DNA of 64,000 nucleotides from Bacteroidia bacterium. Its GTDB lineage: Bacteria; Bacteroidota; Bacteroidia; J057. Positions 1 through 64,000 of this stretch are shown here, piece by piece. The notes below the pieces were generated by a model. The model made no database searches. It saw nothing but the letters and a program-made list of their open reading frames with translations, and was not told the origin of the DNA. Every line of letters starts with the position of its first letter. Position 1 is the stretch's first letter. The translations under genes were made by a program, and so were the position numbers. The DNA lies in contig JAUIGE010000008.1 of assembly GCA_030430205.1 (NCBI GenBank), positions 62,001 to 126,000 on the forward strand. The letters run 5' to 3'.

Positions 1-2501
1 TGAACCAAATACAGACCAGAATCCTGGTATACATGAGAAGGTTCAAAACCTACCACATTGACTCCATCCCCCCAATTCCAATAGTAAGTGGTCTGAGGGG
101 TGGCCTTTGAGGTATTGTCAATATTGACCAAAAGTGGCGGACAGCCTTTAAATTCCAGGGTATCTCCAAATCTATCCAAAGGCGTAAATTCCGCCTTGAT
201 GCCCGCCAGGTCGAAGGCGACCTTAAAGGCAGCCAGGTTACAGTTTTGGCTGTTGTTGGTGTTGCTGTGGACGCCCGGCGTCGTGGGGAAGGTGGAGACG
301 CCTCCACAACCCGCACAAACTGCGTGGTAAACGATGCCCTCCCGGTCAAAGCGGCATGTGCCGCCATCTACATGCTCTCCTGAACCCAGCAGGTTATTGC
401 CTCCCAGATAGGTGGCGTAGAGCAAATTACGCGCATCGCGCTCCAGCACAATCATGTAAAAGTCGCTCCCATCCGTGGAGCGCTGGATAGCGGTGTTAGG
501 TGGGCCGGTGGTGGGCATATTGCGGGTGTTGCCGCCATAGTTGGTTGTACCGCCCCATCCGGCAACATAGACGTTGTCGCATCTGTCAACCAAAAATGCA
601 GTAGGGGAAATATTCGGCGCGGAAGCTGTACCGGAGCCGAAAACAGTCGAATAAATAAAATTAGATAGACTGTTGTCCAGTTTGGCAATAAACTGCCGGG
701 AACCGGGATTGGAATAGACATTTCCGTTGATTGGGAAATTGCCCATAGTCTGACCGGTTACATAAATATTGTAATCATCATCTATTTCCAGAAAATAGGA
801 TTGGTCTATGGCATTGGTCCCTATAAAAGTAGACCGTATCAGGCTATTTCCGGAAGCGCTTATTTTCGCGATAAAACCATCTGCTGCGCCCCCCCGGTAG
901 GTAGAAAAAAGCGCATTTCCAGAAACAGGAAAGTTGGAACTTTCTGTTCCACCTGTTACAAAAACATTGTAATTGTTATCCAGCTTCATGCCATAGGCAG
1001 CATCATTTCCTGAGCCTCCCAGATAGGTGGAAAAAACCAATGAGGTAAGATTGGAATTCAGTTTGGCGACGATGGCATCCTGTAGCCCACCTTTGGTCCG
1101 CTGATAAGCAGTAGGTGTGGTGGGAAAGTTGGTAGAGCGGGTACAAGCCGCTATATAACAATTGCTTTGATCATCCAGGATGATCTCTCCGCGGGCGTCA
1201 TCGCCATAATTGGCCTGCAGGGCTATGGGAGTCTGGCCACTTTGGAAATAGTTGCCATTTTCTCCATCGCTGTCACTTCCCCCCAAATAGGTGGAGCCTA
1301 ACAATTGCGTACCAGCTGCATTAAATTTTGAAACGAAAATATCAAAACGCCCCCCATTATAAGTTCTGTCATAACCATTGCTTGAGACGGGGAAGTTGAT
1401 GGAGCTTGTTCGTCCATAGACGTAGAGTTCGTCATTGCCATTGACAAAAAGACTTTGAGGCTGGTCCATATCCGAACCTCCTAAATAGGTCGAATAGACC
1501 AACCGGGTACCATCAGGCGAAAATTTGGAGATGGTACATTCCGTACTTCCGCCACCATAAATGGTCTGGAAGGAACCCGGTATGGTCGGAAAGGTAGTCA
1601 CTCCCCCTCCCGAGGCAAAAATGATTCCCCCGCCATAGAGACTTCCGGCCTTATCGTATGTGGCCGTAAACCCCCAGTTATCAGCCAAAGAACCTGTATA
1701 GGTTGAGAATACCAGGGTGGGGTCGATCACCAATTCATATTGGGTGTCATAGCCTTGAGGAAAATGAAAGGAGACTTTGTTTCCATTCAATACATATTCA
1801 CAGGCAATTTGCTGTGTTACTCCTTCTATTTCCTGGTATACCACAGGAGCTTCCTCCACAATATCCCTCACAGAGGTTTTTATGTGTAAGCTTCCTTCTT
1901 TCAAATAAATCAACTCAGCTCCTGTGTATTGAAGCTCAATCTGAGCGGGATCGCCCCCCGCTGCCACGATCAAATCGTATTTGAAATTTTCTCCGGAGCC
2001 ATACATGCGCATGTCAATGCCTGCATATAAAGCCTTATGGCGTAGTTCACCGAATAGAGGAACCCCTCCTCTCCAGTGGCTTTCATCATTCCCCAAAAAA
2101 TAATTGTGGTATTCGGGAAATGTTTTGCTGGGCTGAATATCCACTTGCCCATTTGCCCCTACAAAATCCACCCGTAAGACATGCCCTTTGACCACTTCTT
2201 CCTGGGGATTTTTAAGCAATTTTGCGCCAAATGCCTGGTTATTCTGTGGATGAGCCACCTTAGGCAGGTCATAAAATGAATAAATCAAACTTTGCTCTCC
2301 TACCAGCATGTCCCCCCCATTGAGGCGCACGAGGTAGTCAAAATCCTGTTCCCATTGCCCTTCATTTTTGATGAATCGGAGGGAACTTACGGAAGGCTCA
2401 GTAAGCACAAAAGGATCGGTTTTTTCTTTATTGGCTACCAGGAAAGAAACTCCACCTACCAGTATGACAAAAAGAAGCGGAATAAGTAATCGGTATTTCA
2501 T
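1..2501 (-). CDS. SBBP-repeat / PKD-domain surface protein (C-terminus beyond window)
   Basis: The reading frame is open from an ATG at 2499-2501 to the window edge (about 833 codons), so the C-terminus is missing. It begins with a hydrophobic signal segment (MKYRLLIPLLFVILVGG), followed by the GQWxxxFxYLVRLNGG-type N-terminal domain that typically precedes SBBP repeats. Then come many SBBP beta-propeller repeats with the hallmark STYLGG and a FPTTPT/FPVSGN-type motif between about 1700 and 350 on the minus strand. A PKD-like segment with YYWNWGDG and SHVYQDSG lies near the window edge. In Bacteroidota such proteins are secreted and often carry a T9SS C-terminal sorting domain, which would lie outside this window. 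I checked the frame at several points and saw no break. The function is unknown; cell-surface adhesion or exoprotein is inference. Confidence 0.85.
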   Translation of the reverse strand, partial: MKYRLLIPLLFVILVGGVSFLVANKEKTDPFVLTEPSVSSLRFIKNEGQWEQDFDYLVRLNGGDMLVGEQSLIYSFYDLPKVAHPQNNQAFGAKLLKNPQEEVVKGHVLRVDFVGANGQVDIQPSKTFPEYHNYFLGNDESHWRGGVPLFGELRHKALYAGIDMRMYGSGENFKYDLIVAAGGDPAQIELQYTGAELIYLKEGSLHIKTSVRDIVEEAPVVYQEIEGVTQQIACEYVLNGNKVSFHFPQGYDTQYELVIDPTLVFSTYTGSLADNWGFTATYDKAGSLYGGGIIFASGGGVTTFPTIPGSFQTIYGGGSTECTISKFSPDGTRLVYSTYLGGSDMDQPQSLFVNGNDELYVYGRTSSINFPVSSNGYDRTYNGGRFDIFVSKFNAAGTQLLGSTYLGGSDSDGENGNYFQSGQTPIALQANYGDDARGEIILDDQSNCYIAACTRSTNFPTTPTAYQRTKGGLQDAIVAKLNSNLTSLVFSTYLGGSGNDAAYGMKLDNNYNVFVTGGTESSNFPVSGNALFSTYRGGAADGFIAKISASGNSLIRSTFIGTNAIDQSYFLEIDDDYNIYVTGQTMGNFPINGNVYSNPGSRQFIAKLDNSLSNFIYSTVFGSGTASAPNISPTAFLVDRCDNVYVAGWGGTTNYGGNTRNMPTTGPPNTAIQRSTDGSDFYMIVLERDARNLLYATYLGGNNLLGSGEHVDGGTCRFDREGIVYHAVCAGCGGVSTFPTTPGVHSNTNNSQNCNLAAFKVAFDLAGIKAEFTPLDRFGDTLEFKGCPPLLVNIDNTSKATPQTTYYWNWGDGVNVVGFEPSHVYQDSGLYLV

Positions 2502-2652
2502 GCTGTATCAAAAATTCTGTGTTTGTTCAGGAATCTAACGAAATTGCAGTTGCTCAGGTATGGATCAGGAGAGAGATTTGAATATCTAATCTACTACAAT
2601 TCTGTATCAAAGCTTTCTTTCAAATACCCTAACGGTTAAATCAGCTTCACCA

Positions 2653-3792
2653 ATGGACCTTTCTTTTTGGGAAAAAGACGTGTTTTTTCCCCAGTTCGAT
2701 GCACTTATCATAGGCAGTGGCCTGGTAGGTCTGAATGCCGCCATTCATTTGCAGGAATTGCAACCTTCCTGGCGGATCGCCATCGTCGAGCGCGGCAGCC
2801 TGCCGCTGGGTGCTTCTACCCGCAACGCAGGCTTTGCCTGCTTCGGCAGCCCAACGGAACTGTTGGGCGACCTGGAAGCCATGGGCGAAGACAAGCTTTT
2901 CGCGCTTGTGGAAAAGCGCTTTCGCGGCATCCAACTGCTCAGAAAGCGCCTCGGCGATGATCAGATCGGCTACCAGCCTGAGGGCGGTTATGAGGTCTTT
3001 TTAGCTGAAGATCAGCTCGCTTTTGAAGCCGCCAGCGAAAAGCTGCCATATTTCAACCAAATGCTGTTTCCCATTTTTAACGAAAAAGCTTTTTCAGTAG
3101 AAGATAAAAAATGTAAAGAACTGGGAATCAATAGTTTTCAACACCTCATTGCCGCGCCTTTTGAGGGGATGATTCACCCCGGACGCATGGTTCAATCTCT
3201 TCTTGATTGGGCAAAACAAAAAAATATTTCCTTTTTCAATGGTCTTACAATAGATAGCATAGAAGCTGAAAATAAGGGCTTTTGTTTGCCTACCCAGGCA
3301 GGTTTTGCCCTGCACAGCAAGCGCGTACTTGTCTGCACCAACGGCTTCAGCAAACAATTGCTGCCAGCCATTGCCCTGCGGCCTGCCCGTAACCAGGTGA
3401 TCCTCACCGAGCCTATACCGGGCCTCAAAGTCCGTGGCTGCTTTCACTACAAGGAAGGCTATGTGTACTTCCGCAATGTAGGCGACCGCCTTTTGCTGGG
3501 TGGCTTTCGCCACCTTGACCCAAGCGTGGAGACGACAACCGAATTCGGTTATTCCCCTAACATCCAACGGGCGTTGGAGGATTTTTTATACACACATTTA
3601 CTTCCAGAAAAAAGCATCTCCATCACCCACCGCTGGAGCGGGATCATGGGCATAGGCCCCACCAAAGAACCCATCCTTGAGGAGGTCATGCCCGGACTGT
3701 GGGCAGCCATCAGGCTCGGAGGGATGGGCGTGGCCATCGGGACACAATTGGGGATGGAAGCAGGGGAGTTGATTAGCAGATTTGATAATTAG
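2653..3792 (+). CDS. FAD-dependent oxidoreductase, DAO (amine/amino-acid oxidase-like) family
   Basis: The 379-aa protein has an N-terminal Rossmann FAD motif (GSGLVG, residues about 21-26) followed by the ExG-type acidic strand end (IVERGSLPLGAS), typical of the DAO superfamily. The C-terminal part has the second FAD contact region (RWSGIMGIGPTKEPI, then LGGMGVAIGTQLG). The substrate cannot be read from sequence; glycine, sarcosine or other secondary amines are possible. The ATG at 2653 is the only good start and gives the expected short N-terminal lead into the FAD fold. The last codons and the TAG stop (3790-3792) lie inside the 8-bp repeat array at 3773-3804. It is divergent from the SBBP protein, with 151 nt between them. 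Confidence 0.82.
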   Translation: MDLSFWEKDVFFPQFDALIIGSGLVGLNAAIHLQELQPSWRIAIVERGSLPLGASTRNAGFACFGSPTELLGDLEAMGEDKLFALVEKRFRGIQLLRKRLGDDQIGYQPEGGYEVFLAEDQLAFEAASEKLPYFNQMLFPIFNEKAFSVEDKKCKELGINSFQHLIAAPFEGMIHPGRMVQSLLDWAKQKNISFFNGLTIDSIEAENKGFCLPTQAGFALHSKRVLVCTNGFSKQLLPAIALRPARNQVILTEPIPGLKVRGCFHYKEGYVYFRNVGDRLLLGGFRHLDPSVETTTEFGYSPNIQRALEDFLYTHLLPEKSISITHRWSGIMGIGPTKEPILEEVMPGLWAAIRLGGMGVAIGTQLGMEAGELISRFDN

Positions 3793-3804
3793 CAGATTCG
3801 CAGA
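3773..3804 (+). repeat. 8-bp tandem repeat (TTAGCAGA family), 4 units
   Basis: Four consecutive octamers, TTAGCAGA, TTTGATAA, TTAGCAGA and TTCGCAGA, cover the last codons and the stop of the FAD enzyme. They are the same octamer family seen at 13290, 30485, 43000 and 56436. A 7-bp array begins only 10 nt downstream. Confidence 0.7.
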
Positions 3805-3814
3805 TGTATCCTTC

Positions 3815-3870
3815 TCTTTTCTCTTTTCCCTTTTCTCTTTTCTCTTTTCTCTTTTCTCTTTTCTCTTTTC
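3815..3870 (+). repeat. 7-bp tandem repeat TCTTTTC, 8 units
   Basis: Eight head-to-tail heptamers TCTTTTC, one carrying a single change (CCTTTTC), fill the gap between the FAD enzyme and the DtxR-family gene. The strand is purely pyrimidine. The array ends one base before the putative -7 box of the next gene, so copy-number change would alter the spacing of any upstream promoter element. Confidence 0.9.
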
Positions 3871-3882
3871 TATCTTTACCCC

Positions 3883-4557
3883 ATGAAAAGCCATACGGAA
3901 TCCGAAGAAAACTACCTTAAAGCAGTTTTTAGCCTGCTGCCTGAGCAATCCGATGAGCAGGGGATGGTCCATACCAATGCCATCGCCCAACATCTGGGAA
4001 CCAGCGCTGCCTCTGTAACAGACATGGTCAAGCGCCTTTCTGACAAGGGTTTGCTGGTATACAAGCCTTATAGAGGCGTTTCGCTCACTTTGGCTGGCCA
4101 AAAAATCGCCTTGAATATCGTACGCAAGCATCGCTTGTGGGAGGTTTTTCTGGTAGAAAAGCTGGGCTTTTCCTGGGACAATGTGCATGATATTGCGGAG
4201 CAAATGGAGCATATCAATTCGCCGGAATTGATCCGGCGGCTGGATACCTTCCTTGAATTTCCCAAATTCGATCCGCATGGGGATCCTATCCCCTCGGAGA
4301 CAGGCGAGATACAAACACGCGAAACCTATCGCCTCAACGAGATCAAAGCGGGCCAGGCCGTCACCCTTGTCGGTGTGACCAGCGATGAAAGCAATTTTTT
4401 GCAATACCTCGATAAACTGGGTCTCAACCTGGGAGCCAAAATACTTGTCACTGACCGCATTCCTTTTGATAATACCCTTCAGGTACAGTTGGGAGATTTG
4501 CAGATCATGCTCAGTGGTAAAGTTGCCAGCTGCCTCGATGTGATGAAAGAAGCTTGA
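3883..4557 (+). CDS. DtxR/MntR-family metal-dependent transcriptional repressor
   Basis: The 224-aa protein begins with the family opening SHTESEENYLKAVF and a winged helix (TNAIAQHLGTSAASVTDMVKRLSDKGLL, residues about 25-60). The metal-binding dimerisation domain follows, with HRLWEVFLVEKL and DIAEQMEHINSPELIRRLD and the DPHGDPIP motif. The C-terminal ~80 residues resemble the FeoA/SH3-like domain. Members bind Mn(II) or Fe(II) and repress metal-uptake genes. No metal transporter is adjacent, so the regulon cannot be inferred. TATCTTTA at 3871-3878 resembles the Bacteroidota -7 box and would give a leader of almost no length. The 3' end abuts the next gene. Confidence 0.9.
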   Translation: MKSHTESEENYLKAVFSLLPEQSDEQGMVHTNAIAQHLGTSAASVTDMVKRLSDKGLLVYKPYRGVSLTLAGQKIALNIVRKHRLWEVFLVEKLGFSWDNVHDIAEQMEHINSPELIRRLDTFLEFPKFDPHGDPIPSETGEIQTRETYRLNEIKAGQAVTLVGVTSDESNFLQYLDKLGLNLGAKILVTDRIPFDNTLQVQLGDLQIMLSGKVASCLDVMKEA

Positions 4558-4568
4558 AAAATAGCAGC

Positions 4569-5861
4569 ATGAAAAAGACTTTCATTTTTCTTTTTACCTT
4601 TTTCTCTCTTGCCCATGCCTTAACTCAAAATTCCCTTTCTGGAAAAATCACGGACCAGCAAAGTGGAGAAGCCATCAGCTTTGCACAAATCATTGTCAAA
4701 GGAACTGAAAAAGGGACTACAACAGACATGGAGGGCAATTTCAAACTCTCTGATGTTCGGTTCCCGCTTACGCTTGTGGTTTCAGATATACGATACCACA
4801 CCCTACAAATTAGGGTTGAAAGCAGCCCCGCGCTCATTTCCCTCTATCCAAAAGAGTATGCTCTGGATCAGGTCCTTATCAGACCAGAAGGTGTGGAGCG
4901 GATTCTGGAAGACCCCACTTTCAGTGTGATTGATTATGGTTTTTATGACGACCTCATCGTCTTGGCGGTGATGAAAAACAACAGAAAAAAGGCTTTTCTG
5001 AGGGTTCAGGAGCCCGAAGGGAAATTGCTGTGGGAGGAAAGATTGCCACTCGTCCCAGAGTCTTTTTTTGAAGACTGCCTTGGAAACCTGCATCTGCTTT
5101 CAGCAGATTCAGCCTATCAATTATATTATGATTATGAAAAAATGCACCTGCTCTATCCGCAGGGCAAAGAATACCTGCTCAATTTACTGGGGCCTTGTAA
5201 GACCTTTTGGGAAGGCAAGGCATATTTCCAGTACAGCAGTCGGAGGGGGCTGATTCAGCATTATTTCAGCGCCAATAAAGGCGAAAAAAGACTGCTTTTT
5301 AGTCTCGCAGACAGCAACAAGATCAATTACCTCAACTCCCAATATGATATCCATTATTTTCTCAGGTTAAAATCTCAGAACAGAGATCCCTTTGGCAAAC
5401 TCACTGTAAATCAGATACATGACAGGCTGGCTGAGTTTCAGGATTTGGTAGGAAAAGACTGGCTTGACCAGCAAATTCTGGAAGCTCTGAATGCCCCCCT
5501 TTGTTTGGTCAGAGATCAAATTGGCATATTTGACTTTGCAGATAATCAGGTATTGTTTTTTGACCAAAATGATTCTCTATCCCACACTTTAGCCATTGAT
5601 TTTCATACAAAAAAGGGCTGGACCGGCGAAGTGCTGACAGACCCGGTAAGCGGATTTGTCTATGCTCCCTTAAAGGATAACGGAAGCTTCTCCTTTTTGC
5701 GTATCGACCCGCTTAGCTTGCGCGTCAAGCGATTGATCCAACTCAAGGGGCATGATTTTATTAAAAATTACCAGTTTCGAAATGGCTTTCTGTATTTTGT
5801 TGACCGAAATATGAACTCCCCTACTGGCCAAACCTTTTCTTTGTATCGGTTGAAAATATAA
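4569..5861 (+). CDS. Secreted protein with N-terminal carboxypeptidase-regulatory-like domain
   Basis: The protein is 430 aa from the ATG at 4569. An upstream in-frame TTG at 4554 overlaps the previous stop, but the ATG gives a clean signal peptide (MKKTFIFLFTFFSLAHALTQ). Residues about 22-95 form a CarboxypepD_reg-like beta domain (SGKITDQQSGEAISFAQIIVKG, then TTDMEGNFKLSD). The remaining ~330 residues have no motif I recognise, although the alternating beta pattern (LYYDYEKMHLLYPQGKEYLL) suggests a propeller-like or all-beta domain. It is probably periplasmic or at the outer membrane. The role is unknown. Confidence 0.7.
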   Translation: MKKTFIFLFTFFSLAHALTQNSLSGKITDQQSGEAISFAQIIVKGTEKGTTTDMEGNFKLSDVRFPLTLVVSDIRYHTLQIRVESSPALISLYPKEYALDQVLIRPEGVERILEDPTFSVIDYGFYDDLIVLAVMKNNRKKAFLRVQEPEGKLLWEERLPLVPESFFEDCLGNLHLLSADSAYQLYYDYEKMHLLYPQGKEYLLNLLGPCKTFWEGKAYFQYSSRRGLIQHYFSANKGEKRLLFSLADSNKINYLNSQYDIHYFLRLKSQNRDPFGKLTVNQIHDRLAEFQDLVGKDWLDQQILEALNAPLCLVRDQIGIFDFADNQVLFFDQNDSLSHTLAIDFHTKKGWTGEVLTDPVSGFVYAPLKDNGSFSFLRIDPLSLRVKRLIQLKGHDFIKNYQFRNGFLYFVDRNMNSPTGQTFSLYRLKI

Positions 5862-5888
5862 AAATCAAGTGCTTTTCTACATTTTCTC

Positions 5889-6290
5889 ATGAAAAATCCA
5901 TTCCAAACGGGTGATACAAAACAGCTCGTTTTTCAGGTTACACAGGATAAACTGGCCCGTTTCGAAACGGGTGTGGTGCATGAAGTATATGGCACCTTTG
6001 CCCTCGGGCAAGATGCAGAATGGACCTGCCGACAGTTTGTACTGGAGATGAAAGAGGCAGGTGAGGAAGGCATCGGCACCTTCCTGACGGTGGAGCACCT
6101 CTCCCCTGCCCTCCTGGGCAGTGAGGTCAACATCACCGCCACCCTGGAGGCCGTCAACGGCCATGAAGTCATCTGCACCTATGAGGTGCATCATCGGGAT
6201 CGCCTCATCGCCAGGGGCCGTACCGGCCAGAAAATCCTTGACAAGGCCCGATTCGATAGCTACATCGAAAAGCTCAAAGCAGATTTGTAA
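5889..6290 (+). CDS. Hotdog-fold thioesterase (FlK-like)
   Basis: The 133-aa protein matches the single-domain hotdog thioesterase pattern. The central region FLTVEHLSPALLGSEVNITATLEAV corresponds to the T-x-x-V-x-H-x-x-P-x-x-x-G-x-x-V motif seen in FlK-type acyl-CoA thioesterases, followed by the VHHRDRLIARGRTGQ strand pair. The substrate is unknown. The gene is preceded by TACATTTT at 5878-5885, close to the Bacteroidota -7 box, only 3 nt before the ATG. It lies upstream of smpB with a 72-nt gap. Confidence 0.75.
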   Translation: MKNPFQTGDTKQLVFQVTQDKLARFETGVVHEVYGTFALGQDAEWTCRQFVLEMKEAGEEGIGTFLTVEHLSPALLGSEVNITATLEAVNGHEVICTYEVHHRDRLIARGRTGQKILDKARFDSYIEKLKADL

Positions 6291-6362
6291 AACAAATTCC
6301 TCATATCTTTCTGCCGATGAAGCCGTATTGTTTATTTTGCATTAATTTAGGTCTAACACATC

Positions 6363-6830
6363 ATGGCAGATAAAGGAAGAAATAGCAATATCATTACCAA
6401 TAGGAAGGCAAAATTTGAATATCACTTCCTGGAGGTATTTGAGGCGGGCATTGTGCTTACAGGGACCGAAGTCAAGTCCCTGCGCAGCGGGAAGGCAAAC
6501 CTACAGGAGGCCTATTGCTTTATTGACAACAAAGGAGAACTGTATATTTCAGGCATGAATATCGCCCAATACACCAATGGTTCATACAATAATCATGAGC
6601 CTCTCAGGGTCAGAAAGCTCTTGCTGAAAAAGGCCCAAATTCGAAAAATCAAGTCAAAACTGGATGAAAAAGGACTTACCCTGGTCCCTACCCGGCTTTT
6701 TTTTGGTGAACGAAATTATGTAAAGCTCGAACTCGCCCTGGCTCAGGGAAAGAAAATCCATGACAAACGGGACAGCATCAAAGAAAAGGATACCCGACGG
6801 GATATGGATCGGGCCTTGAAAGAAATTTGA
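6363..6830 (+). CDS. smpB: SsrA-binding protein SmpB
   Basis: The 155-aa protein is a full-length SmpB. It has the N-terminal RKAKFEYHFLEVFEAGIVLTG beta-barrel start, the tmRNA-binding GTEVKSLRSGKANLQEAYC segment, and the C-terminal basic tail HDKRDSIKEKDTRRDMDRAL, which folds as a helix in the ribosomal A site. It delivers tmRNA to stalled ribosomes in trans-translation. tmRNA itself is not in this window. Confidence 0.97.
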   Translation: MADKGRNSNIITNRKAKFEYHFLEVFEAGIVLTGTEVKSLRSGKANLQEAYCFIDNKGELYISGMNIAQYTNGSYNNHEPLRVRKLLLKKAQIRKIKSKLDEKGLTLVPTRLFFGERNYVKLELALAQGKKIHDKRDSIKEKDTRRDMDRALKEI

Positions 6831-6841
6831 TCCAAATTTTT

Positions 6842-7387
6842 ATGAACCTTTTTCTTCTGTTTTCACTCAAACACCGCAAAAATTTGCGGGCTTTTGCCCA
6901 ATCCAAGCAGCTTTCTATTTTTTACAAAAATCGCAAAACGTACAAAATAGAAGGTGTTTACCGGAAATATCCGGTCGAAATAGGCCCTTTTTTCCCAGAG
7001 ACATCCTCCCGAAAAACGCAAGCCTGGACACACATTCAGCTCCGAATGACCAACCCCAATCAAAAATTTATTTGGCTGGCCAAAGGCATGAAGGAACTCG
7101 AATGGCCCCTTTCCTTCAAACAGGAAAAGGCTGTAGGTGTGAAGCACGAATTACCTACGGAAATTGAAATCCTCGCGAGCGACCTTTTCTTTAGCGGTAT
7201 TTTGCTTTCAGATCAGGTAAAAGCGTCCGCACAGCATGTTTTCAGCCTTTCCGACCAGATGCTGATTTACCTAAAAGGAGAGACCCTTGGCGTATTGCTA
7301 CCCCAAGGGCCTGAATGGCAAGAACGTTGGAAAATCACCGCAGATGCACTGCAGCTATTGGTTGAGATCAAAGATGGCTTAAACTAG
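6842..7387 (+). CDS. Hypothetical protein (~181 aa)
   Basis: I do not recognise this family. The ATG at 6842 gives 181 aa; a TTG at 6827 in the same frame overlaps the smpB stop and would add five residues. The N-terminus is hydrophobic (MNLFLLFSL) and is followed by a basic stretch (KHRKNLRAFAQSKQLSIFYKNRKTYK), so a membrane-proximal cytosolic domain is possible. The body is a mixed alpha/beta pattern (GVYRKYPVEIGPF, WTHIQLRMTN) without cysteines or obvious catalytic motif. It is likely cotranscribed with smpB. The 3' end overlaps the convergent lipoprotein gene by 9 nt. Confidence 0.6.
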   Translation: MNLFLLFSLKHRKNLRAFAQSKQLSIFYKNRKTYKIEGVYRKYPVEIGPFFPETSSRKTQAWTHIQLRMTNPNQKFIWLAKGMKELEWPLSFKQEKAVGVKHELPTEIEILASDLFFSGILLSDQVKASAQHVFSLSDQMLIYLKGETLGVLLPQGPEWQERWKITADALQLLVEIKDGLN

Positions 7388-7912
7388 GATCTTCGCATCT
7401 ACATGGAAGATCAGCCTGATCAGGACATCTGTATCCTGAGCCACAAGGCTTTTCAGGGGAGCGCTGATGCGCATGCTGTAGTTGGCCGCCAAAAGATATT
7501 CTTTCAGGTTGACGCCTGTTGTTTCCAGCAACAACTCCTGCCCGACATCCGTCGGGAGGCTATCCAGAAATGCGATTCGCTGCTCCTCCAGACCATCTGC
7601 CGAGATGAATATTTCGATGGATTTGAGAAACTCAAATGACTGGCTATCAGGCATCGTGATGGCCAAAAGCATCTCCTTGAGAGAGACTTCCTCTATCAAC
7701 TCAGCATCTGTATTCTGATCAGCGAAAATGTCCCCGATATTGGTTTCAATATTGGGAGTGGGAATATCCAAAGGCACATCTGTGGAAGGTGTACCGGGAA
7801 TGGTGATCTGCGTTTCGTAGGGAATGTCAAATTGGGTAAACTGATCCAGAATATCGCATTGGTAAAAGAGGAAAGAAGCCAGTGCGATCAGGATAATGGG
7901 GAGTTTTTTCAT
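7379..7912 (-). CDS. Putative lipoprotein (177 aa)
   Basis: The protein starts with a lipoprotein signal peptide, MKKLPIILIALASFLFYQC, in which the Cys at about residue 19 fits a lipobox. The mature part is acidic and Pro/Thr-rich at first (ITIPGTPSTDVPLDIPTPN) and then alternates beta and alpha segments (FEFLKSIEIFISADGLEEQ). No family is recognised with certainty. It is probably anchored in the inner leaflet of the outer membrane or exposed at the surface. It converges with the preceding + strand gene, the stop codons crossing by 9 nt. Confidence 0.65.
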   Translation of the reverse strand: MKKLPIILIALASFLFYQCDILDQFTQFDIPYETQITIPGTPSTDVPLDIPTPNIETNIGDIFADQNTDAELIEEVSLKEMLLAITMPDSQSFEFLKSIEIFISADGLEEQRIAFLDSLPTDVGQELLLETTGVNLKEYLLAANYSMRISAPLKSLVAQDTDVLIRLIFHVDAKILV

Positions 7913-8082
7913 GGTTTTTGATTAATGCGTTTAGATTAATGGAGAAACGAAATTTAACCTTCATTCCTTATACTCTCCTTACAGAATAGCGCCAGGGTGG
8001 ATTTTACAAGTATGAATGGGGGAAAAAAATTCCTAACATTGCCGCTTGAAAAGCTAATGTTTAAAAAAATCCCCTCCTCTCC

Positions 8083-10032
8083 ATGAAAAGATTTCCTCTT
8101 TTTCTCCTCTTCTTCATCCTTTTGTCTTTGGGAACAAAAGCTCAAAAAGTCATTTCACTTGATACCGTTGAGGTAAATTCCGCACACATTCCCCTCAAAA
8201 TTCATCAAACCGGACGCAATATCAGCGTCATATCGCGCCAGGATATGGAGCTATTGCCTGTGAATTCACTGGACGAAGTTCTCCAGGCGATCCCTGGAGT
8301 CGAGATCCAAAGCCGAAACGGCTTTGGCGCACAGGCAGATATCCTGCTGCGTGGAGGAACCTTCACGCAGGCCCTAATCCTGCTCGATGGCATGCGCCTC
8401 AACGATCCGCTAACCGCCCATTTCAACGGGAATATTCCCGTTTCCATGGCTGAGATTGACCGCATCGAAGTGATGCGTGGACCGGCTGCGGCCATATATG
8501 GCCCGGATGCCGTCGGCGGGGTAATCAATATCATTACGCGGACTTTTTCCTCCAGACAAAAGCGAGATATGGAAGCCAGTGGGAAATTGAGTTTTGGCGA
8601 AAATGAACTCATACAAGCCCAGCAGGGCATATCTGTACTGGGAGAAAATTATATTTTCGGCGGGGGCCTTTCCCTTACCCAATCTTTGGGTGAGTTTGTC
8701 GAAGGCCAGCGAATTGACAGCAGCAATGTGCTGGAAGGGTTTAACAATTATTTTGACATCAAAACCGCTGGCGCTTCTTTTGGCACCAACCTGAGCAACC
8801 GGCTCAGCCTGCGTGCAAGGACAGCCTACGATTACCGCGATTTTAGCGCGCGTTATTTTTATTCGGGCAGCCCTTTTGACAAGTCCACAGAAATCACCCA
8901 AAACTGGTGGAATCATATCCAACTCGCCTACTACAGCAACCGCTCTTATACCGACTTCAATGTCGGCTACAAATACAATACAGATGAATTTGTATTTAGC
9001 CCTGATTTTCCCTCTACCAACAACCATATCAGCCAATACCTGAATCTTTACCTCAACCACCTGTATATTTTTAGAGGTATGAGCATCAAAATGGGCGCTC
9101 AGGCTGATCACCGCCAGGTTGCGAGCAATGACAGAGGGGATCACCAGGATTGGCATGCAGGCGCCTACCTGATGACATATTTCCAACCCGTGGAATCCCT
9201 TCATATTTCGGCCAGCGCCCGCGCTGATTATGACCAAAACTATGGGCTTGCGTTTTTGCCTCAGCTCAATATGAGCTATGTCTTTCCCAAATGGGTGCTG
9301 CGGGCTGCCGCAGGCCGCAGCATCCGCGCAGCGGATTATACGGAGCGCTATGTTTCCAATAATTTGGAAAACCTCACTCCAGGCCGCAGCCTGGGGAATC
9401 CCGATCTGCTCGCAGAGCAAAGTTGGTCGGAGGAAATAGGCTTTGACTATTTCGTAGGCAATCACTTCCAGCTGAAAGCCACAGGCTTTCTGAGGCAGTC
9501 TGAAAGGCTTATTGACTATGTCAGGACAAATGAAGCCGAGATCGGCGAAGTCGGCAAGCTGCAGCCAGGTCAGGATTATTTTTTTGCACAAAATATCTCT
9601 GAAGTGGTGACCAAAGGAATAGAAATCGAGGCATGGTACCGCAAACGCATACCGACTGTGGGCAGGATACAACTCTCCCTGGGCTATACCTTTCTCCAAA
9701 CCAGCAACGAGGCAAATACCGTTTCTGTCTACCTTTCCAGCCATGCAAAGCATTTGCTGACGGGTCATTTTATCCTGCATTATAAGCGCCTCAATGTTTC
9801 ATTTAGTGGATTGTATAAAGAAAGGAACCCCAGAGCAGCCGAAGCCATCAACAGCAATCTTGCTGCCGCTTACTCTGTCTGGAATGGCAAAATCGGTTTT
9901 CACCTACAGCCCAGGATCGTGCTGCAACTTCAGGTCAACAATATTTTCGACACCTATTACCAGAATATTTTGGGGTCAAAAATGCCCGGCAGATGGATTT
10001 CAGGGGGCGTCTCCTGGGAATTTGGAAAATAA
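8083..10032 (+). CDS. TonB-dependent outer-membrane receptor, BtuB-like
   Basis: The 649-aa protein has a signal peptide (MKRFPLFLLFFILLSLGTKAQ), a plug domain (residues about 28-150: IPGVEIQSRNGFGAQADILLR and IEVMRGPAAAIYGPDAVGGV), and a ~500-residue beta-barrel with alternating amphipathic strands ending in a terminal strand (MPGRWISGGVSWEFG). The short length and the absence of an N-terminal carboxypeptidase domain make it BtuB/siderophore-like rather than SusC-like. I see no cobalamin riboswitch upstream. The ligand is therefore unknown. Confidence 0.9.
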   Translation: MKRFPLFLLFFILLSLGTKAQKVISLDTVEVNSAHIPLKIHQTGRNISVISRQDMELLPVNSLDEVLQAIPGVEIQSRNGFGAQADILLRGGTFTQALILLDGMRLNDPLTAHFNGNIPVSMAEIDRIEVMRGPAAAIYGPDAVGGVINIITRTFSSRQKRDMEASGKLSFGENELIQAQQGISVLGENYIFGGGLSLTQSLGEFVEGQRIDSSNVLEGFNNYFDIKTAGASFGTNLSNRLSLRARTAYDYRDFSARYFYSGSPFDKSTEITQNWWNHIQLAYYSNRSYTDFNVGYKYNTDEFVFSPDFPSTNNHISQYLNLYLNHLYIFRGMSIKMGAQADHRQVASNDRGDHQDWHAGAYLMTYFQPVESLHISASARADYDQNYGLAFLPQLNMSYVFPKWVLRAAAGRSIRAADYTERYVSNNLENLTPGRSLGNPDLLAEQSWSEEIGFDYFVGNHFQLKATGFLRQSERLIDYVRTNEAEIGEVGKLQPGQDYFFAQNISEVVTKGIEIEAWYRKRIPTVGRIQLSLGYTFLQTSNEANTVSVYLSSHAKHLLTGHFILHYKRLNVSFSGLYKERNPRAAEAINSNLAAAYSVWNGKIGFHLQPRIVLQLQVNNIFDTYYQNILGSKMPGRWISGGVSWEFGK

Positions 10033-10038
10033 GGCATG

Positions 10039-10068
10039 TTGAGCTTAAGGCAAAATCCCCTATCTTTG
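10039..10068 (+). promoter_or_regulatory. Predicted Bacteroidota promoter of mtaB (TTG - 19 nt - TATCTTTG)
   Basis: TATCTTTG at 10061-10068 matches the Bacteroidota -7 consensus TAnnTTTG exactly, and a TTG lies 19 nt upstream at 10039-10041. The box ends 8 nt before the mtaB ATG, so the leader would be only a few nucleotides. Confidence 0.55.
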
Positions 10069-10076
10069 CGCTTCTA

Positions 10077-11387
10077 ATGAATCGTGTAGCTTTTTATACC
10101 CTTGGATGTAAGCTGAATTTTTCAGAAACTTCAGCTATTGGCAGGCAGTTTATGGCTGCTGGATTTGACAAAGTGCCTTTTGAAGAAGAGGCCGATGTCT
10201 ATGTGATCAACACCTGCTCGGTCACAGAAAATGCCAACCGCAAGTGCCGGAAGATCGTCAAACAAGCCCTCAAACAAAATCCGTCCGCTTATATTACCGT
10301 TGTGGGTTGCTATGCCCAGCTTAAGCCAAAGGAGATTTCGGAAATTCCCGGTGTGGACATGGTCCTGGGTGCCGGTGATAAATTTCGCATACTGGAGCTG
10401 GCGAAAGATTTTCAGAAAGGCGACAATTCCTGCATTTACAACAGCAACATCAATGAAGTAAATAGCTTTGTCGATGCATATTCTGTGGGGGATCGCACCC
10501 GCTCTTTCCTGAAGATTCAGGATGGTTGTGACTACAAATGTGCTTTTTGCACCATTCCGCTCGCGCGCGGCAAAAGCCGCTCCGATAGTCTGGAGAATAT
10601 CCTCTCCAATGCCCGCAATCTCTCCGCCGATGGCGTGAAAGAAGTCGTCCTGACCGGCGTCAACATTGGCGATTACGGCAAGGATCAGCCAGGAAATTTC
10701 CTGGAAGTGATTCGGGCTTTGGATAGCGCCAAAGGCACTGAAAACATTCGGCGTTTTCGCATTTCCTCTATCGAGCCTAACCTCTGCAATGACGATGTCA
10801 TTGCTTTTGTAGCAAGTTCCAGGCGCTTTATGCCGCACTTCCACATGCCGCTGCAAAGCGGCAACAATGAGCTTCTCGCCAAAATGCGGCGACGCTATAA
10901 GCGGGAGCTTTACACCGAACGTGTCAACAAAATCAAAGAGCTCATGCCTCACGCCTGCATAGGCGTGGATGTGATCGTCGGGTTTCCCGGCGAGACGGAG
11001 GCGCATTTTCTGGATACCTACCAGTATTTGCAGGAATTACCGATTTCCTACCTGCACGTTTTCACCTATTCTGAAAGAGAAAATACGGCGGCCTGGGATA
11101 TGCCGGAGGTGGTGCCTGTTAAGGTGCGGCATCAGCGTTCGAAGATGCTGCGCATCTTGTCTGAGAAGAAGCGACGCTTCTTTTATGAGCAATTTGCCGG
11201 GCAGGAACGCCCGGTTTTGTTCGAAGGCGATGAGCCTTCGGGGGAGATGTTCGGTTTTACCGACAACTATGTGAAGGTGGTGACTGCTGCACAGGCAGGC
11301 TTGGGCAATGAAGTCCTTTCAGTAGAGTTGAAGGCGGTCAATCCGGATGGATTGATGGAGGTGGAAAAGCCTGGGCTACTTGTTTAG
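10077..11387 (+). CDS. mtaB: tRNA t6A37 methylthiotransferase MtaB
   Basis: The 436-aa protein is a radical-SAM methylthiotransferase. It has the N-terminal UPF0004 domain with three cluster cysteines (TLGCKLN, INTCSVT, VVGCYAQ), the radical-SAM CxxxCxxC in DGCDYKCAFCTIP, and a C-terminal TRAM-like domain (FEGDEPSGEMFGFTDNYVKV). It converts t6A to ms2t6A at position 37 of tRNAs. The open frame extends 84 nt upstream, but the ATG at 10077 gives the family-typical MNRVAFYTLGCKLN start and sits just after a good promoter. Confidence 0.93.
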   Translation: MNRVAFYTLGCKLNFSETSAIGRQFMAAGFDKVPFEEEADVYVINTCSVTENANRKCRKIVKQALKQNPSAYITVVGCYAQLKPKEISEIPGVDMVLGAGDKFRILELAKDFQKGDNSCIYNSNINEVNSFVDAYSVGDRTRSFLKIQDGCDYKCAFCTIPLARGKSRSDSLENILSNARNLSADGVKEVVLTGVNIGDYGKDQPGNFLEVIRALDSAKGTENIRRFRISSIEPNLCNDDVIAFVASSRRFMPHFHMPLQSGNNELLAKMRRRYKRELYTERVNKIKELMPHACIGVDVIVGFPGETEAHFLDTYQYLQELPISYLHVFTYSERENTAAWDMPEVVPVKVRHQRSKMLRILSEKKRRFFYEQFAGQERPVLFEGDEPSGEMFGFTDNYVKVVTAAQAGLGNEVLSVELKAVNPDGLMEVEKPGLLV

Positions 11388-11430
11388 CGAAAAGGTGATA
11401 TTTTTCGTATGTTCATTAAAAAACGGAGAT

Positions 11431-11691
11431 ATGAAAACGCAGACTATATCAATAGAATTTCCTTCAGACATTTTACTAACGCTTAATGAATCAGAAACCG
11501 AGTTAGTTAGGCACATCAAATTGTCTCTTGCTATTCAACTTTATCTTAAACAAAAACTGACAATTGGAAAAGCTTCCCAAATAGCAGGTTTGTCAAGGTT
11601 GGATTTTGAAACCACCTTATCCGAAAACAATATTCCAATTTCCAATCTAGGTTGGGATGATGTTTTGAGTGATACTTCAAAATTAAGATAA
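11431..11691 (+). CDS. UPF0175 family protein, probable antitoxin
   Basis: The 86-aa protein begins MKTQTISIEFPSDIL and contains the UPF0175 helix-turn-helix signature: LYLKQKLTIGKASQIAGLSR, followed by FETTLSENNIPISN. UPF0175 proteins usually precede a PIN-domain toxin gene and act as its antitoxin. The ATG at 11431 has a GGAG sequence just upstream; an earlier in-frame start at 11380 overlaps mtaB and is less likely. Base composition is more AT-rich than the flanking genes, which suggests recent transfer. The partner toxin immediately downstream is broken. Confidence 0.8.
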   Translation: MKTQTISIEFPSDILLTLNESETELVRHIKLSLAIQLYLKQKLTIGKASQIAGLSRLDFETTLSENNIPISNLGWDDVLSDTSKLR

Positions 11692-11692
11692 G

Positions 11693-11830
11693 ATGAAAAA
11701 CGGACTTGTTATTGCAGATGCTTGCCCTATTATTTCGTTAGTTCTTGAATATACTGCTACGACCGATTTTTGAAAGCTTTCTAGAGAACAATCATTGGAG
11801 TTCTAATATCAAATTCCTTCCACAAAGGAA
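11693..11830 (+). pseudogene. PIN-domain toxin remnant (DUF3368-like), frameshifted and truncated
   Basis: One base after the UPF0175 stop an ATG opens a frame reading MKNGLVIADACPIISLVLEY, the characteristic start of DUF3368/PIN toxins with the first catalytic Asp (IADA). The frame stops at 11771-11773 after 26 codons. Shifting frame near 11746 gives a further readable stretch (LNILLRPIFESFLENNHW) up to about 11830. A functional PIN nuclease needs about 150 residues, so this copy is dead. Assignment rests on the short N-terminal motif and its position next to UPF0175. Confidence 0.6.
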
Positions 11831-11832
11831 AT

Positions 11833-12087
11833 TTAATTATCATCTTTTTGTTTACTCTTCTTATAAAACATAAAGCCAATAAAACCTGCAAACAGAAAAG
11901 GCATCAACAGCAGGTACAGAATTCCTGAATTCACGGCCAGGCTGGTTCCATTGTCGCCATGCGACTCCAATTGTCCTTTGCACATAGCGCATTGGCTAAA
12001 AATATCAGTTGAGAACAACAGCATCCATGACAAAAATGCCAGAAGCTGAAAGCTTATTTTTCGGATATGAAATACGATGTTTGTCAT
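11833..12087 (-). CDS. Small membrane protein with CAMCK motif at the end of the oxidase cluster
   Basis: From the ATG at 12085-12087 (overlapping the DUF420 stop as TAATG) the protein is 84 aa. It has an N-terminal hydrophobic segment ending in a signal-peptidase-like site (FSTDIFSQ), a CAMCKGQLES segment with a CxxC pair, a second transmembrane helix (GILYLLLMPFLFAGFIGFMF), and a basic tail (KKSKQKDDN). The position behind SCO and DUF420 suggests a role in oxidase assembly or copper handling, which is inference. A longer in-frame version from 12153 would overlap DUF420 and is unlikely. Confidence 0.7.
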   Translation of the reverse strand: MTNIVFHIRKISFQLLAFLSWMLLFSTDIFSQCAMCKGQLESHGDNGTSLAVNSGILYLLLMPFLFAGFIGFMFYKKSKQKDDN

Positions 12088-12638
12088 TATCCTGGATAAC
12101 AGGGTGATATTAAAAAGTAAACCAAAACGCCCGTTACAGATACGTAAAACCATAACGGCCAGGTAAATTTAACCAATCTTTTGTGCTTCTCATAGTCTAC
12201 CCTCAATCCATGAAAAATGGAGAAGGAAGCCAAAGGAACAATAAACAGGGAAAGGCCAATATGTGAAAAAAGTACGAAGTAATAGACGGACTTACTGACA
12301 GGGCTGGATTCACAGAATAGCGTTTGGGCTGTGGAAAGGTGAAACAAAATATATGATACCAGAAAAAGTGCAGAAAAGACAAAAGCACTAATCATTACTT
12401 TTCTGTGAAGGTCAATTTTCCTTTGTTTGATTAAAAATAAGCCCACCAACAGCAACACACTTACCACTGTGTTGATGCCGGCATTTATCATCGGAAAGAT
12501 ATAAGTGTTAAATCCTAAATCGATTTTGTAGGTAAAACTGGGGTTTTCTATGGTTCCTACTACAAGCGGAACAAGAATAGAAACTACCCAAATCCAGGGT
12601 TTTACTTTTTTACTGATAAGAGGTCGTTGTTCACTCAT
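12087..12638 (-). CDS. DUF420 membrane protein (CtaM/YozB-like)
   Basis: The 183-aa protein has five predicted transmembrane helices (WIWVVSILVPLVVG, INTVVSVLLLVGLFLI, VMISAFVFSALFLVSYILF, HIGLSLFIVPLASFSIF, WPLWFYVSVTGVLVYFLI). It matches the DUF420 pattern, with conserved His residues in HRKVMISAF and FHLSTAQTLF. The Bacillus/Staphylococcus relative CtaM is needed for aa3-oxidase activity, so an assembly role is likely. It lies downstream of the SCO gene with a 20-nt gap. Confidence 0.85.
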   Translation of the reverse strand: MSEQRPLISKKVKPWIWVVSILVPLVVGTIENPSFTYKIDLGFNTYIFPMINAGINTVVSVLLLVGLFLIKQRKIDLHRKVMISAFVFSALFLVSYILFHLSTAQTLFCESSPVSKSVYYFVLFSHIGLSLFIVPLASFSIFHGLRVDYEKHKRLVKFTWPLWFYVSVTGVLVYFLISPCYPG

Positions 12639-12658
12639 GCTTTTGGGTTATCATGTAT

Positions 12659-13294
12659 TTATTTGGCAGCCTCCATTTCCTTTTTCAAAAAAGAAATATC
12701 TTCTTTCAATTGATCCAGGTCCTCCTGCTTCGTTCCAAAATAATAGCCCCTAAAGTGAAAGCTGCCATCAAGCAGGACAAAGCGTTGGTCATGATATATC
12801 CCTCCGGGTGCCAGACTATCTTCATAAGCGGAAAGGCGAAAGCCGTTTTGGATCAAATCATACATTTTTTCCTTTTCGCCTGTCAACAACATCCAACGGT
12901 CTGTATCTATTTCATATTTCTCTACATAAGCCCTGAGTACCTCAGGCGTATCATAAGACGGGTCCACGGAAAAGGACAAAATTTGAACTTTGTCATCTTT
13001 TAGGAAAGCTTCCTGAATCTGGGTCATATGACTGGTAAGTGTAGGACAAATACCAGGACAGGAGGTAAAGACAAAATCGGCGACAATCACCTTGCCTTTG
13101 ATATCTTCTTTCCCAATAGAATCTCCATTCTGATTCACCAGCCTAAAGTCAGGCAATACCTCATAATCACCCGGCAAATTGCTCTGTATCTCTCCCTCCA
13201 CAATCGGGTAATAATAAGGCAATCGCTTCTCATTAGGCTCACAGGCACTAACCCCAATAGCGACCAACACAATTATTATCAAGTACTTTCTCAT
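12659..13294 (-). CDS. SCO1/SenC family copper chaperone (lipoprotein)
   Basis: The 211-aa protein carries a lipoprotein signal (MRKYLIIIVLVAIGVSAC) and a thioredoxin-like SCO domain. The copper ligands are present: CxxxC in TSCPGICPTL and the downstream His in YHDQRFVLLD. SCO proteins load the CuA site of cytochrome oxidase subunit II, matching the location in the ctaCD cluster. The start codon lies inside an 8-bp repeat array that also contains the stop codon of the upstream gene. Confidence 0.93.
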   Translation of the reverse strand: MRKYLIIIVLVAIGVSACEPNEKRLPYYYPIVEGEIQSNLPGDYEVLPDFRLVNQNGDSIGKEDIKGKVIVADFVFTSCPGICPTLTSHMTQIQEAFLKDDKVQILSFSVDPSYDTPEVLRAYVEKYEIDTDRWMLLTGEKEKMYDLIQNGFRLSAYEDSLAPGGIYHDQRFVLLDGSFHFRGYYFGTKQEDLDQLKEDISFLKKEMEAAK

Positions 13295-13342
13295 CTGCTC
13301 ATCTGCTCATCTGCTAATCTACTCATCTACTAATCTACTCAT
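13290..13342 (-). repeat. 8-bp tandem repeat (CTCATCTG family), 6.6 units bridging two genes
   Basis: Six full octamers plus five bases (CTCATCTG three times, then CTAATCTA/CTCATCTA alternating) make up the whole spacer between the two SCO-like genes. On the coding strand this reads ATGAGTAG/ATTAGCAG/ATGAGCAG. The array contains the TGA stop of the upstream gene (13339-13341) and the ATG of the downstream gene (13292-13294). Confidence 0.9.
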
Positions 13343-14031
13343 TTCCCAAAATCTTCTTTATACTCCAATGTCAACAGTGCTCTCAAGTCTTCGAATAACT
13401 GTTTTTCAATAGAAAAATCATTGGTTCCTTCGTAATACTTCCGCACTTTCCCTTCTTTATCCACCAGGGCAATAGCCCTTGCTGTAAAAGGCCCACGGCT
13501 ACGTGTCTTATCCATAAACTCCTTCAGAGAGAAAGTGTTGAGGCCCAGGGTCCAGACAGTTTCTAATGGCCCTCGGGCAAAGATCCATTTGCTTTCATCG
13601 CCCCCATAGCGATCGGACCAGGACTTTAATACAGAAAGCGAGTCGGTTTCAGGTGAAGTGCTGATTGTTAAAATTTTAACCATAGGGGCCCTCTCAGCAT
13701 TGTCGTATACCTTTTTAAGGTTAGGCATCAGCAAATAATTGAATCGGGCAGCTTTATCTGAGACATGAGCGTCTTCAGCCCCATCAAAAAAGCTAATGAG
13801 GTATACATCGCCAAGCATATCCGATTTTCCAAAGTTCTTGCCATTTTGATCTTGTAGACGAAACTCAGGCAACTCATGGAAAATAGTATCGCCGTTTGCA
13901 TCAAGGCTATATTGATAGGGCAGACGTTCAAAATGAGCCGTTGAGCTGTATTTCACAAAGAAGTACAGAAAAAGAGGAAAGGCGATGACCACTAAAAGGA
14001 TCACCGCCTGTATTTTATTTCGTTTCATCAA
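13339..14031 (-). CDS. SCO/redoxin-like protein lacking the copper-binding cysteines
   Basis: The 230-aa protein has one N-terminal transmembrane anchor (IQAVILLVVIAFPLFLYFFV) and aligns by eye with the neighbouring SCO protein: shared LPYxYxxxxxGxxxxxxLPEFRLxxQNG, then DxxxSxLKxWxDxYGxDxxxWxF. Where SCO has CxxxC this protein has FFDGAEDAHVSD, and the distal His is replaced in TARAIALVD. It therefore cannot bind copper in the SCO way. It is common as a SCO partner in Bacteroidota oxidase clusters; its function is unknown. Confidence 0.75.
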   Translation of the reverse strand: MMKRNKIQAVILLVVIAFPLFLYFFVKYSSTAHFERLPYQYSLDANGDTIFHELPEFRLQDQNGKNFGKSDMLGDVYLISFFDGAEDAHVSDKAARFNYLLMPNLKKVYDNAERAPMVKILTISTSPETDSLSVLKSWSDRYGGDESKWIFARGPLETVWTLGLNTFSLKEFMDKTRSRGPFTARAIALVDKEGKVRKYYEGTNDFSIEKQLFEDLRALLTLEYKEDFGK

Positions 14032-14037
14032 TTTTTA

Positions 14038-14436
14038 TTAAGATTTCAGAACAAACAACTCTTGATCGGGTGTGTTTGTTTGCTGAAAACCGATCTCATT
14101 ATCATATTCCTGCTTGGTCAATTTTCCATAATAGTTTCCTTCAATCATCATTCCGATAATCAACCAGACGATGAAGATAAAAGGGAGCAAAATTGACAAA
14201 GCCATACGCCTAAGTTCATGACCAAGGTGCATAAATTCAGAGACGATATAATATGCTTTAAAGATCGTTAGGATCAAGAAAGTCAGTAAAACCAATGTAC
14301 TAACAGTACTGGGTTGCCATCCAAGAAGTCCTGCAATACCATCTTTGGTACCAGCGAGAATAAATTCCAAAATGGTCAGAGCCGAAAGGATAATGGTAAC
14401 CTTAATGATATTTCTTTGCTGTACAGTAAGCGCCAT
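14038..14436 (-). CDS. Cytochrome c oxidase subunit IV family protein
   Basis: The 132-aa protein has three hydrophobic helices (VTIILSALTILEFILAG, TLVLLTFLILTIFKAYYIV, LSILLPFIFIVWLIIGMM) and the motif YYIVSEFMHLGHE, the hallmark of prokaryotic caa3 oxidase subunit IV. It probably stabilises the oxidase. It sits directly after the larger subunit III gene with an 18-nt gap. Confidence 0.9.
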   Translation of the reverse strand: MALTVQQRNIIKVTIILSALTILEFILAGTKDGIAGLLGWQPSTVSTLVLLTFLILTIFKAYYIVSEFMHLGHELRRMALSILLPFIFIVWLIIGMMIEGNYYGKLTKQEYDNEIGFQQTNTPDQELFVLKS

Positions 14437-14454
14437 GATATAAATTCTTTTGCT

Positions 14455-15450
14455 TTAAATCAGATAGAAGAAGGTAAAAACGAATACCCAAACCAGGTCC
14501 ACAAAGTGCCAGTATAGGCCTACTTTTTCTACCATTTCATAATGGCCTCTTTTCTCATAGGTACCTTTGATCACATTGATATAGATAATGAAGTTGATCA
14601 CAACGCCACTAAATACGTGGGTACCATGGAAACCTGTTACGAAGAAGAAAAGGTTAGCGAATGCGGGTGGTCCGTACTCATTGACGAGCATATTGGCTCC
14701 GCCATGTGTAAGCATGCCCTCGGCCCCATATTCATTCAAACCGGTTTGGAGAAGCGCTGCGACCTCAGGTGCATTATACTCCTGAGCATAACGAATCAGG
14801 TCAGGAACCATCTGAGCAGCATTACCGCTTTTGATGTAGACCTCTACCAAATCAATCGTATTGATAAAATTGGAGAAGGCCGTAGAGCCTGTTGCCAGGA
14901 TTTCGCCATGGAAGTTTTTCACAGCCATTACCCCTGGTTCGGCCACAAGTAAGGCAGTCTCCTGCCTAAGCCCTCCTAGCCCATTTTCAACTAACACCTT
15001 TAAGGCTCCTGTATCGTGTCCCATGATGAAGTGATACCACTCGTATGCCTGACATATCACGAAGGTCAATCCTCCGAGAATGGTCCAAAGCATCCATTTG
15101 GCTACCTCTTGTTTGGAGTTACGGTGCCCCGCTTCCACTGCAAGTACCATGGTCACACTACTAAGAATCAGGATAAAAGTCATGATTCCCACAAAGACCA
15201 AAGGCGCCTCTATGTGAAAAGATTCATACAGGATAGGTGTATGAGTAAATACCTGCTCGGGATCTGCCCAGGGAACTGCCTGCGCTATCGATCTGATGCG
15301 AAGCGCCCCGTAAGCAATCAGCAGAGATGAGAAGGTAAAAGCATCTGACATGAGGAAAAACCACATCATCAACTTGCCATAACTGGCGTTGAGGAGGCCC
15401 GGTCGTTCCCCTTCAACTAGTGCTTTTGGATTAACGCTCAAATTAGCCAT
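14455..15450 (-). CDS. ctaE: Cytochrome c oxidase subunit III, long form with inserted loop
   Basis: The 331-aa protein shows the COX3 helices: KLMMWFFLMSDAFTFSSLLIAY, VGIMTFILILSSVTMVLAVEA, WTILGGLTFVICQAYEWYH, LFFFVTGFHGTHVFSGVV and YWHFVDLVWVFVFTFFYL. Between the helix ending in QAYEWYHFI (about residue 142) and NLFFFVTGFHG (about 268) lies a soluble insertion of roughly 120 residues rich in Ala, Asn and acidic residues. The core COX3 features, including the conserved helix-3 Glu and the HGTHV motif, are intact. It pairs with the 199-aa subunit III gene upstream. Confidence 0.9.
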   Translation of the reverse strand: MANLSVNPKALVEGERPGLLNASYGKLMMWFFLMSDAFTFSSLLIAYGALRIRSIAQAVPWADPEQVFTHTPILYESFHIEAPLVFVGIMTFILILSSVTMVLAVEAGHRNSKQEVAKWMLWTILGGLTFVICQAYEWYHFIMGHDTGALKVLVENGLGGLRQETALLVAEPGVMAVKNFHGEILATGSTAFSNFINTIDLVEVYIKSGNAAQMVPDLIRYAQEYNAPEVAALLQTGLNEYGAEGMLTHGGANMLVNEYGPPAFANLFFFVTGFHGTHVFSGVVINFIIYINVIKGTYEKRGHYEMVEKVGLYWHFVDLVWVFVFTFFYLI

Positions 15451-15522
15451 GCAGATTAATTTTGTGCAATTTAACAGAAAAGGAAATTATTGAAAAAATG
15501 TAATTCAAAGCCTTTTAAAAAT

Positions 15523-16122
15523 TTATCCCTGTTGGGTAAATAAGAGAAAAACAAACAGATATACCCAAAGCAAATCCAAAAAATGCCAGAATGTAGCTGT
15601 CATTTCTATTGAAAGGATTTTCTTCCCAGGCTTGTACATCTTAAAACCTGTTTTGATCAACGCAAAGAACAAAGCGATAAGTCCGGCAATAATGTGTGTC
15701 CCATGCAAACCCGTGAGGATATAGAAATAAGATACACTATCGTCGGCACGCATGGGGTCAACAAAATAATTGCCTCCCAATACCATCTCCTGATATACGC
15801 TATATTGGCCAAACAAAAACACAATGCCCATGAGGCATGTCAATAACAGGCCGATCAGGGCCTGTTTCTCATCCCCTTTTCGCACACGCCAAACAGCAAA
15901 CTGCATACTGAAACTACTCAGGAGAATGATCCCGGTATTTATCCAAAGCAGATTGGGAATATCAAAAAATTCCGGCTGCTTAACCATAGACCTTGCAACC
16001 AGATACGCACTCGTCAGTCCTCCAAAGACCATAATAAGCGATATGATCGCTAGCCATAGGTTAAACTTATGAGGATGTACGATATAGTTGCGTTTGGCCA
16101 TATTTAGTCCGGTAGTTGCCAT
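15523..16122 (-). CDS. Cytochrome c oxidase subunit III, short form
   Basis: The 199-aa protein is a five-helix COX3-family member, with FNLWLAIISLIMVFGGLTSAYLV, WINTGIILLSSFSMQFAVW, LIGLLLTCLMGIVFLFGQY, YFYILTGLHGTHIIAGLIALF and TATFWHFLDLLWVYLFVFLLF. GLHGTHI and WHFLDLLWVYLF are diagnostic. The first ATG (16122) starts 2 nt after the ctaB stop; an alternative MAKRNYIVHP start at 16101 is equally plausible. Bacteroidota oxidase clusters often carry two subunit III genes in a row, as here. Confidence 0.9.
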   Translation of the reverse strand: MATTGLNMAKRNYIVHPHKFNLWLAIISLIMVFGGLTSAYLVARSMVKQPEFFDIPNLLWINTGIILLSSFSMQFAVWRVRKGDEKQALIGLLLTCLMGIVFLFGQYSVYQEMVLGGNYFVDPMRADDSVSYFYILTGLHGTHIIAGLIALFFALIKTGFKMYKPGKKILSIEMTATFWHFLDLLWVYLFVFLLFTQQG

Positions 16123-16124
16123 AT

Positions 16125-17033
16125 TTATCCAACCAGGAATATTATTTGACTTAAAGGAAGGTAAAGGAATGATGCAAACATCAATTTCCGGGCGACCTTA
16201 TCATCAAGAGTTTTAAACAATTTTATAGAAGGCAATGCGAAAAACACGCCTAAAAGAACCAATCCTGCGGCGCCCCACCAACCGATCATTCCCATGGAAA
16301 GCGGGAAAAATACCATAGGGATCAAACAAAGTGTATAAATCATAATTAACATCGCGCAAAATTTGCTTTTGCCCGAAGCTGTAGGAAGCATTTTGAATCC
16401 TGCCCGCTTATAATCTTCATCCTGTACCCAGGCTATGGCCCAAAAATGAGGAAACTGCCAGAAAAACTGAAAGCCCAATAGAACCCAGGCTCCCATACTC
16501 AACTCTCCCATCACTGCTGCCCAACCAATCATAGGTGGTAAAGCTCCTGGGATGGCCCCCACAAAAACAGAAATGGGAGAAATTCGCTTCAGTGGAGTAT
16601 ACACAAAGGCATATAGTAGCAAGCCAATCAAACTCAACAAAGCGGTTACCAAATTGAAAACGCCTCCTAATATGATGATTCCTGTGACCATCAAAATTAA
16701 AGCATAAACAACTGCTTCTTTGTTGCTCAGGATACCTTTGGGAAGGGGTCTGCCGCTGGTGCGCTTCATCAGGCTATCGTACTCTTTCTCAATAACCTGG
16801 TTGAGCACATTGGCTGCTCCCGTTACAAGCAACCCGCCTAAAGCAATGGCAAGTAAGTGCCACCACACAAAAGCAGAACCCGCTGCGATCGCATACCCAA
16901 AAACAGAAGAAATCGCCACCAAAGAGGTAAGCCGAAACTTAAGCAATTGCATAAAGCCTCTGGCTTTTATAGCAATGGTTGCCTGTCCGTTTTCGGGAGC
17001 TACTGTATCTTGTATGAATTGATTTTCTTTCAA
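16125..17033 (-). CDS. ctaB: Heme o synthase (protoheme IX farnesyltransferase)
   Basis: The 302-aa UbiA-family protein has the heme-O-synthase motif NVLNQVIEKEYDSLMKRTSGRPLP (the first Asp-rich region), the second motif in IAWVQDEDYKRAGFKMLP, and seven to nine hydrophobic helices. It adds a farnesyl group to heme b to give heme o, the precursor of heme a made by the adjacent ctaA product. The position between ctaA and the subunit III genes fits a single heme-A oxidase operon. Confidence 0.95.
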   Translation of the reverse strand: MKENQFIQDTVAPENGQATIAIKARGFMQLLKFRLTSLVAISSVFGYAIAAGSAFVWWHLLAIALGGLLVTGAANVLNQVIEKEYDSLMKRTSGRPLPKGILSNKEAVVYALILMVTGIIILGGVFNLVTALLSLIGLLLYAFVYTPLKRISPISVFVGAIPGALPPMIGWAAVMGELSMGAWVLLGFQFFWQFPHFWAIAWVQDEDYKRAGFKMLPTASGKSKFCAMLIMIYTLCLIPMVFFPLSMGMIGWWGAAGLVLLGVFFALPSIKLFKTLDDKVARKLMFASFLYLPLSQIIFLVG

Positions 17034-17064
17034 CTTTTCTAAATAAATTCTATTTCACTTTTGC

Positions 17065-18075
17065 TCAATGTGTACTCCGTTGCTTGGCAAAAAAGCCTAT
17101 TCCCAGGATGGAAAATTCTCCGGCTATCAGAAGTGATGCAAACAGCAGATGCAAAGGCTGTAAGACAGGCGGTATGGCAAAATGGTGCATGCATAATCCA
17201 AACACTATTTCAGCAAGTAAAACTCCTGCCAGCAATATCATGATCGTTTGGATCGCCTTTATTTGTAATACCATTCGCCTCAGTTCGTTTGCCCATCCAA
17301 GAAAGGATGCAAGCACGGCGTAGTAAAAAAACTTATGCACCAGATAAACATTGCCCAATGCTTCAAGCCATAAAGCGCGATTGTCATCGCCAAGGTTCTC
17401 CGCGGCTATATCAACCTGCTCCCTAACCTGCGTTCCCATCACAATCTGGGCAAGCGTTAAGAGAAGGAGGGCAACTCCCCAAAGCCAAAAAGAGGGAGGA
17501 AAATGTTGGTTTTTCCTTTCGTATTTGTCTCTATGCGATCTTAATAAAGTGCCGATATATAGCATCAGCGTTACCAAGGCCAGCATCATATGCAGGGTAA
17601 TCATTCCTGTAGAAAGGTGGGTTTTTACCACGATGGCGCCCACGCCTCCCTGAACCATGATCAGGAATAAAGCCAGTATACTCAGCCAGCTAAGTTTGCG
17701 ATCAATCCGATAAACAAAGAGCGAAAAAAATGCCGTTAACAAGGCAAAAAATCCGATCAAAACCCCAATAAGACGGTTTATATATTCTACCCAGGTTTTG
17801 AAAGGGTCAAAGTCTGCTATTTCTTTACCTGCAACCTGAAAAATCTCTTTGTAGTCTGCAGGCAATTGGGAGATGTCAGTAGGTGGAGTATATCGTCCAA
17901 AACATTTTGGCCAATCCGGGCATCCCAAACCAGAACCCGTACTCCTAACGATCCCACCAACCAAAATCAGGAAGAGAACTGCGCCAACCGTAATGCTTAA
18001 CATGATGCGAAATCGCCTCATATTCCTTACCGATTTTTGCTCGTGCTCATTCATCCTCTCCCCACTATTATCCAT
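17065..18075 (-). CDS. ctaA: Heme A synthase CtaA/COX15
   Basis: The 336-aa protein has eight transmembrane segments. The conserved heme-ligand region follows helix 1: GGIVRSTGSGLGCPDWPKC, with KTWVEYINRLIG supplying the essential Glu and His-neighbour segment. Ligand histidines appear in VKTHLSTGMITLHMML, VYLVHKFFYYAV and HHFAIPPVLQPLH. It oxidises heme o to heme a. Three in-frame ATGs lie close together at the start; the first is given. The gene is 31 nt upstream of ctaB. Confidence 0.95.
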   Translation of the reverse strand: MDNSGERMNEHEQKSVRNMRRFRIMLSITVGAVLFLILVGGIVRSTGSGLGCPDWPKCFGRYTPPTDISQLPADYKEIFQVAGKEIADFDPFKTWVEYINRLIGVLIGFFALLTAFFSLFVYRIDRKLSWLSILALFLIMVQGGVGAIVVKTHLSTGMITLHMMLALVTLMLYIGTLLRSHRDKYERKNQHFPPSFWLWGVALLLLTLAQIVMGTQVREQVDIAAENLGDDNRALWLEALGNVYLVHKFFYYAVLASFLGWANELRRMVLQIKAIQTIMILLAGVLLAEIVFGLCMHHFAIPPVLQPLHLLFASLLIAGEFSILGIGFFAKQRSTH

Positions 18076-18081
18076 TTATGA

Positions 18082-19953
18082 TTACTCTTTTGAGCCTTCA
18101 GTCTGAGCGGGCTCTTTAGGTTTTACCGGTTTGGGCGGTTCAAAACCATCCTCATAATCAAGTTCTTCATCTGGAATATGCTGAGGACAGAAATCATCTT
18201 TCAAACCGGGCTTACTGTAATCATAAGGCCAGCGGTAAACGGAAGGAATCTCTCCCGGCCAGTTACCATGCTGAGGTTTTATTGGGGTTGTCCACTCCAA
18301 AGTATTTGATTTCCAGGGATTTGCCGGAGCCACTTTTCCACGGAAGATGCTGTAAATAAAGTTGAAGAGGAAGAAGAACTGTCCTACAAATGTAAACCAG
18401 GCCGCATAAGTAATAAACTTACTTAGGTCCAGGAATTCAGCCATGAAGGAAAACTCTGTGAAGGCATAATAGTGACGGGATACGCCACCCATTCCCTGGA
18501 AATGCTGAGGGAAGAATACCAAATACAAACCCACAAAAGTAAACCAGAAGTGGATGTAGCCCAATCGGGGATTCATCATTCTGCCAAACATCTTAGGGAA
18601 CCAGTGATATACACCCGCAAACAAGCCAAAGGCTGAAGCACTACCCATTACGAGGTGGAAGTGGGCTACCACGAAATAGGTATCGTGAAGCGGAATATCC
18701 AAAGCTGCATTTCCCAGAAATATACCTGTAATACCCCCGGTTATAAAGAAGGAAACAAGACCTACAGCAAACATCATCGCTGGTGTAAATCGAATATTCC
18801 CCTTCCAAAGGGTCGTTATATAGTTAAATGCTTTAATAGCTGATGGAACAGCAATAATCAGGGTAAACAACATGAAAACGGTTCCAAGGAATGGATTCAT
18901 ACCCGTTACAAACATGTGGTGTGCCCATACAATAAAGGAGAGAACCGCAATTCCAATCATAGACCCAATCATCGCTTTGTAGCCAAAGATAGGCTTACGC
19001 GAATTGACTGAGATTACTTCAGAACTAATCCCCAGAGCTGGCAGCAGTACAATATAGACTTCAGGGTGCCCCAGGAACCAGAATAGGTGCTGGAACAGAA
19101 CCGGGCTACCCCCCGCATGGTGCAAGACTTCGCCTCCAATAAATATATCAGAGAGGTAGAAACTTGTTCCTAAAAGCCTGTCCATAAACAGCAGCAGAGC
19201 TGCAGATAATAATACAGGGAAGGAGAGAACCACCAGGATAGCAGTCAACAAGAAAGCCCACATTGTCAAAGGCATGCGATCCATTGTCATACCTCCTGTT
19301 CTCAGGTTGAGAATCGTGGTGATATAGTTAATCGCCCCGAGCATACCCGACGCAATAAAGAACACCATAGAGGTTAGCCAAAGGGTCATTCCTAGTCCCG
19401 AACCAGGAATGGCCTGGGGCAAGGCACTTAATGGCGGGTAAATAGTCCAGCCACCTGAAGCAGGCCCTGTTTCGATAAAAATCGAAAGAAACATGATGAC
19501 AGCCGAGATAAAGAATGCCCAATAGGAGAGCATATTGATAAATCCCGAAGCCATATCCCGTGCTCCTATCTGTAAGGGTATAAGAAAGTTACTAAAAGTA
19601 CCACTGAGACCGGCAGTCAAAACAAAGAAAACCATGATCGTACCATGCATGGTAACCATTGCAAGATAAAATTCAGGTTTGATTATGCCACCAGGTGCCC
19701 ATTTTCCCAAAAGAGATTCCAGGAATGGGAAAGCGGTATCAGGATAGGCCAACTGTAAGCGAAACAGAGCAGAGAAGGTAATCCCTACGATTGCACTGAT
19801 GATACCTGTAATCAGGAATTGCTTAGCAATGATCTTGTGATCCTGGCTAAAAATGTATTTCTGAAGAAAACCTTGCTCATGATGGTGGTGATCATCATGT
19901 CCATGATCTCCTACCTCAAGATGAAAGTCCGAAGTTATGTTTGATTCAGCCAT
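18082..19953 (-). CDS. ctaD: Cytochrome c oxidase subunit I (aa3-type, A1)
   Basis: The 623-aa protein is a full heme-copper oxidase catalytic subunit. The CuB/crosslink motif GHPEVYIVLLPALG contains the A1-type Glu and the His-Tyr pair; HHMFVTGM carries further CuB histidines; HDTYFVVAHFHLVMG binds heme a3 and heme a. Twelve transmembrane helices are visible. The N-terminus has a short His-rich cluster (VGDHGHDDHHHHEQGF), which is not part of the conserved fold. The C-terminal ~90 residues are Pro- and Lys-rich and cytoplasmic. It functions with ctaC, ctaE and subunit IV. Confidence 0.97.
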   Translation of the reverse strand: MAESNITSDFHLEVGDHGHDDHHHHEQGFLQKYIFSQDHKIIAKQFLITGIISAIVGITFSALFRLQLAYPDTAFPFLESLLGKWAPGGIIKPEFYLAMVTMHGTIMVFFVLTAGLSGTFSNFLIPLQIGARDMASGFINMLSYWAFFISAVIMFLSIFIETGPASGGWTIYPPLSALPQAIPGSGLGMTLWLTSMVFFIASGMLGAINYITTILNLRTGGMTMDRMPLTMWAFLLTAILVVLSFPVLLSAALLLFMDRLLGTSFYLSDIFIGGEVLHHAGGSPVLFQHLFWFLGHPEVYIVLLPALGISSEVISVNSRKPIFGYKAMIGSMIGIAVLSFIVWAHHMFVTGMNPFLGTVFMLFTLIIAVPSAIKAFNYITTLWKGNIRFTPAMMFAVGLVSFFITGGITGIFLGNAALDIPLHDTYFVVAHFHLVMGSASAFGLFAGVYHWFPKMFGRMMNPRLGYIHFWFTFVGLYLVFFPQHFQGMGGVSRHYYAFTEFSFMAEFLDLSKFITYAAWFTFVGQFFFLFNFIYSIFRGKVAPANPWKSNTLEWTTPIKPQHGNWPGEIPSVYRWPYDYSKPGLKDDFCPQHIPDEELDYEDGFEPPKPVKPKEPAQTEGSKE

Positions 19954-19982
19954 TACTACCAGAAATTATATTTTCGAAAAAA

Positions 19983-21050
19983 TCAATTAGTTGAAGTTAA
20001 GGTCCCTATCTCTTTGATGTCCCCTGCGTCAGCAGTTTTCCCCTCATCCATACCAGGATTCATCTCTTTGAAAGTGGTGTAGAAAGCTTTCTGCTCACTT
20101 AACCATTTCTGGTATTCCTCCATGGTCTCTACCACTACTACTCTGCGCATATTGTAGTGTGCTCCACCACAGATTTGCTGACAGGACATTTCGTATTCAA
20201 ATTCGGGATCTCCCTTGATTTCCCGCATTTCTTTTGTAGTCACAGATGGGGTAAAATAGAAATTCGTGGGCATCCCTGGCACTGCATCCATTTTTACCCG
20301 GAATTGCATCAAAGTAGGAGAATGCAAAACGTCCATTGACCGAATATGTACATGTACTGGGACACCGACAGGGAGGTGTAGCTCCGTAGCTAAAATATCA
20401 TCATGGGTTTTGACATCGTCAAAATTCAACCCCAGGGTATTTGCACCACTAATGTATTTCACATGGGCTTGGCCTAGTTCTTTGTCCACACCTGGATAGC
20501 GAATATCCCACTGGAACTGGCGTCCTGTCAGTTCCACATCAATAGATGCTTCTTTGGTGGCTTCGTCAGGATCCATGATATCATGCCAGTTGCGGACCCC
20601 ATCAGCAATAAGGATGGTCATTACAATGGCAGGAACAACAGTCCAGATCACCTCCAGTTTGTTGTTGTGGGGATAATACAAAGCCTTTTGACCTGGACGA
20701 TCCTGGTACCTCCAAAGGAAATAAAAGAGTATTGTATGGGTAACAACTACCACAGCAATGGAAACTATCATAGTCCGCCAAAACATCCGGTCCAGGCTGA
20801 CTCCATGCTCAGAGGCTGGATCTAGGACCAGAGCAAACTTCGGGAACCAATAAGCAGAGGACCAAACGGCAGCAATTGTCCCAACAATAAAGAACAGCAT
20901 CATCAGGCCGCCATTAATTTTTGTCGGGTTCCATTCTTTAAAAGGATCTATCTTTTTCAACCTCAATACCAGAGCCATGCTATAGATGACCAGGAAGAAG
21001 ATGAAAACAAGTAACCATTTGGTTAAAGACAGTAAGGATTGAGCGTCCAT
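19983..21050 (-). CDS. ctaC: Cytochrome c oxidase subunit II (CuA)
   Basis: The 355-aa protein has the usual two membrane helices (MIVSIAVVVVTHTILFYFLW and LEVIWTVVPAIVMTILIADG) preceded by two extra N-terminal helices, a form seen in Bacteroidota. The cupredoxin domain keeps the CuA ligands: His in MDVLHSPTLMQF, and CQQICGGAHYNM with two Cys, His and Met. The residue usually Glu between the cysteines is Gln. There is no fused cytochrome c domain, so electrons probably come from a separate cytochrome or from ActE. Confidence 0.95.
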   Translation of the reverse strand: MDAQSLLSLTKWLLVFIFFLVIYSMALVLRLKKIDPFKEWNPTKINGGLMMLFFIVGTIAAVWSSAYWFPKFALVLDPASEHGVSLDRMFWRTMIVSIAVVVVTHTILFYFLWRYQDRPGQKALYYPHNNKLEVIWTVVPAIVMTILIADGVRNWHDIMDPDEATKEASIDVELTGRQFQWDIRYPGVDKELGQAHVKYISGANTLGLNFDDVKTHDDILATELHLPVGVPVHVHIRSMDVLHSPTLMQFRVKMDAVPGMPTNFYFTPSVTTKEMREIKGDPEFEYEMSCQQICGGAHYNMRRVVVVETMEEYQKWLSEQKAFYTTFKEMNPGMDEGKTADAGDIKEIGTLTSTN

Positions 21051-21106
21051 TTATTTATGATTTATCTATCTAAAATAATTTTCTATACACAGGATAAAAC
21101 AAATGC

Positions 21107-22507
21107 TTAAACAGCCCCCGTGCTGTGGTGTACACTTTCCTCAAGGTAAGGATGGTTACGAGCCACCATATTTGCCTTGCTCATTACTGTAAGTACCACC
21201 AATGCAAAAAGACCGGCAAATGTAACAAACATCCCAATTTCCGTCAGGCCAAAGTGCCAATGCTCACCTACTGAACCAGGCATGATCATCAGGAATAAAT
21301 CTACCCAGTGTCCGCAGATCATTAAGATTCCTATCGGGACAAACATTTTAGGAATTCGCTTGGCATTCCTTGTCATAAACCCAAGAAATGGTACGATGAA
21401 ACATAGCGTAATCTTCAAGCCAAACCAGAAGTGGTAGTACTCAAAGCGTGTATCATAATACATGGTCTCCTCAGGAAGATTTGAATACCAGATAAGGAGG
21501 TATTGGGCGATAAATATATATCCCCAAAAAATACTGAATCCAAATGCATATTTGAAAAGGTCATGCACGTGGGCGTCATTCACATAAGCCATATACCCCA
21601 ATCTCCTGAGGAAATGTACAAACAATCCCATCACAGCGGAAACGGTAGCCATGGTGCCTGCAAAGAAATAGACGCCAAACATGGTACTAAACCAATGTGG
21701 TTCTAAGGATTTTACCCAGTCGATTGAAAACAAAACATAGGTAAAGCCAAAGAAGACGATGAATCCGGCTGCTACACCATTGCTTTTCTTAAAGAAAGAG
21801 ACACCACCCAACTCATCCTCACGAAGCGAGAATCTACGCAGGACACGTGCTGCCAGGTACCATCCTCCCAGGAAGATAATACCCCGGATGACCCATCCGG
21901 TAAGGTTGAGATAAGCTCTTTTCTTATCAATAAGTGCATCTGCCCCTTCGGGTACGGCCAGCCAATCATACAATTGGTTGCCAAAAATAGCTACTACGGC
22001 TAAGCCAACAATAGCCACAGGCAGCCACATGGTAAATGCCTCGGGTACCCGCTTAATCGCTGTATGCCACCCGGAATTCCCTATTTGATGCACTGCTACG
22101 AAAAACATCGCTCCCATAGCAAGGGTCAAAAAATACAGGTTATTCAGCAGGAAGTTGGCGAAAAAACTGGTGTATTTGGTAATGGTATGCTGAGGCCCGT
22201 GTCCATGTCCACCTCCATGGGCTTCTTCTGCATGCTCTCCATGGTCATCATGTCCATGCTCTTTGTCTTCGTGCTGGTCATGATCTTGCCCACCGGTCTT
22301 ATGAAGGCTACTATTGTCTACGAGAGCCGAATGAGTATCATGCGTATCATGATCCACATGCCCACTGGGGGCCTTGGCTGTCAATAAACCAAAAATGAGT
22401 AGCACAAGCCCCAGGCCTATTGCACCATAGATAGTCCTTCTGATCTTTTGGGGAATGACCAGGCGCTCGGTGAGCTCTTCTTGAGTAAAATGCTTTCCGT
22501 GTGCCAA
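21107..22507 (-). CDS. actF: Alternative complex III subunit ActF
   Basis: The 466-aa polytopic protein resembles the ActC/ActF family, in the typical last position of the act operon. About ten helices are visible (LLNNLYFLTLAMGAMFFVAVH, WLPVAIVGLAVVAIFG, GVAAGFIVFFGFTYVLFSID, FGFSIFWGYIFIAQYLLIWY). A soluble loop after the first helix (residues about 49-107) is extremely rich in His, Asp, Glu and Gly, e.g. DHDQHEDKEHGHDDHGEHAE. ActF has no heme or Fe-S motif. The loop is likely periplasmic and may bind metal ions, which is inference. Confidence 0.9.
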   Translation of the reverse strand: MAHGKHFTQEELTERLVIPQKIRRTIYGAIGLGLVLLIFGLLTAKAPSGHVDHDTHDTHSALVDNSSLHKTGGQDHDQHEDKEHGHDDHGEHAEEAHGGGHGHGPQHTITKYTSFFANFLLNNLYFLTLAMGAMFFVAVHQIGNSGWHTAIKRVPEAFTMWLPVAIVGLAVVAIFGNQLYDWLAVPEGADALIDKKRAYLNLTGWVIRGIIFLGGWYLAARVLRRFSLREDELGGVSFFKKSNGVAAGFIVFFGFTYVLFSIDWVKSLEPHWFSTMFGVYFFAGTMATVSAVMGLFVHFLRRLGYMAYVNDAHVHDLFKYAFGFSIFWGYIFIAQYLLIWYSNLPEETMYYDTRFEYYHFWFGLKITLCFIVPFLGFMTRNAKRIPKMFVPIGILMICGHWVDLFLMIMPGSVGEHWHFGLTEIGMFVTFAGLFALVVLTVMSKANMVARNHPYLEESVHHSTGAV

Positions 22508-22558
22508 TTTCTTAGGAATTAAAGTTTGTAAAACACAGAATCAAAACAGTGATTTTAA

Positions 22559-23224
22559 TTACTTCCTCTGGAAGTATTGTATGTAACTAATAACCTCCCA
22601 ACGCTGTTGAGGCGTCATTTGGGATGCATAAGAACCCATCTGCCCTTTGCCATAAGTGATAGAATGAAACATCTTGCCTGCTGGCAGATTTTTCAATCCC
22701 GTACCTACGTCAGAAGTATAATCAGGTACAATGCCATCAAAAGGTTTGTTCCCTTTGCTTGTCAGGTTTCCGTTTCCTTGCCCGCTTGCGCCATGACAGA
22801 CCTGGCAATAGACTTCATAGAGTCTTTTACCTCGCTGAAAGGTCTCAGCTGAGCAATCAACGGCAACGCCATTGTATTCATAACCCACCGACTCGAATGG
22901 ACTTTTAAGTCCCTCGGCAGAAATGCGGTAACCTGCTGTATCATTTTCCAAATGATATGGCTGATAGGCTTCTTTTTCGTACCAGCCCTCTGTACGGGGC
23001 AGGGTACCTTCAGGGGCATTCTGCGCATTGAGGCCATTTTTGAAAATGGTCTGTGGCTCTGCTCCTTGTGCCCAATCATCCTTTACCTGGCTGTAAGGCT
23101 CAAGAGGAATAGAATGGTACATATTGGGCGAATATTCAATATTGCGATCACCATCCTGGTAAGCACAAGATGTGGCCAGAGAGATGAGTGCAATTGAAAT
23201 CCAGATTGTATGTATATATCTCAT
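22559..23224 (-). CDS. actE: Alternative complex III mono-heme cytochrome c subunit ActE
   Basis: The 221-aa lipoprotein has the signal MRYIHTIWISIALISLATSC with a lipobox Cys and a single CXXCH heme site in EVYCQVCHGASGQGNG. A Met ligand is likely in KGQMGSYASQM near the C-terminus. ActE is the mono-heme subunit that hands electrons from ActA toward the oxidase. Gene order and size match ActE. Confidence 0.94.
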   Translation of the reverse strand: MRYIHTIWISIALISLATSCAYQDGDRNIEYSPNMYHSIPLEPYSQVKDDWAQGAEPQTIFKNGLNAQNAPEGTLPRTEGWYEKEAYQPYHLENDTAGYRISAEGLKSPFESVGYEYNGVAVDCSAETFQRGKRLYEVYCQVCHGASGQGNGNLTSKGNKPFDGIVPDYTSDVGTGLKNLPAGKMFHSITYGKGQMGSYASQMTPQQRWEVISYIQYFQRK

Positions 23225-23245
23225 GGGTGAATGCGAAATTCTGCG

Positions 23246-23764
23246 TTAAACTTGCTTTTCGGTTACAACATACGCACCCGCCTCATTCATGATCCGGGTA
23301 GCATCTGCTTCAGAGCCTGCAGGCATAGCGTCTTTATCAATAGCTATCACAAAAACATCATCCGTTTGACGATCATCCATCAATATGGCCTTTTTACCCG
23401 GCCAATAAGAGGAGACTATCAAAAAGGTAAGAACTGTACCATGAGCTGCAAAGAGAACGGTCAACTCAAAGGTAATAGGCACATAGTCAGGAATAGGAAG
23501 GGTGGGTTTTCCACCTATATTCATTGGCCATATTAGCCCATAAATCACAGAGATCATCGTTACAGCTGTCAATGTGCCCAATGCACCATATATAAAAGCT
23601 GTAATGGTCAGACGAGTTCTTTTGATATCCAATAAAGGCTCAATCTCATGCATGGGGAAGGGAGAGAATACATCTCTTGCTTTTACCCCTATTTCTCTCA
23701 TCTTAGCCAGTGCATCATACACATGGTCGGGATGCCAGAATTTTCCTAATAAATATGTCTTCAT
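23246..23764 (-). CDS. actD: Alternative complex III subunit ActD (DUF3341)
   Basis: The 172-aa protein has the ActD arrangement: an N-terminal cytoplasmic domain (LLGKFWHPDHVYDALAKMREIGVKARDVFSPFPMHEIEP) and two membrane helices (ITAFIYGALGTLTAVTMISVIYG and FELTVLFAAHGTVLTFLIVS) flanking GKPTLPIPDYVPI. The C-terminal part carries the DAMPAGSEADATRIM stretch. ActD spans the membrane and contacts ActC. It lies 40 nt after actC. Confidence 0.94.
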   Translation of the reverse strand: MKTYLLGKFWHPDHVYDALAKMREIGVKARDVFSPFPMHEIEPLLDIKRTRLTITAFIYGALGTLTAVTMISVIYGLIWPMNIGGKPTLPIPDYVPITFELTVLFAAHGTVLTFLIVSSYWPGKKAILMDDRQTDDVFVIAIDKDAMPAGSEADATRIMNEAGAYVVTEKQV

Positions 23765-23804
23765 GATTTTGTTAATTTTTGATTATTCTGATGATTCATC
23801 CCGC

Positions 23805-25202
23805 CTAGTTTGCTTCTCCTACCTCAAAGGTATGTTTAGGTTGCTTTGGATGATGCAACAAGGTTTTCACCTCAAACATATTGATGGTAGGGAGAAATTT
23901 CGCAAAGAGGAAATAGAAAGTAAAGAATAGACCAAAACTACCTGCCAGAATACTGGCCTCCACCCAGCTAGGAGTATACATCGCCCAACTGGAAGGGAGG
24001 AAGTCTCTATGCAGAGAAGTAACGATAATCACAAAGCGCTCAAACCACATCCCGATATTGATAAAAATCGAAATGATAAAAGTGATCACCATGTTTCGCC
24101 TGATCTTTTTAAACCAGAAAATCTGCGGCGTGATTACGTTACAACTAAACATGATCCAATAGGCCCACCAATAGGGTCCAAAGGCCCTGTTAATGAAAAT
24201 ATACCGTTCCCATATAGAACCTGAATACCAGGCTATGAAAAACTCGGTCATGTATGCCAGCCCCACCAGCGATCCTGTTGCAATAACAATTTTTGCAATA
24301 GACTCCATGTGGTCCAGGGTGATATAATTCTCATGTTTGTAGACATAGCGCTGTACAATCAGTAGCGTCTGCACCATACCAAATCCAGAGAAGATCGCAC
24401 CCGCCACAAAGTAGGGAGGGAAGATTGTGGTGTGCCAACCCGGAATTACCGAGGTCGCAAAGTCCATAGATACAATGGAGTGTACGGAAAGTACCAGAGG
24501 GGTAGCAAGAGCCGCAAGCACCAGGGATACGAGCTCATAGCGAGACCAGGTACGGTTAGAACCATCCCACCCCATTGCTAATAAAGCAAAGATTTTGGAG
24601 CCGATCTTCATGCCCTGGCGTTTCATACGGTCACGGATGCTGCCAAAGTCAGGCATCATACCGAGGTACCAGAAAACAAGGGATACCGAGAAATAAGTGG
24701 AAATGGCGAAAACGTCCCAAAGCAGAGGTGAGTTAAAGTTCACCCAAAGTGAGCCGCGTGTGTTGGGTAGGGGCAGGAACCAAAGGCCCAACCAAGGACG
24801 TCCCATGTGAATAATGGGAAACATACCGGCACATATTACAGCGAAAATCGTCATCGCCTCTGTTGCACGGTTAATGGAATTTCGCCAGGCCTGGCGGAAG
24901 AGCAGGAGTACAGCTGAAATCAGCGTACCGGCGTGACCAATACCTACCCAAAATACGAAGTTGGTAATGTCAAACGCCCATCCTACAGTCTTATTAAGAC
25001 CCCAGGTACCGATCCCTTCCCAAATGGTCCAGGTTACGGCCCCAACAAAGAGCATCAGGACGAGGAACGACAGCGCAAAAGCCGCGATCCAGCGCAGATT
25101 GGGCTTGGCCTCAATCGGCCGAGATATATCCTCGGTGATTTGCGCGTAATAGTCCGTATTTGTTACCCATTGCTGGCGAATGGGGGAAACGTGATGACCC
25201 AT
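23805..25202 (-). CDS. actC: Alternative complex III quinol-binding subunit ActC (NrfD family)
   Basis: The 465-aa NrfD-like protein has about ten transmembrane helices, including FDITNFVFWVGIGHAGTLISAVLLLF and the family motif FPIIHMGRPWLGLWFLPLPN. ActC is the main quinol-oxidising membrane subunit of ACIII. It is encoded directly after ActB, as in Rhodothermus and Flavobacterium. The spacing of 53 nt to actB supports one operon. Confidence 0.95.
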   Translation of the reverse strand: MGHHVSPIRQQWVTNTDYYAQITEDISRPIEAKPNLRWIAAFALSFLVLMLFVGAVTWTIWEGIGTWGLNKTVGWAFDITNFVFWVGIGHAGTLISAVLLLFRQAWRNSINRATEAMTIFAVICAGMFPIIHMGRPWLGLWFLPLPNTRGSLWVNFNSPLLWDVFAISTYFSVSLVFWYLGMMPDFGSIRDRMKRQGMKIGSKIFALLAMGWDGSNRTWSRYELVSLVLAALATPLVLSVHSIVSMDFATSVIPGWHTTIFPPYFVAGAIFSGFGMVQTLLIVQRYVYKHENYITLDHMESIAKIVIATGSLVGLAYMTEFFIAWYSGSIWERYIFINRAFGPYWWAYWIMFSCNVITPQIFWFKKIRRNMVITFIISIFINIGMWFERFVIIVTSLHRDFLPSSWAMYTPSWVEASILAGSFGLFFTFYFLFAKFLPTINMFEVKTLLHHPKQPKHTFEVGEAN

Positions 25203-25255
25203 ATCAAGAGATGTTTATTATGCTAATAATTTGGACTGTTTCAAGTGTCTTATTT

Positions 25256-28200
25256 TTATCCTAACCACTCGTTTTCAAACATGACTTCTTCTGTCCGCTC
25301 CTCGATCTGCTTGATTTGATCGGCTGTGCGGTTTCTGATTTTGGTCATATATGCTACTGAAGGCAGTGTTTTCACTTCTTCAATTACATGGTACAAGCGG
25401 TCATTCTCTTTATAGAGTTTGTGTACTTCGCTATTCGGATCATTTAGGTCACCGAATACGATGGCACCCGTAGGACAGGACTGCTGACAAGCTGTTTTGA
25501 TGCTTCCATCCTCTGGCTTGACTGCAGAACCGTCAGGATTCAGAGAGCTGCCTGCACGAATTTTGGCTTTCAGTTTGCCTTCCTGCAAGCGCTGTACACA
25601 GAATGAACATTTTTCCATGACACCACGGAAACGAACTGTCACATCCGGGTTCAGAACAAAGCGTCCCAGTGGATTTGTCTCATGAGCAGGATTCACATTT
25701 TGGAAATCATCGCCATTGACATAATTGTACCAGTTGAAGCGACGTACTTTGTACGGACAGTTGTTCGCACAATAGCGCGTTCCTACGCAGCGGTTGTAAG
25801 CCATTTGGTTGAGGCCTTCCTGGCTATGGATGGTAGCCAATACCGGACAAACGGTCTCACAAGGAGCGTTATCACAGTGCTGGCACATCATCGGCTGGAA
25901 AACAACATTGGGGTTCTCAGGAGCACCGCTATAGTAGCGATCAATGCGAATCCAGTGCATCTCACGGCGCTTGCGAACCTCCTCTTTTCCAACAACAGAG
26001 ACATTGTTCTCAGCATGACAGCTGACCACACAAGCACCGCAACCTGTACATTTGTTCAGGTCGATGGCCATAGCCCAACGGATATAGCGATCGGCGGCTT
26101 TATCTCTGTAATGACTTTCCCAAAGGGTAATCAGGTGATGCTTTTTGTTTAAAGCAGTTCCAGCATGTCCATTGACAGCCTCTGGATGTTTTTTGTATTC
26201 TTCAAAAGATTCTACCTCACTGATAATTTCCTCTGTACGATCAAAGTAGTTATCGATAGATCCTTCTGGTTTACGAGGTGTCTTTTTGGTGGGGTCAAAA
26301 AGGGTATGGAAAGTTTGCACACAAGCCAAAGGATAGGTGCGTCCTGTTTTGTCCACAGTAACACCTGCGCGGCTGTATGCAACATTGCCATCGCGCATTT
26401 CCAGGAGAGGATAAGCGTCAATGGTCTCCACATGCTTGGTGGTTCTACCGCCATTTTTGCGGCCATAGCCCAGCGCAAGACCAAAGGTTCCCATCGCCTG
26501 ACCAGGCAAAATCACAGCAGCACCTTCGATTTCCTGACCACCTACGGACAGTTTCAGTACATCTTCCTGCTTGACACCATTTTCTTTGGCATACTGGAAA
26601 GGAACTGTAATATAGTTATCCCAGGTTGTCCGTGTGATCGGATCAGGTAGCTCCTGCAACCAGGGGTTGCCTGCATATCTTCCATCACGGATACCTACTT
26701 TTTCATAAAGTACCAACTCATAGCCACTCGCTGAAGTCTGTTGGGCCTGGCTTGCTGCAGCACTAAGTGCTGCGGAGTCCATCGTTGCAGCGGCAGCAGG
26801 AGCTGTTTCCTCACCTTCAACAGGCGGTTGAGCTTTCTTTGCCATGGCAATGCCTTTGCGCAAAACCTTATCCCAGAACTCCTGGAAGCTTGAGCCATCA
26901 GCTTGCTGGCCATGCAAAGCCTGCCAATTGCTTTTGAGCAGATCTGCAAATTTTGTAGAAGCTCCGCTCCACTTCAGGAGTGAGTCTCCCGCCTGGCGAG
27001 TATTGTATATAGGATTGATGGTAGGCTGAACAACAGAATAGATTCCTTCGACAGCCATCACGTCTCCCCATGATTCCAGGAAATTGTGATCGGGTGCGAC
27101 ATACGCACAAAGTGCGGAAGTTTCGTCTGGCTTGGTAGCCAGAGAAACGGAGAGCTTCATGCCTTTGATGGCACTTTCAAATGCACCTGCAAAAGGCGTA
27201 TCATACACAGGATTGGCATCCAGGAAGAAAAGCGCATCCACGCTGTTCAATTCCCCTACCAATTCCATCATGTCGCTATCACTTCCCTGTTTGTAATAAA
27301 CAGGCGTATTCAGATCAATTGTTTTGCCCATATTCCCAAGGATATCATTGATACCATTGGTGATGGTCTGGCAAGCCGGATCATTTATGCCACAAAGGAC
27401 GAGAGAAGCACCCTGAGCTTTTACCAAATCATTGGCGATCATGCTTTCCCCACCCATTGTAAGGCTAAAGCTTCCACCTGGAAGGGTTGGCTTGCCGAGC
27501 TGACGAGCAACGGCATTATACAGGCTGATCAAAGCTTTTCCGGTATCGGAAGGCTTGACTGGGAAACGCATATCCGCGTTAGAACCTGTAGTTGATAGCA
27601 TAGACTCGATCTGGTAGTGACGAGACATTTGGCTATGTGCAGGATCGCGCATCTCAGCGTATTGGCTGCTCTGGCTGGTTGGTTCCAACCATGTGCCCAG
27701 AAAATCACAGCCTACACCAACAAGTACTTTGGCCTTATTAATATGGTAAGAGGGGATCACCTTCTTTCCGAAAGACTTCTCATTTGCTTCAGCGATAGCT
27801 GAATAAGAAATGGGATCATAGGTGACATGCTTCGCATCAGCAAAACCAGCCAGGAAGCTGGCTGCTGCACTTCTGAGAGATGGACTCAGGAGGGAACGAG
27901 AAAGAATCCTCACCTTCCCGCCAGAATTTTTAATCTCCTTTAATTTAGCAGCGATCTCGCTATCAACGGCATCCCATTCAGCGGTTGTAGAACCACTCAT
28001 CGGTGCCTGATAACGATCAATATCATACAGATTCAAAATGCTTGCCTGTCCAATGGCATCCATTCCTCCCTGCGTAACAGGAGAATCGGGATTGCCTTCC
28101 AACTTGATGGGGCGTCCTTCACGGCATTTTGCAATTACAGAAATGCCCTCAAGTGTAGATGTAGCATAGTAGTTAGCTACACCGGGGATAATATCGTCAG

Positions 28201-28462
28201 GCTTTTCCACATAGGGAATAGCGAATTTTTTGGGAGTTTCGACACATGCACTCAGCGTAGCTGCTGTCAGGCCAAAGCCCATCAGCTTGAGGAAGTCGCG
28301 GCGATTCGCTTTGAATCCCAGCTTTTCCTCTGTGACCTCGCTCAACTGCTGATCCATGGGAATATCCGTAGGAAATTCATCCTTTACTGTTGCCAGAAAC
28401 TCTGGTTTTTGCTCCAGCTCTTCTATTCCGCGCCAGTATTTTGGTGTATTCATTTTTTCCAT
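25256..28462 (-). CDS. actB: Alternative complex III iron-sulfur subunit ActB
   Basis: The 1068-aa protein is a fusion of a molybdopterin-oxidoreductase-like domain (residues about 60-740) with an NrfC/HybA-like ferredoxin domain (about 770-1040). A Tat signal is present ([14 protein letters not shown]), although the sequence starts about 50 residues earlier. Fe-S ligands occur as [57 protein letters not shown] and CQQSCPTGA, enough for one 3Fe-4S and three 4Fe-4S clusters in known ActB. The molybdopterin part is presumed cofactor-free as in other ActB. It is the largest gene of the cluster. Confidence 0.96.
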
Positions 28463-28490
28463 TTTCTAATCTTCAGATGTGACAGGGTGA

Positions 28491-29714
28491 TTAATAATGA
28501 CATCTTGCACAATCCAGGCCGCCCATATCTTCAACTGTCAGGCCTTCCGGGTTTTCTTTACCCAAGGTTTTAACCTTTTCTTCACGGTGACAATTGATAC
28601 ACCAGCCCATACTCAAAGTGGAGTATTGGTACACCACTTCCATCTCCTGTACCTCTCCGTGGCATGTCTGACACTCCAACCCACCGACGACTACGTGCTG
28701 GGCGTGATTGAAATATGCATGGTCAGGCAGGTTGTGAATCCGCACCCACTCAACAGCTTTTTGCTCATAGCCTTCTATATATTGTCCCTTAGCAGGATCG
28801 AAGCCTATGGCATCATATATTTTTTGAATCTCTTCTTTGCCGTATTTAGGGCCTTCCTGTATGAGTTTGTGACAGTTCATACATACATTGGTAGAAGGAA
28901 TCCAGGCATTCTTAGATTTGGTAACCCCCGAGTGGCAGTATTCACACTCGATGCCATACTCACCTGCATGCAGTTTGTGGCTGTACTTAATCGGCTGCTC
29001 TGGCATATAACCCTGGTGGATCGAGATACCTCTGGACCATTCCACCCATTTGGTGAGCCCTCCTACCAGCACGATCAATGAGATAGCTGTAATCACAAAT
29101 CTGTTTTTCAACAGGCTCCATGTCCGTTTTTGAATCTCGGATAGGCGAAGAGGCTCCTGCTCTTCTTTAGCCCTTACCGCTGAGACCAATGTTGCCGTAA
29201 TCACCAGCAACAAGAGAGTGATCAACAACAAAACCGCCACCAGCGCGAAAAGCGCATAGTAGAATTGAGGTTGATCAAGCGGATTCGCTTGATCGCCTCC
29301 TCCGGCCCCTGTGGCTCCTCCATCTGCTGTAGCAGTTTGTGATGCAACCCACTCCTGCTGAATATAAGCCAACACATTATCAATGTCAGCATCAGTCATG
29401 GTAGGATTGGCTTGCATCATGGTGCCCCATTCCTCAAAAAGAGCAACGGCTTTAGGGTCACCTGCATTGATGAGTTCGGGTGCATTGCGAATCCAGCTGT
29501 ATAGCCACTCCTCATCCCCGGCGTACTTTTCATTAATACCACCGAGCTGAGGGCCGGTCATCGCTCTGTCTATCTTATGACAGGCAGCACAATATGACCG
29601 GAATACTTTCTGCCCTGCCGCTGCATCCTGAGCTATCAGTGAGCTGCCGCCCCATGAGAGCATGAGCGAGAAAGTAAGGATGAAAATTTTAAGGAAATGT
29701 GCACTTCGTAACAT
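28491..29714 (-). CDS. actA: Alternative complex III multiheme cytochrome c subunit ActA, with an extra N-terminal cytochrome c domain
   Basis: The 407-aa protein has a signal peptide, an N-terminal mono-heme cytochrome c domain with CAACH (about residue 42), and two membrane helices (FALVAVLLLITLLLLVITAT and FVITAISLIVLVGGLTKWV). A pentaheme domain follows, with CEYCH, CMNCH, CQTCH, CINCH and a C-terminal CARCHY. That gives six CXXCH motifs in total, whereas the described ActA core is a pentaheme. It starts the act-cta supercluster. Two inverted repeats lie 35-70 nt upstream of the ATG. Confidence 0.94.
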   Translation of the reverse strand: MLRSAHFLKIFILTFSLMLSWGGSSLIAQDAAAGQKVFRSYCAACHKIDRAMTGPQLGGINEKYAGDEEWLYSWIRNAPELINAGDPKAVALFEEWGTMMQANPTMTDADIDNVLAYIQQEWVASQTATADGGATGAGGGDQANPLDQPQFYYALFALVAVLLLITLLLLVITATLVSAVRAKEEQEPLRLSEIQKRTWSLLKNRFVITAISLIVLVGGLTKWVEWSRGISIHQGYMPEQPIKYSHKLHAGEYGIECEYCHSGVTKSKNAWIPSTNVCMNCHKLIQEGPKYGKEEIQKIYDAIGFDPAKGQYIEGYEQKAVEWVRIHNLPDHAYFNHAQHVVVGGLECQTCHGEVQEMEVVYQYSTLSMGWCINCHREEKVKTLGKENPEGLTVEDMGGLDCARCHY

Positions 29715-29749
29715 AATAGCGCGAAATATTTATCGAAAATATCTTTCCA

Positions 29750-29784
29750 AATGACTTTTGTCATCTTTCAGAACATTCTGAAAG
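29750..29784. promoter_or_regulatory. Two adjacent inverted repeats upstream of actA (candidate operator)
   Basis: CTTTCAGAA-CA-TTCTGAAAG at 29765-29784 is a perfect 9+2+9 inverted repeat. Directly next to it, ATGAC-TTTT-GTCAT forms a second dyad inside 29750-29764. They lie about 35 to 70 nt before the actA ATG, the right place for a regulator of the whole respiratory cluster. No matching regulator is encoded nearby. Confidence 0.45.
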
Positions 29785-30150
29785 CATTTGAATCAAACAG
29801 GGCGCAAGTTAACATTGGCGGCAAATTATGCCAAAGTCCGCACCCATAATTTATTGACATTCTACACATTTAGAATAAATCTAAATAAGCATCGAAAAGA
29901 CCTGATTCTTATATATAGAAGGTCTTACCCGAAGAAAAGGTTGAACACCAATTTGAGTGAAAAATGGTTGGGTATTTCAGGCGAATGGCTGGCTAATTCA
30001 ATAGAAGAGGCCAATATATACATATTATCAAATTATCACAATATGAGCTTTTTATACTTAAAAAAATCACCATATAAAATCCTAACTATCAGTTTATTAT
30101 AAATAATATTTTTCACTTACAAACTTCATTTCTCCAAGCTTGTTTCTTCT

Positions 30151-30178
30151 TTTGAGTATAAAAAATTCCGTATTTTTG
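30151..30178 (+). promoter_or_regulatory. Predicted promoter of the ypdA-like gene
   Basis: TATTTTTG at 30171-30178 matches the TAnnTTTG -7 box exactly, with TTTG 16 nt upstream at 30151-30154. The box ends 5 nt before the ATG, so the transcript would be leaderless or nearly so. Confidence 0.55.
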
Positions 30179-30183
30179 TATTT

Positions 30184-31239
30184 ATGTCTGAAAAAAAATC
30201 ATACCAACTTATTATTATAGGTGCAGGGCCTATTGGTCTTGCATGTGGCATTGAAGCTGAAAAGCAAAATGTGGATTACCTGATTCTGGAGAAGGGATGT
30301 CTGGTAAACTCTATTTATCATTATCCCGTAAACATGCAGTTTTTTTCCACATCTGAAAAAATTGAGATTGGAAATGTGCCTTTTGTATCTCACGATACCA
30401 AACCCACAAGGCGCGAAGCCCTGGAATACTACCGCAGAGTAAAGCTGCAGTGGGGGCTGAAAGTGAATATGTATGAGGGAGTGGAGAGGATTGAGAGGAT
30501 GAGAGGATTAGCAGATGAGCAGATTACAACTGGAACCCGAAACCCAAAACCCGAAACACGAAATTCCAAACCCGAAACTTTCACAGTAGTGAGTGAGAAG
30601 GCGGTTTACACTGCCGGTTATGTGATTGTGGCTACGGGTTTTTATGACCATGCCAATATGCTGGATGTGCCGGGAGAGCATTTACCTAAAGTGAAGCACT
30701 TTTATGACGAGCCTCACCCCTATCTGGACCAAAAGGTATTGGTGGTAGGAGCTGCCAACTCGGCTATAGATGTGGCTTTGGAGACCTGGAGGAAAGGCTC
30801 CGAGGTGACATTGGTACACAGGGGGCCGGAAATAGGTTCCCGGGTAAAGTACTGGGTGAGACCTGATATTGAAAATCGAATCAAGGAAGGAAGTATTAAA
30901 GTCTATTTTAATAGCCAACTGGCCGAGATCAGGCAAAAGGAAGTGGATATACAAACGCCTGAAGGGCTGGTCTCAATAGAAAACGATTTTGTGCTGGCTA
31001 TGACCGGCTATCACCCTGACTTCAGCTGGCTGGAGCAGATCGGCATTCAGGTATCCGATGATCCGCTTCGTATCCCCTTTCGCAATCCCGACACATTTGA
31101 GACCAATGTCCCTAACTTATACCTCGCAGGCACGGTCTGCGGTGGCATGCAAACCAATAAATGGTTTATTGAGAATTCCATTGAGCATGCGGTAGTGATT
31201 TTGGAGGATATTAAAAAAAATAGCTTTACTAAACTTTGA
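30184..31239 (+). CDS. ypdA: YpdA family bacillithiol-disulfide-reductase-like flavoprotein with repeat-derived internal insertion
   Basis: The 351-aa protein has an FAD motif (IIIGAGPIGLACGIEAEK), the YpdA-typical YHYPVNMQFFSTSEKIEIGNVPF region, an NADPH Rossmann motif (VLVVGAANSAIDVALE) and the C-terminal LYLAGTVCGGMQTNKWFIEN. YpdA reduces bacillithiol disulfide, or acts on a related low-molecular-weight thiol in these bacteria. Residues about 101-131 are encoded by an 8-bp array (30485-30524) followed by a 7-bp array (30534-30575) and read ...TRNPKPETRNSKPET..., replacing the short beta-turn loop before FTVVSEKAVY. The stop codon sits at the apex of a long terminator hairpin. Confidence 0.88.
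   Translation: MSEKKSYQLIIIGAGPIGLACGIEAEKQNVDYLILEKGCLVNSIYHYPVNMQFFSTSEKIEIGNVPFVSHDTKPTRREALEYYRRVKLQWGLKVNMYEGVERIERMRGLADEQITTGTRNPKPETRNSKPETFTVVSEKAVYTAGYVIVATGFYDHANMLDVPGEHLPKVKHFYDEPHPYLDQKVLVVGAANSAIDVALETWRKGSEVTLVHRGPEIGSRVKYWVRPDIENRIKEGSIKVYFNSQLAEIRQKEVDIQTPEGLVSIENDFVLAMTGYHPDFSWLEQIGIQVSDDPLRIPFRNPDTFETNVPNLYLAGTVCGGMQTNKWFIENSIEHAVVILEDIKKNSFTKL
30485..30575 (+). repeat. Composite repeat inside a coding sequence: 8-bp array then 7-bp array
   Basis: Five octamers (AGAGGATT, GAGAGGAT twice, TAGCAGAT, GAGCAGAT; 30485-30524) are followed after 9 nt by six heptamers (AACCCGA, AACCCAA, AACCCGA, AACACGA, AATTCCA, AACCCGA; 30534-30575). All of it is translated within the YpdA-like protein. 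The order octamer then heptamer is the same as at trpF/trpB. Confidence 0.85.
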
Positions 31240-31262
31240 AAGTTTAGTAAAGCTATTTTTTT
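31213..31262. terminator. Long bidirectional intrinsic terminator
   Basis: TAGCTTTACTAAACTTT (31221-31237) and its exact reverse complement (31239-31255) form a 17-bp dyad flanked by A8 on the left and T7 on the right. It can therefore end transcription of the ypdA-like gene on + and of the Oar-like receptor on -. The ypdA-like TGA stop (31237-31239) lies at the apex. Confidence 0.93.
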
Positions 31263-31275
31263 CAACTACACCTTA

Positions 31276-34200
31276 TTAGTTAAAGATATAGCGAAGTCCT
31301 AAACGCATACGCCAGCGTGAGCTGAAGTTGTCGATATTTAAGGCTTCATTTCCAACTTCCTCTGTGGTATATGAGAAGGTGGGTGTAGTACCATCTGTGT
31401 CGTATCCTTCGAAATTGTACAGGAAGTAGTTATTGAAGTCTCCAGGGACTACATAACGAACTCCTGCAGATGGGCTGATCAGGTTGGCGAGGTTAAACAC
31501 ATCCCAGCTCAGCTGGAATTTGTGCATTTTTCCTCCCAGGTCTAAACCGAAGTCCTGGCGAAGGGACAGGTCAAGGAAGCTTGTGTAAGGAAGCCAATTG
31601 CTGTTTTTCTCGGCATAGCTACCACGATTTGCACTCAGATATGAATCAGCCTCGATAAAGGCATTCAGGCGGTTCCACTGCTCAGCAGCTGATACACCAT
31701 TAGACTCTACCAACTTGATTTCGGACGCACTTTCAGGAATCCAGATCAGGCTGCGGTTACGGCTGGTGCTACCGGTTTCATTGTTGATGTTACGCGCATC
31801 GTTTCCTCCGATCACATAAGAATACGCGCTACCCTGGCGACCTTCATACAAGAGAGAAATAGATGTGGAAACATTCTTGCCTTTGTTCCAATCAACTTTG
31901 TAGGTCAAAACGCCTAATACTCTTTGTCCCAAAGCAAAGTCCGAACGGCCCAAAACAGGCATGTTACGACCATCAATGCTTACCTGTCCCCTCCACTGAG
32001 AAGAGTTCTGAGAAGAAGTACCTTCATTCACAGCAGTAGCATCACCATAGGTATAGGAAAGGCTGGCACTCAGTCCGAAGTCAAAATCTTTGGCAAGAGA
32101 TCCCGTAATGTTAAAAGCTGAACCTTCACTTGTATTGGATCCAACATAAATATCATTATAAGTAGGATCAATGCTGGTTCTGCCATATACCGGACGATCG
32201 TCTCCACCTGTATTGGTCCAGGTAAAGGATTCGGTTGGGTCGCTGTTAACATTGGTATAGACCACATTATTCAGGGTTTTGGTATAAACCCCTTCAATGG
32301 TAGCGCGGATTTCTCCAGGAAGCTCCGTATCCAATGCCAGATTGGCACGGAACACCTGTGGGTATTTAAAATCCTTGGTAAACAAATTGATCTGACCAGA
32401 AGGAACGGTAAAGTTAGGGTTGGTGTACTGGTCCTGAATATTTGCGATAAAGTCAATATCGCCTGAGATATTGGTTTCATTGACACTCCCCTGAGTGATA
32501 CCATTGTTGTTGTACATAGCACCAGGCCATACAAAAGGAATACGGCTGGTAAAAATGCCTAATCCACCACGCAGTACGCTTGAACGATCTCCTTTGAGAT
32601 CATACTCCATCCCCAAACGCGGAGAAATCATCAACTGACCATTGGGAGCAGATCCGCCTTCGATATTCTTGGCCACCTCATAAAATTCCTGAAGCTTAGG
32701 AAGGGTCTCTGTGTTGAATGAAGGATCAATCACAGGATCGGTTGTGATTATTGGGATGTCCAAACGGAGGCCGCCTGTGAGGGTAAAAGCAGAGCTTACA
32801 GACCACTCGTCCTGGGCATAAAAGCCCAACTGGATAGCACTGAAATCAGATGCAGCAGCAGAACCATCACCTGTGAGGTTATCTACCAGAGAGTAAGAAC
32901 GATCATACTCAATGGCAGGGCTGCCACTGATGAAGTCATCGATGCTTGAAAAACGATATACACCGTAGTTTTGAGGCATAAACAGGTTGTAAATGCTATA
33001 AAACTCATTATGGGTACCTAATGTAATTGTATGGTTTTTCTGGTAAATTTTGAAGTTGTCAGTAATGGTAAAAATGTCCTGATCAAGGGCGTTGGCTGTG
33101 GAAAACTGCTCAGATCCCAAAGCTAAGGTTCCTGCTCCATCATTAATAAAAACATAAGGGAAGTCAGCTTCCAGCGGGTCACGGTCATCACGCACAGAAG
33201 TAAAACCGATAATCAGGTTATTGCTGCTTTTGGCGCCAAAACTTGAGTTCAACTCAAGCGCAGAGGAATTGGTTACACTTGGGAAGTAAACACCATTATT
33301 AGAGAAATTGATGGTGCGTGCAACAGACACATTGCGATCTATGTTCTCTGCTTTGGTGTAGCTGTGGCGAACCGTCAGGCGGTGATTCTCATTGAGGTTA
33401 AAGTCAAGTTTGGCAAATATTTTTAAGCCATTGAGCTCATCCTGAACATCACCGAAAGTGCCGGGATCATAGTTGTAGGTATTCATCAGGTGGCTGCGCA
33501 GTCCCTCCAATTGGGATTGAGAAGCGTCTCCTGTATACACACCAAAATCAAAAGGAGCAGGCGTCTGGTCAGCCTGAGCTTCCACATTCGCAAAAAAGAA
33601 TACCTTATCTTTTACAATAGGACCACCCAAGGAAGCACCATAAGTCTTTTGATCAAAAGGAGCCACAGCTTCACGCTCACTACCTGTACGATCAGTCAGG
33701 GTCTTATTGGTTTTACCAACCATATTTTCATTCTGCAAGAAATAGTAAGCTGTTCCTTTAAACTCATTGGTTCCGGACTTGGTAACGGCATTCACACCGC
33801 CACCGGCAAATCCACCCAAAGTAACGTCATAAGGAGACAATACTACCTGGATCTGATCAATGATATCAATCGAAAAAGGAGAAATACCTGTTTGGCCTCC
33901 ATTTGTTCCTGTGGAGGCAAGGCCGAAGACATCATTATTTACCGCTCCATCAACATAAATGGCATTATAGCGGTTGTTAACGCCCCCAAAAGAAGTTCCA
34001 CCATCAAAACCTGTAGACTGAGGCGTCAGTCTGACAAAATCTCCCAGGTTACGATTGAGTGTTGGGACCAACTCGATATCATCTGAAGTAATCTGTGTAC
34101 TGGTACCAGAGTTAGCACCAGCAGTTCCCTGCAGGGCTACAATCTCTACTACGTCCAGGTCAACACCTGATTGCTCCAGAGAATAATCGCGACGGAAATT

Positions 34201-34515
34201 TTCCCCCAAACGAAGGTAAATACCGCCAATTTCAACTTTACCATAGCCAGTATAGCTCACCGTTACTCTATAGGGACCCCCTACTCTCATGTTGGGAATA
34301 CGGAAGTTTCCTTCTGAGTCAGAGTTTGTTCCAAATGCAGTTCCCGATGGCTCATGCACGGCAACCAGCATCGCACCTACAAGGACTTCACCGGAAGTAT
34401 CGGTGATTCTTCCCTGCATTGAAGATGTCGTAACACCTTGTCCATAGACTGCGCCACTTATCAGGGTCAATAAGACCGTGACGCAAACAAATTGCATACA
34501 TTTTGAAAGATTCAT
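31276..34515 (-). CDS. Oar-like TonB-dependent receptor with N-terminal carboxypeptidase-regulatory domain
   Basis: The 1079-aa protein has a signal peptide (ending GAVYGQ) and a CarboxypepD_reg beta-sandwich (residues about 30-115, SMQGRITDTSGEVLVGAMLVAV). A plug follows (FVRLTPQSTGFDGGTSFGGVNN, then IQVVLSPYDVTLGGFAGGGVNAVTKSG), then a ~750-residue barrel ending in WRMRLGLRYIFN. The LSPYDVxxGGFAGGGVNAVTKSGTN stretch is characteristic of Oar-type receptors. These transport large ligands or take part in surface signalling or protein export. There is no SusD neighbour, so it is not a Sus-type glycan system. Confidence 0.92.
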   Translation of the reverse strand: MNLSKCMQFVCVTVLLTLISGAVYGQGVTTSSMQGRITDTSGEVLVGAMLVAVHEPSGTAFGTNSDSEGNFRIPNMRVGGPYRVTVSYTGYGKVEIGGIYLRLGENFRRDYSLEQSGVDLDVVEIVALQGTAGANSGTSTQITSDDIELVPTLNRNLGDFVRLTPQSTGFDGGTSFGGVNNRYNAIYVDGAVNNDVFGLASTGTNGGQTGISPFSIDIIDQIQVVLSPYDVTLGGFAGGGVNAVTKSGTNEFKGTAYYFLQNENMVGKTNKTLTDRTGSEREAVAPFDQKTYGASLGGPIVKDKVFFFANVEAQADQTPAPFDFGVYTGDASQSQLEGLRSHLMNTYNYDPGTFGDVQDELNGLKIFAKLDFNLNENHRLTVRHSYTKAENIDRNVSVARTINFSNNGVYFPSVTNSSALELNSSFGAKSSNNLIIGFTSVRDDRDPLEADFPYVFINDGAGTLALGSEQFSTANALDQDIFTITDNFKIYQKNHTITLGTHNEFYSIYNLFMPQNYGVYRFSSIDDFISGSPAIEYDRSYSLVDNLTGDGSAAASDFSAIQLGFYAQDEWSVSSAFTLTGGLRLDIPIITTDPVIDPSFNTETLPKLQEFYEVAKNIEGGSAPNGQLMISPRLGMEYDLKGDRSSVLRGGLGIFTSRIPFVWPGAMYNNNGITQGSVNETNISGDIDFIANIQDQYTNPNFTVPSGQINLFTKDFKYPQVFRANLALDTELPGEIRATIEGVYTKTLNNVVYTNVNSDPTESFTWTNTGGDDRPVYGRTSIDPTYNDIYVGSNTSEGSAFNITGSLAKDFDFGLSASLSYTYGDATAVNEGTSSQNSSQWRGQVSIDGRNMPVLGRSDFALGQRVLGVLTYKVDWNKGKNVSTSISLLYEGRQGSAYSYVIGGNDARNINNETGSTSRNRSLIWIPESASEIKLVESNGVSAAEQWNRLNAFIEADSYLSANRGSYAEKNSNWLPYTSFLDLSLRQDFGLDLGGKMHKFQLSWDVFNLANLISPSAGVRYVVPGDFNNYFLYNFEGYDTDGTTPTFSYTTEEVGNEALNIDNFSSRWRMRLGLRYIFN

Positions 34516-34560
34516 AAAGTAGTAATTTTGAATAATTGGGTTAATTTAATGTGGACTCTC

Positions 34561-34589
34561 CAAAATTAAATCCTGATTTTCGGGCGCAA
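34561..34589 (-). promoter_or_regulatory. Predicted promoter of the Oar-like receptor gene
   Basis: On the minus strand TAATTTTG (34561-34568) matches TAnnTTTG exactly and a TTG (34587-34589) lies 18 nt upstream. The box is 45 nt before the ATG. The remaining region 34590-34780 shows nothing I recognise. Confidence 0.5.
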
Positions 34590-34782
34590 GCTAATTATCT
34601 ATTATTAACTCTCCATAAAGTTTGCAAACTATCTCAGCAAAAAGGGTGGTTTCATGATGTATCAAGATACAATAATCTATTTAAAATACCTCAAGGTCCA
34701 ATAAAATTAGCCTTCCGGTTTTCGCCATAAACCCTCCCAACAAATATTTGGCGCTTTTTTTTAGATTAATTGGATAAAACTC

Positions 34783-34813
34783 TTGACATAAACCAATTTT
34801 ATTAGTACACTTG
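34783..34813 (+). promoter_or_regulatory. Predicted promoter of the SRAP-like gene
   Basis: TTGACA (34783-34788) followed after 17 nt by TACACT (34806-34811) looks like a classical sigma-70 promoter. The same stretch read as TTG - 20 nt - TACACTTG is one mismatch from the Bacteroidota form. The ATG follows 25 nt later. Confidence 0.4.
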
Positions 34814-34838
34814 TATTGTCAAAATCAAGACACCAATT

Positions 34839-35492
34839 ATGTTAGCCTCTTATTCTTTCAACAAATTTGAACATCAGCCAATAAATAATACCCCTGGTTT
34901 TCCCAATTTGCATTTATTGGAAGGAGAAGAAATTGACACAGGCTCATTTGCCCCTGCAATCATCCATGCTTATAATCGTATCCAATTGCGGTACTTTCAA
35001 TGGGGGCTTATACCCGCCTGGTCCCGCGAAGCTGCTATGGGTAAAAACCGAAAAACGGCCGCAGCCAGAAACATATTCCAACGTCCTTCCTTCCAGCACG
35101 CTATTCGCCAACAGCGTTGCCTGATCCCAGCTGACAGTTTCATCTTTACAAAAGATGCCTTGCACAAAAGCACACAATATGGCGTGAGCCTGATGCAGGA
35201 TGAAATGTTTTGTTTTGGAGGTATTTATGAATGCTGGGAAAGCCCCTCTGGTGAGCTTCGTTATAGCTTTGCCATCATCACGAAAGAATTGCCTCAGGCG
35301 CATCCTCAGTTCGGCAAGCAGATTCCCCTTATTTTGCCTAAACACCAGGAGAAAAGCTGGCTGAATCCTCAAACCAACCTGCAAAGTATCGCCAGAATCA
35401 TGGACAACTGCAAAATGCCTCAGGCCAAAATGGAAGTACTGCAGGTCAATATCGAAACAGGAAAAACTGTCCTGCACGAAATTGCAGCCTAA
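34839..35492 (+). CDS. SRAP/YedK (HMCES) family protein lacking the catalytic Cys2
   Basis: The 217-aa protein follows the SOS-response-associated-peptidase fold: FQWGLIPAW, then RPSFQHAIRQQRCLIPADSF, FGGIYECWES and the C-terminal KQIPLILPKHQEKSWLN. True SRAP proteins begin MCGR, and Cys2 forms the DNA-protein crosslink at abasic sites. Here the start is MLASYSF with Leu at position 2, and the usual NARxE segment reads AARN. The Glu of the YEW-type motif is kept. The codon assignment was checked (ATG TTA GCC). It is either a non-catalytic abasic-site binder or a repurposed paralogue. Confidence 0.8.
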   Translation: MLASYSFNKFEHQPINNTPGFPNLHLLEGEEIDTGSFAPAIIHAYNRIQLRYFQWGLIPAWSREAAMGKNRKTAAARNIFQRPSFQHAIRQQRCLIPADSFIFTKDALHKSTQYGVSLMQDEMFCFGGIYECWESPSGELRYSFAIITKELPQAHPQFGKQIPLILPKHQEKSWLNPQTNLQSIARIMDNCKMPQAKMEVLQVNIETGKTVLHEIAA

Positions 35493-35510
35493 ACCTATCA
35501 AGCTCTGCGC

Positions 35511-35587
35511 CCGAAACCCGAAACCCGAAACCCGAAACCCAAAACCCGAAACCCGAAACCCGAAACCCGAAACCCAAAACCCAAAAC
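35511..35587 (+). repeat. 7-bp tandem repeat CCGAAAC, 11 units
   Basis: Eleven consecutive heptamers CCGAAAC/CCAAAAC start 18 nt after the SRAP-like stop codon. It is the same unit as at 30534, 56373 and 57076, here in pure form and noncoding. Confidence 0.95.
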
Positions 35588-35630
35588 AACAATTACTAGC
35601 TGACCTATTATATACGTCTGAATTTGGAGG

Positions 35631-35670
35631 AAGCCTTATGAATCCCGCTCGGGATTTGTAGGCTTTTTTG
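35631..35670 (+). terminator. Intrinsic terminator downstream of the SRAP-like gene
   Basis: AAGCCT and ATCCCG in the left arm pair with CGGGAT and AGGCTT in the right arm around a CT loop, with an imperfect middle, followed by T5. Transcription of the SRAP-like gene would pass through the 7-bp array before ending here. Confidence 0.75.
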
Positions 35671-35689
35671 TTTGGGGAGAGGGGAGAGC

Positions 35690-35801
35690 AGAGAACAGAG
35701 AGTAGAGAACAGAGAGTAGAGAACAGAGAGTAGAGAACAGAGAATAGAGAACAGAGAGTAGAGAACAGAGAGTAGAGAGTAGAGAACAGAGAGTAGAGAC
35801 G
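35690..35801. repeat. 7-bp tandem repeat AGAGAAC/AGAGAGT, 16 units, alternating
   Basis: Sixteen heptamers run head to tail, mostly strictly alternating AGAGAAC and AGAGAGT, so there is a 14-bp higher-order period. The array ends 4 nt before the TAA stop of the DUF1684 gene on the opposite strand. Confidence 0.95.
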
Positions 35802-35805
35802 GACT

Positions 35806-36444
35806 TTACTTTGCCATTTTCTCTCCTGCCCTGATCTCAATCAGCAGGTTATTTTCTTTGGGAGGGATGGGGCATATAAAGCCCTCATTATAAACGCAAT
35901 ATGGATTATAAGCTTTATTAAAATCCAGACGGATTTCTGCCAGGCTATTCAGATCAACTTCAAGGTCCATGTATCGGCCACCACCATAGGTTTCGGCACC
36001 TGAGGTCAGATCTTTGAAGGGAATGAATAATTCTTTTACAGAAGGGTCCAGGTAGCGATAGGCAATCAACCGATGGTTAAGGCCCTGCAAGCTGAATTGA
36101 AAACTACCAGCAACTATCATTTTTCGTTCTGCACCACTTGTCGTCATGAGTGAGAGCGTATCCTTGCCTTCCGCAGCAACAAACTTCGCATCAACAATAT
36201 ATTGGATGTTGGGTTCAAAGTAGGTCAGTCCCTGAAAGGCTGCTCTATTCGCTTCAGGGATAGGTGAATCTTTGGCCTGCTTGAATTGTGCATCCTTATC
36301 GGCACGCGTAGTTTGAAGTCCTTTGATATAGGGACTTTCAGAAGTTTGCCTGGTTTGAAGAATGATAAGCAGCAGAAAAAGTGCAGCCACAGCAAACATG
36401 ATGTAGGTACTGTATTTTTTGTTATTGATTTGCATTTGCCTCAA
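35806..36444 (-). CDS. DUF1684 domain protein
   Basis: The 212-aa protein has an N-terminal membrane anchor or signal (YIMFAVAALFLLLIILQ). The DUF1684 core follows, with LTYFEPNIQYIVDAKF, LIAYRYLDPSVKELFIPFKDLTSGAETYGGGRYMDLE and FNKAYNPYCVYNEGFICPIPPKENNL, the last matching the conserved NPYCAY...CP.PP.EN motif. DUF1684 proteins are usually extracytoplasmic; their biochemical role is unknown. The 3' end adjoins a 7-bp repeat array. Confidence 0.85.
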   Translation of the reverse strand: MRQMQINNKKYSTYIMFAVAALFLLLIILQTRQTSESPYIKGLQTTRADKDAQFKQAKDSPIPEANRAAFQGLTYFEPNIQYIVDAKFVAAEGKDTLSLMTTSGAERKMIVAGSFQFSLQGLNHRLIAYRYLDPSVKELFIPFKDLTSGAETYGGGRYMDLEVDLNSLAEIRLDFNKAYNPYCVYNEGFICPIPPKENNLLIEIRAGEKMAK

Positions 36445-36571
36445 TTAAATGAATCATCAGACAAAGGTAAACAAGCCTGGCGATTTGTATTTCTGTATTG
36501 TGATTTTCTTGCATACTTCTTACTCGATTCATCTGTTTTCAGCATAAAAAAGGGCGTTCAGGTCAAAAATA

Positions 36572-36608
36572 CCTAGTTCTAGGGAGAGTCTATCACTAAT
36601 ACTAGTGA
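36572..36608. promoter_or_regulatory. Inverted repeats upstream of the RiPP precursor genes
   Basis: CCTAG-TT-CTAGG (36572-36583) and TCACTA-ATAC-TAGTGA (36593-36608) are two small perfect dyads about 70-105 nt before the first precursor ATG. Their place suggests an operator for the locus. No regulator gene is adjacent. Confidence 0.35.
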
Positions 36609-36676
36609 CCGATATTTTTATGCCTATAGCTAGTTTTATGTTGTCTTTCATTTAACAAATAATCATAAAACAAATC

Positions 36677-36910
36677 ATGAAATCAACACCTAAAAAAAAT
36701 CCAACGGACTCCCTTTTGGCCGCATTCAGCAGTGAAGAATTAATTGAAAAGGAAAGCCTTTATCACATTAAAGGAGGTCAGGGCACGGGACCGACTGGTA
36801 AAGAGAGGGAGACAAATGATGCCCACACGGAGGGCGATATTGGCAATTGCGACAATGATACCCGGCGGGCATTAGACCCGTGGCAAGAACCAGAACTTCC
36901 AAGTCATTAA
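36677..36910 (+). CDS. RiPP precursor peptide 1 (grasp-with-spasm type, double-glycine leader)
   Basis: The 77-aa peptide has a leader of about 34 residues ending in LYHIKGG, the double-glycine cleavage site used by C39 peptidase exporters, and an acidic core. The core shares DAHTxGDIGNCDNDT with precursor 2 (positions about 48-62). This Thr/Asp/Glu-rich stretch with one Cys is what an ATP-grasp ligase would crosslink by ester or amide bonds. The leader (LLAAFSSEELIEKESL) is also conserved between the two. It is probably exported by the downstream C39 ABC transporter. Confidence 0.85.
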   Translation: MKSTPKKNPTDSLLAAFSSEELIEKESLYHIKGGQGTGPTGKERETNDAHTEGDIGNCDNDTRRALDPWQEPELPSH

Positions 36911-36966
36911 TTGTTTTTTTTGATTTTCAACACCTCCTAAAGAAGAAGAATTAACATACAAAGACC

Positions 36967-37179
36967 ATGAAACGTCTCACGTCAAAAAAACAATCAGATA
37001 CCCTTCTCAAAGCCTTCAATAATGAAGAGTTAATTGAGAAGAGAAATCTTCACAGAATTAAAGGAGGTAGCGAAGCCAGCCACTACAAGATCGAGACCGA
37101 TGATGCCCATACCATAGGGGATATTGGAAATTGCGATAATGACACAAAGTGGGCAAGGGACAAGCCGGAACTGAATTAA
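36967..37179 (+). CDS. RiPP precursor peptide 2 (grasp-with-spasm type, double-glycine leader)
   Basis: The 70-aa peptide is a paralogue of the one 57 nt upstream. The leader ends LHRIKGG; the core contains IETDDAHTIGDIGNCDNDT. Identity is highest in the core around DAHT-GDIGNCDNDT, whereas the residues just after GG differ (SEASHYK versus QGTGPTGKE). A duplicated precursor with a conserved acidic core fits a graspetide-like product. Confidence 0.85.
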   Translation: MKRLTSKKQSDTLLKAFNNEELIEKRNLHRIKGGSEASHYKIETDDAHTIGDIGNCDNDTKWARDKPELN

Positions 37180-37187
37180 GAGGATGT

Positions 37188-37986
37188 ATGATTTATATTT
37201 TCTCAGATGAACATGACTTCAGTACCAATGAAGTTATTGATTGGTTGATTTATTACAATTATCCCTTTCTCAGAATCAACCAGGATGATAAAGAAGCCAT
37301 TGAATCGCTGTGTACACACTTGTCTACCCTGAGTATGCAACTTGAGCCTGGCAGGGAAACATGGCATCCTGGTACCTCCTACTCTTGTGAGCGCTAATAT
37401 GGATCAGATCCGGGCATTTTTTCAGGAAAATAATCAGGATATCATCAGCAAGTCACTCTTTGAGGTTGTACAACCCGAAGGCGTATTAGAGGAAGGATTT
37501 CTGATAAGGGGACTCACAGAAAGAATCCAGCATCTGGATGATTTTCCCAATGCTTTTTTCCCTACCCTTTTCCAAAAAAACATCCACAAAAAGTATGAAC
37601 TCCGAATCTTTTACCTCAAGGGAAAATGCTACTCAGCGGCCATGTTTACGCAGGGAAACGAAAAGACAGTGGTTGACTTCAGGAATTATGATGATGAAAA
37701 ACCGACCCGGATCGTTCCTTTCCAACTTCCGGGAGAATTGGAGGAAAAACTGATCCTGCTCATGGATGAATTAGAGCTAAACAATGGCTCTATTGACATG
37801 ATAAAAGGGCTGGACGGCGAATACTATTTCCTTGAAATCAACCCGGTAGGGCAATATGGCTTCATTTCAGGCCCTTGCAACTACAACCTCAACAAAGTGA
37901 TTGCAGAAGAATTAATCCATATCTACGATGGCAAAATTTCAGATAAAAGACAATCCTCTCATTCCCTACACCTATCACCTCAATGA
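37188..37986 (+). pseudogene. Grasp-with-spasm ATP-grasp peptide maturase, frameshifted (GwsG-like)
   Basis: Two overlapping frames together give one ATP-grasp maturase. Frame A (37188-37397) starts MIYIFSDEHDFSTNEVIDWL, the typical GwsG N-terminus with YNYPFLRIN. Frame B, readable from about 37333 to 37986, contains NLSLAGKHGILVPPTLVSAN, then KNIHKKYELRIFYLKGKCYSAAMF, IDMIKGLDGEYYFLEINPVGQYG and the C-terminal IAEELI. ATP-grasp ligands (E-IN-P) are intact. The frames meet near 37330-37340, and the combined length (about 265 aa) is short for the family, so a frameshift plus an internal deletion is likely. A sequencing error could explain the shift alone. Confidence 0.75.
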
Positions 37987-38104
37987 AGTCTCTTTTAATA
38001 AAGACAGAAATATCAAGGCATTGAGATGGAAAATCGTTTCATGCAAAACATATAAGGCCAAAATGATTGCCCATCTCCCACCTAAATCCATTAGCCATCT
38101 ATGA
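37928..38104 (+). CDS. Small ORF between the two RiPP maturases (58 aa)
   Basis: An ATG at 37928 opens a 58-codon frame reading MAKFQIKDNPLIPYTYHLNE, with later NIKALRWKIVSC and KMIAHLPPKSISHL. It overlaps the end of the ATP-grasp frame by 59 nt, and its TGA overlaps the ATG of the SPASM gene as ATGA. That layout suggests translational coupling and a real gene. I recognise no family. It may be an intact small partner or the remnant of a larger one. Confidence 0.5.
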   Translation: MAKFQIKDNPLIPYTYHLNEVSFNKDRNIKALRWKIVSCKTYKAKMIAHLPPKSISHL

Positions 38105-38736
38105 AAGCGACCTATTTCACTTTATATCCCAATTGTTTTTTGACAAGAGGTCAGGTCGAAAATATCATACTTGACACACATAGAGGCAGGTATTTGCCAA
38201 TCAAAAGTCAAATAGCAGATTTGCTTGAAAATGAATTAAAAACCCAGCCTGTCTCCCAGGTGAAGAGTTTATATCCCGGATGGATCAAAGGACTGGATGC
38301 CTACCTGAATCATTTCGTGGAAAATGAATATGGCTTTTATACGGAGGAACCGCATCATTTTCCTACCTATGATCTCAATTTCCATCATCCAGGGGTTATT
38401 TTTAATTCCATCATAGCGATTGAATCCGTCGAAGATTTTGACTACCAACTCCTTTTCCAGGATTTATTGGAATTGGGGGCAGGAAATATCAAAAATTACC
38501 TGACACACACCCAAACATTTGGGAATGTGGCCAGAGATTCCATTCGGGATATAGTGGAAAGTCCTGACTTTCAGGAGAAATGGCATATCAGCAATGACCA
38601 GATCGCCAAATGCCGAACCTGCCAGTTTCGCTATATGTGCATCAGCAATTCGGATATCGTGTTTAAGGATGGCAAATACTACAAAGTAGATGATTGCTCT
38701 TTTGATCCCCTGACCAATCGTTGGGCATCCACTTAG
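38101..38736 (+). CDS. Grasp-with-spasm SPASM-domain peptide maturase, short form (GwsS-like)
   Basis: The 211-aa protein starts YFTLYPNCFLTRGQVENIILDTHRG, as in GwsS maturases, and has the C-terminal auxiliary-cluster segment WHISNDQIAKCRTCQFRYMCISN, then DDCSFDPLTNRW. Typical family members are much longer and have a middle radical-SAM-like region and an extra NC motif before FGNI. Here the sequence jumps from LELGAGNIK directly to NYLTHTQTFGNV and lacks that Cys. An internal deletion or a minimal variant is implied. The product may be inactive. Confidence 0.7.
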   Translation: MKATYFTLYPNCFLTRGQVENIILDTHRGRYLPIKSQIADLLENELKTQPVSQVKSLYPGWIKGLDAYLNHFVENEYGFYTEEPHHFPTYDLNFHHPGVIFNSIIAIESVEDFDYQLLFQDLLELGAGNIKNYLTHTQTFGNVARDSIRDIVESPDFQEKWHISNDQIAKCRTCQFRYMCISNSDIVFKDGKYYKVDDCSFDPLTNRWAST

Positions 38737-38766
38737 GAAAGAGAAATCCATGGCAAAAAGTAACTC

Positions 38767-40953
38767 ATGTCAAAATTTCCATTCTACCAGCAACTCGACA
38801 CCATGGATTGCGGGCCCACCTGCGTCCGCATGCTTGCCAAACATTATGGCAAGCATTTTTCAGGACAAAGCCTACGGAAAAAAGGATACACAAATCGGGA
38901 AGGCACTTCCCTGCTGAGTATCAGCAATCTTGCTGAAGAAATAGGCTTCCGTACCCTTGCGGTTAAAATCGGTTTTCAAAAATTGGCCAAGGAAGTACCT
39001 CTTCCGGCGATTGTCCACTGGAATCAGGATCACTTTGTAGTAGTACATAAAATAAAAGGGGACAAAATCTTTGTTGCAGATCCGGGGTTTGGCCTGACCT
39101 CTTTCAAAAAAGAAGAATTTCTCAAGTTCTGGGCCAGCGACCAATCTCGCAATGACCTCAAAGGGGTTGTCCTCCTGCTTGAGCCTACTCCTGACTTTTT
39201 TGACCAGAAGGATGAATACAAAAGAAAGGACAATTTATCTTTTCTGTTTCGCTACCTTTTTCAGTATAAAAAGCATGTTCTTCAATTGATCCTGGGATTA
39301 TTGATGGGAAGCCTGCTTCAGTTGATATTCCCTTTCCTCACCCAGGCGGTAGTTGACTTCGGTATAGGAACCCGAAACCTGGATTTTGTGTACCTGATTC
39401 TGATAGCTCAGCTTGTACTTTTTAGCAGCCAAACAGCGGTAGAATTCATCCGAGCCTGGATTTTGATCCATATAAGCACGCGTATCAATATTTCCATTAT
39501 CTCTGATTTTCTGATCAAACTGATGAAGCTGTCCATCAGCTTTTTTGACTCCAAACAAATTGGAGATTTGATTCAACGGATTCAAGATCACCAGAGAATA
39601 GAATCATTTCTGACGGCTTCGGTATTGAATTCCCTTTTCTCCTTTTTTTCCTTAACAATCTTTGGGTTTGTCTTAGCTTTTTACAGCATCACGATTTTTT
39701 CCATTTTCCTGATAGGAAGCATTGCGTATGTTGGCTGGGTATTGCTTTTTCTGAAAAGGAGAGCCAAACTGGACCACCAGAGCTTCGCTCAAATGGCTGC
39801 TGAACAGAGCAATATCATTCAGCTTCTTACTGGCATGCAGGAGATCAAGCTCAATAATATAGAGCGGGAAGAACGCTGGAAATGGGAAAGAATTCAGGCT
39901 CGGCTTTTCCGCATCAACCTCAAAAAACTGGCATTGAGCCAATACCAACAAGGTGGTGGGCGCTTTATCACCCAAACCCAGAATATCATCATCTCTTTTC
40001 TTGCAGCAAAGGCTGTGATAGATGGCAATATGACTTTGGGTATGATGATGGCTGTAACTTATATTTCAGGCCAGTTGATTGGCCCGATCAGCCAGTTGAT
40101 TGGCTTTATACAGCAAGCCCAGGATGCAAAAATCAGCCTGGAAAGATTGGGGGAAATTCACAACCAGACCGATGAAGAGCCTCCTGGCGAAACGCTTTTA
40201 AGCGAACTCCCTCTCAATAAATCTATACGCGTTGAAAATCTCCATTTTCGCTATGGCGGGCCTGATTCGCCTGAAGTCCTTTCAGACATCAATCTGGAGA
40301 TAAGCGAAGGCAAGACGACGGCCATCGTTGGGATGAGTGGAAGTGGTAAAACCACTTTGATTAAATTATTGCTCAAATTTTATCAGCCCCAACAAGGGCG
40401 TATCAAAGTAGGAGCGGCAAGTCTGGAACATCTCAGCAATTGGGTATGGAGGGAAGCCTGTGGAACGGTCATGCAGGATGGCTTTATTTTTTCAGAATCT
40501 ATCGCCCATAATATTGCCCTGGAGACCCCCATCGACAAGCAAAAGCTTCTCCATTCAGTGATAGTAGCCAATATCCTCGATTTCATCGAATCTCTCCCCC
40601 TGGGATTCAATACGCAATTAGGAATTGATGGCGTGAGCCTAAGTGCAGGGCAAAAGCAACGAATCCTGATAGCCAGAGCCGTTTATAAGAACCCCCAATA
40701 CTTGTTTTTTGATGAAGCCACTAATGCGCTGGATGCCAACAACGAAAAGATCATCATGCAACGACTGGATTCCTTTTTGGAAGGAAAAACAGTGGTGGTC
40801 GTTGCCCATAGGTTAAGCACTGTCAAGCATGCAGATATGATTGTTGTACTGGCAAATGGTCGCATGGTAGAGCGTGGGACGCATGAAGAACTCACTTCCA
40901 TGCGAGGCGCATATTATGAGTTGGTTAAAAATCAATTAGAGCTTGGGACATGA
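38767..40953 (+). CDS. Peptidase C39-containing ABC exporter (bacteriocin/RiPP transporter)
   Basis: The 728-aa protein has an N-terminal C39 protease with catalytic Cys in TMDCGPTCVRML, His in DHFVVVHK and Asp in VADPGFG (residues about 1-130). A six-helix ABC membrane domain follows (about 160-440), then a nucleotide-binding domain with Walker A GMSGSGKTT, signature LSAGQKQR, Walker B YLFFDEATNALD and H-loop VVAHRLS. It cleaves GG leaders during export, fitting the two upstream precursors. It appears intact although the maturases look damaged. The ATGA overlap with the next gene indicates coupling. Confidence 0.95.
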   Translation: MSKFPFYQQLDTMDCGPTCVRMLAKHYGKHFSGQSLRKKGYTNREGTSLLSISNLAEEIGFRTLAVKIGFQKLAKEVPLPAIVHWNQDHFVVVHKIKGDKIFVADPGFGLTSFKKEEFLKFWASDQSRNDLKGVVLLLEPTPDFFDQKDEYKRKDNLSFLFRYLFQYKKHVLQLILGLLMGSLLQLIFPFLTQAVVDFGIGTRNLDFVYLILIAQLVLFSSQTAVEFIRAWILIHISTRINISIISDFLIKLMKLSISFFDSKQIGDLIQRIQDHQRIESFLTASVLNSLFSFFSLTIFGFVLAFYSITIFSIFLIGSIAYVGWVLLFLKRRAKLDHQSFAQMAAEQSNIIQLLTGMQEIKLNNIEREERWKWERIQARLFRINLKKLALSQYQQGGGRFITQTQNIIISFLAAKAVIDGNMTLGMMMAVTYISGQLIGPISQLIGFIQQAQDAKISLERLGEIHNQTDEEPPGETLLSELPLNKSIRVENLHFRYGGPDSPEVLSDINLEISEGKTTAIVGMSGSGKTTLIKLLLKFYQPQQGRIKVGAASLEHLSNWVWREACGTVMQDGFIFSESIAHNIALETPIDKQKLLHSVIVANILDFIESLPLGFNTQLGIDGVSLSAGQKQRILIARAVYKNPQYLFFDEATNALDANNEKIIMQRLDSFLEGKTVVVVAHRLSTVKHADMIVVLANGRMVERGTHEELTSMRGAYYELVKNQLELGT

Positions 40954-42254
40954 GCATTTCAAAAGATTTTCGTGACAATCAGGAATATAAACCCATCGAA
41001 ATTCGCTCCGAAGAAGTGCAGGAAATCATGGGCCAAATTCCTCATTGGATTCTCCGCTGGGGCATCAGCTTTTTATTTTTGGCGCTGCTGGCTGTGCTGG
41101 TTCTGGCCTGGTTTATACGATTTCCCGATATCCTTACAGCTCAGCTTGTTATTTCCACCAACCCTCCTCCCCTGCGATTAGAAGCGCCCAATTCGGGCAA
41201 AATTGTGCATTTCTTTGTCGAAGAAGGCGAATCCGTACATACGGGTGACTGGCTGGGCGTGCTGGAAAGTCCAGCTAACTGGCGGCACATCCAACAACTG
41301 GAACACATTCTCTCCCAAACAGAAACGGACTCCCTATACCCCAAATTAACCCTGCTCCAGGACCTTCAACTGGGAAGTCTGCAGGATGGATTTTCGGCCC
41401 TGCAAAAAGCACTCGACTTCAAAGCCTTTTTCACTGCAAGTAAGTCCTTCCGTACCCAAACACAGAGCCTCAGCAGCCAGCAAGCAGCAGAGTTTCAAGC
41501 CTTAAATCAAAATATCTCAGAGCAACTGATATTCAAACAAAGAGAAGTAGCACTGGCCAAAAAAGATTTTGAAATCAATCAAAAACTTTTTGAAGACCAG
41601 GCTATTTCGCAAATGGAATTGGAGCGAATGGAGAAGGAATACATTCGTAAAAACATGGAAATCAAGCAATTGTCTGCTCAGGTTAACAGCAATAATGTTC
41701 AGATTCTGAATTACCAGCATGCTTTAGGAGAAAAGCATTTGCAAAATCAGGAAAATGAAATTTCCCTTAGCAGGCAAGTCCTCGAAAGTCGCAATCAGCT
41801 GCTTGCTGCCATCGCGATCTGGGAAAAAAATTATGTTCTTAAAGCCCCCGGACAGGGCTCCATCTATTATTTTGAGGCCTGGGCTCAAAACCAGGAAGTA
41901 GAGTTGGGTGTCCCAATATTTAGCCTAATCCCTGATACTGAACAAATTACCGGCCGAGCTACTGTAAATAAGCGGGGAGCCGGGAAGCTCAAAGCAGGCC
42001 AATCTGTAAATATCAAACTCGACAATTACGACTATAAGCAATTTGGTATGCTTACAGGCCATGTAGACCAGATTTCGCCCATTCCACAGGCAGAAAACTA
42101 CCTGATCAGCATATCTCTTGAAAATGGGCAGGAAACAACCTATGGCAAACAACTGGATTTCAAGGTTGAATTATCTGGCCAGGCAGAAATCATCACGGAG
42201 GAACTTCGGTTACTTGAGCGGATATTTTTTGAGGTGGCAAGGATGTATAAATGA
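40950..42254 (+). CDS. HlyD-family membrane fusion protein
   Basis: The 434-aa protein has one N-terminal helix (WGISFLFLALLAVLVLAWFI), a biotinyl-lipoyl-like domain (IVHFFVEEGESVHTGDWLGVLESP), a long coiled-coil (residues about 90-280) and a second lipoyl half (YVLKAPGQGSIYYFEAWAQNQEVELGVPIFSLIP). It links the C39 ABC exporter to an outer-membrane channel, which must be encoded elsewhere. It overlaps the exporter gene by 4 nt. Confidence 0.93.
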   Translation: MSISKDFRDNQEYKPIEIRSEEVQEIMGQIPHWILRWGISFLFLALLAVLVLAWFIRFPDILTAQLVISTNPPPLRLEAPNSGKIVHFFVEEGESVHTGDWLGVLESPANWRHIQQLEHILSQTETDSLYPKLTLLQDLQLGSLQDGFSALQKALDFKAFFTASKSFRTQTQSLSSQQAAEFQALNQNISEQLIFKQREVALAKKDFEINQKLFEDQAISQMELERMEKEYIRKNMEIKQLSAQVNSNNVQILNYQHALGEKHLQNQENEISLSRQVLESRNQLLAAIAIWEKNYVLKAPGQGSIYYFEAWAQNQEVELGVPIFSLIPDTEQITGRATVNKRGAGKLKAGQSVNIKLDNYDYKQFGMLTGHVDQISPIPQAENYLISISLENGQETTYGKQLDFKVELSGQAEIITEELRLLERIFFEVARMYK

Positions 42255-42255
42255 A

Positions 42256-42290
42256 AAGGACTTACACAAAATTGCGTAAGTCCTTGATTT
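42256..42290 (+). terminator. Intrinsic terminator after the RiPP locus
   Basis: AAGGACTTAC (42256-42265) pairs perfectly with GTAAGTCCTT (42276-42285) around a 10-nt loop and is followed by GATTTT. It begins 1 nt after the HlyD stop and ends 6 nt before the 3' end of tRNA-Val on the other strand. Confidence 0.85.
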
Positions 42291-42296
42291 TCAGGG

Positions 42297-42371
42297 TGGG
42301 GGATACTGGGCTCGAACCAGTGACCCCCTGCTTGTAAGGCAGGTGCTCTGAACCAACTGAGCTAATCCCCC
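42297..42371 (-). tRNA. tRNA-Val (anticodon UAC)
   Basis: On the minus strand the sequence folds as a full cloverleaf. The 7-bp acceptor GGGGGAT/ATCCCCC pairs, the D arm starts TAGCTCAGTTGG, and the anticodon stem CCTGC/GCAGG holds the loop CTTACAA, giving anticodon TAC. The T arm carries GGTTCGAGCC, and the discriminator is A at 42297. CCA is not encoded. Confidence 0.97.
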
Positions 42372-42615
42372 TGCTGCTTTTTTCAAAAGCTCTGCAAATG
42401 TAGAAGGGTCGGATATATGAAGCAAATATTATGGGCACTTTTTTTAAAAAAAATGTTCCGGGCAGCTGATTCATTTTCCTTTACCGAAAGGACAGCTGCT
42501 TTCAGATGGTATCACTCCGGTATTTTTAGCGAAAGGCAAATATTTTTAGTATTCCACTTGCCTGTTCTACAAAAATTTGCTTTCTTGCTATAAGAAACAA
42601 CAACCCAAAATCATT

Positions 42616-42990
42616 ATGACAAATACACTCAACTGGTTCGAAATTCCGACCAAAGACATTTCCCGCGCCTGCAAATTTTATGGCGCTGTATTGGGCCATG
42701 AGTTAATCCCAGAAAATATGGGCCCCTTTAAAATGGCGGTTATGTCTCCCGTGGAAGGTGCTGTTACAGGTGCACTGGTTGAATATGAAGAATATATTCC
42801 TTCAGACAAAGCAGGTCCCCTACTCTACCTCAATGGCGGTGATGACCTCCAACCGATGCTGGACCGCGCTGCGGCGGCAGGAGCCAAAATCGTCCAACCC
42901 AAAACCCAAATTTCCCCGGAAGTAGGCTATATGGCCATCTTCATCGATACCGAAGGAAACCGAATGGCAATCCATTCCGCACCAGAATAA
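42616..42990 (+). CDS. VOC (glyoxalase/bleomycin-resistance-like) family protein
   Basis: The 124-aa single-domain VOC protein starts MTNTLNWFEIPTKDISRACKFY, followed by AVLGHELIPENMGPFKMAVM and AGAKIVQPKTQISPEVGYMAIFIDTEGNRMAIHS. These are the paired beta-alpha-beta-beta-beta modules with the usual terminal Gly-Asn. An in-frame upstream TTG-type start at 42577 is unlikely. The substrate is unknown. Confidence 0.88.
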   Translation: MTNTLNWFEIPTKDISRACKFYGAVLGHELIPENMGPFKMAVMSPVEGAVTGALVEYEEYIPSDKAGPLLYLNGGDDLQPMLDRAAAAGAKIVQPKTQISPEVGYMAIFIDTEGNRMAIHSAPE

Positions 42991-42999
42991 AATCTAACC

Positions 43000-43047
43000 C
43001 ATCCTCTCATCCTCTAATCTGCTCATCCTATCATCCTCTCATCCTCA
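43000..43047 (+). repeat. 8-bp tandem repeat (CATCCTCT family), 6 units
   Basis: Six octamers (CATCCTCT, CATCCTCT, AATCTGCT, CATCCTAT, CATCCTCT, CATCCTCA) occupy nearly the whole gap between the two VOC genes. The first base of the downstream ATG (43047) is the last base of the array. It is the complement of the ATGAGAGG form seen in ypdA. Confidence 0.88.
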
Positions 43048-43808
43048 TGGCATATCTAGGCAACATCTCCCAAATAAGCATCGGAACATCCGACCTGGCG
43101 GCATCTTTGGATTTTTACCAAAAATTGGGTTTTCGGATTGTTGATCAGAATACCCGGCCCAATCCCTGGGCCCAGGTCACAGACGATACCATCCTGATAT
43201 TGCTCAATGAGGACAATTTGCAGTATATGGGTTTCACCTATTTCAATCTGCAAATGGCTGAAATAGTGACGAAGCTGAAAAGTAAAGGCATGCCCTTTGT
43301 TCAGGAGGTAGCGCATGAAGGAAAGCCCATGCAGGCGATCTTCAGTTCGCCATCAGGCTTTTTGATTAGCCTGATCAATTATGATAACAGCAAGATGTTT
43401 CAGCCTTCAGGAAAGACGCTGGCCGATGTGCCAGAAAGTGAATGGAACGATGCGCCTGCTCCGAATCCCCATTTGGGGATCTTTGGAGAACTGGCTGTGC
43501 CTGTAAAGGATTTGGATGAAGAGATTGCTTTTTGGGAAATGATCGGGTTTGAAGTCCGCAAATTTGGCGGGCCTTACCCCTGGGCTATCGGAAAAGATGG
43601 CCAAAACATCATTGGCCTTCATCAAACGGATGAATTTGATACTTCCGCGATCACCTTCTTTGCCAAAGACATGGCTAACAAGATTGCTGTATTAAAAGAG
43701 GCAGGTCTGGACAGCTTTGAAGCTTTTGGTGGAACTGGCGGTAATAATGACGCCAACCAGGTGGTACATTCACCTGAAGGGCAACGTTTCTTTCTGTTTT
43801 CTTTCTAG
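43047..43808 (+). CDS. VOC family protein with two tandem domains
   Basis: The 253-aa protein has two VOC modules. The first (residues about 1-115) starts ISQISIGTSDLAASLDFYQKLGF; the second (about 140-253) starts FGELAVPVKDLDEEIAFWEMIGF and ends NQVVHSPEGQRFFLF. Substrate and metal dependence are not readable. The ATG overlaps the upstream 8-bp array, and no Shine-Dalgarno-like sequence is seen. It probably forms one unit with the preceding VOC gene. Confidence 0.88.
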   Translation: MAYLGNISQISIGTSDLAASLDFYQKLGFRIVDQNTRPNPWAQVTDDTILILLNEDNLQYMGFTYFNLQMAEIVTKLKSKGMPFVQEVAHEGKPMQAIFSSPSGFLISLINYDNSKMFQPSGKTLADVPESEWNDAPAPNPHLGIFGELAVPVKDLDEEIAFWEMIGFEVRKFGGPYPWAIGKDGQNIIGLHQTDEFDTSAITFFAKDMANKIAVLKEAGLDSFEAFGGTGGNNDANQVVHSPEGQRFFLFSF

Positions 43809-43864
43809 GAGTTTATAAAGGATTTACAGCAAAAGGCTAGATTTGACCTAAATCACTTTTTGCA

Positions 43865-45325
43865 TTGAATACATCATACGAACAATCGCTCAGAGAACAG
43901 TTCAAGGACTGGTCTGGAAAATCGGTACAAACATGTGTAGCTCTACCTCTATCAGGTTCCAACCGAAAATACTTTCGGCTGGCTAATGATTCGCACAGCG
44001 CGATAGGAGTATACAATCCTAATCCGCCTGAGAACCAGGCATTTATTAAACTTTCCCATCAACTGATCCGGCATGGGATACAAGCACCTCAGGTGTACCG
44101 GGAAGACATGAGCAAACATACATATCTACAGGAGGACCTAGGTACAGAAAGCCTTTTTGATCGGGTGATCAAAGAAAGAAGGGAGGGTGGCTTTCCTTTG
44201 GATTTGTATAAAAAATCTCTCTCTCAACTCCTTCTGTTTCAGGTAGAAGCATCAAAATCCTGGGATTTTAATGATTGCTACCCGCAACGGTCTTTTGACC
44301 GGAGGGGCATAATGGGAGATCTGCAATATTTCCACTATTACTTTTTCAGGCCGGCAGAAATTCCCTATGATGAATCCCGTCTCCTGGAAGACTTTGAGGC
44401 TTTTGCTGATTATTTGCTATCAGCTCCAGCTACCTATCTTATGTTCAGAGACTTTCAGGCCCGAAATATCATGTTGATGAAGGAGGAGCCCTATTTCATT
44501 GATTTTCAGGGAGCACGGCAAGGGCCACTTCAATATGACCTTGCCTCCATCCTTTTTCAGGCGAAAGCCCAGATTTCCAATGAAACCCGGGAGGAATTAC
44601 TGGATTTTTATATAAAGGAGCTTAGCAAGCATCAGCAGGTAAATACACAAGCCTTCAAGGCTTTTTATTATGGATTTGTGTTGTTGAGGACCTTGCAGGT
44701 GCTAGGAGCTTATGGATACAGAGGTTTATTTGAAAGAAAGTCACATTTTCTCGAAAGTATACCTTATGCTTTAGCAAACCTCAATTGGCTGCTGAAGCAA
44801 GCGGGTCCCCACCAACAATTGCCCTATCTGCTGGAATGCCTACAGACATTGACCTCCCAGGCAGAGCGCTGGAAAGCTGCTGAAAAGGCAGCAGCAGACA
44901 GTCCATTGACTGTTGAGGTCAGCAGCTTCTCCTTCAAGAAAGGGTGGCCTGAGAGCCATCCCGAGCATGGAGGCGGTTTTGTTTTCGATTGCCGGGCACT
45001 TCACAATCCCGGGCGCTACGCGCCCTACAAAGCCCTCACGGGCAATGATGAGTCCGTCCAGCAATTTCTGCTCGCAGAAAGCCGGGTCGAGGAATTCCTC
45101 GAGGACATCTACCGATCTGTAGATCCAGCTGTGGAGAAATACCTCGAAAGAGGTTTTGACCATCTCTCTGTCAGCTTTGGCTGTACCGGCGGACAGCACC
45201 GCTCTGTATACTGCGCCATTCAGTTCTCTGAACATCTGCGCAAGAAGTATGGAGTGAAAGTCCATCTATCGCATAGGGAGCAGCCGCAGTTGGGGGAGAG
45301 AGGAGAGAGGCGAGATGAGAGATGA
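43865..45325 (+). CDS. AmgK-like sugar kinase fused to a RapZ C-terminal domain
   Basis: The 486-aa protein joins two domains. Residues about 1-330 are an APH-fold kinase of the AmgK type, with SGSNRKYFRL, MFRDFQARNIML (catalytic loop) and FIDFQGARQGPLQYDLASI. Residues about 345-475 match the RapZ C-terminal domain, with FVFDCRALHNPGRY, LTGNDESVQQFL and the diagnostic FGCTGGQHRSVYCAIQ. AmgK phosphorylates MurNAc/GlcNAc at C1; RapZ-C binds glucosamine-6-phosphate in enterobacteria. The start is TTG (43865), since an in-frame stop lies just upstream and no ATG is near. The last ~10 residues come from a 7-bp repeat. Confidence 0.88.
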   Translation: MNTSYEQSLREQFKDWSGKSVQTCVALPLSGSNRKYFRLANDSHSAIGVYNPNPPENQAFIKLSHQLIRHGIQAPQVYREDMSKHTYLQEDLGTESLFDRVIKERREGGFPLDLYKKSLSQLLLFQVEASKSWDFNDCYPQRSFDRRGIMGDLQYFHYYFFRPAEIPYDESRLLEDFEAFADYLLSAPATYLMFRDFQARNIMLMKEEPYFIDFQGARQGPLQYDLASILFQAKAQISNETREELLDFYIKELSKHQQVNTQAFKAFYYGFVLLRTLQVLGAYGYRGLFERKSHFLESIPYALANLNWLLKQAGPHQQLPYLLECLQTLTSQAERWKAAEKAAADSPLTVEVSSFSFKKGWPESHPEHGGGFVFDCRALHNPGRYAPYKALTGNDESVQQFLLAESRVEEFLEDIYRSVDPAVEKYLERGFDHLSVSFGCTGGQHRSVYCAIQFSEHLRKKYGVKVHLSHREQPQLGERGERRDER

Positions 45326-45326
45326 G
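45292..45326 (+). repeat. Degenerate 7-bp tandem repeat forming a C-terminus
   Basis: Five heptamers (GGGGGAG, AGAGGAG, AGAGGCG, AGATGAG, AGATGAG) encode the final residues GERGERRDER of the kinase-RapZ fusion and contain its TGA stop. It is related to the AGAGARN array at 35690. Confidence 0.7.
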
Positions 45327-45348
45327 ATTTTAAAGAGAAAGGAAGTTT

Positions 45349-46083
45349 ATGAAAGCAATGATTTTTGCGGCGGGCCTGGGAACCCGGCTACGACCCTTGA
45401 CAGACAATACCCCCAAAGCATTGGTTGAGGTAGGGGGGAAATCCCTGCTTGAACACAATATAGAAAAACTGAAGCATTTTGGATACAGTCAAATTGTAAT
45501 AAATGTACATTATTTAGGCCATAAGATTGTAGATTTTTTACGACAAAAAAATAACTTTGGCTTAGATATACAGATTTCTGATGAATCGAAGCAATTACTG
45601 GACACTGGGGGTGGACTTAAAAAAGCTGCACCTTACCTGGATGGAAAAAAATCTTTTTTAGTTTGCAATGTGGATGTAGTAAGTGATCTGGATTTTGATT
45701 TACTTCGCGCCCATCATGAAAAGGAGGGCGCTTTGGCTACACTTGCAGTCAAAAAACGAAATAGTTCGCGCTACCTTTTATTTGATAAAAACATGCAATT
45801 AGGGGGATGGAAGAACGAAAAAAGTGGCGAAAAAATAATCACACAAAATTCTGAAAATGAGCTAGATAGCTTCGCATTCAGCGGCATTCAAATGATTCAT
45901 CCCAGGATTTTTGACCTCATTGAAGAGAAGGGAATTTTTTCTACCATACCGATGTATTTAAGGCTTTCCAAAACGGAAAAAATCACGGGATTCAGACATG
46001 ATGAAGGGCTCTGGGTAGATGTTGGCAAATTTGAACATTTTAAAGAAACAGAAGATATTTTACGAAAAATAAACAAGGATTAG
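45349..46083 (+). CDS. Sugar-1-phosphate nucleotidyltransferase (MurU-like)
   Basis: The 244-aa protein has the nucleotidyltransferase signature GLGTRLRPLTDNTPKALVEV, then SDESKQLLDTGGGLKKA, VCNVDVVSDLDF and FSGIQMIHPRIF, ending in LWVDVGKFEHFKETEDIL. It lacks a C-terminal acyltransferase hexapeptide domain, as MurU does. Its place 23 nt after the AmgK-like gene suggests MurNAc-1-P or GlcNAc-1-P uridylylation in cell-wall recycling. The exact sugar is inference. Confidence 0.88.
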   Translation: MKAMIFAAGLGTRLRPLTDNTPKALVEVGGKSLLEHNIEKLKHFGYSQIVINVHYLGHKIVDFLRQKNNFGLDIQISDESKQLLDTGGGLKKAAPYLDGKKSFLVCNVDVVSDLDFDLLRAHHEKEGALATLAVKKRNSSRYLLFDKNMQLGGWKNEKSGEKIITQNSENELDSFAFSGIQMIHPRIFDLIEEKGIFSTIPMYLRLSKTEKITGFRHDEGLWVDVGKFEHFKETEDILRKINKD

Positions 46084-46204
46084 GTAATTATACGGAGGGA
46101 GTATTTGACAAAAATTAAAAAAAAAGTAACATGACCACTTTTCTCTACAAAATGTGGCATGAATTATGAAAATGTAAGGCAACACAGCACAATTATTTAT
46201 CGCC

Positions 46205-46474
46205 ATGAAAACGCTCAAATCCATCCTGCTCGAAGAAGTACACGCCACACAAATCGCTTTCCAGCTTTTGGGAAAACTGGGATCAGAAAAACTCACGCCG
46301 GAAGAACGTGAAGTAGTAAAAACACAAATGATAAAGCTCCTGCTTTTTATGGCATTTTTGGTTTTACCCTTTGGCTCTTTATTGCTTCCTTTTATTTTTC
46401 CTTCTTTCCCTAAACCTAGTTTCAACTATATGGGATGGGCCAAAAGGATCATCCCAAGCCGCGGGATTCGGTAA
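46205..46474 (+). CDS. Mini-protein with LETM1-like membrane motif (89 aa)
   Basis: The 89-aa protein has a helical N-terminus (ILLEEVHATQIAFQLLGKLG, then LTPEEREVVKTQ) and one membrane segment, MAFLVLPFGSLLLPFIFPSF. The last resembles the LETM1 family signature xPFxxxLLPxxxKxFPxxxPSxF. It is far shorter than full LETM1-like proteins (~350-400 aa). It may be a stand-alone family or a fragment. A strong terminator follows at 46518. Confidence 0.6.
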   Translation: MKTLKSILLEEVHATQIAFQLLGKLGSEKLTPEEREVVKTQMIKLLLFMAFLVLPFGSLLLPFIFPSFPKPSFNYMGWAKRIIPSRGIR

Positions 46475-46517
46475 TTTTTGCACAAAATTCAGAATTAATC
46501 GTGAAATTTGCACGAAG

Positions 46518-46549
46518 AGGAAGGATGCTTAATCATCCTTCCTTTTTTT
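46518..46549 (+). terminator. Intrinsic terminator abutting galM
   Basis: AGGAAGGATG (46518-46527) pairs perfectly with CATCCTTCCT (46534-46543) around CTTAAT and is followed by a run of T. The T tract ends 2 nt before the galM ATG at 46552. Confidence 0.92.
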
Positions 46550-46551
46550 GT

Positions 46552-47619
46552 ATGAAAGATATCCTTCGATCCCTTCATGGCATTCATAGCAGCGGCAAAG
46601 CAGTGGAAATGTTTCACCTGCAAAATGAGCAAGGCAGCAGCCTTCTCCTTAGCGCCTATGGTGCACGATGGATCAGCCTGTCAGTAGCCGATAAAAACGG
46701 CCTCAAGGAAGAAGTCATCGTCGGGCCACAGGCCCTGGCCGATCTCGAAAAAGCGGATGCTTTCTTTGGCTGCGCCGTCGGCCGATACGCCAACCGCATT
46801 GCAAATGGTAAATTTGCTTTAGGAGGAAAAAGCTTTTCCCTCGCCAAAAACCTGAACGGAAATGTCCACCTCCACGGAGGCAATAAGGGCTTTGACCAAT
46901 ATATCTGGGATGCCCATCTGCTGGAAGGAGAAGGCAAAAAGGGTGTCGCTTTCACGCTTACGAGCCCCGATGGGGATGAAGGATACCCCGGCAAACTCGA
47001 TGCCCGGGTCAGCTATTGGCTGAGTGAATCCAATGAGGTAATCATTGAGTATCAGGCTGAAAGCGATAAACCTACCGTGGTCAATCTGACCAACCATGCC
47101 TATTTCAACTTATGTGGAAACATGAAGCAGGATGTCCTGGCACATGAGCTTCAGCTTTTCGCTGACCAATTTACCGAAACCGATGATGAGCTGGTGCCGA
47201 CAGGCAGCCTTGCATCTGTAGCGGACAATCCCCTGGATTTTCGCCAGCCCAAGCGGCTGGGAGCCGATATTGCAGCCGATGATCGGCTGATTCACATGGG
47301 CAATGGATACGACCACAACTTTGTGGTCAGGCCTTCGACGGCGCCTTTGGCGCCGGTGGCTGTGGTGACAGAGCCTACTTCCGGTAGGAAGTTGGAAGTA
47401 TTTTCCACCCAGCCGGGTGTACAACTGTACACCGCCAATTGGTTTGACGGCAGTCAAATGGATGCTGCAGGGCAGCCCATTCACCCAAGGTTCGCCTTTT
47501 GCCTGGAAGCCCAGCACTTTCCTGATTCGCCTAACCATCCCCATTTTCCAACAACCACCCTCCTCCCTGGCCAAAGCTATAGCCATAAAAGCGTATACAA
47601 ATTCAGCCAAATTCCTTGA
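46552..47619 (+). CDS. galM: Aldose 1-epimerase (galactose mutarotase)
   Basis: The 355-aa protein is a GalM family member with GCAVGRYANRIANGKF, the catalytic-His region NGNVHLHGGNKGFDQ, TNHAYFNLCG with the second His, and the catalytic Glu in FAFCLEAQHFPDSPNHPHFP. It interconverts alpha and beta aldohexoses. The frame is open further upstream, but the ATG at 46552 gives the right length; the longer form would read through the terminator hairpin. Confidence 0.92.
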   Translation: MKDILRSLHGIHSSGKAVEMFHLQNEQGSSLLLSAYGARWISLSVADKNGLKEEVIVGPQALADLEKADAFFGCAVGRYANRIANGKFALGGKSFSLAKNLNGNVHLHGGNKGFDQYIWDAHLLEGEGKKGVAFTLTSPDGDEGYPGKLDARVSYWLSESNEVIIEYQAESDKPTVVNLTNHAYFNLCGNMKQDVLAHELQLFADQFTETDDELVPTGSLASVADNPLDFRQPKRLGADIAADDRLIHMGNGYDHNFVVRPSTAPLAPVAVVTEPTSGRKLEVFSTQPGVQLYTANWFDGSQMDAAGQPIHPRFAFCLEAQHFPDSPNHPHFPTTTLLPGQSYSHKSVYKFSQIP

Positions 47620-47642
47620 TGTGTAATTTTTGATTCCGGATA

Positions 47643-49700
47643 ATGATTGACAAACCCTCTTACCCCCTGACAACAGCAGAAAACAGTGTAGAGTCCTACT
47701 TTGGGAACGAAATTGCCGATCCATACCAATGGATGGAGAATCCTGAAGACCCCAGGCTGGAAGCCTGGATACAGGCCCAAAACGAATGTAGCGAACAGTA
47801 TTTATCCCAAATTCCCTTTAGAGATAAACTCAAAACCCGTTACCGAGAACTATTCAATTATCCCAAGCTTTTTGGCCTCAAAAAAGCCGGAGCCTTTTAC
47901 CTTTTTTCCCATAATGATGGCTTGCAAAACCAGGCGGTTATTTACCGACAAAAAGGCCTGGAGGGCGAAAAGGAAGTTTTCCTGGACCCCAATGCATTTT
48001 CTGAGGAAGGTACGGTTGCGCTGACGCTTTTGTCGGTTTCGGATGATGATCGCTATATCGCCTACTCATTTTCCAAAGCTGGATCTGACTGGTCAGAGAT
48101 TCGCATCAAGGAAGTAGAAAGTGGCAAAGAACTGCCTGATGTCATTGATTGGGTAAAATTTTCAAATGTCTCCTGGTACGAAGACGGATTCTTTTATACA
48201 CGCTATCCCCGGCCGGAATCCGGAAAAGAATACTCAGCTGCTACTTCCAATAGCAGTATTTTCTACCACAAGCTGGGGGATGATCCCCAGATGGATGAGC
48301 TGATTTACGCCAACCCTGCCGATCCGCATCGCTACCACAACGCCATCCTTACAGAGGATAATGCCTATCTGATTCTCTATGTGCGTTCAGGCACACATGG
48401 TTTTGAGGTGCACTTCAAAAAGATGAGTGATGCTGGCTGGGAATTTCAACCGCTATTCACAGGTTTTGAGCATAAAAGCTTTGTGCTTGATCATACCGAT
48501 GGGGCTTTTTATGTGCTGACAGATCAACTGGCACCTAATAAGCAAGTAGTTAAGATTTATGCCGATAAGCCTTCGCCTGAGGATTGGGAGATACTCATTC
48601 CCGAGCGACAGGACGCCGTGATTGAAGATATTCACCTCATCCAGGGTAAATGGATTGCCAATTACCTGAAAAAGGCTACCAATCGCCTGATTCAATTTGA
48701 TGCGGAAGGCAAAGAGGAAAAGGAAATACCGCTGCCCACTTTGGGTTCTGTTTTAATCGCCGAATCTCATAAGGATGACACAGAGCTCTTTTTCGCTTTC
48801 AGTTCATTTGTTTACCCCTCTGCGGTTTATCGCTATGTAATAGACAGTGGAAAAGAAGAAGTATTCTTTCAGCCGGAACTCGACATAGACAGAAATGCCT
48901 TTACTGTAAAACAAAAGTTTTATCCCTCCCAAGACGGCACGCCCATTTCGATGTTTATTGTACACAAAAAGGAGGTAAAACCAGATGGTAAAAACCCTAC
49001 CTATCTATACGGATATGGTGGTTTTAACATCAGCATCACGCCTGTCTTTAGCAGCAGCCATCTGCTGTTTTTGGAGCAGGGCGGCGTACTAGCCATGCCC
49101 AACCTGCGCGGAGGCGGTGAATATGGCGAAGCCTGGCATCAGGCTGGGATGCGTATGGAAAAGCAAAACGTTTTTGACGATTTCATTGCTGCGGCGGAAT
49201 ATTTGATTGCTGAGCAATATACCTCTCCCGCCAGGCTGGCCATTGCTGGTGGTTCCAATGGCGGCCTGCTGGTCGGCGCTTGTGTCAACCAAAGGCCTGA
49301 GCTGTTTGCGGTGGCCTTTCCCGCCGTAGGCGTGATGGATATGCTGCGTTACCACAAATTTACGGTGGGTTGGGGATGGATACCTGAATATGGTTCGAGT
49401 GAGGAAAGTGAAGAAATGTTTCGCTATTTGTTGGGTTATTCGCCTTTGCACAACATCCGCCCAGGCCTCCCCTACCCTGCTATCATGGTCACTACTGCCG
49501 ATCATGATGATCGCGTGGTACCAGCACATTCTTTCAAATATACCGCGGAGCTGCAGGCCAAAAGCAGCAGTGAGCGCGTTCATCTGATACGCATCGAAAC
49601 CAATGCAGGCCATGGCGCGGGAAAGCCTACGGAAAAAATCATAGAAGAAATCACGGATAAATGGGCATTTATGCTGTATGAAGTCGGCAGAGCCAAATAA
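47643..49700 (+). CDS. Prolyl oligopeptidase (S9A family)
   Basis: The 685-aa protein has an N-terminal seven-blade propeller starting YPLTTAENSVESYFGNEIADPYQWMENP and a C-terminal alpha/beta hydrolase domain. The catalytic triad is visible: Ser in AIAGGSNGGLLVG (about 538), Asp in TTADHDDRVVPAHS (about 620) and His in NAGHGAGKPT (about 656). I see no signal peptide, so it is probably cytoplasmic or periplasmic by another route. It cleaves short peptides after proline. It follows galM by 23 nt. Confidence 0.95.
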   Translation: MIDKPSYPLTTAENSVESYFGNEIADPYQWMENPEDPRLEAWIQAQNECSEQYLSQIPFRDKLKTRYRELFNYPKLFGLKKAGAFYLFSHNDGLQNQAVIYRQKGLEGEKEVFLDPNAFSEEGTVALTLLSVSDDDRYIAYSFSKAGSDWSEIRIKEVESGKELPDVIDWVKFSNVSWYEDGFFYTRYPRPESGKEYSAATSNSSIFYHKLGDDPQMDELIYANPADPHRYHNAILTEDNAYLILYVRSGTHGFEVHFKKMSDAGWEFQPLFTGFEHKSFVLDHTDGAFYVLTDQLAPNKQVVKIYADKPSPEDWEILIPERQDAVIEDIHLIQGKWIANYLKKATNRLIQFDAEGKEEKEIPLPTLGSVLIAESHKDDTELFFAFSSFVYPSAVYRYVIDSGKEEVFFQPELDIDRNAFTVKQKFYPSQDGTPISMFIVHKKEVKPDGKNPTYLYGYGGFNISITPVFSSSHLLFLEQGGVLAMPNLRGGGEYGEAWHQAGMRMEKQNVFDDFIAAAEYLIAEQYTSPARLAIAGGSNGGLLVGACVNQRPELFAVAFPAVGVMDMLRYHKFTVGWGWIPEYGSSEESEEMFRYLLGYSPLHNIRPGLPYPAIMVTTADHDDRVVPAHSFKYTAELQAKSSSERVHLIRIETNAGHGAGKPTEKIIEEITDKWAFMLYEVGRAK

Positions 49701-49859
49701 AAAATCGACACACCTCCCTTAGCATGTCGATCAATTTCAAACCTTACGGTTCAGACTTAGCACATCATCAAAGGTGCAGAAGTCTGCTATTTCCTGCAAT
49801 GCCCAAATGGGGGAAGGGCATTCCCCTAATTGGGGGAGAGTTATCTGACTCAAAATAAT

Positions 49860-49887
49860 AAAGCCGGTTGAATGAACAACCGGCTTT
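49860..49887 (-). terminator. Hairpin, possible minus-strand terminator
   Basis: AAAGCCGGTTG (49860-49870) and CAACCGGCTTT (49877-49887) form a perfect 11-bp stem with a 6-nt loop. The T-rich side (TATTATTTTG) follows it on the minus strand, so it would terminate transcription coming from the minus-strand T9SS gene. Confidence 0.5.
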
Positions 49888-50078
49888 GGAAATTATAAAA
49901 ACACACAACCTACATTACCTGCATGTAATAACATGGATAGGGCTAAAGTGTTTTTGTATTTTCAGGAAAAGTCAACTTAATCTTCGTCAAAATTTGTCAG
50001 GGATTTCTGAGTACAGGACAAAAAAATGTGGGTTAGGAATAGCGATAAAATAAATCATCAGTTTGTTTCAAGTAGTTT

Positions 50079-50232
50079 GTCATTTCGACGAGGCTTTGCG
50101 AGGAGAAATCTCCTGAACTCATTCATTAAAAGCTTGATTATCAATGACTCAGGAGATTTCTCCTCGAAGACTCCCTTCGACAAGCTCAGGGCAGGCTCCT
50201 TCGACAAGCTCAGGGCAGGCTGTCGAAATGAA
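50079..50232. repeat. Composite intergenic repeat (TCATTTCGAC type) with nested inverted repeats
   Basis: The outer arms TCATTTCGAC and GTCGAAATGA bound the element. Perfect 17-bp inner arms lie at 50100-50116 and 50149-50165 (GAGGAGAAATCTCCTGA and its complement). Two tandem 24-bp copies containing CTTCGACAAGCTCAGGGC lie at 50174-50197 and 50198-50221. Such GTCATTTCGA elements are common between genes in Bacteroidota. Confidence 0.8.
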
Positions 50233-50293
50233 ACCTCCTGGCGAAAAATGAAACTGAAAGTTTATTTCGTCACCGTTCCTAATACAGAAGTTT

Positions 50294-51967
50294 TTAGGGT
50301 TGTTTTAACAGTTTATAGGCAACTAGTTGATGCTTAGTCTTGAGTACAAGAATATAAAGGGCGGGGCTTAATTCAGGAACTGATATAGGAATTTGAGTCG
50401 GAGATGTAGGTGTTTGAATAGATGACTCCCAGACCAAACGTCCCTGAAGATCATATAAGGTAAGCTGAAGAGGAGTATCAAATTTTCCACGTAGGAATAA
50501 GCTATCCACGAAAGGGTTAGGAAAAACCTTCCATTCTATAGGAATAAGGTCTGGTGGGATTACTGGCTTAAGAAAACTGTCTCTGCTCATGCGACCCACC
50601 CAAAGCTCCAATCTACAGCAGAGACTACTTGATACCACTAAAGAATCAATTAGAGTAGAATAATCATAAAAGCCTCCTGCTACATAAATATTGCCATTAG
50701 AAGTATGGGCAATCCCTAACCCATCATCTTGTGCTGGGCTGGGCAACGATTTTCCCCACACGAGCTTACCTGTCGAATCATGGCGGAGAACTACCGTTTC
50801 GCTTATCCCATTTCTGCTAACCCAAATAGTTGTATCATCAAAATAAATACTTGATGATAAGGTTCCACATACATATAACTGGTTATTCAACGTTGTACTT
50901 TGGGAAATGCTCAGTTGGCCAGGATAGGCTTTTAACCATTTTGATTTTCCTTTAAAATTGATTCCTAAGTTAAAGTATCTATATTCACGAGACCTATATA
51001 TAGATTCTCCCCAAACTATTTTTCCTCTTAAATATCCTACTCCCATAAGCATATTTTTTCCTACTACTTCAATTTCTTTTAAAGAAAAAGAGGATAAATT
51101 TGAATCTTCAATAAAGTATTCTCCCCAAAGGGAACGTCCATTTTCGTCTAATCCAACTATAAATTCCAATGGTTTAGATTCATACGTTATCATTAAGGTG
51201 TCAATCAATAGTGTATCAATCGACCTTCCACTAATAAAAACCTTTTCATCCTCACTTACTGCGATAGATGATATTAAAGAACTTTTGTTCCCAATAATCC
51301 CAAAGGTTTTGGACCAAATGACCTGCCCATCAGCATCTAATTTTACCAAATAAGTATCTTCTCTATTTGAATTTCGCCATATACGAGACTCACCAAATTC
51401 CAAAAAAATTTCAGAAAGGGTTCCCGAAACATATAACTCATTATTTTTGAGTTTTATATCAAACACATGAGAAGTACCAGGATGAATCACCCATTGTACT
51501 TCACCATCTGTATTTAACTTAGCAATAAAGCAATCAGGGGCACCATATAGATAAAAGTTGGGGTCGTTGGCATGGAGAACCTCTGTTCCAATCCTGATGG
51601 AATCACTAAATTTTCCTGAAAGGTAAATATCTCCTTCTGGGCTAACTTCCATTTCAGCGTCTTCATCTGTCCATCTTCCGCCAAAAGCTTTAGCCCATAC
51701 TACATTTCCTAAAGAATCATATTTTGCTAAAAATATATCTGTTGTATCTTCAATTTGGGAGAACAAACAGTGGGTGTCGAAGCAAATAAAGTCTTTAAAT
51801 TCCCCACACACATACACATTCCCTTCATCGTCTGCGCCCATATCTGTAAGGTAGTCATCTTCCCATCCCCCAAAACTCTTCGCCCATTCAAAGCCAGGTG
51901 GCTGAATCTGAGCTTGTAGATTCACCCAGGTAAACAAAAGAAATAGGAGCGAGTAATTTTTTGGCAT
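50294..51967 (-). CDS. Secreted beta-propeller protein with T9SS type A sorting domain
   Basis: From the ATG at 51967 the protein is 557 aa with a signal peptide (MPKNYSLLFLLFTWVNLQAQ). The body consists of SBBP-like repeats (FEWAKSFGGWEDDYLTDMGADDEGNVYVCGEF and many GxVxWxKxFG...) forming propeller blades. The last ~85 residues are a Por secretion tail: WKVFPNPFVDSLFL, then LTLYDLQGRLVWES and LSPALYILVLKTKHQLVAYKLLKQ. An upstream in-frame ATG at 52015 would bury the signal peptide. The protein is exported through the T9SS and attached or released at the surface; the ligand is unknown. Confidence 0.88.
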   Translation of the reverse strand: MPKNYSLLFLLFTWVNLQAQIQPPGFEWAKSFGGWEDDYLTDMGADDEGNVYVCGEFKDFICFDTHCLFSQIEDTTDIFLAKYDSLGNVVWAKAFGGRWTDEDAEMEVSPEGDIYLSGKFSDSIRIGTEVLHANDPNFYLYGAPDCFIAKLNTDGEVQWVIHPGTSHVFDIKLKNNELYVSGTLSEIFLEFGESRIWRNSNREDTYLVKLDADGQVIWSKTFGIIGNKSSLISSIAVSEDEKVFISGRSIDTLLIDTLMITYESKPLEFIVGLDENGRSLWGEYFIEDSNLSSFSLKEIEVVGKNMLMGVGYLRGKIVWGESIYRSREYRYFNLGINFKGKSKWLKAYPGQLSISQSTTLNNQLYVCGTLSSSIYFDDTTIWVSRNGISETVVLRHDSTGKLVWGKSLPSPAQDDGLGIAHTSNGNIYVAGGFYDYSTLIDSLVVSSSLCCRLELWVGRMSRDSFLKPVIPPDLIPIEWKVFPNPFVDSLFLRGKFDTPLQLTLYDLQGRLVWESSIQTPTSPTQIPISVPELSPALYILVLKTKHQLVAYKLLKQP

Positions 51968-52213
51968 GGGATAGATCGTTTTTGAAAAATCACAAAATTT
52001 ATTTCTTTTTTTCAAGGGAAATGATTTGTGTAGTGTGAATCAATGGCTTGGAAAAAAGAATAGATGATCTGGCAGGATCAAGGCCAGGAGTGAATACTAT
52101 TGAAGCAATCCACCGTCACTTTTCCCACATTGAAGCCCCCATCTTTTCTTCTCCAAGCTCTGAGAAATATACTTATCATCATGAAAGGCGATCCGGTTTT
52201 TGCTGTTTTCTTT

Positions 52214-52819
52214 TCACCCGTCGATTCGAGGCAAAAAATCAGCCAAGGGACGGCTTTTGGGTACCCCCAGTTTGTCCTTCATTTCCTGTGTAGAACGATT
52301 TCCAAATAAGGCCTGATCTCCTTTGCTGCGGATATATGCAAATCCTTTGCTGTCTACTCCTCTGTGGTATATCTCCTCAGAAAGGGCTTTTTCTGAATCC
52401 CTAAGCAATTCCCTCGCCTCCATACGCGCAAAAAGCTCCATCTGCTCCTGAATGATCTCCGCCCGCCTGGTTTGTACGGCGAAATAAGCCTGAGCAAATG
52501 CAATCACATCCTTCCGAGGGTCACCATTTTGAGCTATCAGATAACAGGCATATCGTGTTAGCATATAGTCAGGAACCATCTTTGGCTGACCGATACCTGT
52601 TCGCACTTCTTTTTCTATGGGAAAGAAGTGATTGATGACCTCTTCGCCAGATGTTTCGCAAGCAATTTTGGCTTTTCCGATGACGATTTCAAAGTTTCGC
52701 CATTGGGTATAGCCCAGTAATTCCTGCAGTTCTCTGGCCAGCCAATATTCGATGCCTTCGGCATCATTAACGTAGGTTTCAAACGTTTCTCTTAATTGTT
52801 CAAGTTTTTGAATTTTCAT
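52214..52819 (-). CDS. dinD: DNA-damage-inducible protein D (DinD), C-terminally truncated
   Basis: The 201-aa protein carries the DinD/BRO-N core: IEYWLARELQELLGYTQWRNF, INHFFPIEKEVRTGIGQPKMVPDY, LTRYACYLIAQNGDPRKDVIAFAQ and KDKLGVPKSRPLADFLP. DinD in other bacteria continues for about 70-80 more residues after ADFLP; here it ends LPRIDG-stop. DinD is linked to the SOS response and RecA filament disassembly. A perfect 28-bp palindrome and a second long dyad lie just upstream. The truncation may impair function, so a pseudogene is possible. Confidence 0.8.
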   Translation of the reverse strand: MKIQKLEQLRETFETYVNDAEGIEYWLARELQELLGYTQWRNFEIVIGKAKIACETSGEEVINHFFPIEKEVRTGIGQPKMVPDYMLTRYACYLIAQNGDPRKDVIAFAQAYFAVQTRRAEIIQEQMELFARMEARELLRDSEKALSEEIYHRGVDSKGFAYIRSKGDQALFGNRSTQEMKDKLGVPKSRPLADFLPRIDG

Positions 52820-52858
52820 CTTAAAATTTTGTAAAAATGTCCATTTACAGCCATTCTC

Positions 52859-52886
52859 CCTATTTTGCTGACGTCAGCAAAATAGG
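52859..52886. promoter_or_regulatory. Perfect 28-bp palindrome upstream of dinD
   Basis: CCTATTTTGCTGAC followed by its exact reverse complement GTCAGCAAAATAGG sits 40 nt before the dinD ATG. The symmetry has no spacer, as expected for a dimeric repressor operator or a cruciform element. It does not match the LexA boxes I know. Confidence 0.6.
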
Positions 52887-52894
52887 CGAGTTTG

Positions 52895-52940
52895 ATTTTC
52901 TATCCTTGTCTTTTTAGAGGGTAGTTACAAGATAGAAAAT
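52895..52940. promoter_or_regulatory. Second long dyad upstream of dinD
   Basis: ATTTTCTATC (52895-52904) pairs with GATAGAAAAT (52931-52940), and TTGT/ACAA extend the stem after a one-base bulge, leaving a 17-nt loop. It is 8 nt from the 28-bp palindrome. It may be part of a divergent operator. Confidence 0.45.
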
Positions 52941-53019
52941 AATTTGGTATGTACATATTTGAGGAAATCATGCCTTGATTTCAGGAATAGCCTGCTTGAT
53001 TCTTCCTCGACTTACCTTC

Positions 53020-53166
53020 TTATAGCAGAAACATGAGTCCGTAAGCAATGAGAAATATCCCCATTAACAAGAGGAAGCCTAAAAGAGAAGAAATTTGGCT
53101 CTTTAGAAGCTCGTTCTGGCTCTTATTAGTTGGATGGTCTATCCTGGAATTAATTATAGATGACAT
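53020..53166 (-). CDS. Small single-helix membrane protein (48 aa)
   Basis: An ATG at 53164-53166 overlaps the end of the upstream small gene by 17 nt and opens a 48-codon frame. The N-terminal half is polar (SSIINSRIDHPTNKSQNELL) and the C-terminal half is one hydrophobic helix (SLLGFLLLMGIFLIAYGLMF). The layout and the clean membrane segment argue for a real gene. No family is recognised. Confidence 0.5.
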   Translation of the reverse strand: MSSIINSRIDHPTNKSQNELLKSQISSLLGFLLLMGIFLIAYGLMFLL

Positions 53167-53401
53167 AGGCCCACCCAACAACAAGAGCAGATCTAACTGT
53201 TGTTACCACCTGCAGGTTGATTATTTTTCCAGACAGGCTGAGGTCGATGGCTGGAACCACCCAATCGCTCCAAACAGCAAGCAGTAGTCCCACCATTCCG
53301 AGATAGAAGAAAACCTTATAGCTAGCATCCTTATATTTTTTCCAGGCCAATATAAACAGGCCTGCAAATATTACATATAAAGATAATCTTAAAATTTCCA
53401 T
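53150..53401 (-). CDS. Small membrane protein (83 aa)
   Basis: The 83-aa protein starts MEILRLSLYVIFAGLFILAW and has two or three short hydrophobic helices separated by a basic turn (KKYKDASYK). It ends ALVVGWAYVIYN. The start chosen is the ATG at 53399-53401; a longer version to 53449 would run into the MITE-like element. The function is unknown. It probably forms a unit with the 48-aa gene downstream. Confidence 0.55.
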   Translation of the reverse strand: MEILRLSLYVIFAGLFILAWKKYKDASYKVFFYLGMVGLLLAVWSDWVVPAIDLSLSGKIINLQVVTTVRSALVVGWAYVIYN

Positions 53402-53404
53402 CTT

Positions 53405-53675
53405 AGTACAGGACAAAAAATGAAAGTCATGAATTATAAACATCCTCAAAGTCCTGAAGGGACGCTATATACTACGATCGGGCAAAGCCCGATCATTCGA
53501 TTCACACCAGGTCTTAAAGCCCTGAAAGGGCGATATTTTAGCTATGGCTTCCTAAGGTATGCCGTCCTTTCAGGACTTCTATTGGGGGCGTTTACCTTCA
53601 TGGGGCTTCGCCCCATGCTGAATATGGCGTCCCTTCAGGACTTTGGGGGACTTTCCTGAAAAATTGCCCTGTACT
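53405..53675. mobile_element. MITE-like element with nested terminal inverted repeats, about 270 bp
   Basis: The outer ends AGTACAGGACAA (53405) and, inverted, AGTACAGGGCAA (53661-53675) enclose near-perfect 22-bp inverted arms (53444-53465 and 53627-53648, one mismatch). Inside are further palindromes: GATCGGGC-AAA-GCCCGATC (53476-53494), CATGGGGC-TTC-GCCCCATG (53599-53617), and a pair around CCTGAAAGG/CCTTTCAGG. There is no transposase; the only open frame (53420-53659) is repeat-encoded. The layout is that of a nonautonomous palindromic element or REP-type unit. Confidence 0.75.
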
Positions 53676-53719
53676 GAAAAAGGGTTTATGTATTTTTAGA
53701 AAATTCCAACATCATTTGT

Positions 53720-54405
53720 ATGAAACATTTCTTCCTTTTCCTGTTCCTGCTCCCCCTCTTTCTTTCTGCCCAGAACTTGTAGGAACTCCCGGGCCCCTTA
53801 GTTCACCCTTAATGGGTTTTTTGGATGAAATCAGCAATGATTGGGAGGCCTGGCAACAACTTCCAAGCCCAGTCATGGCGGCCGATTCTCTCTTTCCTTT
53901 TTATACAGATGCCTTTTTCACCAACCTGGACACGGGTTGGGTGATCGGATGGAATCAACAGATTCTCTATACCCATAGTGCAGGTCAAAGCTGGACGCAA
54001 TTACCCAGCCCTGATAGCAGTGTCAATGAATTGAATGGCATTGTTATCACACCTGACTCTCAGAAAATATGGATTGTGGGGAATGAGGGTTTGCTCATCA
54101 CGACTCAGGTATTGTCTGTTATCATTGGTGGAATCCGGGAAGAGCCTGGAAGGGATTGTGCTATTTTCCCCAATCCCAACAACGGGAGTTTTCACATACA
54201 AAATCCATTTCCCCAACAGCGAAAAGAAGCCTTGATCATGCTTTATGATATGCAAGGAAGATTGCTTGTGGAGCAATCCCTTTCCTTTACTTCAGGGGAA
54301 AAGCAAAAAGTGGATTTTGAGGGTCTGGATCCCGGATTGTATCTGCTTCAGCTGATGGCTGAAGGGGAGGTATTCCGGATTAAGAAGGTATGGATTGCTA
54401 AATAG
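53720..54405 (+). pseudogene. T9SS-exported BNR/YCF48-like protein, frameshifted and shortened
   Basis: An ATG at 53720 encodes a clean signal peptide (MKHFFLFLFLLPLFLSAQNL) that stops after 20 codons. One frame over, the rest runs to 54405. It contains one YCF48/BNR-type blade (DAFFTNLDTGWVIGWNQQI, then QSWTQLPSPDSSVNELNGI), followed directly by a Por secretion tail (CAIFPNPNNGSFHIQNP, then LIMLYDMQGRLLVEQS and GLYLLQLMAEGE). Related proteins have several blades. A frameshift at about 53783 and an internal deletion explain this. A sequencing error could account for the shift but not the short propeller. Confidence 0.7.
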
Positions 54406-54414
54406 GCTATTTGC

Positions 54415-55188
54415 TTAACCCTTTAACGATTTCACAAATCCCAATATATCCCCCTCCAAATCCAAACTTCCTTCCAGCATTTTCACAAATGCGCTCCCAA
54501 TAATGGCTCCCCGCGCATAAGCGCTCGCCTGGCGGAAACTTTCCGCATCCTTTATCCCAAACCCGATCAATCGGGGATTCTCCAGCGCCATGGCATTCAC
54601 CCGCTCAAAATAAGCGAGCTGCTTAGCAGAAAGGCCGCTTGTCTTGCCGGTAGTACTACTACTGGAAACCATGTAGATAAAGCCCTCGCTGAGCGCGTCT
54701 ATCTTACGGATGCGGTTTTCGGCAGTCGTCGGACTGATGAGAAAAATGTTGCTGAGGCCATTTTTTTGAAATGCCTGTTGGTAGTTTTTTTCATATTCAG
54801 AGATAGGCAAATCAGGCAAAATAAGGCCATCAATGCCTGTTTCGGCACATTTTTCCAAAAAATTGTCCATACCAAATTGCATCACGGGATTGAGGTATCC
54901 CATGAGAAGGATTGGAATGCCCGTGTCCTCCCGCAAGCCTTCCAACTGCTCAAAGAGCAGCTTAAGGCTCATCCCATTGTCAAGCGCCAGCTTGCTGCTG
55001 TGCTGGATCGTCGGCCCATCGGCGATGGGATCAGAAAAGGGAATCCCGATTTCAATCATATCCACTCCAGCCCTATCCAGGCTGCGGATGATCCTGCGAG
55101 TATCCTCCAGCCGGGGAAATCCGGCCGTGAAAAATATATTGAGGATGGGGCGATCCGTTTGTTGAAAACAACTTTTGATTCTATTCAT
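54415..55188 (-). CDS. trpA: Tryptophan synthase alpha chain
   Basis: From the ATG at 55188 the protein is 257 aa, standard for TrpA. Conserved segments are ILNIFFTAGFPRLEDT, MIEIGIPFSDPIADGPTIQ with the catalytic acidic residues, GLILPDLPISEYE, and FIYMVSSSSTTGKTS. It releases indole from indole-3-glycerol phosphate and channels it to TrpB. Its start overlaps the trpB stop by 8 nt. It is the last gene of the trp operon. Confidence 0.96.
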   Translation of the reverse strand: MNRIKSCFQQTDRPILNIFFTAGFPRLEDTRRIIRSLDRAGVDMIEIGIPFSDPIADGPTIQHSSKLALDNGMSLKLLFEQLEGLREDTGIPILLMGYLNPVMQFGMDNFLEKCAETGIDGLILPDLPISEYEKNYQQAFQKNGLSNIFLISPTTAENRIRKIDALSEGFIYMVSSSSTTGKTSGLSAKQLAYFERVNAMALENPRLIGFGIKDAESFRQASAYARGAIIGSAFVKMLEGSLDLEGDILGFVKSLKG

Positions 55189-56461
55189 TTCGCTTCTTTT
55201 TCCATTCAATGTAGGTCTGCAAATCTTTGTCGCCTCTGCCAGAGAGATTGACGACCACCACATCACTGGCTTGAAAATCAAGCTGATCCAGAGCCGCCAG
55301 GGCATGCGCCGATTCTATGGCGGGAATGATTCCCTCCATCTCTGCGAGCAGGAAGCCTGCTTCAATGGACTCCGCGTCGGTGGCACTGAGGAAAATCGCA
55401 CGCCCCTTCTCTTTGAGATGGGCATAGATTGGGCCTATGCCCGGATAGTCCAGACCCGCCGAGATAGAATGCGGCTCAATCACCTGTCCATCAGCCGTCT
55501 GCATCAGCAAGGTTTTGCTGCCGTGCAGGATCCCCACCTTTCCCAGAAAGGTAGTTGCAGCGGATTTATCCGTGTGGACGCCATGTCCGGCGGCTTCTAC
55601 CGCCACCAGTTTCACTTCCTCTTCATCGAGATAATGGTAAAATGCCCCTGCTGCATTGCTGCCACCACCTACGCAGGCCAGGATATAATCCGGATTTTCG
55701 CGGCCCGTTTGGGCTTTGAGTTGCCAGCGCATCTCCTCGCTGATGACCGACTGAAAACGGGCGACCATATCCGGATAGGGATGCGGCCCGACCACCGAAC
55801 CGATGATGTAGTGGGTGTCCGTTGGATGGTTTATCCAATGACGCATGGCTTCGTTGGTGGCGTCTTTGAGGGTGCGGCTGCCCGTCAGGGCGGGGATGAC
55901 CTGGGCACCGAGCATGAGCATGCGCTCTACATTGGGGCGCTGCCGGGCGATGTCAACTTCGCCCATGTAGACGATGCATTCCATGCCCATCAGGGCACAA
56001 ACCGTAGCCGTGGCTACTCCATGCTGCCCAGCGCCGGTTTCGGCGATGATTTTCTGCTTGCCGAGGCGCTTTGCCAGCAGGATCTGGCCCAGGGTATTGT
56101 TCACTTTGTGAGCGCCGGTATGGTTGAGGTCTTCCCGCTTGAGGAAAATATTTGTCTGGTATTTTTCAGAAAGCCTTTTGGCAAAGTAAAGCGGCGAAGG
56201 CCGCCCGACATAATCCTTCAGCAATTGCTGAAACTCCTGCTGAAAAGAGGGCTCCGCCATGATCCCGAGATAGCGCTGCCGCAGTTCTTCTACATTGGGA
56301 TACAGCATTTCCGGGATAAATGCGCCTCCGAAATTCCCATAGTAACCGTTTTCGTCCACCTGGAAGGGGGAAGGGTTTTGGGTTTTGGGTTTCGGGTTTT
56401 GGGTTTCGGGTTTTGAGTTTTGGGTTTCGGGTTTCATCTGCTCATTTGCTAATTTACTCAT
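55181..56461 (-). CDS. trpB: Tryptophan synthase beta chain with repeat-derived N-terminal extension
   Basis: The 426-aa protein is an intact TrpB, with the PLP Lys in DLNHTGAHKVNNTLGQ, the phosphate loop CVGGGSNAAG and the C-terminal VVVNLSGRGDKD. Typical Bacteroidota TrpB begins at about VDENGYYGNFGGAFIPEM. Here about 30 extra residues precede it, encoded by an 8-bp array and a 7-bp array (KPETQNSKPETQNPKPKTQ). The ATG (56459-56461) overlaps the trpF stop as ATGA, both being part of the 8-bp repeat. A second in-frame ATG is present within the array. Confidence 0.95.
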   Translation of the reverse strand: MSKLANEQMKPETQNSKPETQNPKPKTQNPSPFQVDENGYYGNFGGAFIPEMLYPNVEELRQRYLGIMAEPSFQQEFQQLLKDYVGRPSPLYFAKRLSEKYQTNIFLKREDLNHTGAHKVNNTLGQILLAKRLGKQKIIAETGAGQHGVATATVCALMGMECIVYMGEVDIARQRPNVERMLMLGAQVIPALTGSRTLKDATNEAMRHWINHPTDTHYIIGSVVGPHPYPDMVARFQSVISEEMRWQLKAQTGRENPDYILACVGGGSNAAGAFYHYLDEEEVKLVAVEAAGHGVHTDKSAATTFLGKVGILHGSKTLLMQTADGQVIEPHSISAGLDYPGIGPIYAHLKEKGRAIFLSATDAESIEAGFLLAEMEGIIPAIESAHALAALDQLDFQASDVVVVNLSGRGDKDLQTYIEWKKKRNE

Positions 56462-56475
56462 CTGCTAATCTGTTC
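56373..56475 (-). repeat. Composite repeat at the trpF-trpB junction: 8-bp array then 7-bp array
   Basis: On the plus strand nine heptamers GGGTTTT/GGGTTTC (56373-56435) are followed by five octamers (ATCTGCTC, ATTTGCTA, ATTTACTC, ATCTGCTA, ATCTGTTC; 56436-56475). In the direction of trp transcription the octamers come first and give the trpF stop and trpB start; the heptamers then encode the TrpB N-terminus. Confidence 0.95.
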
Positions 56476-57069
56476 AATCTGCTCAATCCTCTTCCTCCCC
56501 GGCTCGCTTTCAAAGCGGCTGTTGATATCCACAGCAAAAAGCTGAGGATGAGCGAATTGCATCGCTTTATCTATATTGTCGGGGCCGATGCCTCCGCTGA
56601 GGAAGAATGGCACTTTCAATCTGTATTTGTCTAAAATGGACCAATCAAAGCCATACCCATTTCCGCCAGGCAGTTCGCCTTGGGTGTCAAACAGAAAGTA
56701 GTCAACTCTATCCTGATAAGGGATCAGTTTGTCAAAATCAAAGGCTGAATTCACAGCAAAGACTTTAATCAGAGACAAGCCTTTTTCATGAAGGCTTTGG
56801 CAAAAAGCTGGCGATTCCTGACCATGCAACTGGATCAAATCCAGCCCATAGTCTTCCGCAGTTTGCAGAATCACAGCCTCAGTAGCATTGACAAAAACGC
56901 CTACCTTTTTACTTCCACCCAGTCCTTTCACCCAATCAGGCTGGAGCAGATGCCCAACAAAGCGAGAGGATGGGGGGTAAAAAATAAGGCCAATAAAGTC
57001 TGGTTTTGTGCCCAAAACCTCCCGAATATTCGCAGGAAATTTCAGGCCACAAATTTTTAAGAGTGGCAT
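56458..57069 (-). CDS. trpF: Phosphoribosylanthranilate isomerase
   Basis: From the ATG at 57069 the protein is 203 aa. It has KICGLKFPANIREV with the catalytic Cys, FIGLIFYPPSSRFVG, LIQLHGQESPAFCQ, FLFDTQGELPGGNGYGFDW with the catalytic Asp, and FFLSGGIGPDNI. It converts phosphoribosylanthranilate to CdRP. An in-frame extension to 57126 is made entirely of 7-bp repeat (residues like RNPKPET) and is optional. The final residues IEQIEQISR come from octamer-like sequence. Confidence 0.94.
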   Translation of the reverse strand: MPLLKICGLKFPANIREVLGTKPDFIGLIFYPPSSRFVGHLLQPDWVKGLGGSKKVGVFVNATEAVILQTAEDYGLDLIQLHGQESPAFCQSLHEKGLSLIKVFAVNSAFDFDKLIPYQDRVDYFLFDTQGELPGGNGYGFDWSILDKYRLKVPFFLSGGIGPDNIDKAMQFAHPQLFAVDINSRFESEPGRKRIEQIEQISR

Positions 57070-57075
57070 AAAGAT

Positions 57076-57124
57076 GGGTTTTGGGTTCCTCGTTTCGGGT
57101 TTCGGGTTTCGGGTTTCGGGTTGC
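57076..57124 (-). repeat. 7-bp tandem repeat GGGTTTC, 7 units, between trpC and trpF
   Basis: Seven heptamers (GGGTTTT, GGGTTCC, TCGTTTC, GGGTTTC three times, GGGTTGC) fill most of the trpC-trpF gap, ending 6 nt before the trpF ATG. They are open in the trpF frame. Confidence 0.9.
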
Positions 57125-57153
57125 AAGCTGAAATCAGAAACCAGGAACTACAA

Positions 57154-57942
57154 TTAAAGTTTTTGGATAAACTCAGCGCAAGCCCGAGACGGATCGGCTT
57201 CTCTCATGAAGTGCTCACCGATGAGGAATCCCTGGAAGCCCGCTTCCCTCAGCTGCCGAACGGTGTTCGGCTCTTTGATGCCGCTTTCAGCGACTTTCAC
57301 ATAGCGATCAGGAATTTTTTCGACCAGCGAAAAGGAGGTTTCCAGATTTACCTGAAAATTGTTCAGGTTACGGTTGTTGACGCCGATCATTTTGACATGC
57401 GGGTCAAAACGAAGGCTTTCTTCCAATTCCTTTTCGTTGTGGATTTCCAGCAGCACTTCCATCCCCAGTGACTCAGCGATGCTGCTGAAGCGCATGACTT
57501 CCCAGGGTGCAAGCACCGCTGCGATCAGCAGAATGGCATCCGCTCCCATGGCCTTTGCTTCGGCAATCTGGTACTCATCTACGATGAAGTCTTTCCGCAA
57601 AATGGGCAATTCAAGCTTTTCCCTTACCTCAACAAGGTCTTCCCCACCGCCGCCAAAGTAAGGCCCATCCGTCAGTACGGAAATGCCCGCCACGCCAGCC
57701 TGGGCGTAACCCTGGGCTACTTCAACGACATCCAGCCCGGGGTGTATTTCCCCTTTGGAAGGAGAACGGCGTTTTATTTCGGCGATGATGCCGTTGCTAC
57801 CCTCGGCTTTGAGAGATTTTGCAAGTGAAAAACACCGACGTTTAAAAAAAACACCTTCTTCCAGGTCAGCAATGCGCAGCTGAGCTCTGTTTGCCTCCAC
57901 TTCGTGGATTTTTTGGACGATGATCTTGTCGAGAATACTCAT
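57154..57942 (-). CDS. trpC: Indole-3-glycerol-phosphate synthase
   Basis: The 262-aa protein has the family motifs GIIAEIKRRSPSKGEIHPG with the catalytic Lys, AGISVLTDGPYFGG, LPILRKDFIVDEYQI, ADAILLIAAVL, MIGVNNRNLNNFQVNL and VAESGIKEPNTVRQL. It closes the indole ring from CdRP. It is a stand-alone TrpC, not fused to TrpF. It lies 28 nt downstream of trpD. Confidence 0.96.
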   Translation of the reverse strand: MSILDKIIVQKIHEVEANRAQLRIADLEEGVFFKRRCFSLAKSLKAEGSNGIIAEIKRRSPSKGEIHPGLDVVEVAQGYAQAGVAGISVLTDGPYFGGGGEDLVEVREKLELPILRKDFIVDEYQIAEAKAMGADAILLIAAVLAPWEVMRFSSIAESLGMEVLLEIHNEKELEESLRFDPHVKMIGVNNRNLNNFQVNLETSFSLVEKIPDRYVKVAESGIKEPNTVRQLREAGFQGFLIGEHFMREADPSRACAEFIQKL

Positions 57943-57970
57943 GGGATATATGCTTTTTCAAAGAACAAAC

Positions 57971-58978
57971 TTAAGAAAAAACTGCTTGTGAGGCAGCAAC
58001 TAACTTTTCAAATGCCTGCAAGGCTTTTCCACTTTTGAGGGAAGTCCGGGCGATGTTGACCGCTTCTTCCAATGAATAAGCTGGTTTTGCCAGGTGAATG
58101 GCCAATGCAGCATTGGCAAAAACAACCGACTCCTGTGCTTTAGAGCCTTTTCCCTGCAAGACTTGCATGAAAATTTGGGCAGCTTCCTTAACGGTTTTTC
58201 CCCCTGCCAACTCTTCTTCTTTCACCTTCTCCAATCCAAAATTTCCGGCATGCAAAATGGCCTCTCCACGCGAAGAAGCCACTTTTGCGCCGTCTGTCAG
58301 GGTGATTTCATCATAGCCATCCAGGGCATGAAGGATACAAAAGCGGGTGGCACTTTTCTGGTAAATGTATTGGTAGAGTCGTAGCAACTCAAGGCTGAAG
58401 ACGCCCACCAATTGCTTTTTGGGAAAAGCCGGATTGACCATGGGACCCAGCATATTGAAGAAGGTCTTCATGCCTAATTCACGGCGGATCGGTCCAACAT
58501 TTTTCATAGCTGGATGAAATAGCGGTGCATGCAAAAAGCAAATATGGGCCTGCTCCATTTGCCGCCGAAGCATCTTCGGATCACTGGTAAAGCGGTAGCC
58601 CAGCTGCTCCATGACATTGGAGCTGCCGGAGATGGATGACACGCCATAATTGCCGTGCTTGACCACAGGGATGCCTGCTCCGGCCACCACAAAGGTCGTT
58701 AGGGTCGAAATATTGAAGGTGTCCTTCCCATCGCCACCTGTACCGCAAAGATCCATCGGATCAAAATCTGCCATGTCCACCCGCAAACACAGGTCTAGCA
58801 TAGCATCGCGAAAACCCTCCAACTCTGGTACGGTGATCGTGCGCATATTGTAAATGGTCAAAAATGAGGCAACCTGGCTGAGGTTGTATTTGCCCTGTGC
58901 AATGTCCTTCAGCACCTCTTTTGCTTCCGCTTTGCTCAGCGAATTGTGGTTATATAGATGATTGAGTATCGCTTTCAT
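57971..58978 (-). CDS. trpD: Anthranilate phosphoribosyltransferase
   Basis: From the ATG at 58978 the protein is 335 aa. The PRPP site is DLCGTGGDGKDTFNIS; other conserved parts are VVKHGNYGVSSISGSSNVMEQLG, PIRRELGMKTFFNMLGPMVNPA and the DGYDEITLTD segment. It joins anthranilate to PRPP. The reading frame overlaps the trpG end by 29 nt. A start at 58987 three codons upstream (MENMKAIL) is also possible. Confidence 0.95.
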   Translation of the reverse strand: MKAILNHLYNHNSLSKAEAKEVLKDIAQGKYNLSQVASFLTIYNMRTITVPELEGFRDAMLDLCLRVDMADFDPMDLCGTGGDGKDTFNISTLTTFVVAGAGIPVVKHGNYGVSSISGSSNVMEQLGYRFTSDPKMLRRQMEQAHICFLHAPLFHPAMKNVGPIRRELGMKTFFNMLGPMVNPAFPKKQLVGVFSLELLRLYQYIYQKSATRFCILHALDGYDEITLTDGAKVASSRGEAILHAGNFGLEKVKEEELAGGKTVKEAAQIFMQVLQGKGSKAQESVVFANAALAIHLAKPAYSLEEAVNIARTSLKSGKALQAFEKLVAASQAVFS

Positions 58979-59555
58979 GTTTTCCATTTTGAATCCAATT
59001 GTAAATGATGCGTTTTCCGTGAGGTGTGAGGATAGACTCCGGGTGAAATTGCAGCCCGGCCACGTCATATTCAACATGGCGGATCGCCATCGGCTCCCCC
59101 TCTTTGTCTCTGGCTGTAATGCTAAGTGTTTTGCCGACACTGGTCGGTTCTATGGCCCAGGAGTGATAGCGACCAACGACGATTTCAGCCTCCAGCCCGC
59201 GGAAAAGCGGCTCCTTTTTGCTTTCCAAATGGATCAGCGTAGCGATGCCGTGGAGGACAGTTTCGCGGTTGTAGAGCTTCGCTCCGAAGCATTCGCCTAT
59301 GGCCTGGTGTCCCAGGCAGATGCCCAAAATGCTCTTGTGGGGCGCGTAGCGCTCAATCAAGGCGGGCATGATGCCCGCCTCGGAAGGAAGACCGGGCCCC
59401 GGCGAGAGCAGGATTTTGTCGTATTTTTCCACCTCCGACAAGTCGATTTTGTCATTTCGAATAACATCCGTTTGCTTCCTCAGGCCGAGTTCCTCCAGGA
59501 TATGGACCAGGTTGTAGGTAAAGGAATCGTAATTATCTAAAACAAGGATTTTCAT
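58950..59555 (-). CDS. trpG: Anthranilate synthase component II (glutamine amidotransferase)
   Basis: From the ATG at 59555 the protein is 201 aa. It starts MKILVLDNYDSFTYNLVHIL and has LLSPGPGLPSEAG, ILGICLGHQAIGECFG with the catalytic Cys, and the C-terminal His-Glu pair in GLQFHPESILTPHG. It supplies ammonia to TrpE. The gap to trpE is 13 nt. A longer open frame overlapping trpE is not used. Confidence 0.96.
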   Translation of the reverse strand: MKILVLDNYDSFTYNLVHILEELGLRKQTDVIRNDKIDLSEVEKYDKILLSPGPGLPSEAGIMPALIERYAPHKSILGICLGHQAIGECFGAKLYNRETVLHGIATLIHLESKKEPLFRGLEAEIVVGRYHSWAIEPTSVGKTLSITARDKEGEPMAIRHVEYDVAGLQFHPESILTPHGKRIIYNWIQNGKHESDTQSSI

Positions 59556-59568
59556 TGTTCTGTCTGCA

Positions 59569-61032
59569 TTAATGGGTTGGGCTATGATGAAGAATGGGTT
59601 GTTCTTGTTGCTCCCGCGTATGTGCGATGGCAGAACGCAGGGCAGCGAGTTTGTTTTCGACTTCCTGAAGCTCGCTTTCAGCAACCGATTTGGCCACAAC
59701 GCCAGCACCTGCCTGGTAATAGAGTTGGTTGTTTTTGCTCAAAAAAGAACGAATAATAATGGCATGATTGAAGCTTTCATCAAAGCCGATAACACCTATA
59801 CATCCGCCATAGAAACCGCGATTCTGCTTTTCGTAACGGTTGATCAGCTGCAGGGCCCGGTGCTTGGGAGCGCCGCTCAGCGTACCTGCCGGAAAGGTAT
59901 CGGCAACCAGTTTGAGTGCAAAAACCCCCTCTGCGATTTGTGCAGTCACTTTGGATACCAGATGTATGACATGGGAGTAAAACTGAATTTCCTTAAAAGT
60001 ATCCACTTTGACTCCCTTGCCGTTGCGGCTGAGGTCATTGCGGGCGAGGTCTACGAGCATGACATGCTCGGAGCTCTCTTTGGGATCATTCGAAAGTTTT
60101 TCGGCCTGAATCCGGTCTTCCGCGTCATCTCCCGTACGGAGAAAGGTACCCGCAATCGGGTGGATGGTCGCCTCGCCCTCCTTGATCACCAGTTGGGCTT
60201 CGGGTGAGGACCCAAAGAGCTTGAAGTCGCCGTAATCGGCGAAAAAGAGGTAAGGAGAAGGATTTACGGAGCGTAAGCTTCTGTAGACCTGAAACTCATC
60301 GCCCTGAAAGGGCTGGCGGTATTGGCGGGAGAGGACGATCTGAAAAACGTCTCCGAGCTGGCAGTGATTTTGGCCTTTCCGCAAAATTTCCAAAAATGCT
60401 TCATCCGTCAAATTGGAACTTTCTTCTCCCACAGTAGCAAAAGGAAAGTCCGGCACATTGCGGTTCATGATCAGTTGCTCAATTTTTCCAAGAGAAATTT
60501 CGGCATCTTCCTGTGGTTCACCTTCCTTCTGAAAATAATGTTCAAAAAGGTAGAGTTCGTTTTTGAAATGGTCTATGACCACGACATATCGAAAAATCTG
60601 GTAGAGCATTTCCGGAATTTTTTGGTCTTCGTCCTCATAGGTTTGAATCGCTACATCCTCATAGTAGCGCACAGCATCATAGCTATGGTATCCAAAAAGG
60701 CCATTATACATAAAAGGCAAAGGCAGTTCATCTACCTTGAAGGAGCGCACAAATTCGCGCAGCATAAAGGTGGCATTGACTTCGGCATCGAGTTTCATCT
60801 CGATTTTGTTGCCGTCAGGAAAGCTCATCTTTGCCAGCCCCTGATGTAGCTCAAAGCGTGCTACCGGATCAAAGCAGATGTAGGAAAAACTGTTTTCATG
60901 TCCATGATAATCAGAGCTTTCCAGCATGAAAGTATTGGCATAATGGTCGCGCAATTTCAGGTAAATGCTTACCGGGCTCAGGGTATCAGCGAGTCTTTTT
61001 CGGTATCTGGTTGTCAGTTTATAAAAAAGCAT
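59569..61032 (-). CDS. trpE: Anthranilate synthase component I
   Basis: The 487-aa protein has the N-terminal feedback site (MLESSDYHGHENSFSYICFDP) where tryptophan binds, and the chorismate-binding catalytic domain with HPIAGTFLRTGDDAEDR, EHVMLVDLARNDLSRNGKG, FPAGTLSGAPKHRALQLI and FYGGCIGVIGFD. It makes anthranilate from chorismate using ammonia from TrpG. It is the first structural gene of the operon. The leader upstream carries a Trp-rich peptide and a terminator. Confidence 0.96.
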   Translation of the reverse strand: MLFYKLTTRYRKRLADTLSPVSIYLKLRDHYANTFMLESSDYHGHENSFSYICFDPVARFELHQGLAKMSFPDGNKIEMKLDAEVNATFMLREFVRSFKVDELPLPFMYNGLFGYHSYDAVRYYEDVAIQTYEDEDQKIPEMLYQIFRYVVVIDHFKNELYLFEHYFQKEGEPQEDAEISLGKIEQLIMNRNVPDFPFATVGEESSNLTDEAFLEILRKGQNHCQLGDVFQIVLSRQYRQPFQGDEFQVYRSLRSVNPSPYLFFADYGDFKLFGSSPEAQLVIKEGEATIHPIAGTFLRTGDDAEDRIQAEKLSNDPKESSEHVMLVDLARNDLSRNGKGVKVDTFKEIQFYSHVIHLVSKVTAQIAEGVFALKLVADTFPAGTLSGAPKHRALQLINRYEKQNRGFYGGCIGVIGFDESFNHAIIIRSFLSKNNQLYYQAGAGVVAKSVAESELQEVENKLAALRSAIAHTREQQEQPILHHSPTH

Positions 61033-61060
61033 GAGGAAAGAATTGAGGATGAATAGGGGG

Positions 61061-61101
61061 TAAAAAGAAAACGGCCCGTGATCTGTAAATCACGAGCCGT
61101 T
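61061..61101 (-). terminator. Intrinsic terminator in the trp leader (attenuator)
   Basis: On the minus strand 13-nt arms at 61101-61089 and 61082-61070 (AACGGC..GTGAT type, one mismatch) form a stable hairpin with a 6-nt loop, followed by TTTTCTTTTT. It lies 28 nt before trpE and 27 nt after the leader-peptide stop, the standard layout for attenuation. Confidence 0.85.
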
Positions 61102-61128
61102 GTTGAAATAATTTTTTATATGAATTAT

Positions 61129-61212
61129 CTACAAAATACGCCTATGACCCACAAGAGGAATACTTGTGTGCCACCACCAATTGAAAGACATATTTTGAGA
61201 AAAAGTGTTCAT
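61129..61212 (-). CDS. trpL: trp operon leader peptide with three consecutive Trp codons
   Basis: A 27-residue frame runs from ATG (61210-61212) to TAG (61129-61131) and contains SFNWWWHTS, with TGG-TGG-TGG at 61171-61179. CACAAG and CTTGTG directly after the Trp codons can pair as a pause or 1:2 stem. Shortage of charged tRNA-Trp would stall the ribosome on the three Trp codons and change folding of the downstream terminator. The promoter TTTG - 20 nt - TACTCTTG is 20 nt upstream. The mechanism is inferred from layout. Confidence 0.85.
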   Translation of the reverse strand: MNTFSQNMSFNWWWHTSIPLVGHRRIL

Positions 61213-61231
61213 TTGATTTTGAATTCTTGAA

Positions 61232-61263
61232 CAAGAGTAAGTCGATTTTGACAATTTTGCAAA
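61232..61263 (-). promoter_or_regulatory. Predicted trp operon promoter
   Basis: On the minus strand TTTG (61263-61260), a 20-nt spacer and TACTCTTG (61239-61232, one mismatch to TAnnTTTG) form a Bacteroidota-type promoter just before trpL. Confidence 0.5.
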
Positions 61264-61345
61264 AAAAATAGACAATGTTTTTTTAAAAAACTCCCAGACT
61301 CCCTTATTGGCGAGGTGCCTTTTCGGGGTCTGGGGTAACAACACT

Positions 61346-64000
61346 CTACTTAATCAAACTTATTTTACCATCAAATTGTAAACCATCTATATTGATCCGG
61401 TACAGGTATATCCCTCCTGCCTGATCTCCCAAATCTACGATTTGCCTGATGATTCCGGATTGAGAAGCAGCAAAATGTTCACTTCGTATCAATCGACCAT
61501 CCATGCCAAAGATTTGGATACTTCCTTGGGCAGCTTTTTCCATTCTCAGCTTAAAATGAAACGCATTCTTGCTGGGATTGGGGAAGACTGCCAGTAAATT
61601 GTGCTGTGTTGGTGGGGCAAAGAAAACTTCTTCTACAGATGAGTATCGGACTTGTCCATTTGCATCTATCATTGAGAGCCGATACAGGTTTTTACCATCT
61701 TTGGGAGCCGTATCCAAAAATTCATACGATTGAATTTCACTGGAGGTTCCCATTGCCGGAACTCTCTCTAACTCAACAAATTCCGTACCATCAGTCATTC
61801 TTTCGACAGCAAAAAACTCAGAGCTTCCCGATTCTTTTGCCAGCCAGTTTACCAGAACATTTTGTTCTTGTTTTTTTGCTTCAAAATGCAGCAATTCGAT
61901 CGGCAAAGGCTGAATAAACACCCGGGCAGAGTCCTTTAAAATACATTCTCCATTATCCACTGTCAATACAAACCAGCTATCAAAAGGGGGAGAAGCCTTG
62001 GGGTCTTCCAGGCTATTGTTATTGAGGTATGCTGAATTAGACCAACTATACTGAATCGAAGAAGATGGCGGGGTAAAACGATAGGCATCCGGCGAACTGG
62101 ATGAAACCACCCAACTTTGGGCATTTCTCCCTGTTACCGGCATCCCGTTTTGCCCATTGGGGCTTTCGATCCCCTGCGTTGCCAGGTCTCCGCTGCCATC
62201 TACTCTTTGGTTATGAATTTCGATTATGTTGCTTCCTTCGTATAGCACAATTTGTACATAAACCCTGTCACTTCCGCCGATCAATCTGTAAAAAACCAGG
62301 TCCTCATATTTCACCACAAATCTTCTGTTGGGAGCTGTTCCAAGACGTTGGTAGCTGATCCGGGGATTATAGGAACTCGCAGTACGCTGCTTCAGATTTT
62401 CCCAAACTGCTGCTATCATCCCATCTGGTGTGGTAGCAGAAGGAATGGAGCTGCTGCTATTATTACCGCTTGTTGCACTAAAGGAAATAAAGCCATCTTC
62501 TGCCACCCGAACACTGTTAAAGGTGTTACAATAATATTCGAAGTCAAAGCCCAAAGAAATAGGACTGCTAATATCATTTGTGGCTATGCTCAAACTTGTA
62601 CCTGTTCCCGATTGCCAACTGTAAGGAATGGCAGTACGGGTATATGCGTTGCAATCTACCACTGGCGGAGGCCCAACATAGGTACCATCCAGGATGGCTG
62701 TATCTCCATAATTAATGTAGTGGTCTGGCCCGGCATCTACATAGGCGACATTTACACTTAATGGGGTGGTAGTCACGCAATTGCCGGAAGTATCAGAAAC
62801 AATTGCATGATAGGTGGTATTTGCAGAAGGGGTAACAGATAATATATCTCCAGAGCCAATATTTGTCCCAAGCGGTGACTGCCAATTCACGGCATAGCTT
62901 CCTGGCGTAGCTGCTAAAGAGAAGCGATAGGCATCGTTAATGCTATTCCAGGTGCTGGCGTTGCGCCCGGCTACAGTGAGTCCCCGGATCCCTGTTCCAT
63001 CTTCTATACCCTGGGTCATGGTGCCAGAAACCCCATGATTATCTACCCGGGTATTGTGAAACTCAATGGCATTGGTGCCCTCCTCCAGGATGATCTGCAT
63101 GCTGACAAGACAGAAGCTACAACTATAATGAGGTACATTGGCAAGTTTGAGAACAAACCTCCGGTTGGGTGCAGAGCCCATGGTGAAGTATTCCATGGTA
63201 CCGCCGGAGGCGGGATCGAGGTCATCCCAGGCAAATGCAATGATTGCATTGGGGCTATTTGCATTGGGAATACTTGATGTAACATATTGAGGGTCAGAAG
63301 CAGACAAGCTAGAGAAGGTCAACCAGCCATTGGAAGAAACATATAATGATGTGTATGAGCTACAATAAAAATCAAAAGAAAAACCGATGGGGAGTGCGTT
63401 ACTTACGCTTTCATCTCCCAGGCTGAGCCTGGTTCCACTCCCGCTTGCCGGCCGGTATGGAATACTCTGAACTGAGTAACCCGTACAGGAGGCGCCAGCA
63501 ACATTGGCAAAAAGACTTACTGGTTGGCCCGCACAATACTGAGAAGCAGAACTGCTTGGCACAGCCACCAATTCATTTTGAGAAACATTGACGTCTATGG
63601 AGTCAATTGTAACACAACCCGTTGCCGGATCTGTGACTTCAACTTTGTAAACGGTGCTTACTGAGGGGCTCGCCGTTGGGAAAGGCGTGATGGTCGAGTT
63701 AAGGCTCGATGCAGGTGACCAATGGTATGAATACGCTCCAGCAGGGCTGGCAATAGCACTGAGTGGCACAGAAGCACCTTCGCATACACCCGTATCTGCT
63801 GACATCGCCAGGCTAAAGCCTGGGATCAAACTGACTTGAATCGTATCTATCGGATTGCAGGGAAGGTTTCCAGTGACCTCATAAGTCGTGCTGACACTGG
63901 GATTCGCCATAGGCGAGGAGCAATTGGTACAACTCAGGCTGCCCATATCACCGCTGATGACGCGCCATGTATGGACCGTACCTCCACTCACTTGCAGTTG
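61346..64000 (-). CDS. T9SS-exported multidomain surface protein (N-terminus beyond window)
   Basis: The frame is open from the window edge to a TAA at 61346, at least 885 codons. It contains Ig/PKD-like modules (VSTTYEVTG, VYKVEVTDPATGC, TTYHAIVSDTSGNC) and two copies of a ~150-residue beta-sandwich module: YSVQSIPYRPASGSGTRLSLGD...FYCSSY, and YTRTAIPYSWQSGTGTSL...EYYCNTF. A Por secretion tail closes it (LLAVFPNPSKNAFHFKL, then IQIFGMDGRLIRSEHF and GGIYLYRINIDG). It is exported by the T9SS. The function may be adhesion or a structural role. Confidence 0.9.
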   Translation of the reverse strand, partial: QLQVSGGTVHTWRVISGDMGSLSCTNCSSPMANPSVSTTYEVTGNLPCNPIDTIQVSLIPGFSLAMSADTGVCEGASVPLSAIASPAGAYSYHWSPASSLNSTITPFPTASPSVSTVYKVEVTDPATGCVTIDSIDVNVSQNELVAVPSSSASQYCAGQPVSLFANVAGASCTGYSVQSIPYRPASGSGTRLSLGDESVSNALPIGFSFDFYCSSYTSLYVSSNGWLTFSSLSASDPQYVTSSIPNANSPNAIIAFAWDDLDPASGGTMEYFTMGSAPNRRFVLKLANVPHYSCSFCLVSMQIILEEGTNAIEFHNTRVDNHGVSGTMTQGIEDGTGIRGLTVAGRNASTWNSINDAYRFSLAATPGSYAVNWQSPLGTNIGSGDILSVTPSANTTYHAIVSDTSGNCVTTTPLSVNVAYVDAGPDHYINYGDTAILDGTYVGPPPVVDCNAYTRTAIPYSWQSGTGTSLSIATNDISSPISLGFDFEYYCNTFNSVRVAEDGFISFSATSGNNSSSSIPSATTPDGMIAAVWENLKQRTASSYNPRISYQRLGTAPNRRFVVKYEDLVFYRLIGGSDRVYVQIVLYEGSNIIEIHNQRVDGSGDLATQGIESPNGQNGMPVTGRNAQSWVVSSSSPDAYRFTPPSSSIQYSWSNSAYLNNNSLEDPKASPPFDSWFVLTVDNGECILKDSARVFIQPLPIELLHFEAKKQEQNVLVNWLAKESGSSEFFAVERMTDGTEFVELERVPAMGTSSEIQSYEFLDTAPKDGKNLYRLSMIDANGQVRYSSVEEVFFAPPTQHNLLAVFPNPSKNAFHFKLRMEKAAQGSIQIFGMDGRLIRSEHFAASQSGIIRQIVDLGDQAGGIYLYRINIDGLQFDGKISLIK

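Follow-up and report, generated by a model that had tools for sequence, protein, structure and literature searches.

The tryptophan synthase subunit TrpB encoded in a 64,000-nucleotide stretch of Bacteroidia DNA (the window) probably carries, judging from its gene sequence, a repeat-encoded N-terminal extension of about 30 residues that occurs in none of the relatives compared. The favoured reading, with a probability of about 0.68, is that TrpB starts at the first in-frame ATG (M1) and that the translated repeats are a by-product extension, resulting from the genome-wide growth of two repeat families. This in-frame use in trpB is the most interesting feature of the arrays described here.

The host genome is a draft assembly of 7.24 Mb in 80 contigs. 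The window contains the genes in the order trpC-trpF-trpB-trpA on the minus strand, and Pfam domains were found for all four. The same gene order is present in all five family loci compared (L120-L124). The features of the operon are as follows.

54415-55188, minus strand: trpA, Pfam Trp_syntA, with its start taken from the present gene prediction
55181-56461, minus strand: trpB ORF, Pfam PALP, 426 residues from M1, of which the first 32 lie before the orthologue anchor F33
56458-57069, minus strand: trpF, likely starting at ATG 57067-57069, downstream of the heptamer array that precedes this gene
57076-57122, minus strand: heptamer array between trpC and trpF, detected by TRF, with AAACCC on the sense strand
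57154-57942, minus strand: trpC, Pfam IGPS

Read from M1, TrpB scores 578.2 bits against NCBIfam TIGR00263 (cut-off 392.45) and 659 against the model of the bifunctional TrpF-TrpB, NF010376, which is below the cut-off of 819. It is the single TrpB of the genome at E 1e-120. The array preceding trpF is a second heptamer array of the operon and an addition to the original prediction, which concerned the trpF-trpB junction; the likely trpF start has a context score of 6.44 bits. At that junction, the repeats in TrpB sit between an ATGA overlap and the conserved core.

56458-56461, minus strand: ATGA, in which the trpB ATG (56459-56461) overlaps the trpF TGA (56458-56460)
56434-56485, minus strand: octamer array of the GCAGATGA type, within which lie the stop of trpF and the two ATGs in the trpB frame
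56443-56445, minus strand: ATG in another frame, translating as M-S-R-stop, context score 4.32 bits
56435-56437, minus strand: second in-frame ATG (M9), context score 2.61 bits
56373-56435, minus strand: nine heptamers, on the coding strand (G/A)AAACCC and one AAAACTC, 63 nt encoding 21 residues of the KPETQN type
56363-56365, minus strand: anchor F33
56357-56359, minus strand: GTG (V35), with a context score of -1.56 bits; no other start codon lies between the array and the core

Among the peptides predicted from the sequence that would span TrpB residues upstream of V35 is TQNPSPFQVDENGYYGNF. TRF reports the heptamer array at 56373-56434, with 8.9 copies and a score of 96, and the octamer array with 6.4 copies; with 73% matches and a score of 53 the latter is called degenerate. 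Coordinates, TRF and frame analysis agree with the original prediction that the trpF stop and the trpB start overlap inside an 8-bp array, that nine in-frame heptamers encode about 21 TrpB residues, and that two ATGs are in the TrpB frame and a third in another. They also bear out its claim that the number of heptamers is critical for the frame: no other-frame ATG leads into the heptamer array, so that TrpB would lose every ATG start if the unit number changed by anything other than a multiple of three. The dimer pattern GGGTTTYGGGTTTY, allowing at most one mismatch, matches 24 times in the window, against 0.18 expected, and 8 of these matches lie in the trpB array; none of 100 shuffles reached 24.

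The coding properties of the two repeats are distinctive. AAACCCG and AAACCCA are stop-free in all three sense frames and specify a cyclic heptapeptide that is the same in each of them, KPETRNP and KPKTQNP, respectively. An ORF can therefore cross any number of heptamers with the same peptide. The GCAGATGA octamer reads ADEQMSR-stop in every frame, and thus supplies an ATG and a stop in each.

TrpB was compared with 85 orthologous loci, comprising 80 named loci and the five family loci; 83 are distinct, there being two pairs with identical cores. The anchor has its nearest ATG 2-9 codons upstream in all 85, compared with 24 or 32 codons here. AAACCC is absent from the 150 nt upstream in all 85 loci, and none shares the repeat extension, which had been expected to be unique among relatives. 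Further in-frame ATGs are located upstream in 9 of the 85, 23 codons before the anchor in L011 and, in the other eight, in a frame that is open back through trpF; none of these is repeat-made. The closest named orthologues are 79-80% identical. The anchor position is occupied by an aromatic residue in 81 of the 85 loci, and F-Q-V, just after the repeats, agrees with the family TrpBs L120, L121 and L123, as expected if the codons following the repeats are still translated. A junction array is present in none of the five family loci, which include the genus mate G001. The latter has the same ATGA overlap, array-free and followed directly by TYQVDTQG, so that the overlap is independent of the array. 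Of the earlier proposal that the array tunes trpF-trpB coupling, coupling through ATGA is plausible, whereas a need for the array is contradicted by G001. An AlphaFold model of TrpB, for which 21 of the 24 TrpB rows supplied were used as aligned rows, has a pLDDT under 50 for residues 1-55, including some of the core, and is weak and uninformative on the extension. In eight named loci, mostly of flavobacteria (L013, L042, L052, L057, L067, L074, L080 and L088), the TrpB frame is open, stop-free, back through trpF; these may be fused trpF-trpB ORFs.

Start-context scores and the dominance of ATG among predicted starts favour translation from M1, which is considered likely. In a matrix built from 684 predicted ATG genes, with trpB left out, M1 scores 6.48 bits, the 66th percentile of these starts, where the medians are 5.0 bits for the 684 starts and -4.4 bits for 5,908 internal ATGs; among 926 predicted gene starts 879 are ATG, 22 GTG and 25 TTG, and both the matrix and these counts rest on the present gene calls, whose caller gives ATG a bonus. 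The calls came from our own codon-usage script and were verified by inspection and, for 19 proteins, by Pfam, which gave no match for two of them. Against M1, the starts at most array-gene junctions lie 3' of the array, the other-frame ATG leading to M-S-R-stop also has a good context, and nine orthologous loci have further in-frame ATGs upstream.

The heptamer arrays are not confined to the trp operon. A four-unit heptamer pattern with two mismatches gives 589 forward and 587 reverse matches in the genome, counted in overlapping registers, but its backward control is itself high (157 and 140); the exact four-unit pattern gives 196 and 190 matches, against 23 and 7 for the backward control. 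The 7-bp unit with its G3 run thus recurs in many arrays on both strands. By taxonomic rank, the exact pattern is present in 2 of 2 genomes at the genus level, 2 of 13 at the family level, 2 of 22 at the order level and 5 of 395 in a sample of the class. The family and order genomes concerned are those of the genus only, and the three class genomes outside the genus have only 3, 5 and 8 matches.

Most arrays are located between genes. In a first sample of 464 kb, 46 of 56 period-7 arrays are intergenic, versus about 10% for random stretches, and in 1.264 Mb 41 of 49 AAACCCR arrays of at least four units lie between predicted genes. The 49 comprise 27 in the sense and 1 in the antisense orientation between co-directional genes, 7 between divergent and 6 between convergent genes, and 8 inside genes, such that AAACCC is on the sense strand in 27 of 28 co-directional gaps (p 2.2e-7). 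Of the 56 arrays in a set of 40 further stretches picked for their arrays, 26 lie between co-directional genes, 20 of them with AAACCC sense and 6 with it antisense (p 0.009); 10 are in divergent and 13 in convergent gaps, 6 are inside genes and one is at an edge. Of 41 arrays, 24 have a gene at most 20 nt from the 3' end of their AAACCC strand and 11 have one at most 20 nt from its 5' end; the values for the picked set are 30 and 14 of 49. A polar rule, by which the AAACCC 3' end is nearest to the gene, was considered and holds only partially, in 27 of 41 arrays (p 0.06) and in 32 of 47 untied cases of the picked set (p 0.019); of the 20 sense co-directional arrays in the latter, only 8 follow it. 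In G001, with a gene prediction trained on C107 alone, 11 picked stretches contain 13 arrays, of which 7 end close before a predicted start, 5 touch the stop codon of a gene running the opposite way and one does neither. The genes bordering the arrays are of many kinds, including enzymes, a sigma factor and a histidine kinase, and no restriction to contingency-type genes (surface, restriction) was seen.

Repeats are also read in frame within other proteins. The closest parallel to TrpB is a ferrochelatase (L233:1965-3095, C40) with the heptamer-encoded N-terminus MDLKPETRNPKPETRNP; the one family relative found begins with MKQAVLIVNLG and is devoid of the extension. Here, too, GTG and TTG codons occur just 3' of the array. 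In the window itself, one enzyme ORF contains a composite of both repeats.

30484-30578, plus strand: octamer and heptamer composite in a Pyr_redox_3 enzyme ORF (30184-31239), encoding a 23-residue in-frame insertion

This insertion is found in none of nine family relatives. A histidine kinase ORF (L239:945-3740, minus strand) has a heptamer array inside its HATPase domain (KTQNPKPKTQNPKPETQN). Within the present genome, in-frame arrays are observed in or beside domains of the histidine kinase, a pseudouridine synthase and a PP2C protein, and at the C-termini of HlyD, ECF sigma and ApbE proteins.

The octamer family gave 35 pattern matches genome-wide, from which 30 loci were read, representing 26 distinct places. 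At seven of these, trpB included, an array ATG opens an ORF of at least 200 residues. A further octamer array in the window is shared by two genes.

13291-13346, minus strand: octamer array containing both the stop codon of one gene and the ATG at which the following gene, SCO1/SenC, starts

The clearest octamer start is that of an LpxK ORF (L265:450-1508, minus strand), in which the first residues, MSRL..., are octamer-encoded and the Pfam match begins at residue 2. Candidate octamer-encoded starts are also observed in a threonine dehydratase ORF (L264:235-1524, minus strand; MSRLADEQM...) and in an ABC ATPase (MRRLANEQIM...). In these two a second in-frame ATG follows soon after the octamer ATG, and either may be the start.

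The following mechanism can be proposed for the origin of the extension. Two repeat families would expand genome-wide, mainly filling intergenic space, with heptamers lengthening ORFs and octamers beginning or ending them; both would have done so at trpF-trpB. At trpB, repeat growth would have passed the start codon into unconstrained N-terminal codons. It would be tolerated there because the heptamers are stop-free in any sense frame, and would be kept because the total length is in frame, which would be the sole demand made on the repeats at this junction. TrpB would then start at ATG 56459-56461 and the repeats that follow would be translated, giving about 30 residues (MSKLANEQMKPETQNSKPETQNPKPKTQNPSP), presumably with no particular function of the tail. 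Such a general expansion fits the data better than a device of the trp operon, because the arrays number in the hundreds, are mostly intergenic and adjoin genes of many kinds. A trp-specific role of the array was likewise considered and set aside, as the arrays are genome-wide.

Several other explanations were weighed, the confidences in which are not mutually exclusive. TrpB might be translated from GTG 56357-56359, leaving the repeats as an untranslated leader. As this codon stands 13 nt 3' of the array, where starts sit at most other junctions, such a start is possible but unlikely. A same-strand gene lies within 200 nt of 38 of the 49 arrays, of which 33 are upstream of the gene and 5 inside it, and 22 of these 33 end at most 30 nt from the predicted start of the downstream gene. 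The pyrimidine stretch after the trpB array resembles those before many starts, and TrpB from the GTG, with 578.7 bits on TIGR00263 and a match from its residue 5, still covers the model from its first position. However, the GTG has a poor context, at the 13th percentile among predicted starts, its codon is rare among these starts, and ATG is the predicted start of 31 of the 33 genes that follow an array; for C14:209647, one of the two non-ATG cases, re-reading by eye gives an in-frame ATG 5 nt after the array. A GTG start would moreover drop the mostly aromatic anchor, which an ATG shortly precedes in every orthologous locus. The GTG start was an early idea derived from the spacing between arrays and starts, and was weakened by the context scores and by the overlap in G001. 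Arrays acting in RNA or DNA, as a translation leader or a template-strand G-quadruplex, would be compatible with their translation, and the strand bias between co-directional genes (27 sense versus 1 antisense) is consistent with such a regulatory role. The G-strand of the heptamer has, as a motif only, the form G3N4. According to Rehm et al. 2015 (PMC4692102), Xanthomonas and Nostoc carry G-rich heptamers that form G4 in vitro and lie, mostly on the non-coding strand, no more than 50 bp before ORFs. This role is nevertheless distinctly doubtful: the RNA of the trpB junction shows structure no greater than that of shuffles (z 0.16), no Rfam match was obtained at gathering scores within positions 55000-62000 of the window, and the genus mate has no array at this junction. 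In addition, arrays also adjoin the stops of opposing genes, which a translation leader leaves unexplained.

The original prediction had envisaged that a change in heptamer number could switch tryptophan synthase on and off or tune coupling. As a contingency locus, slipped-strand changes in heptamer number would toggle TrpB and produce Trp+ and Trp- cells. If an ATG start is used, the length of the array does set the reading frame, and there is a precedent in hmw1A of Haemophilus influenzae, described as phase-variable with heptanucleotide repeats (PMC8262952). The arrays, however, occur by the hundreds in the gaps of many kinds of genes, which leaves the switch, and likewise a tuning role, unsupported. 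The mixed units AAACCCG, AAACCCA and AAACTCA should reduce slippage, and the published dispersed heptamers occupy sites that are more conserved than those of controls, although their lengths differ between species (PMC4692102). A contingency locus is therefore very improbable. The same low credence is given to a wider proposal, in which octamer arrays, with a start and stop in every frame, and stop-free heptamer arrays would together be a genome-wide source of new gene borders and frame-neutral tails, and the heptamer number at trpB and hemH would in addition be a live, reversible switch between Trp+ and Trp- and between haem+ and haem- states. An assembly artefact is hardly credible. Draft assemblies, here of 80 contigs, can miscount short repeats, but the frame is open through the junction, the units differ, many separate arrays have a like make-up, and 63 nt should be below the usual sequencing read length.

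The arrays can be compared with known repeat systems. Rehm et al. 2015 (PMC4692102) describe G-rich heptamers dispersed in Xanthomonas (unit GGGAATC) and Nostoc (unit GGGGAYT), and consider phase variation unlikely, because surface and adaptation genes are not the only ones to have these repeats. Common to those heptamers and the present arrays are G-rich 7-bp units in many copies on both strands, mostly intergenic, with the G-strand mostly non-coding and within 50 bp upstream of ORFs, an occurrence as single arrays or inverted pairs, and no tie to surface genes. In contrast, the unit here is GGGTTTY, in a Bacteroidota genus, with several further repeat families mixed in, and a search of PMC4692102 for GGGTTT gave no match. 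A further difference is that the present repeats also stand in frame inside enzymes, as insertions by comparison with relatives. G4 was shown in vitro for the Xanthomonas and Nostoc repeats, whereas here it is known as a motif alone, and positional conservation fails here at the trpF-trpB junction. On most of the features tested, the present arrays thus belong with these dispersed G-rich heptamers, as a new unit in another phylum. AAACCCR arrays are unnamed in the titles and abstract openings of the repeat literature searched. MacGregor 2015 (PMC4679880) reports TAACTGA heptamer repeats in Beggiatoaceae, Cyanobacteria and some Bacteroidetes, and discusses a TAACTGA repeating peptide and the possible tolerance of repeats at protein ends. 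Those repeats share with the present ones heptamer direct repetition, mostly in one orientation and just upstream of start codons, but unlike AAACCCR they contain stops in the forward orientation, so that no read-through occurs. TAACTGA is absent among the period 6-9 units listed for the genome samples (at most 30 per sample).

The repeats described here provide a clean case in which a repeat whose unit length is not a multiple of three stands in frame in proteins. One dispersed repeat places the same heptapeptide, terminally or in loops, in unrelated enzyme ORFs, those of tryptophan synthase, a reductase, ferrochelatase and a histidine kinase. Oligomer repeats were reportedly regarded by Ohno as robust coding material, all frames reading alike, and the recurrence of one heptapeptide across unrelated ORFs makes this idea testable in a living genome. 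For annotation the arrays are a warning that gene starts and ends in this genome can be repeat-made and that repeat length affects the frame. The hmw1A gene of Haemophilus influenzae encodes a surface adhesin with known variants. It has in common with trpB tandem 7-bp units on the 5' side of the gene, the number of which could matter; unlike hmw1A, trpB is the gene of a biosynthetic enzyme.

Some further repeat arrangements were observed. Opposed pairs of heptamer arrays separated by a short spacer are found at C20:48489-48618, C20:126541-126653, C20:184554-184717 and C23:155674-155830; they are of the AAACCCG and AAAATGG/AATGGAT families, have roughly opposite orientation and could make long imperfect hairpins. 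In the window, a second heptamer family, GAGAGTA/GAGAACA with a 14-bp period, is located at 35684-35799 and shares its gap with an AAACCCG array at 35510-35587, and a perfect 24-bp tandem duplication lies between predicted genes at 50174-50221.
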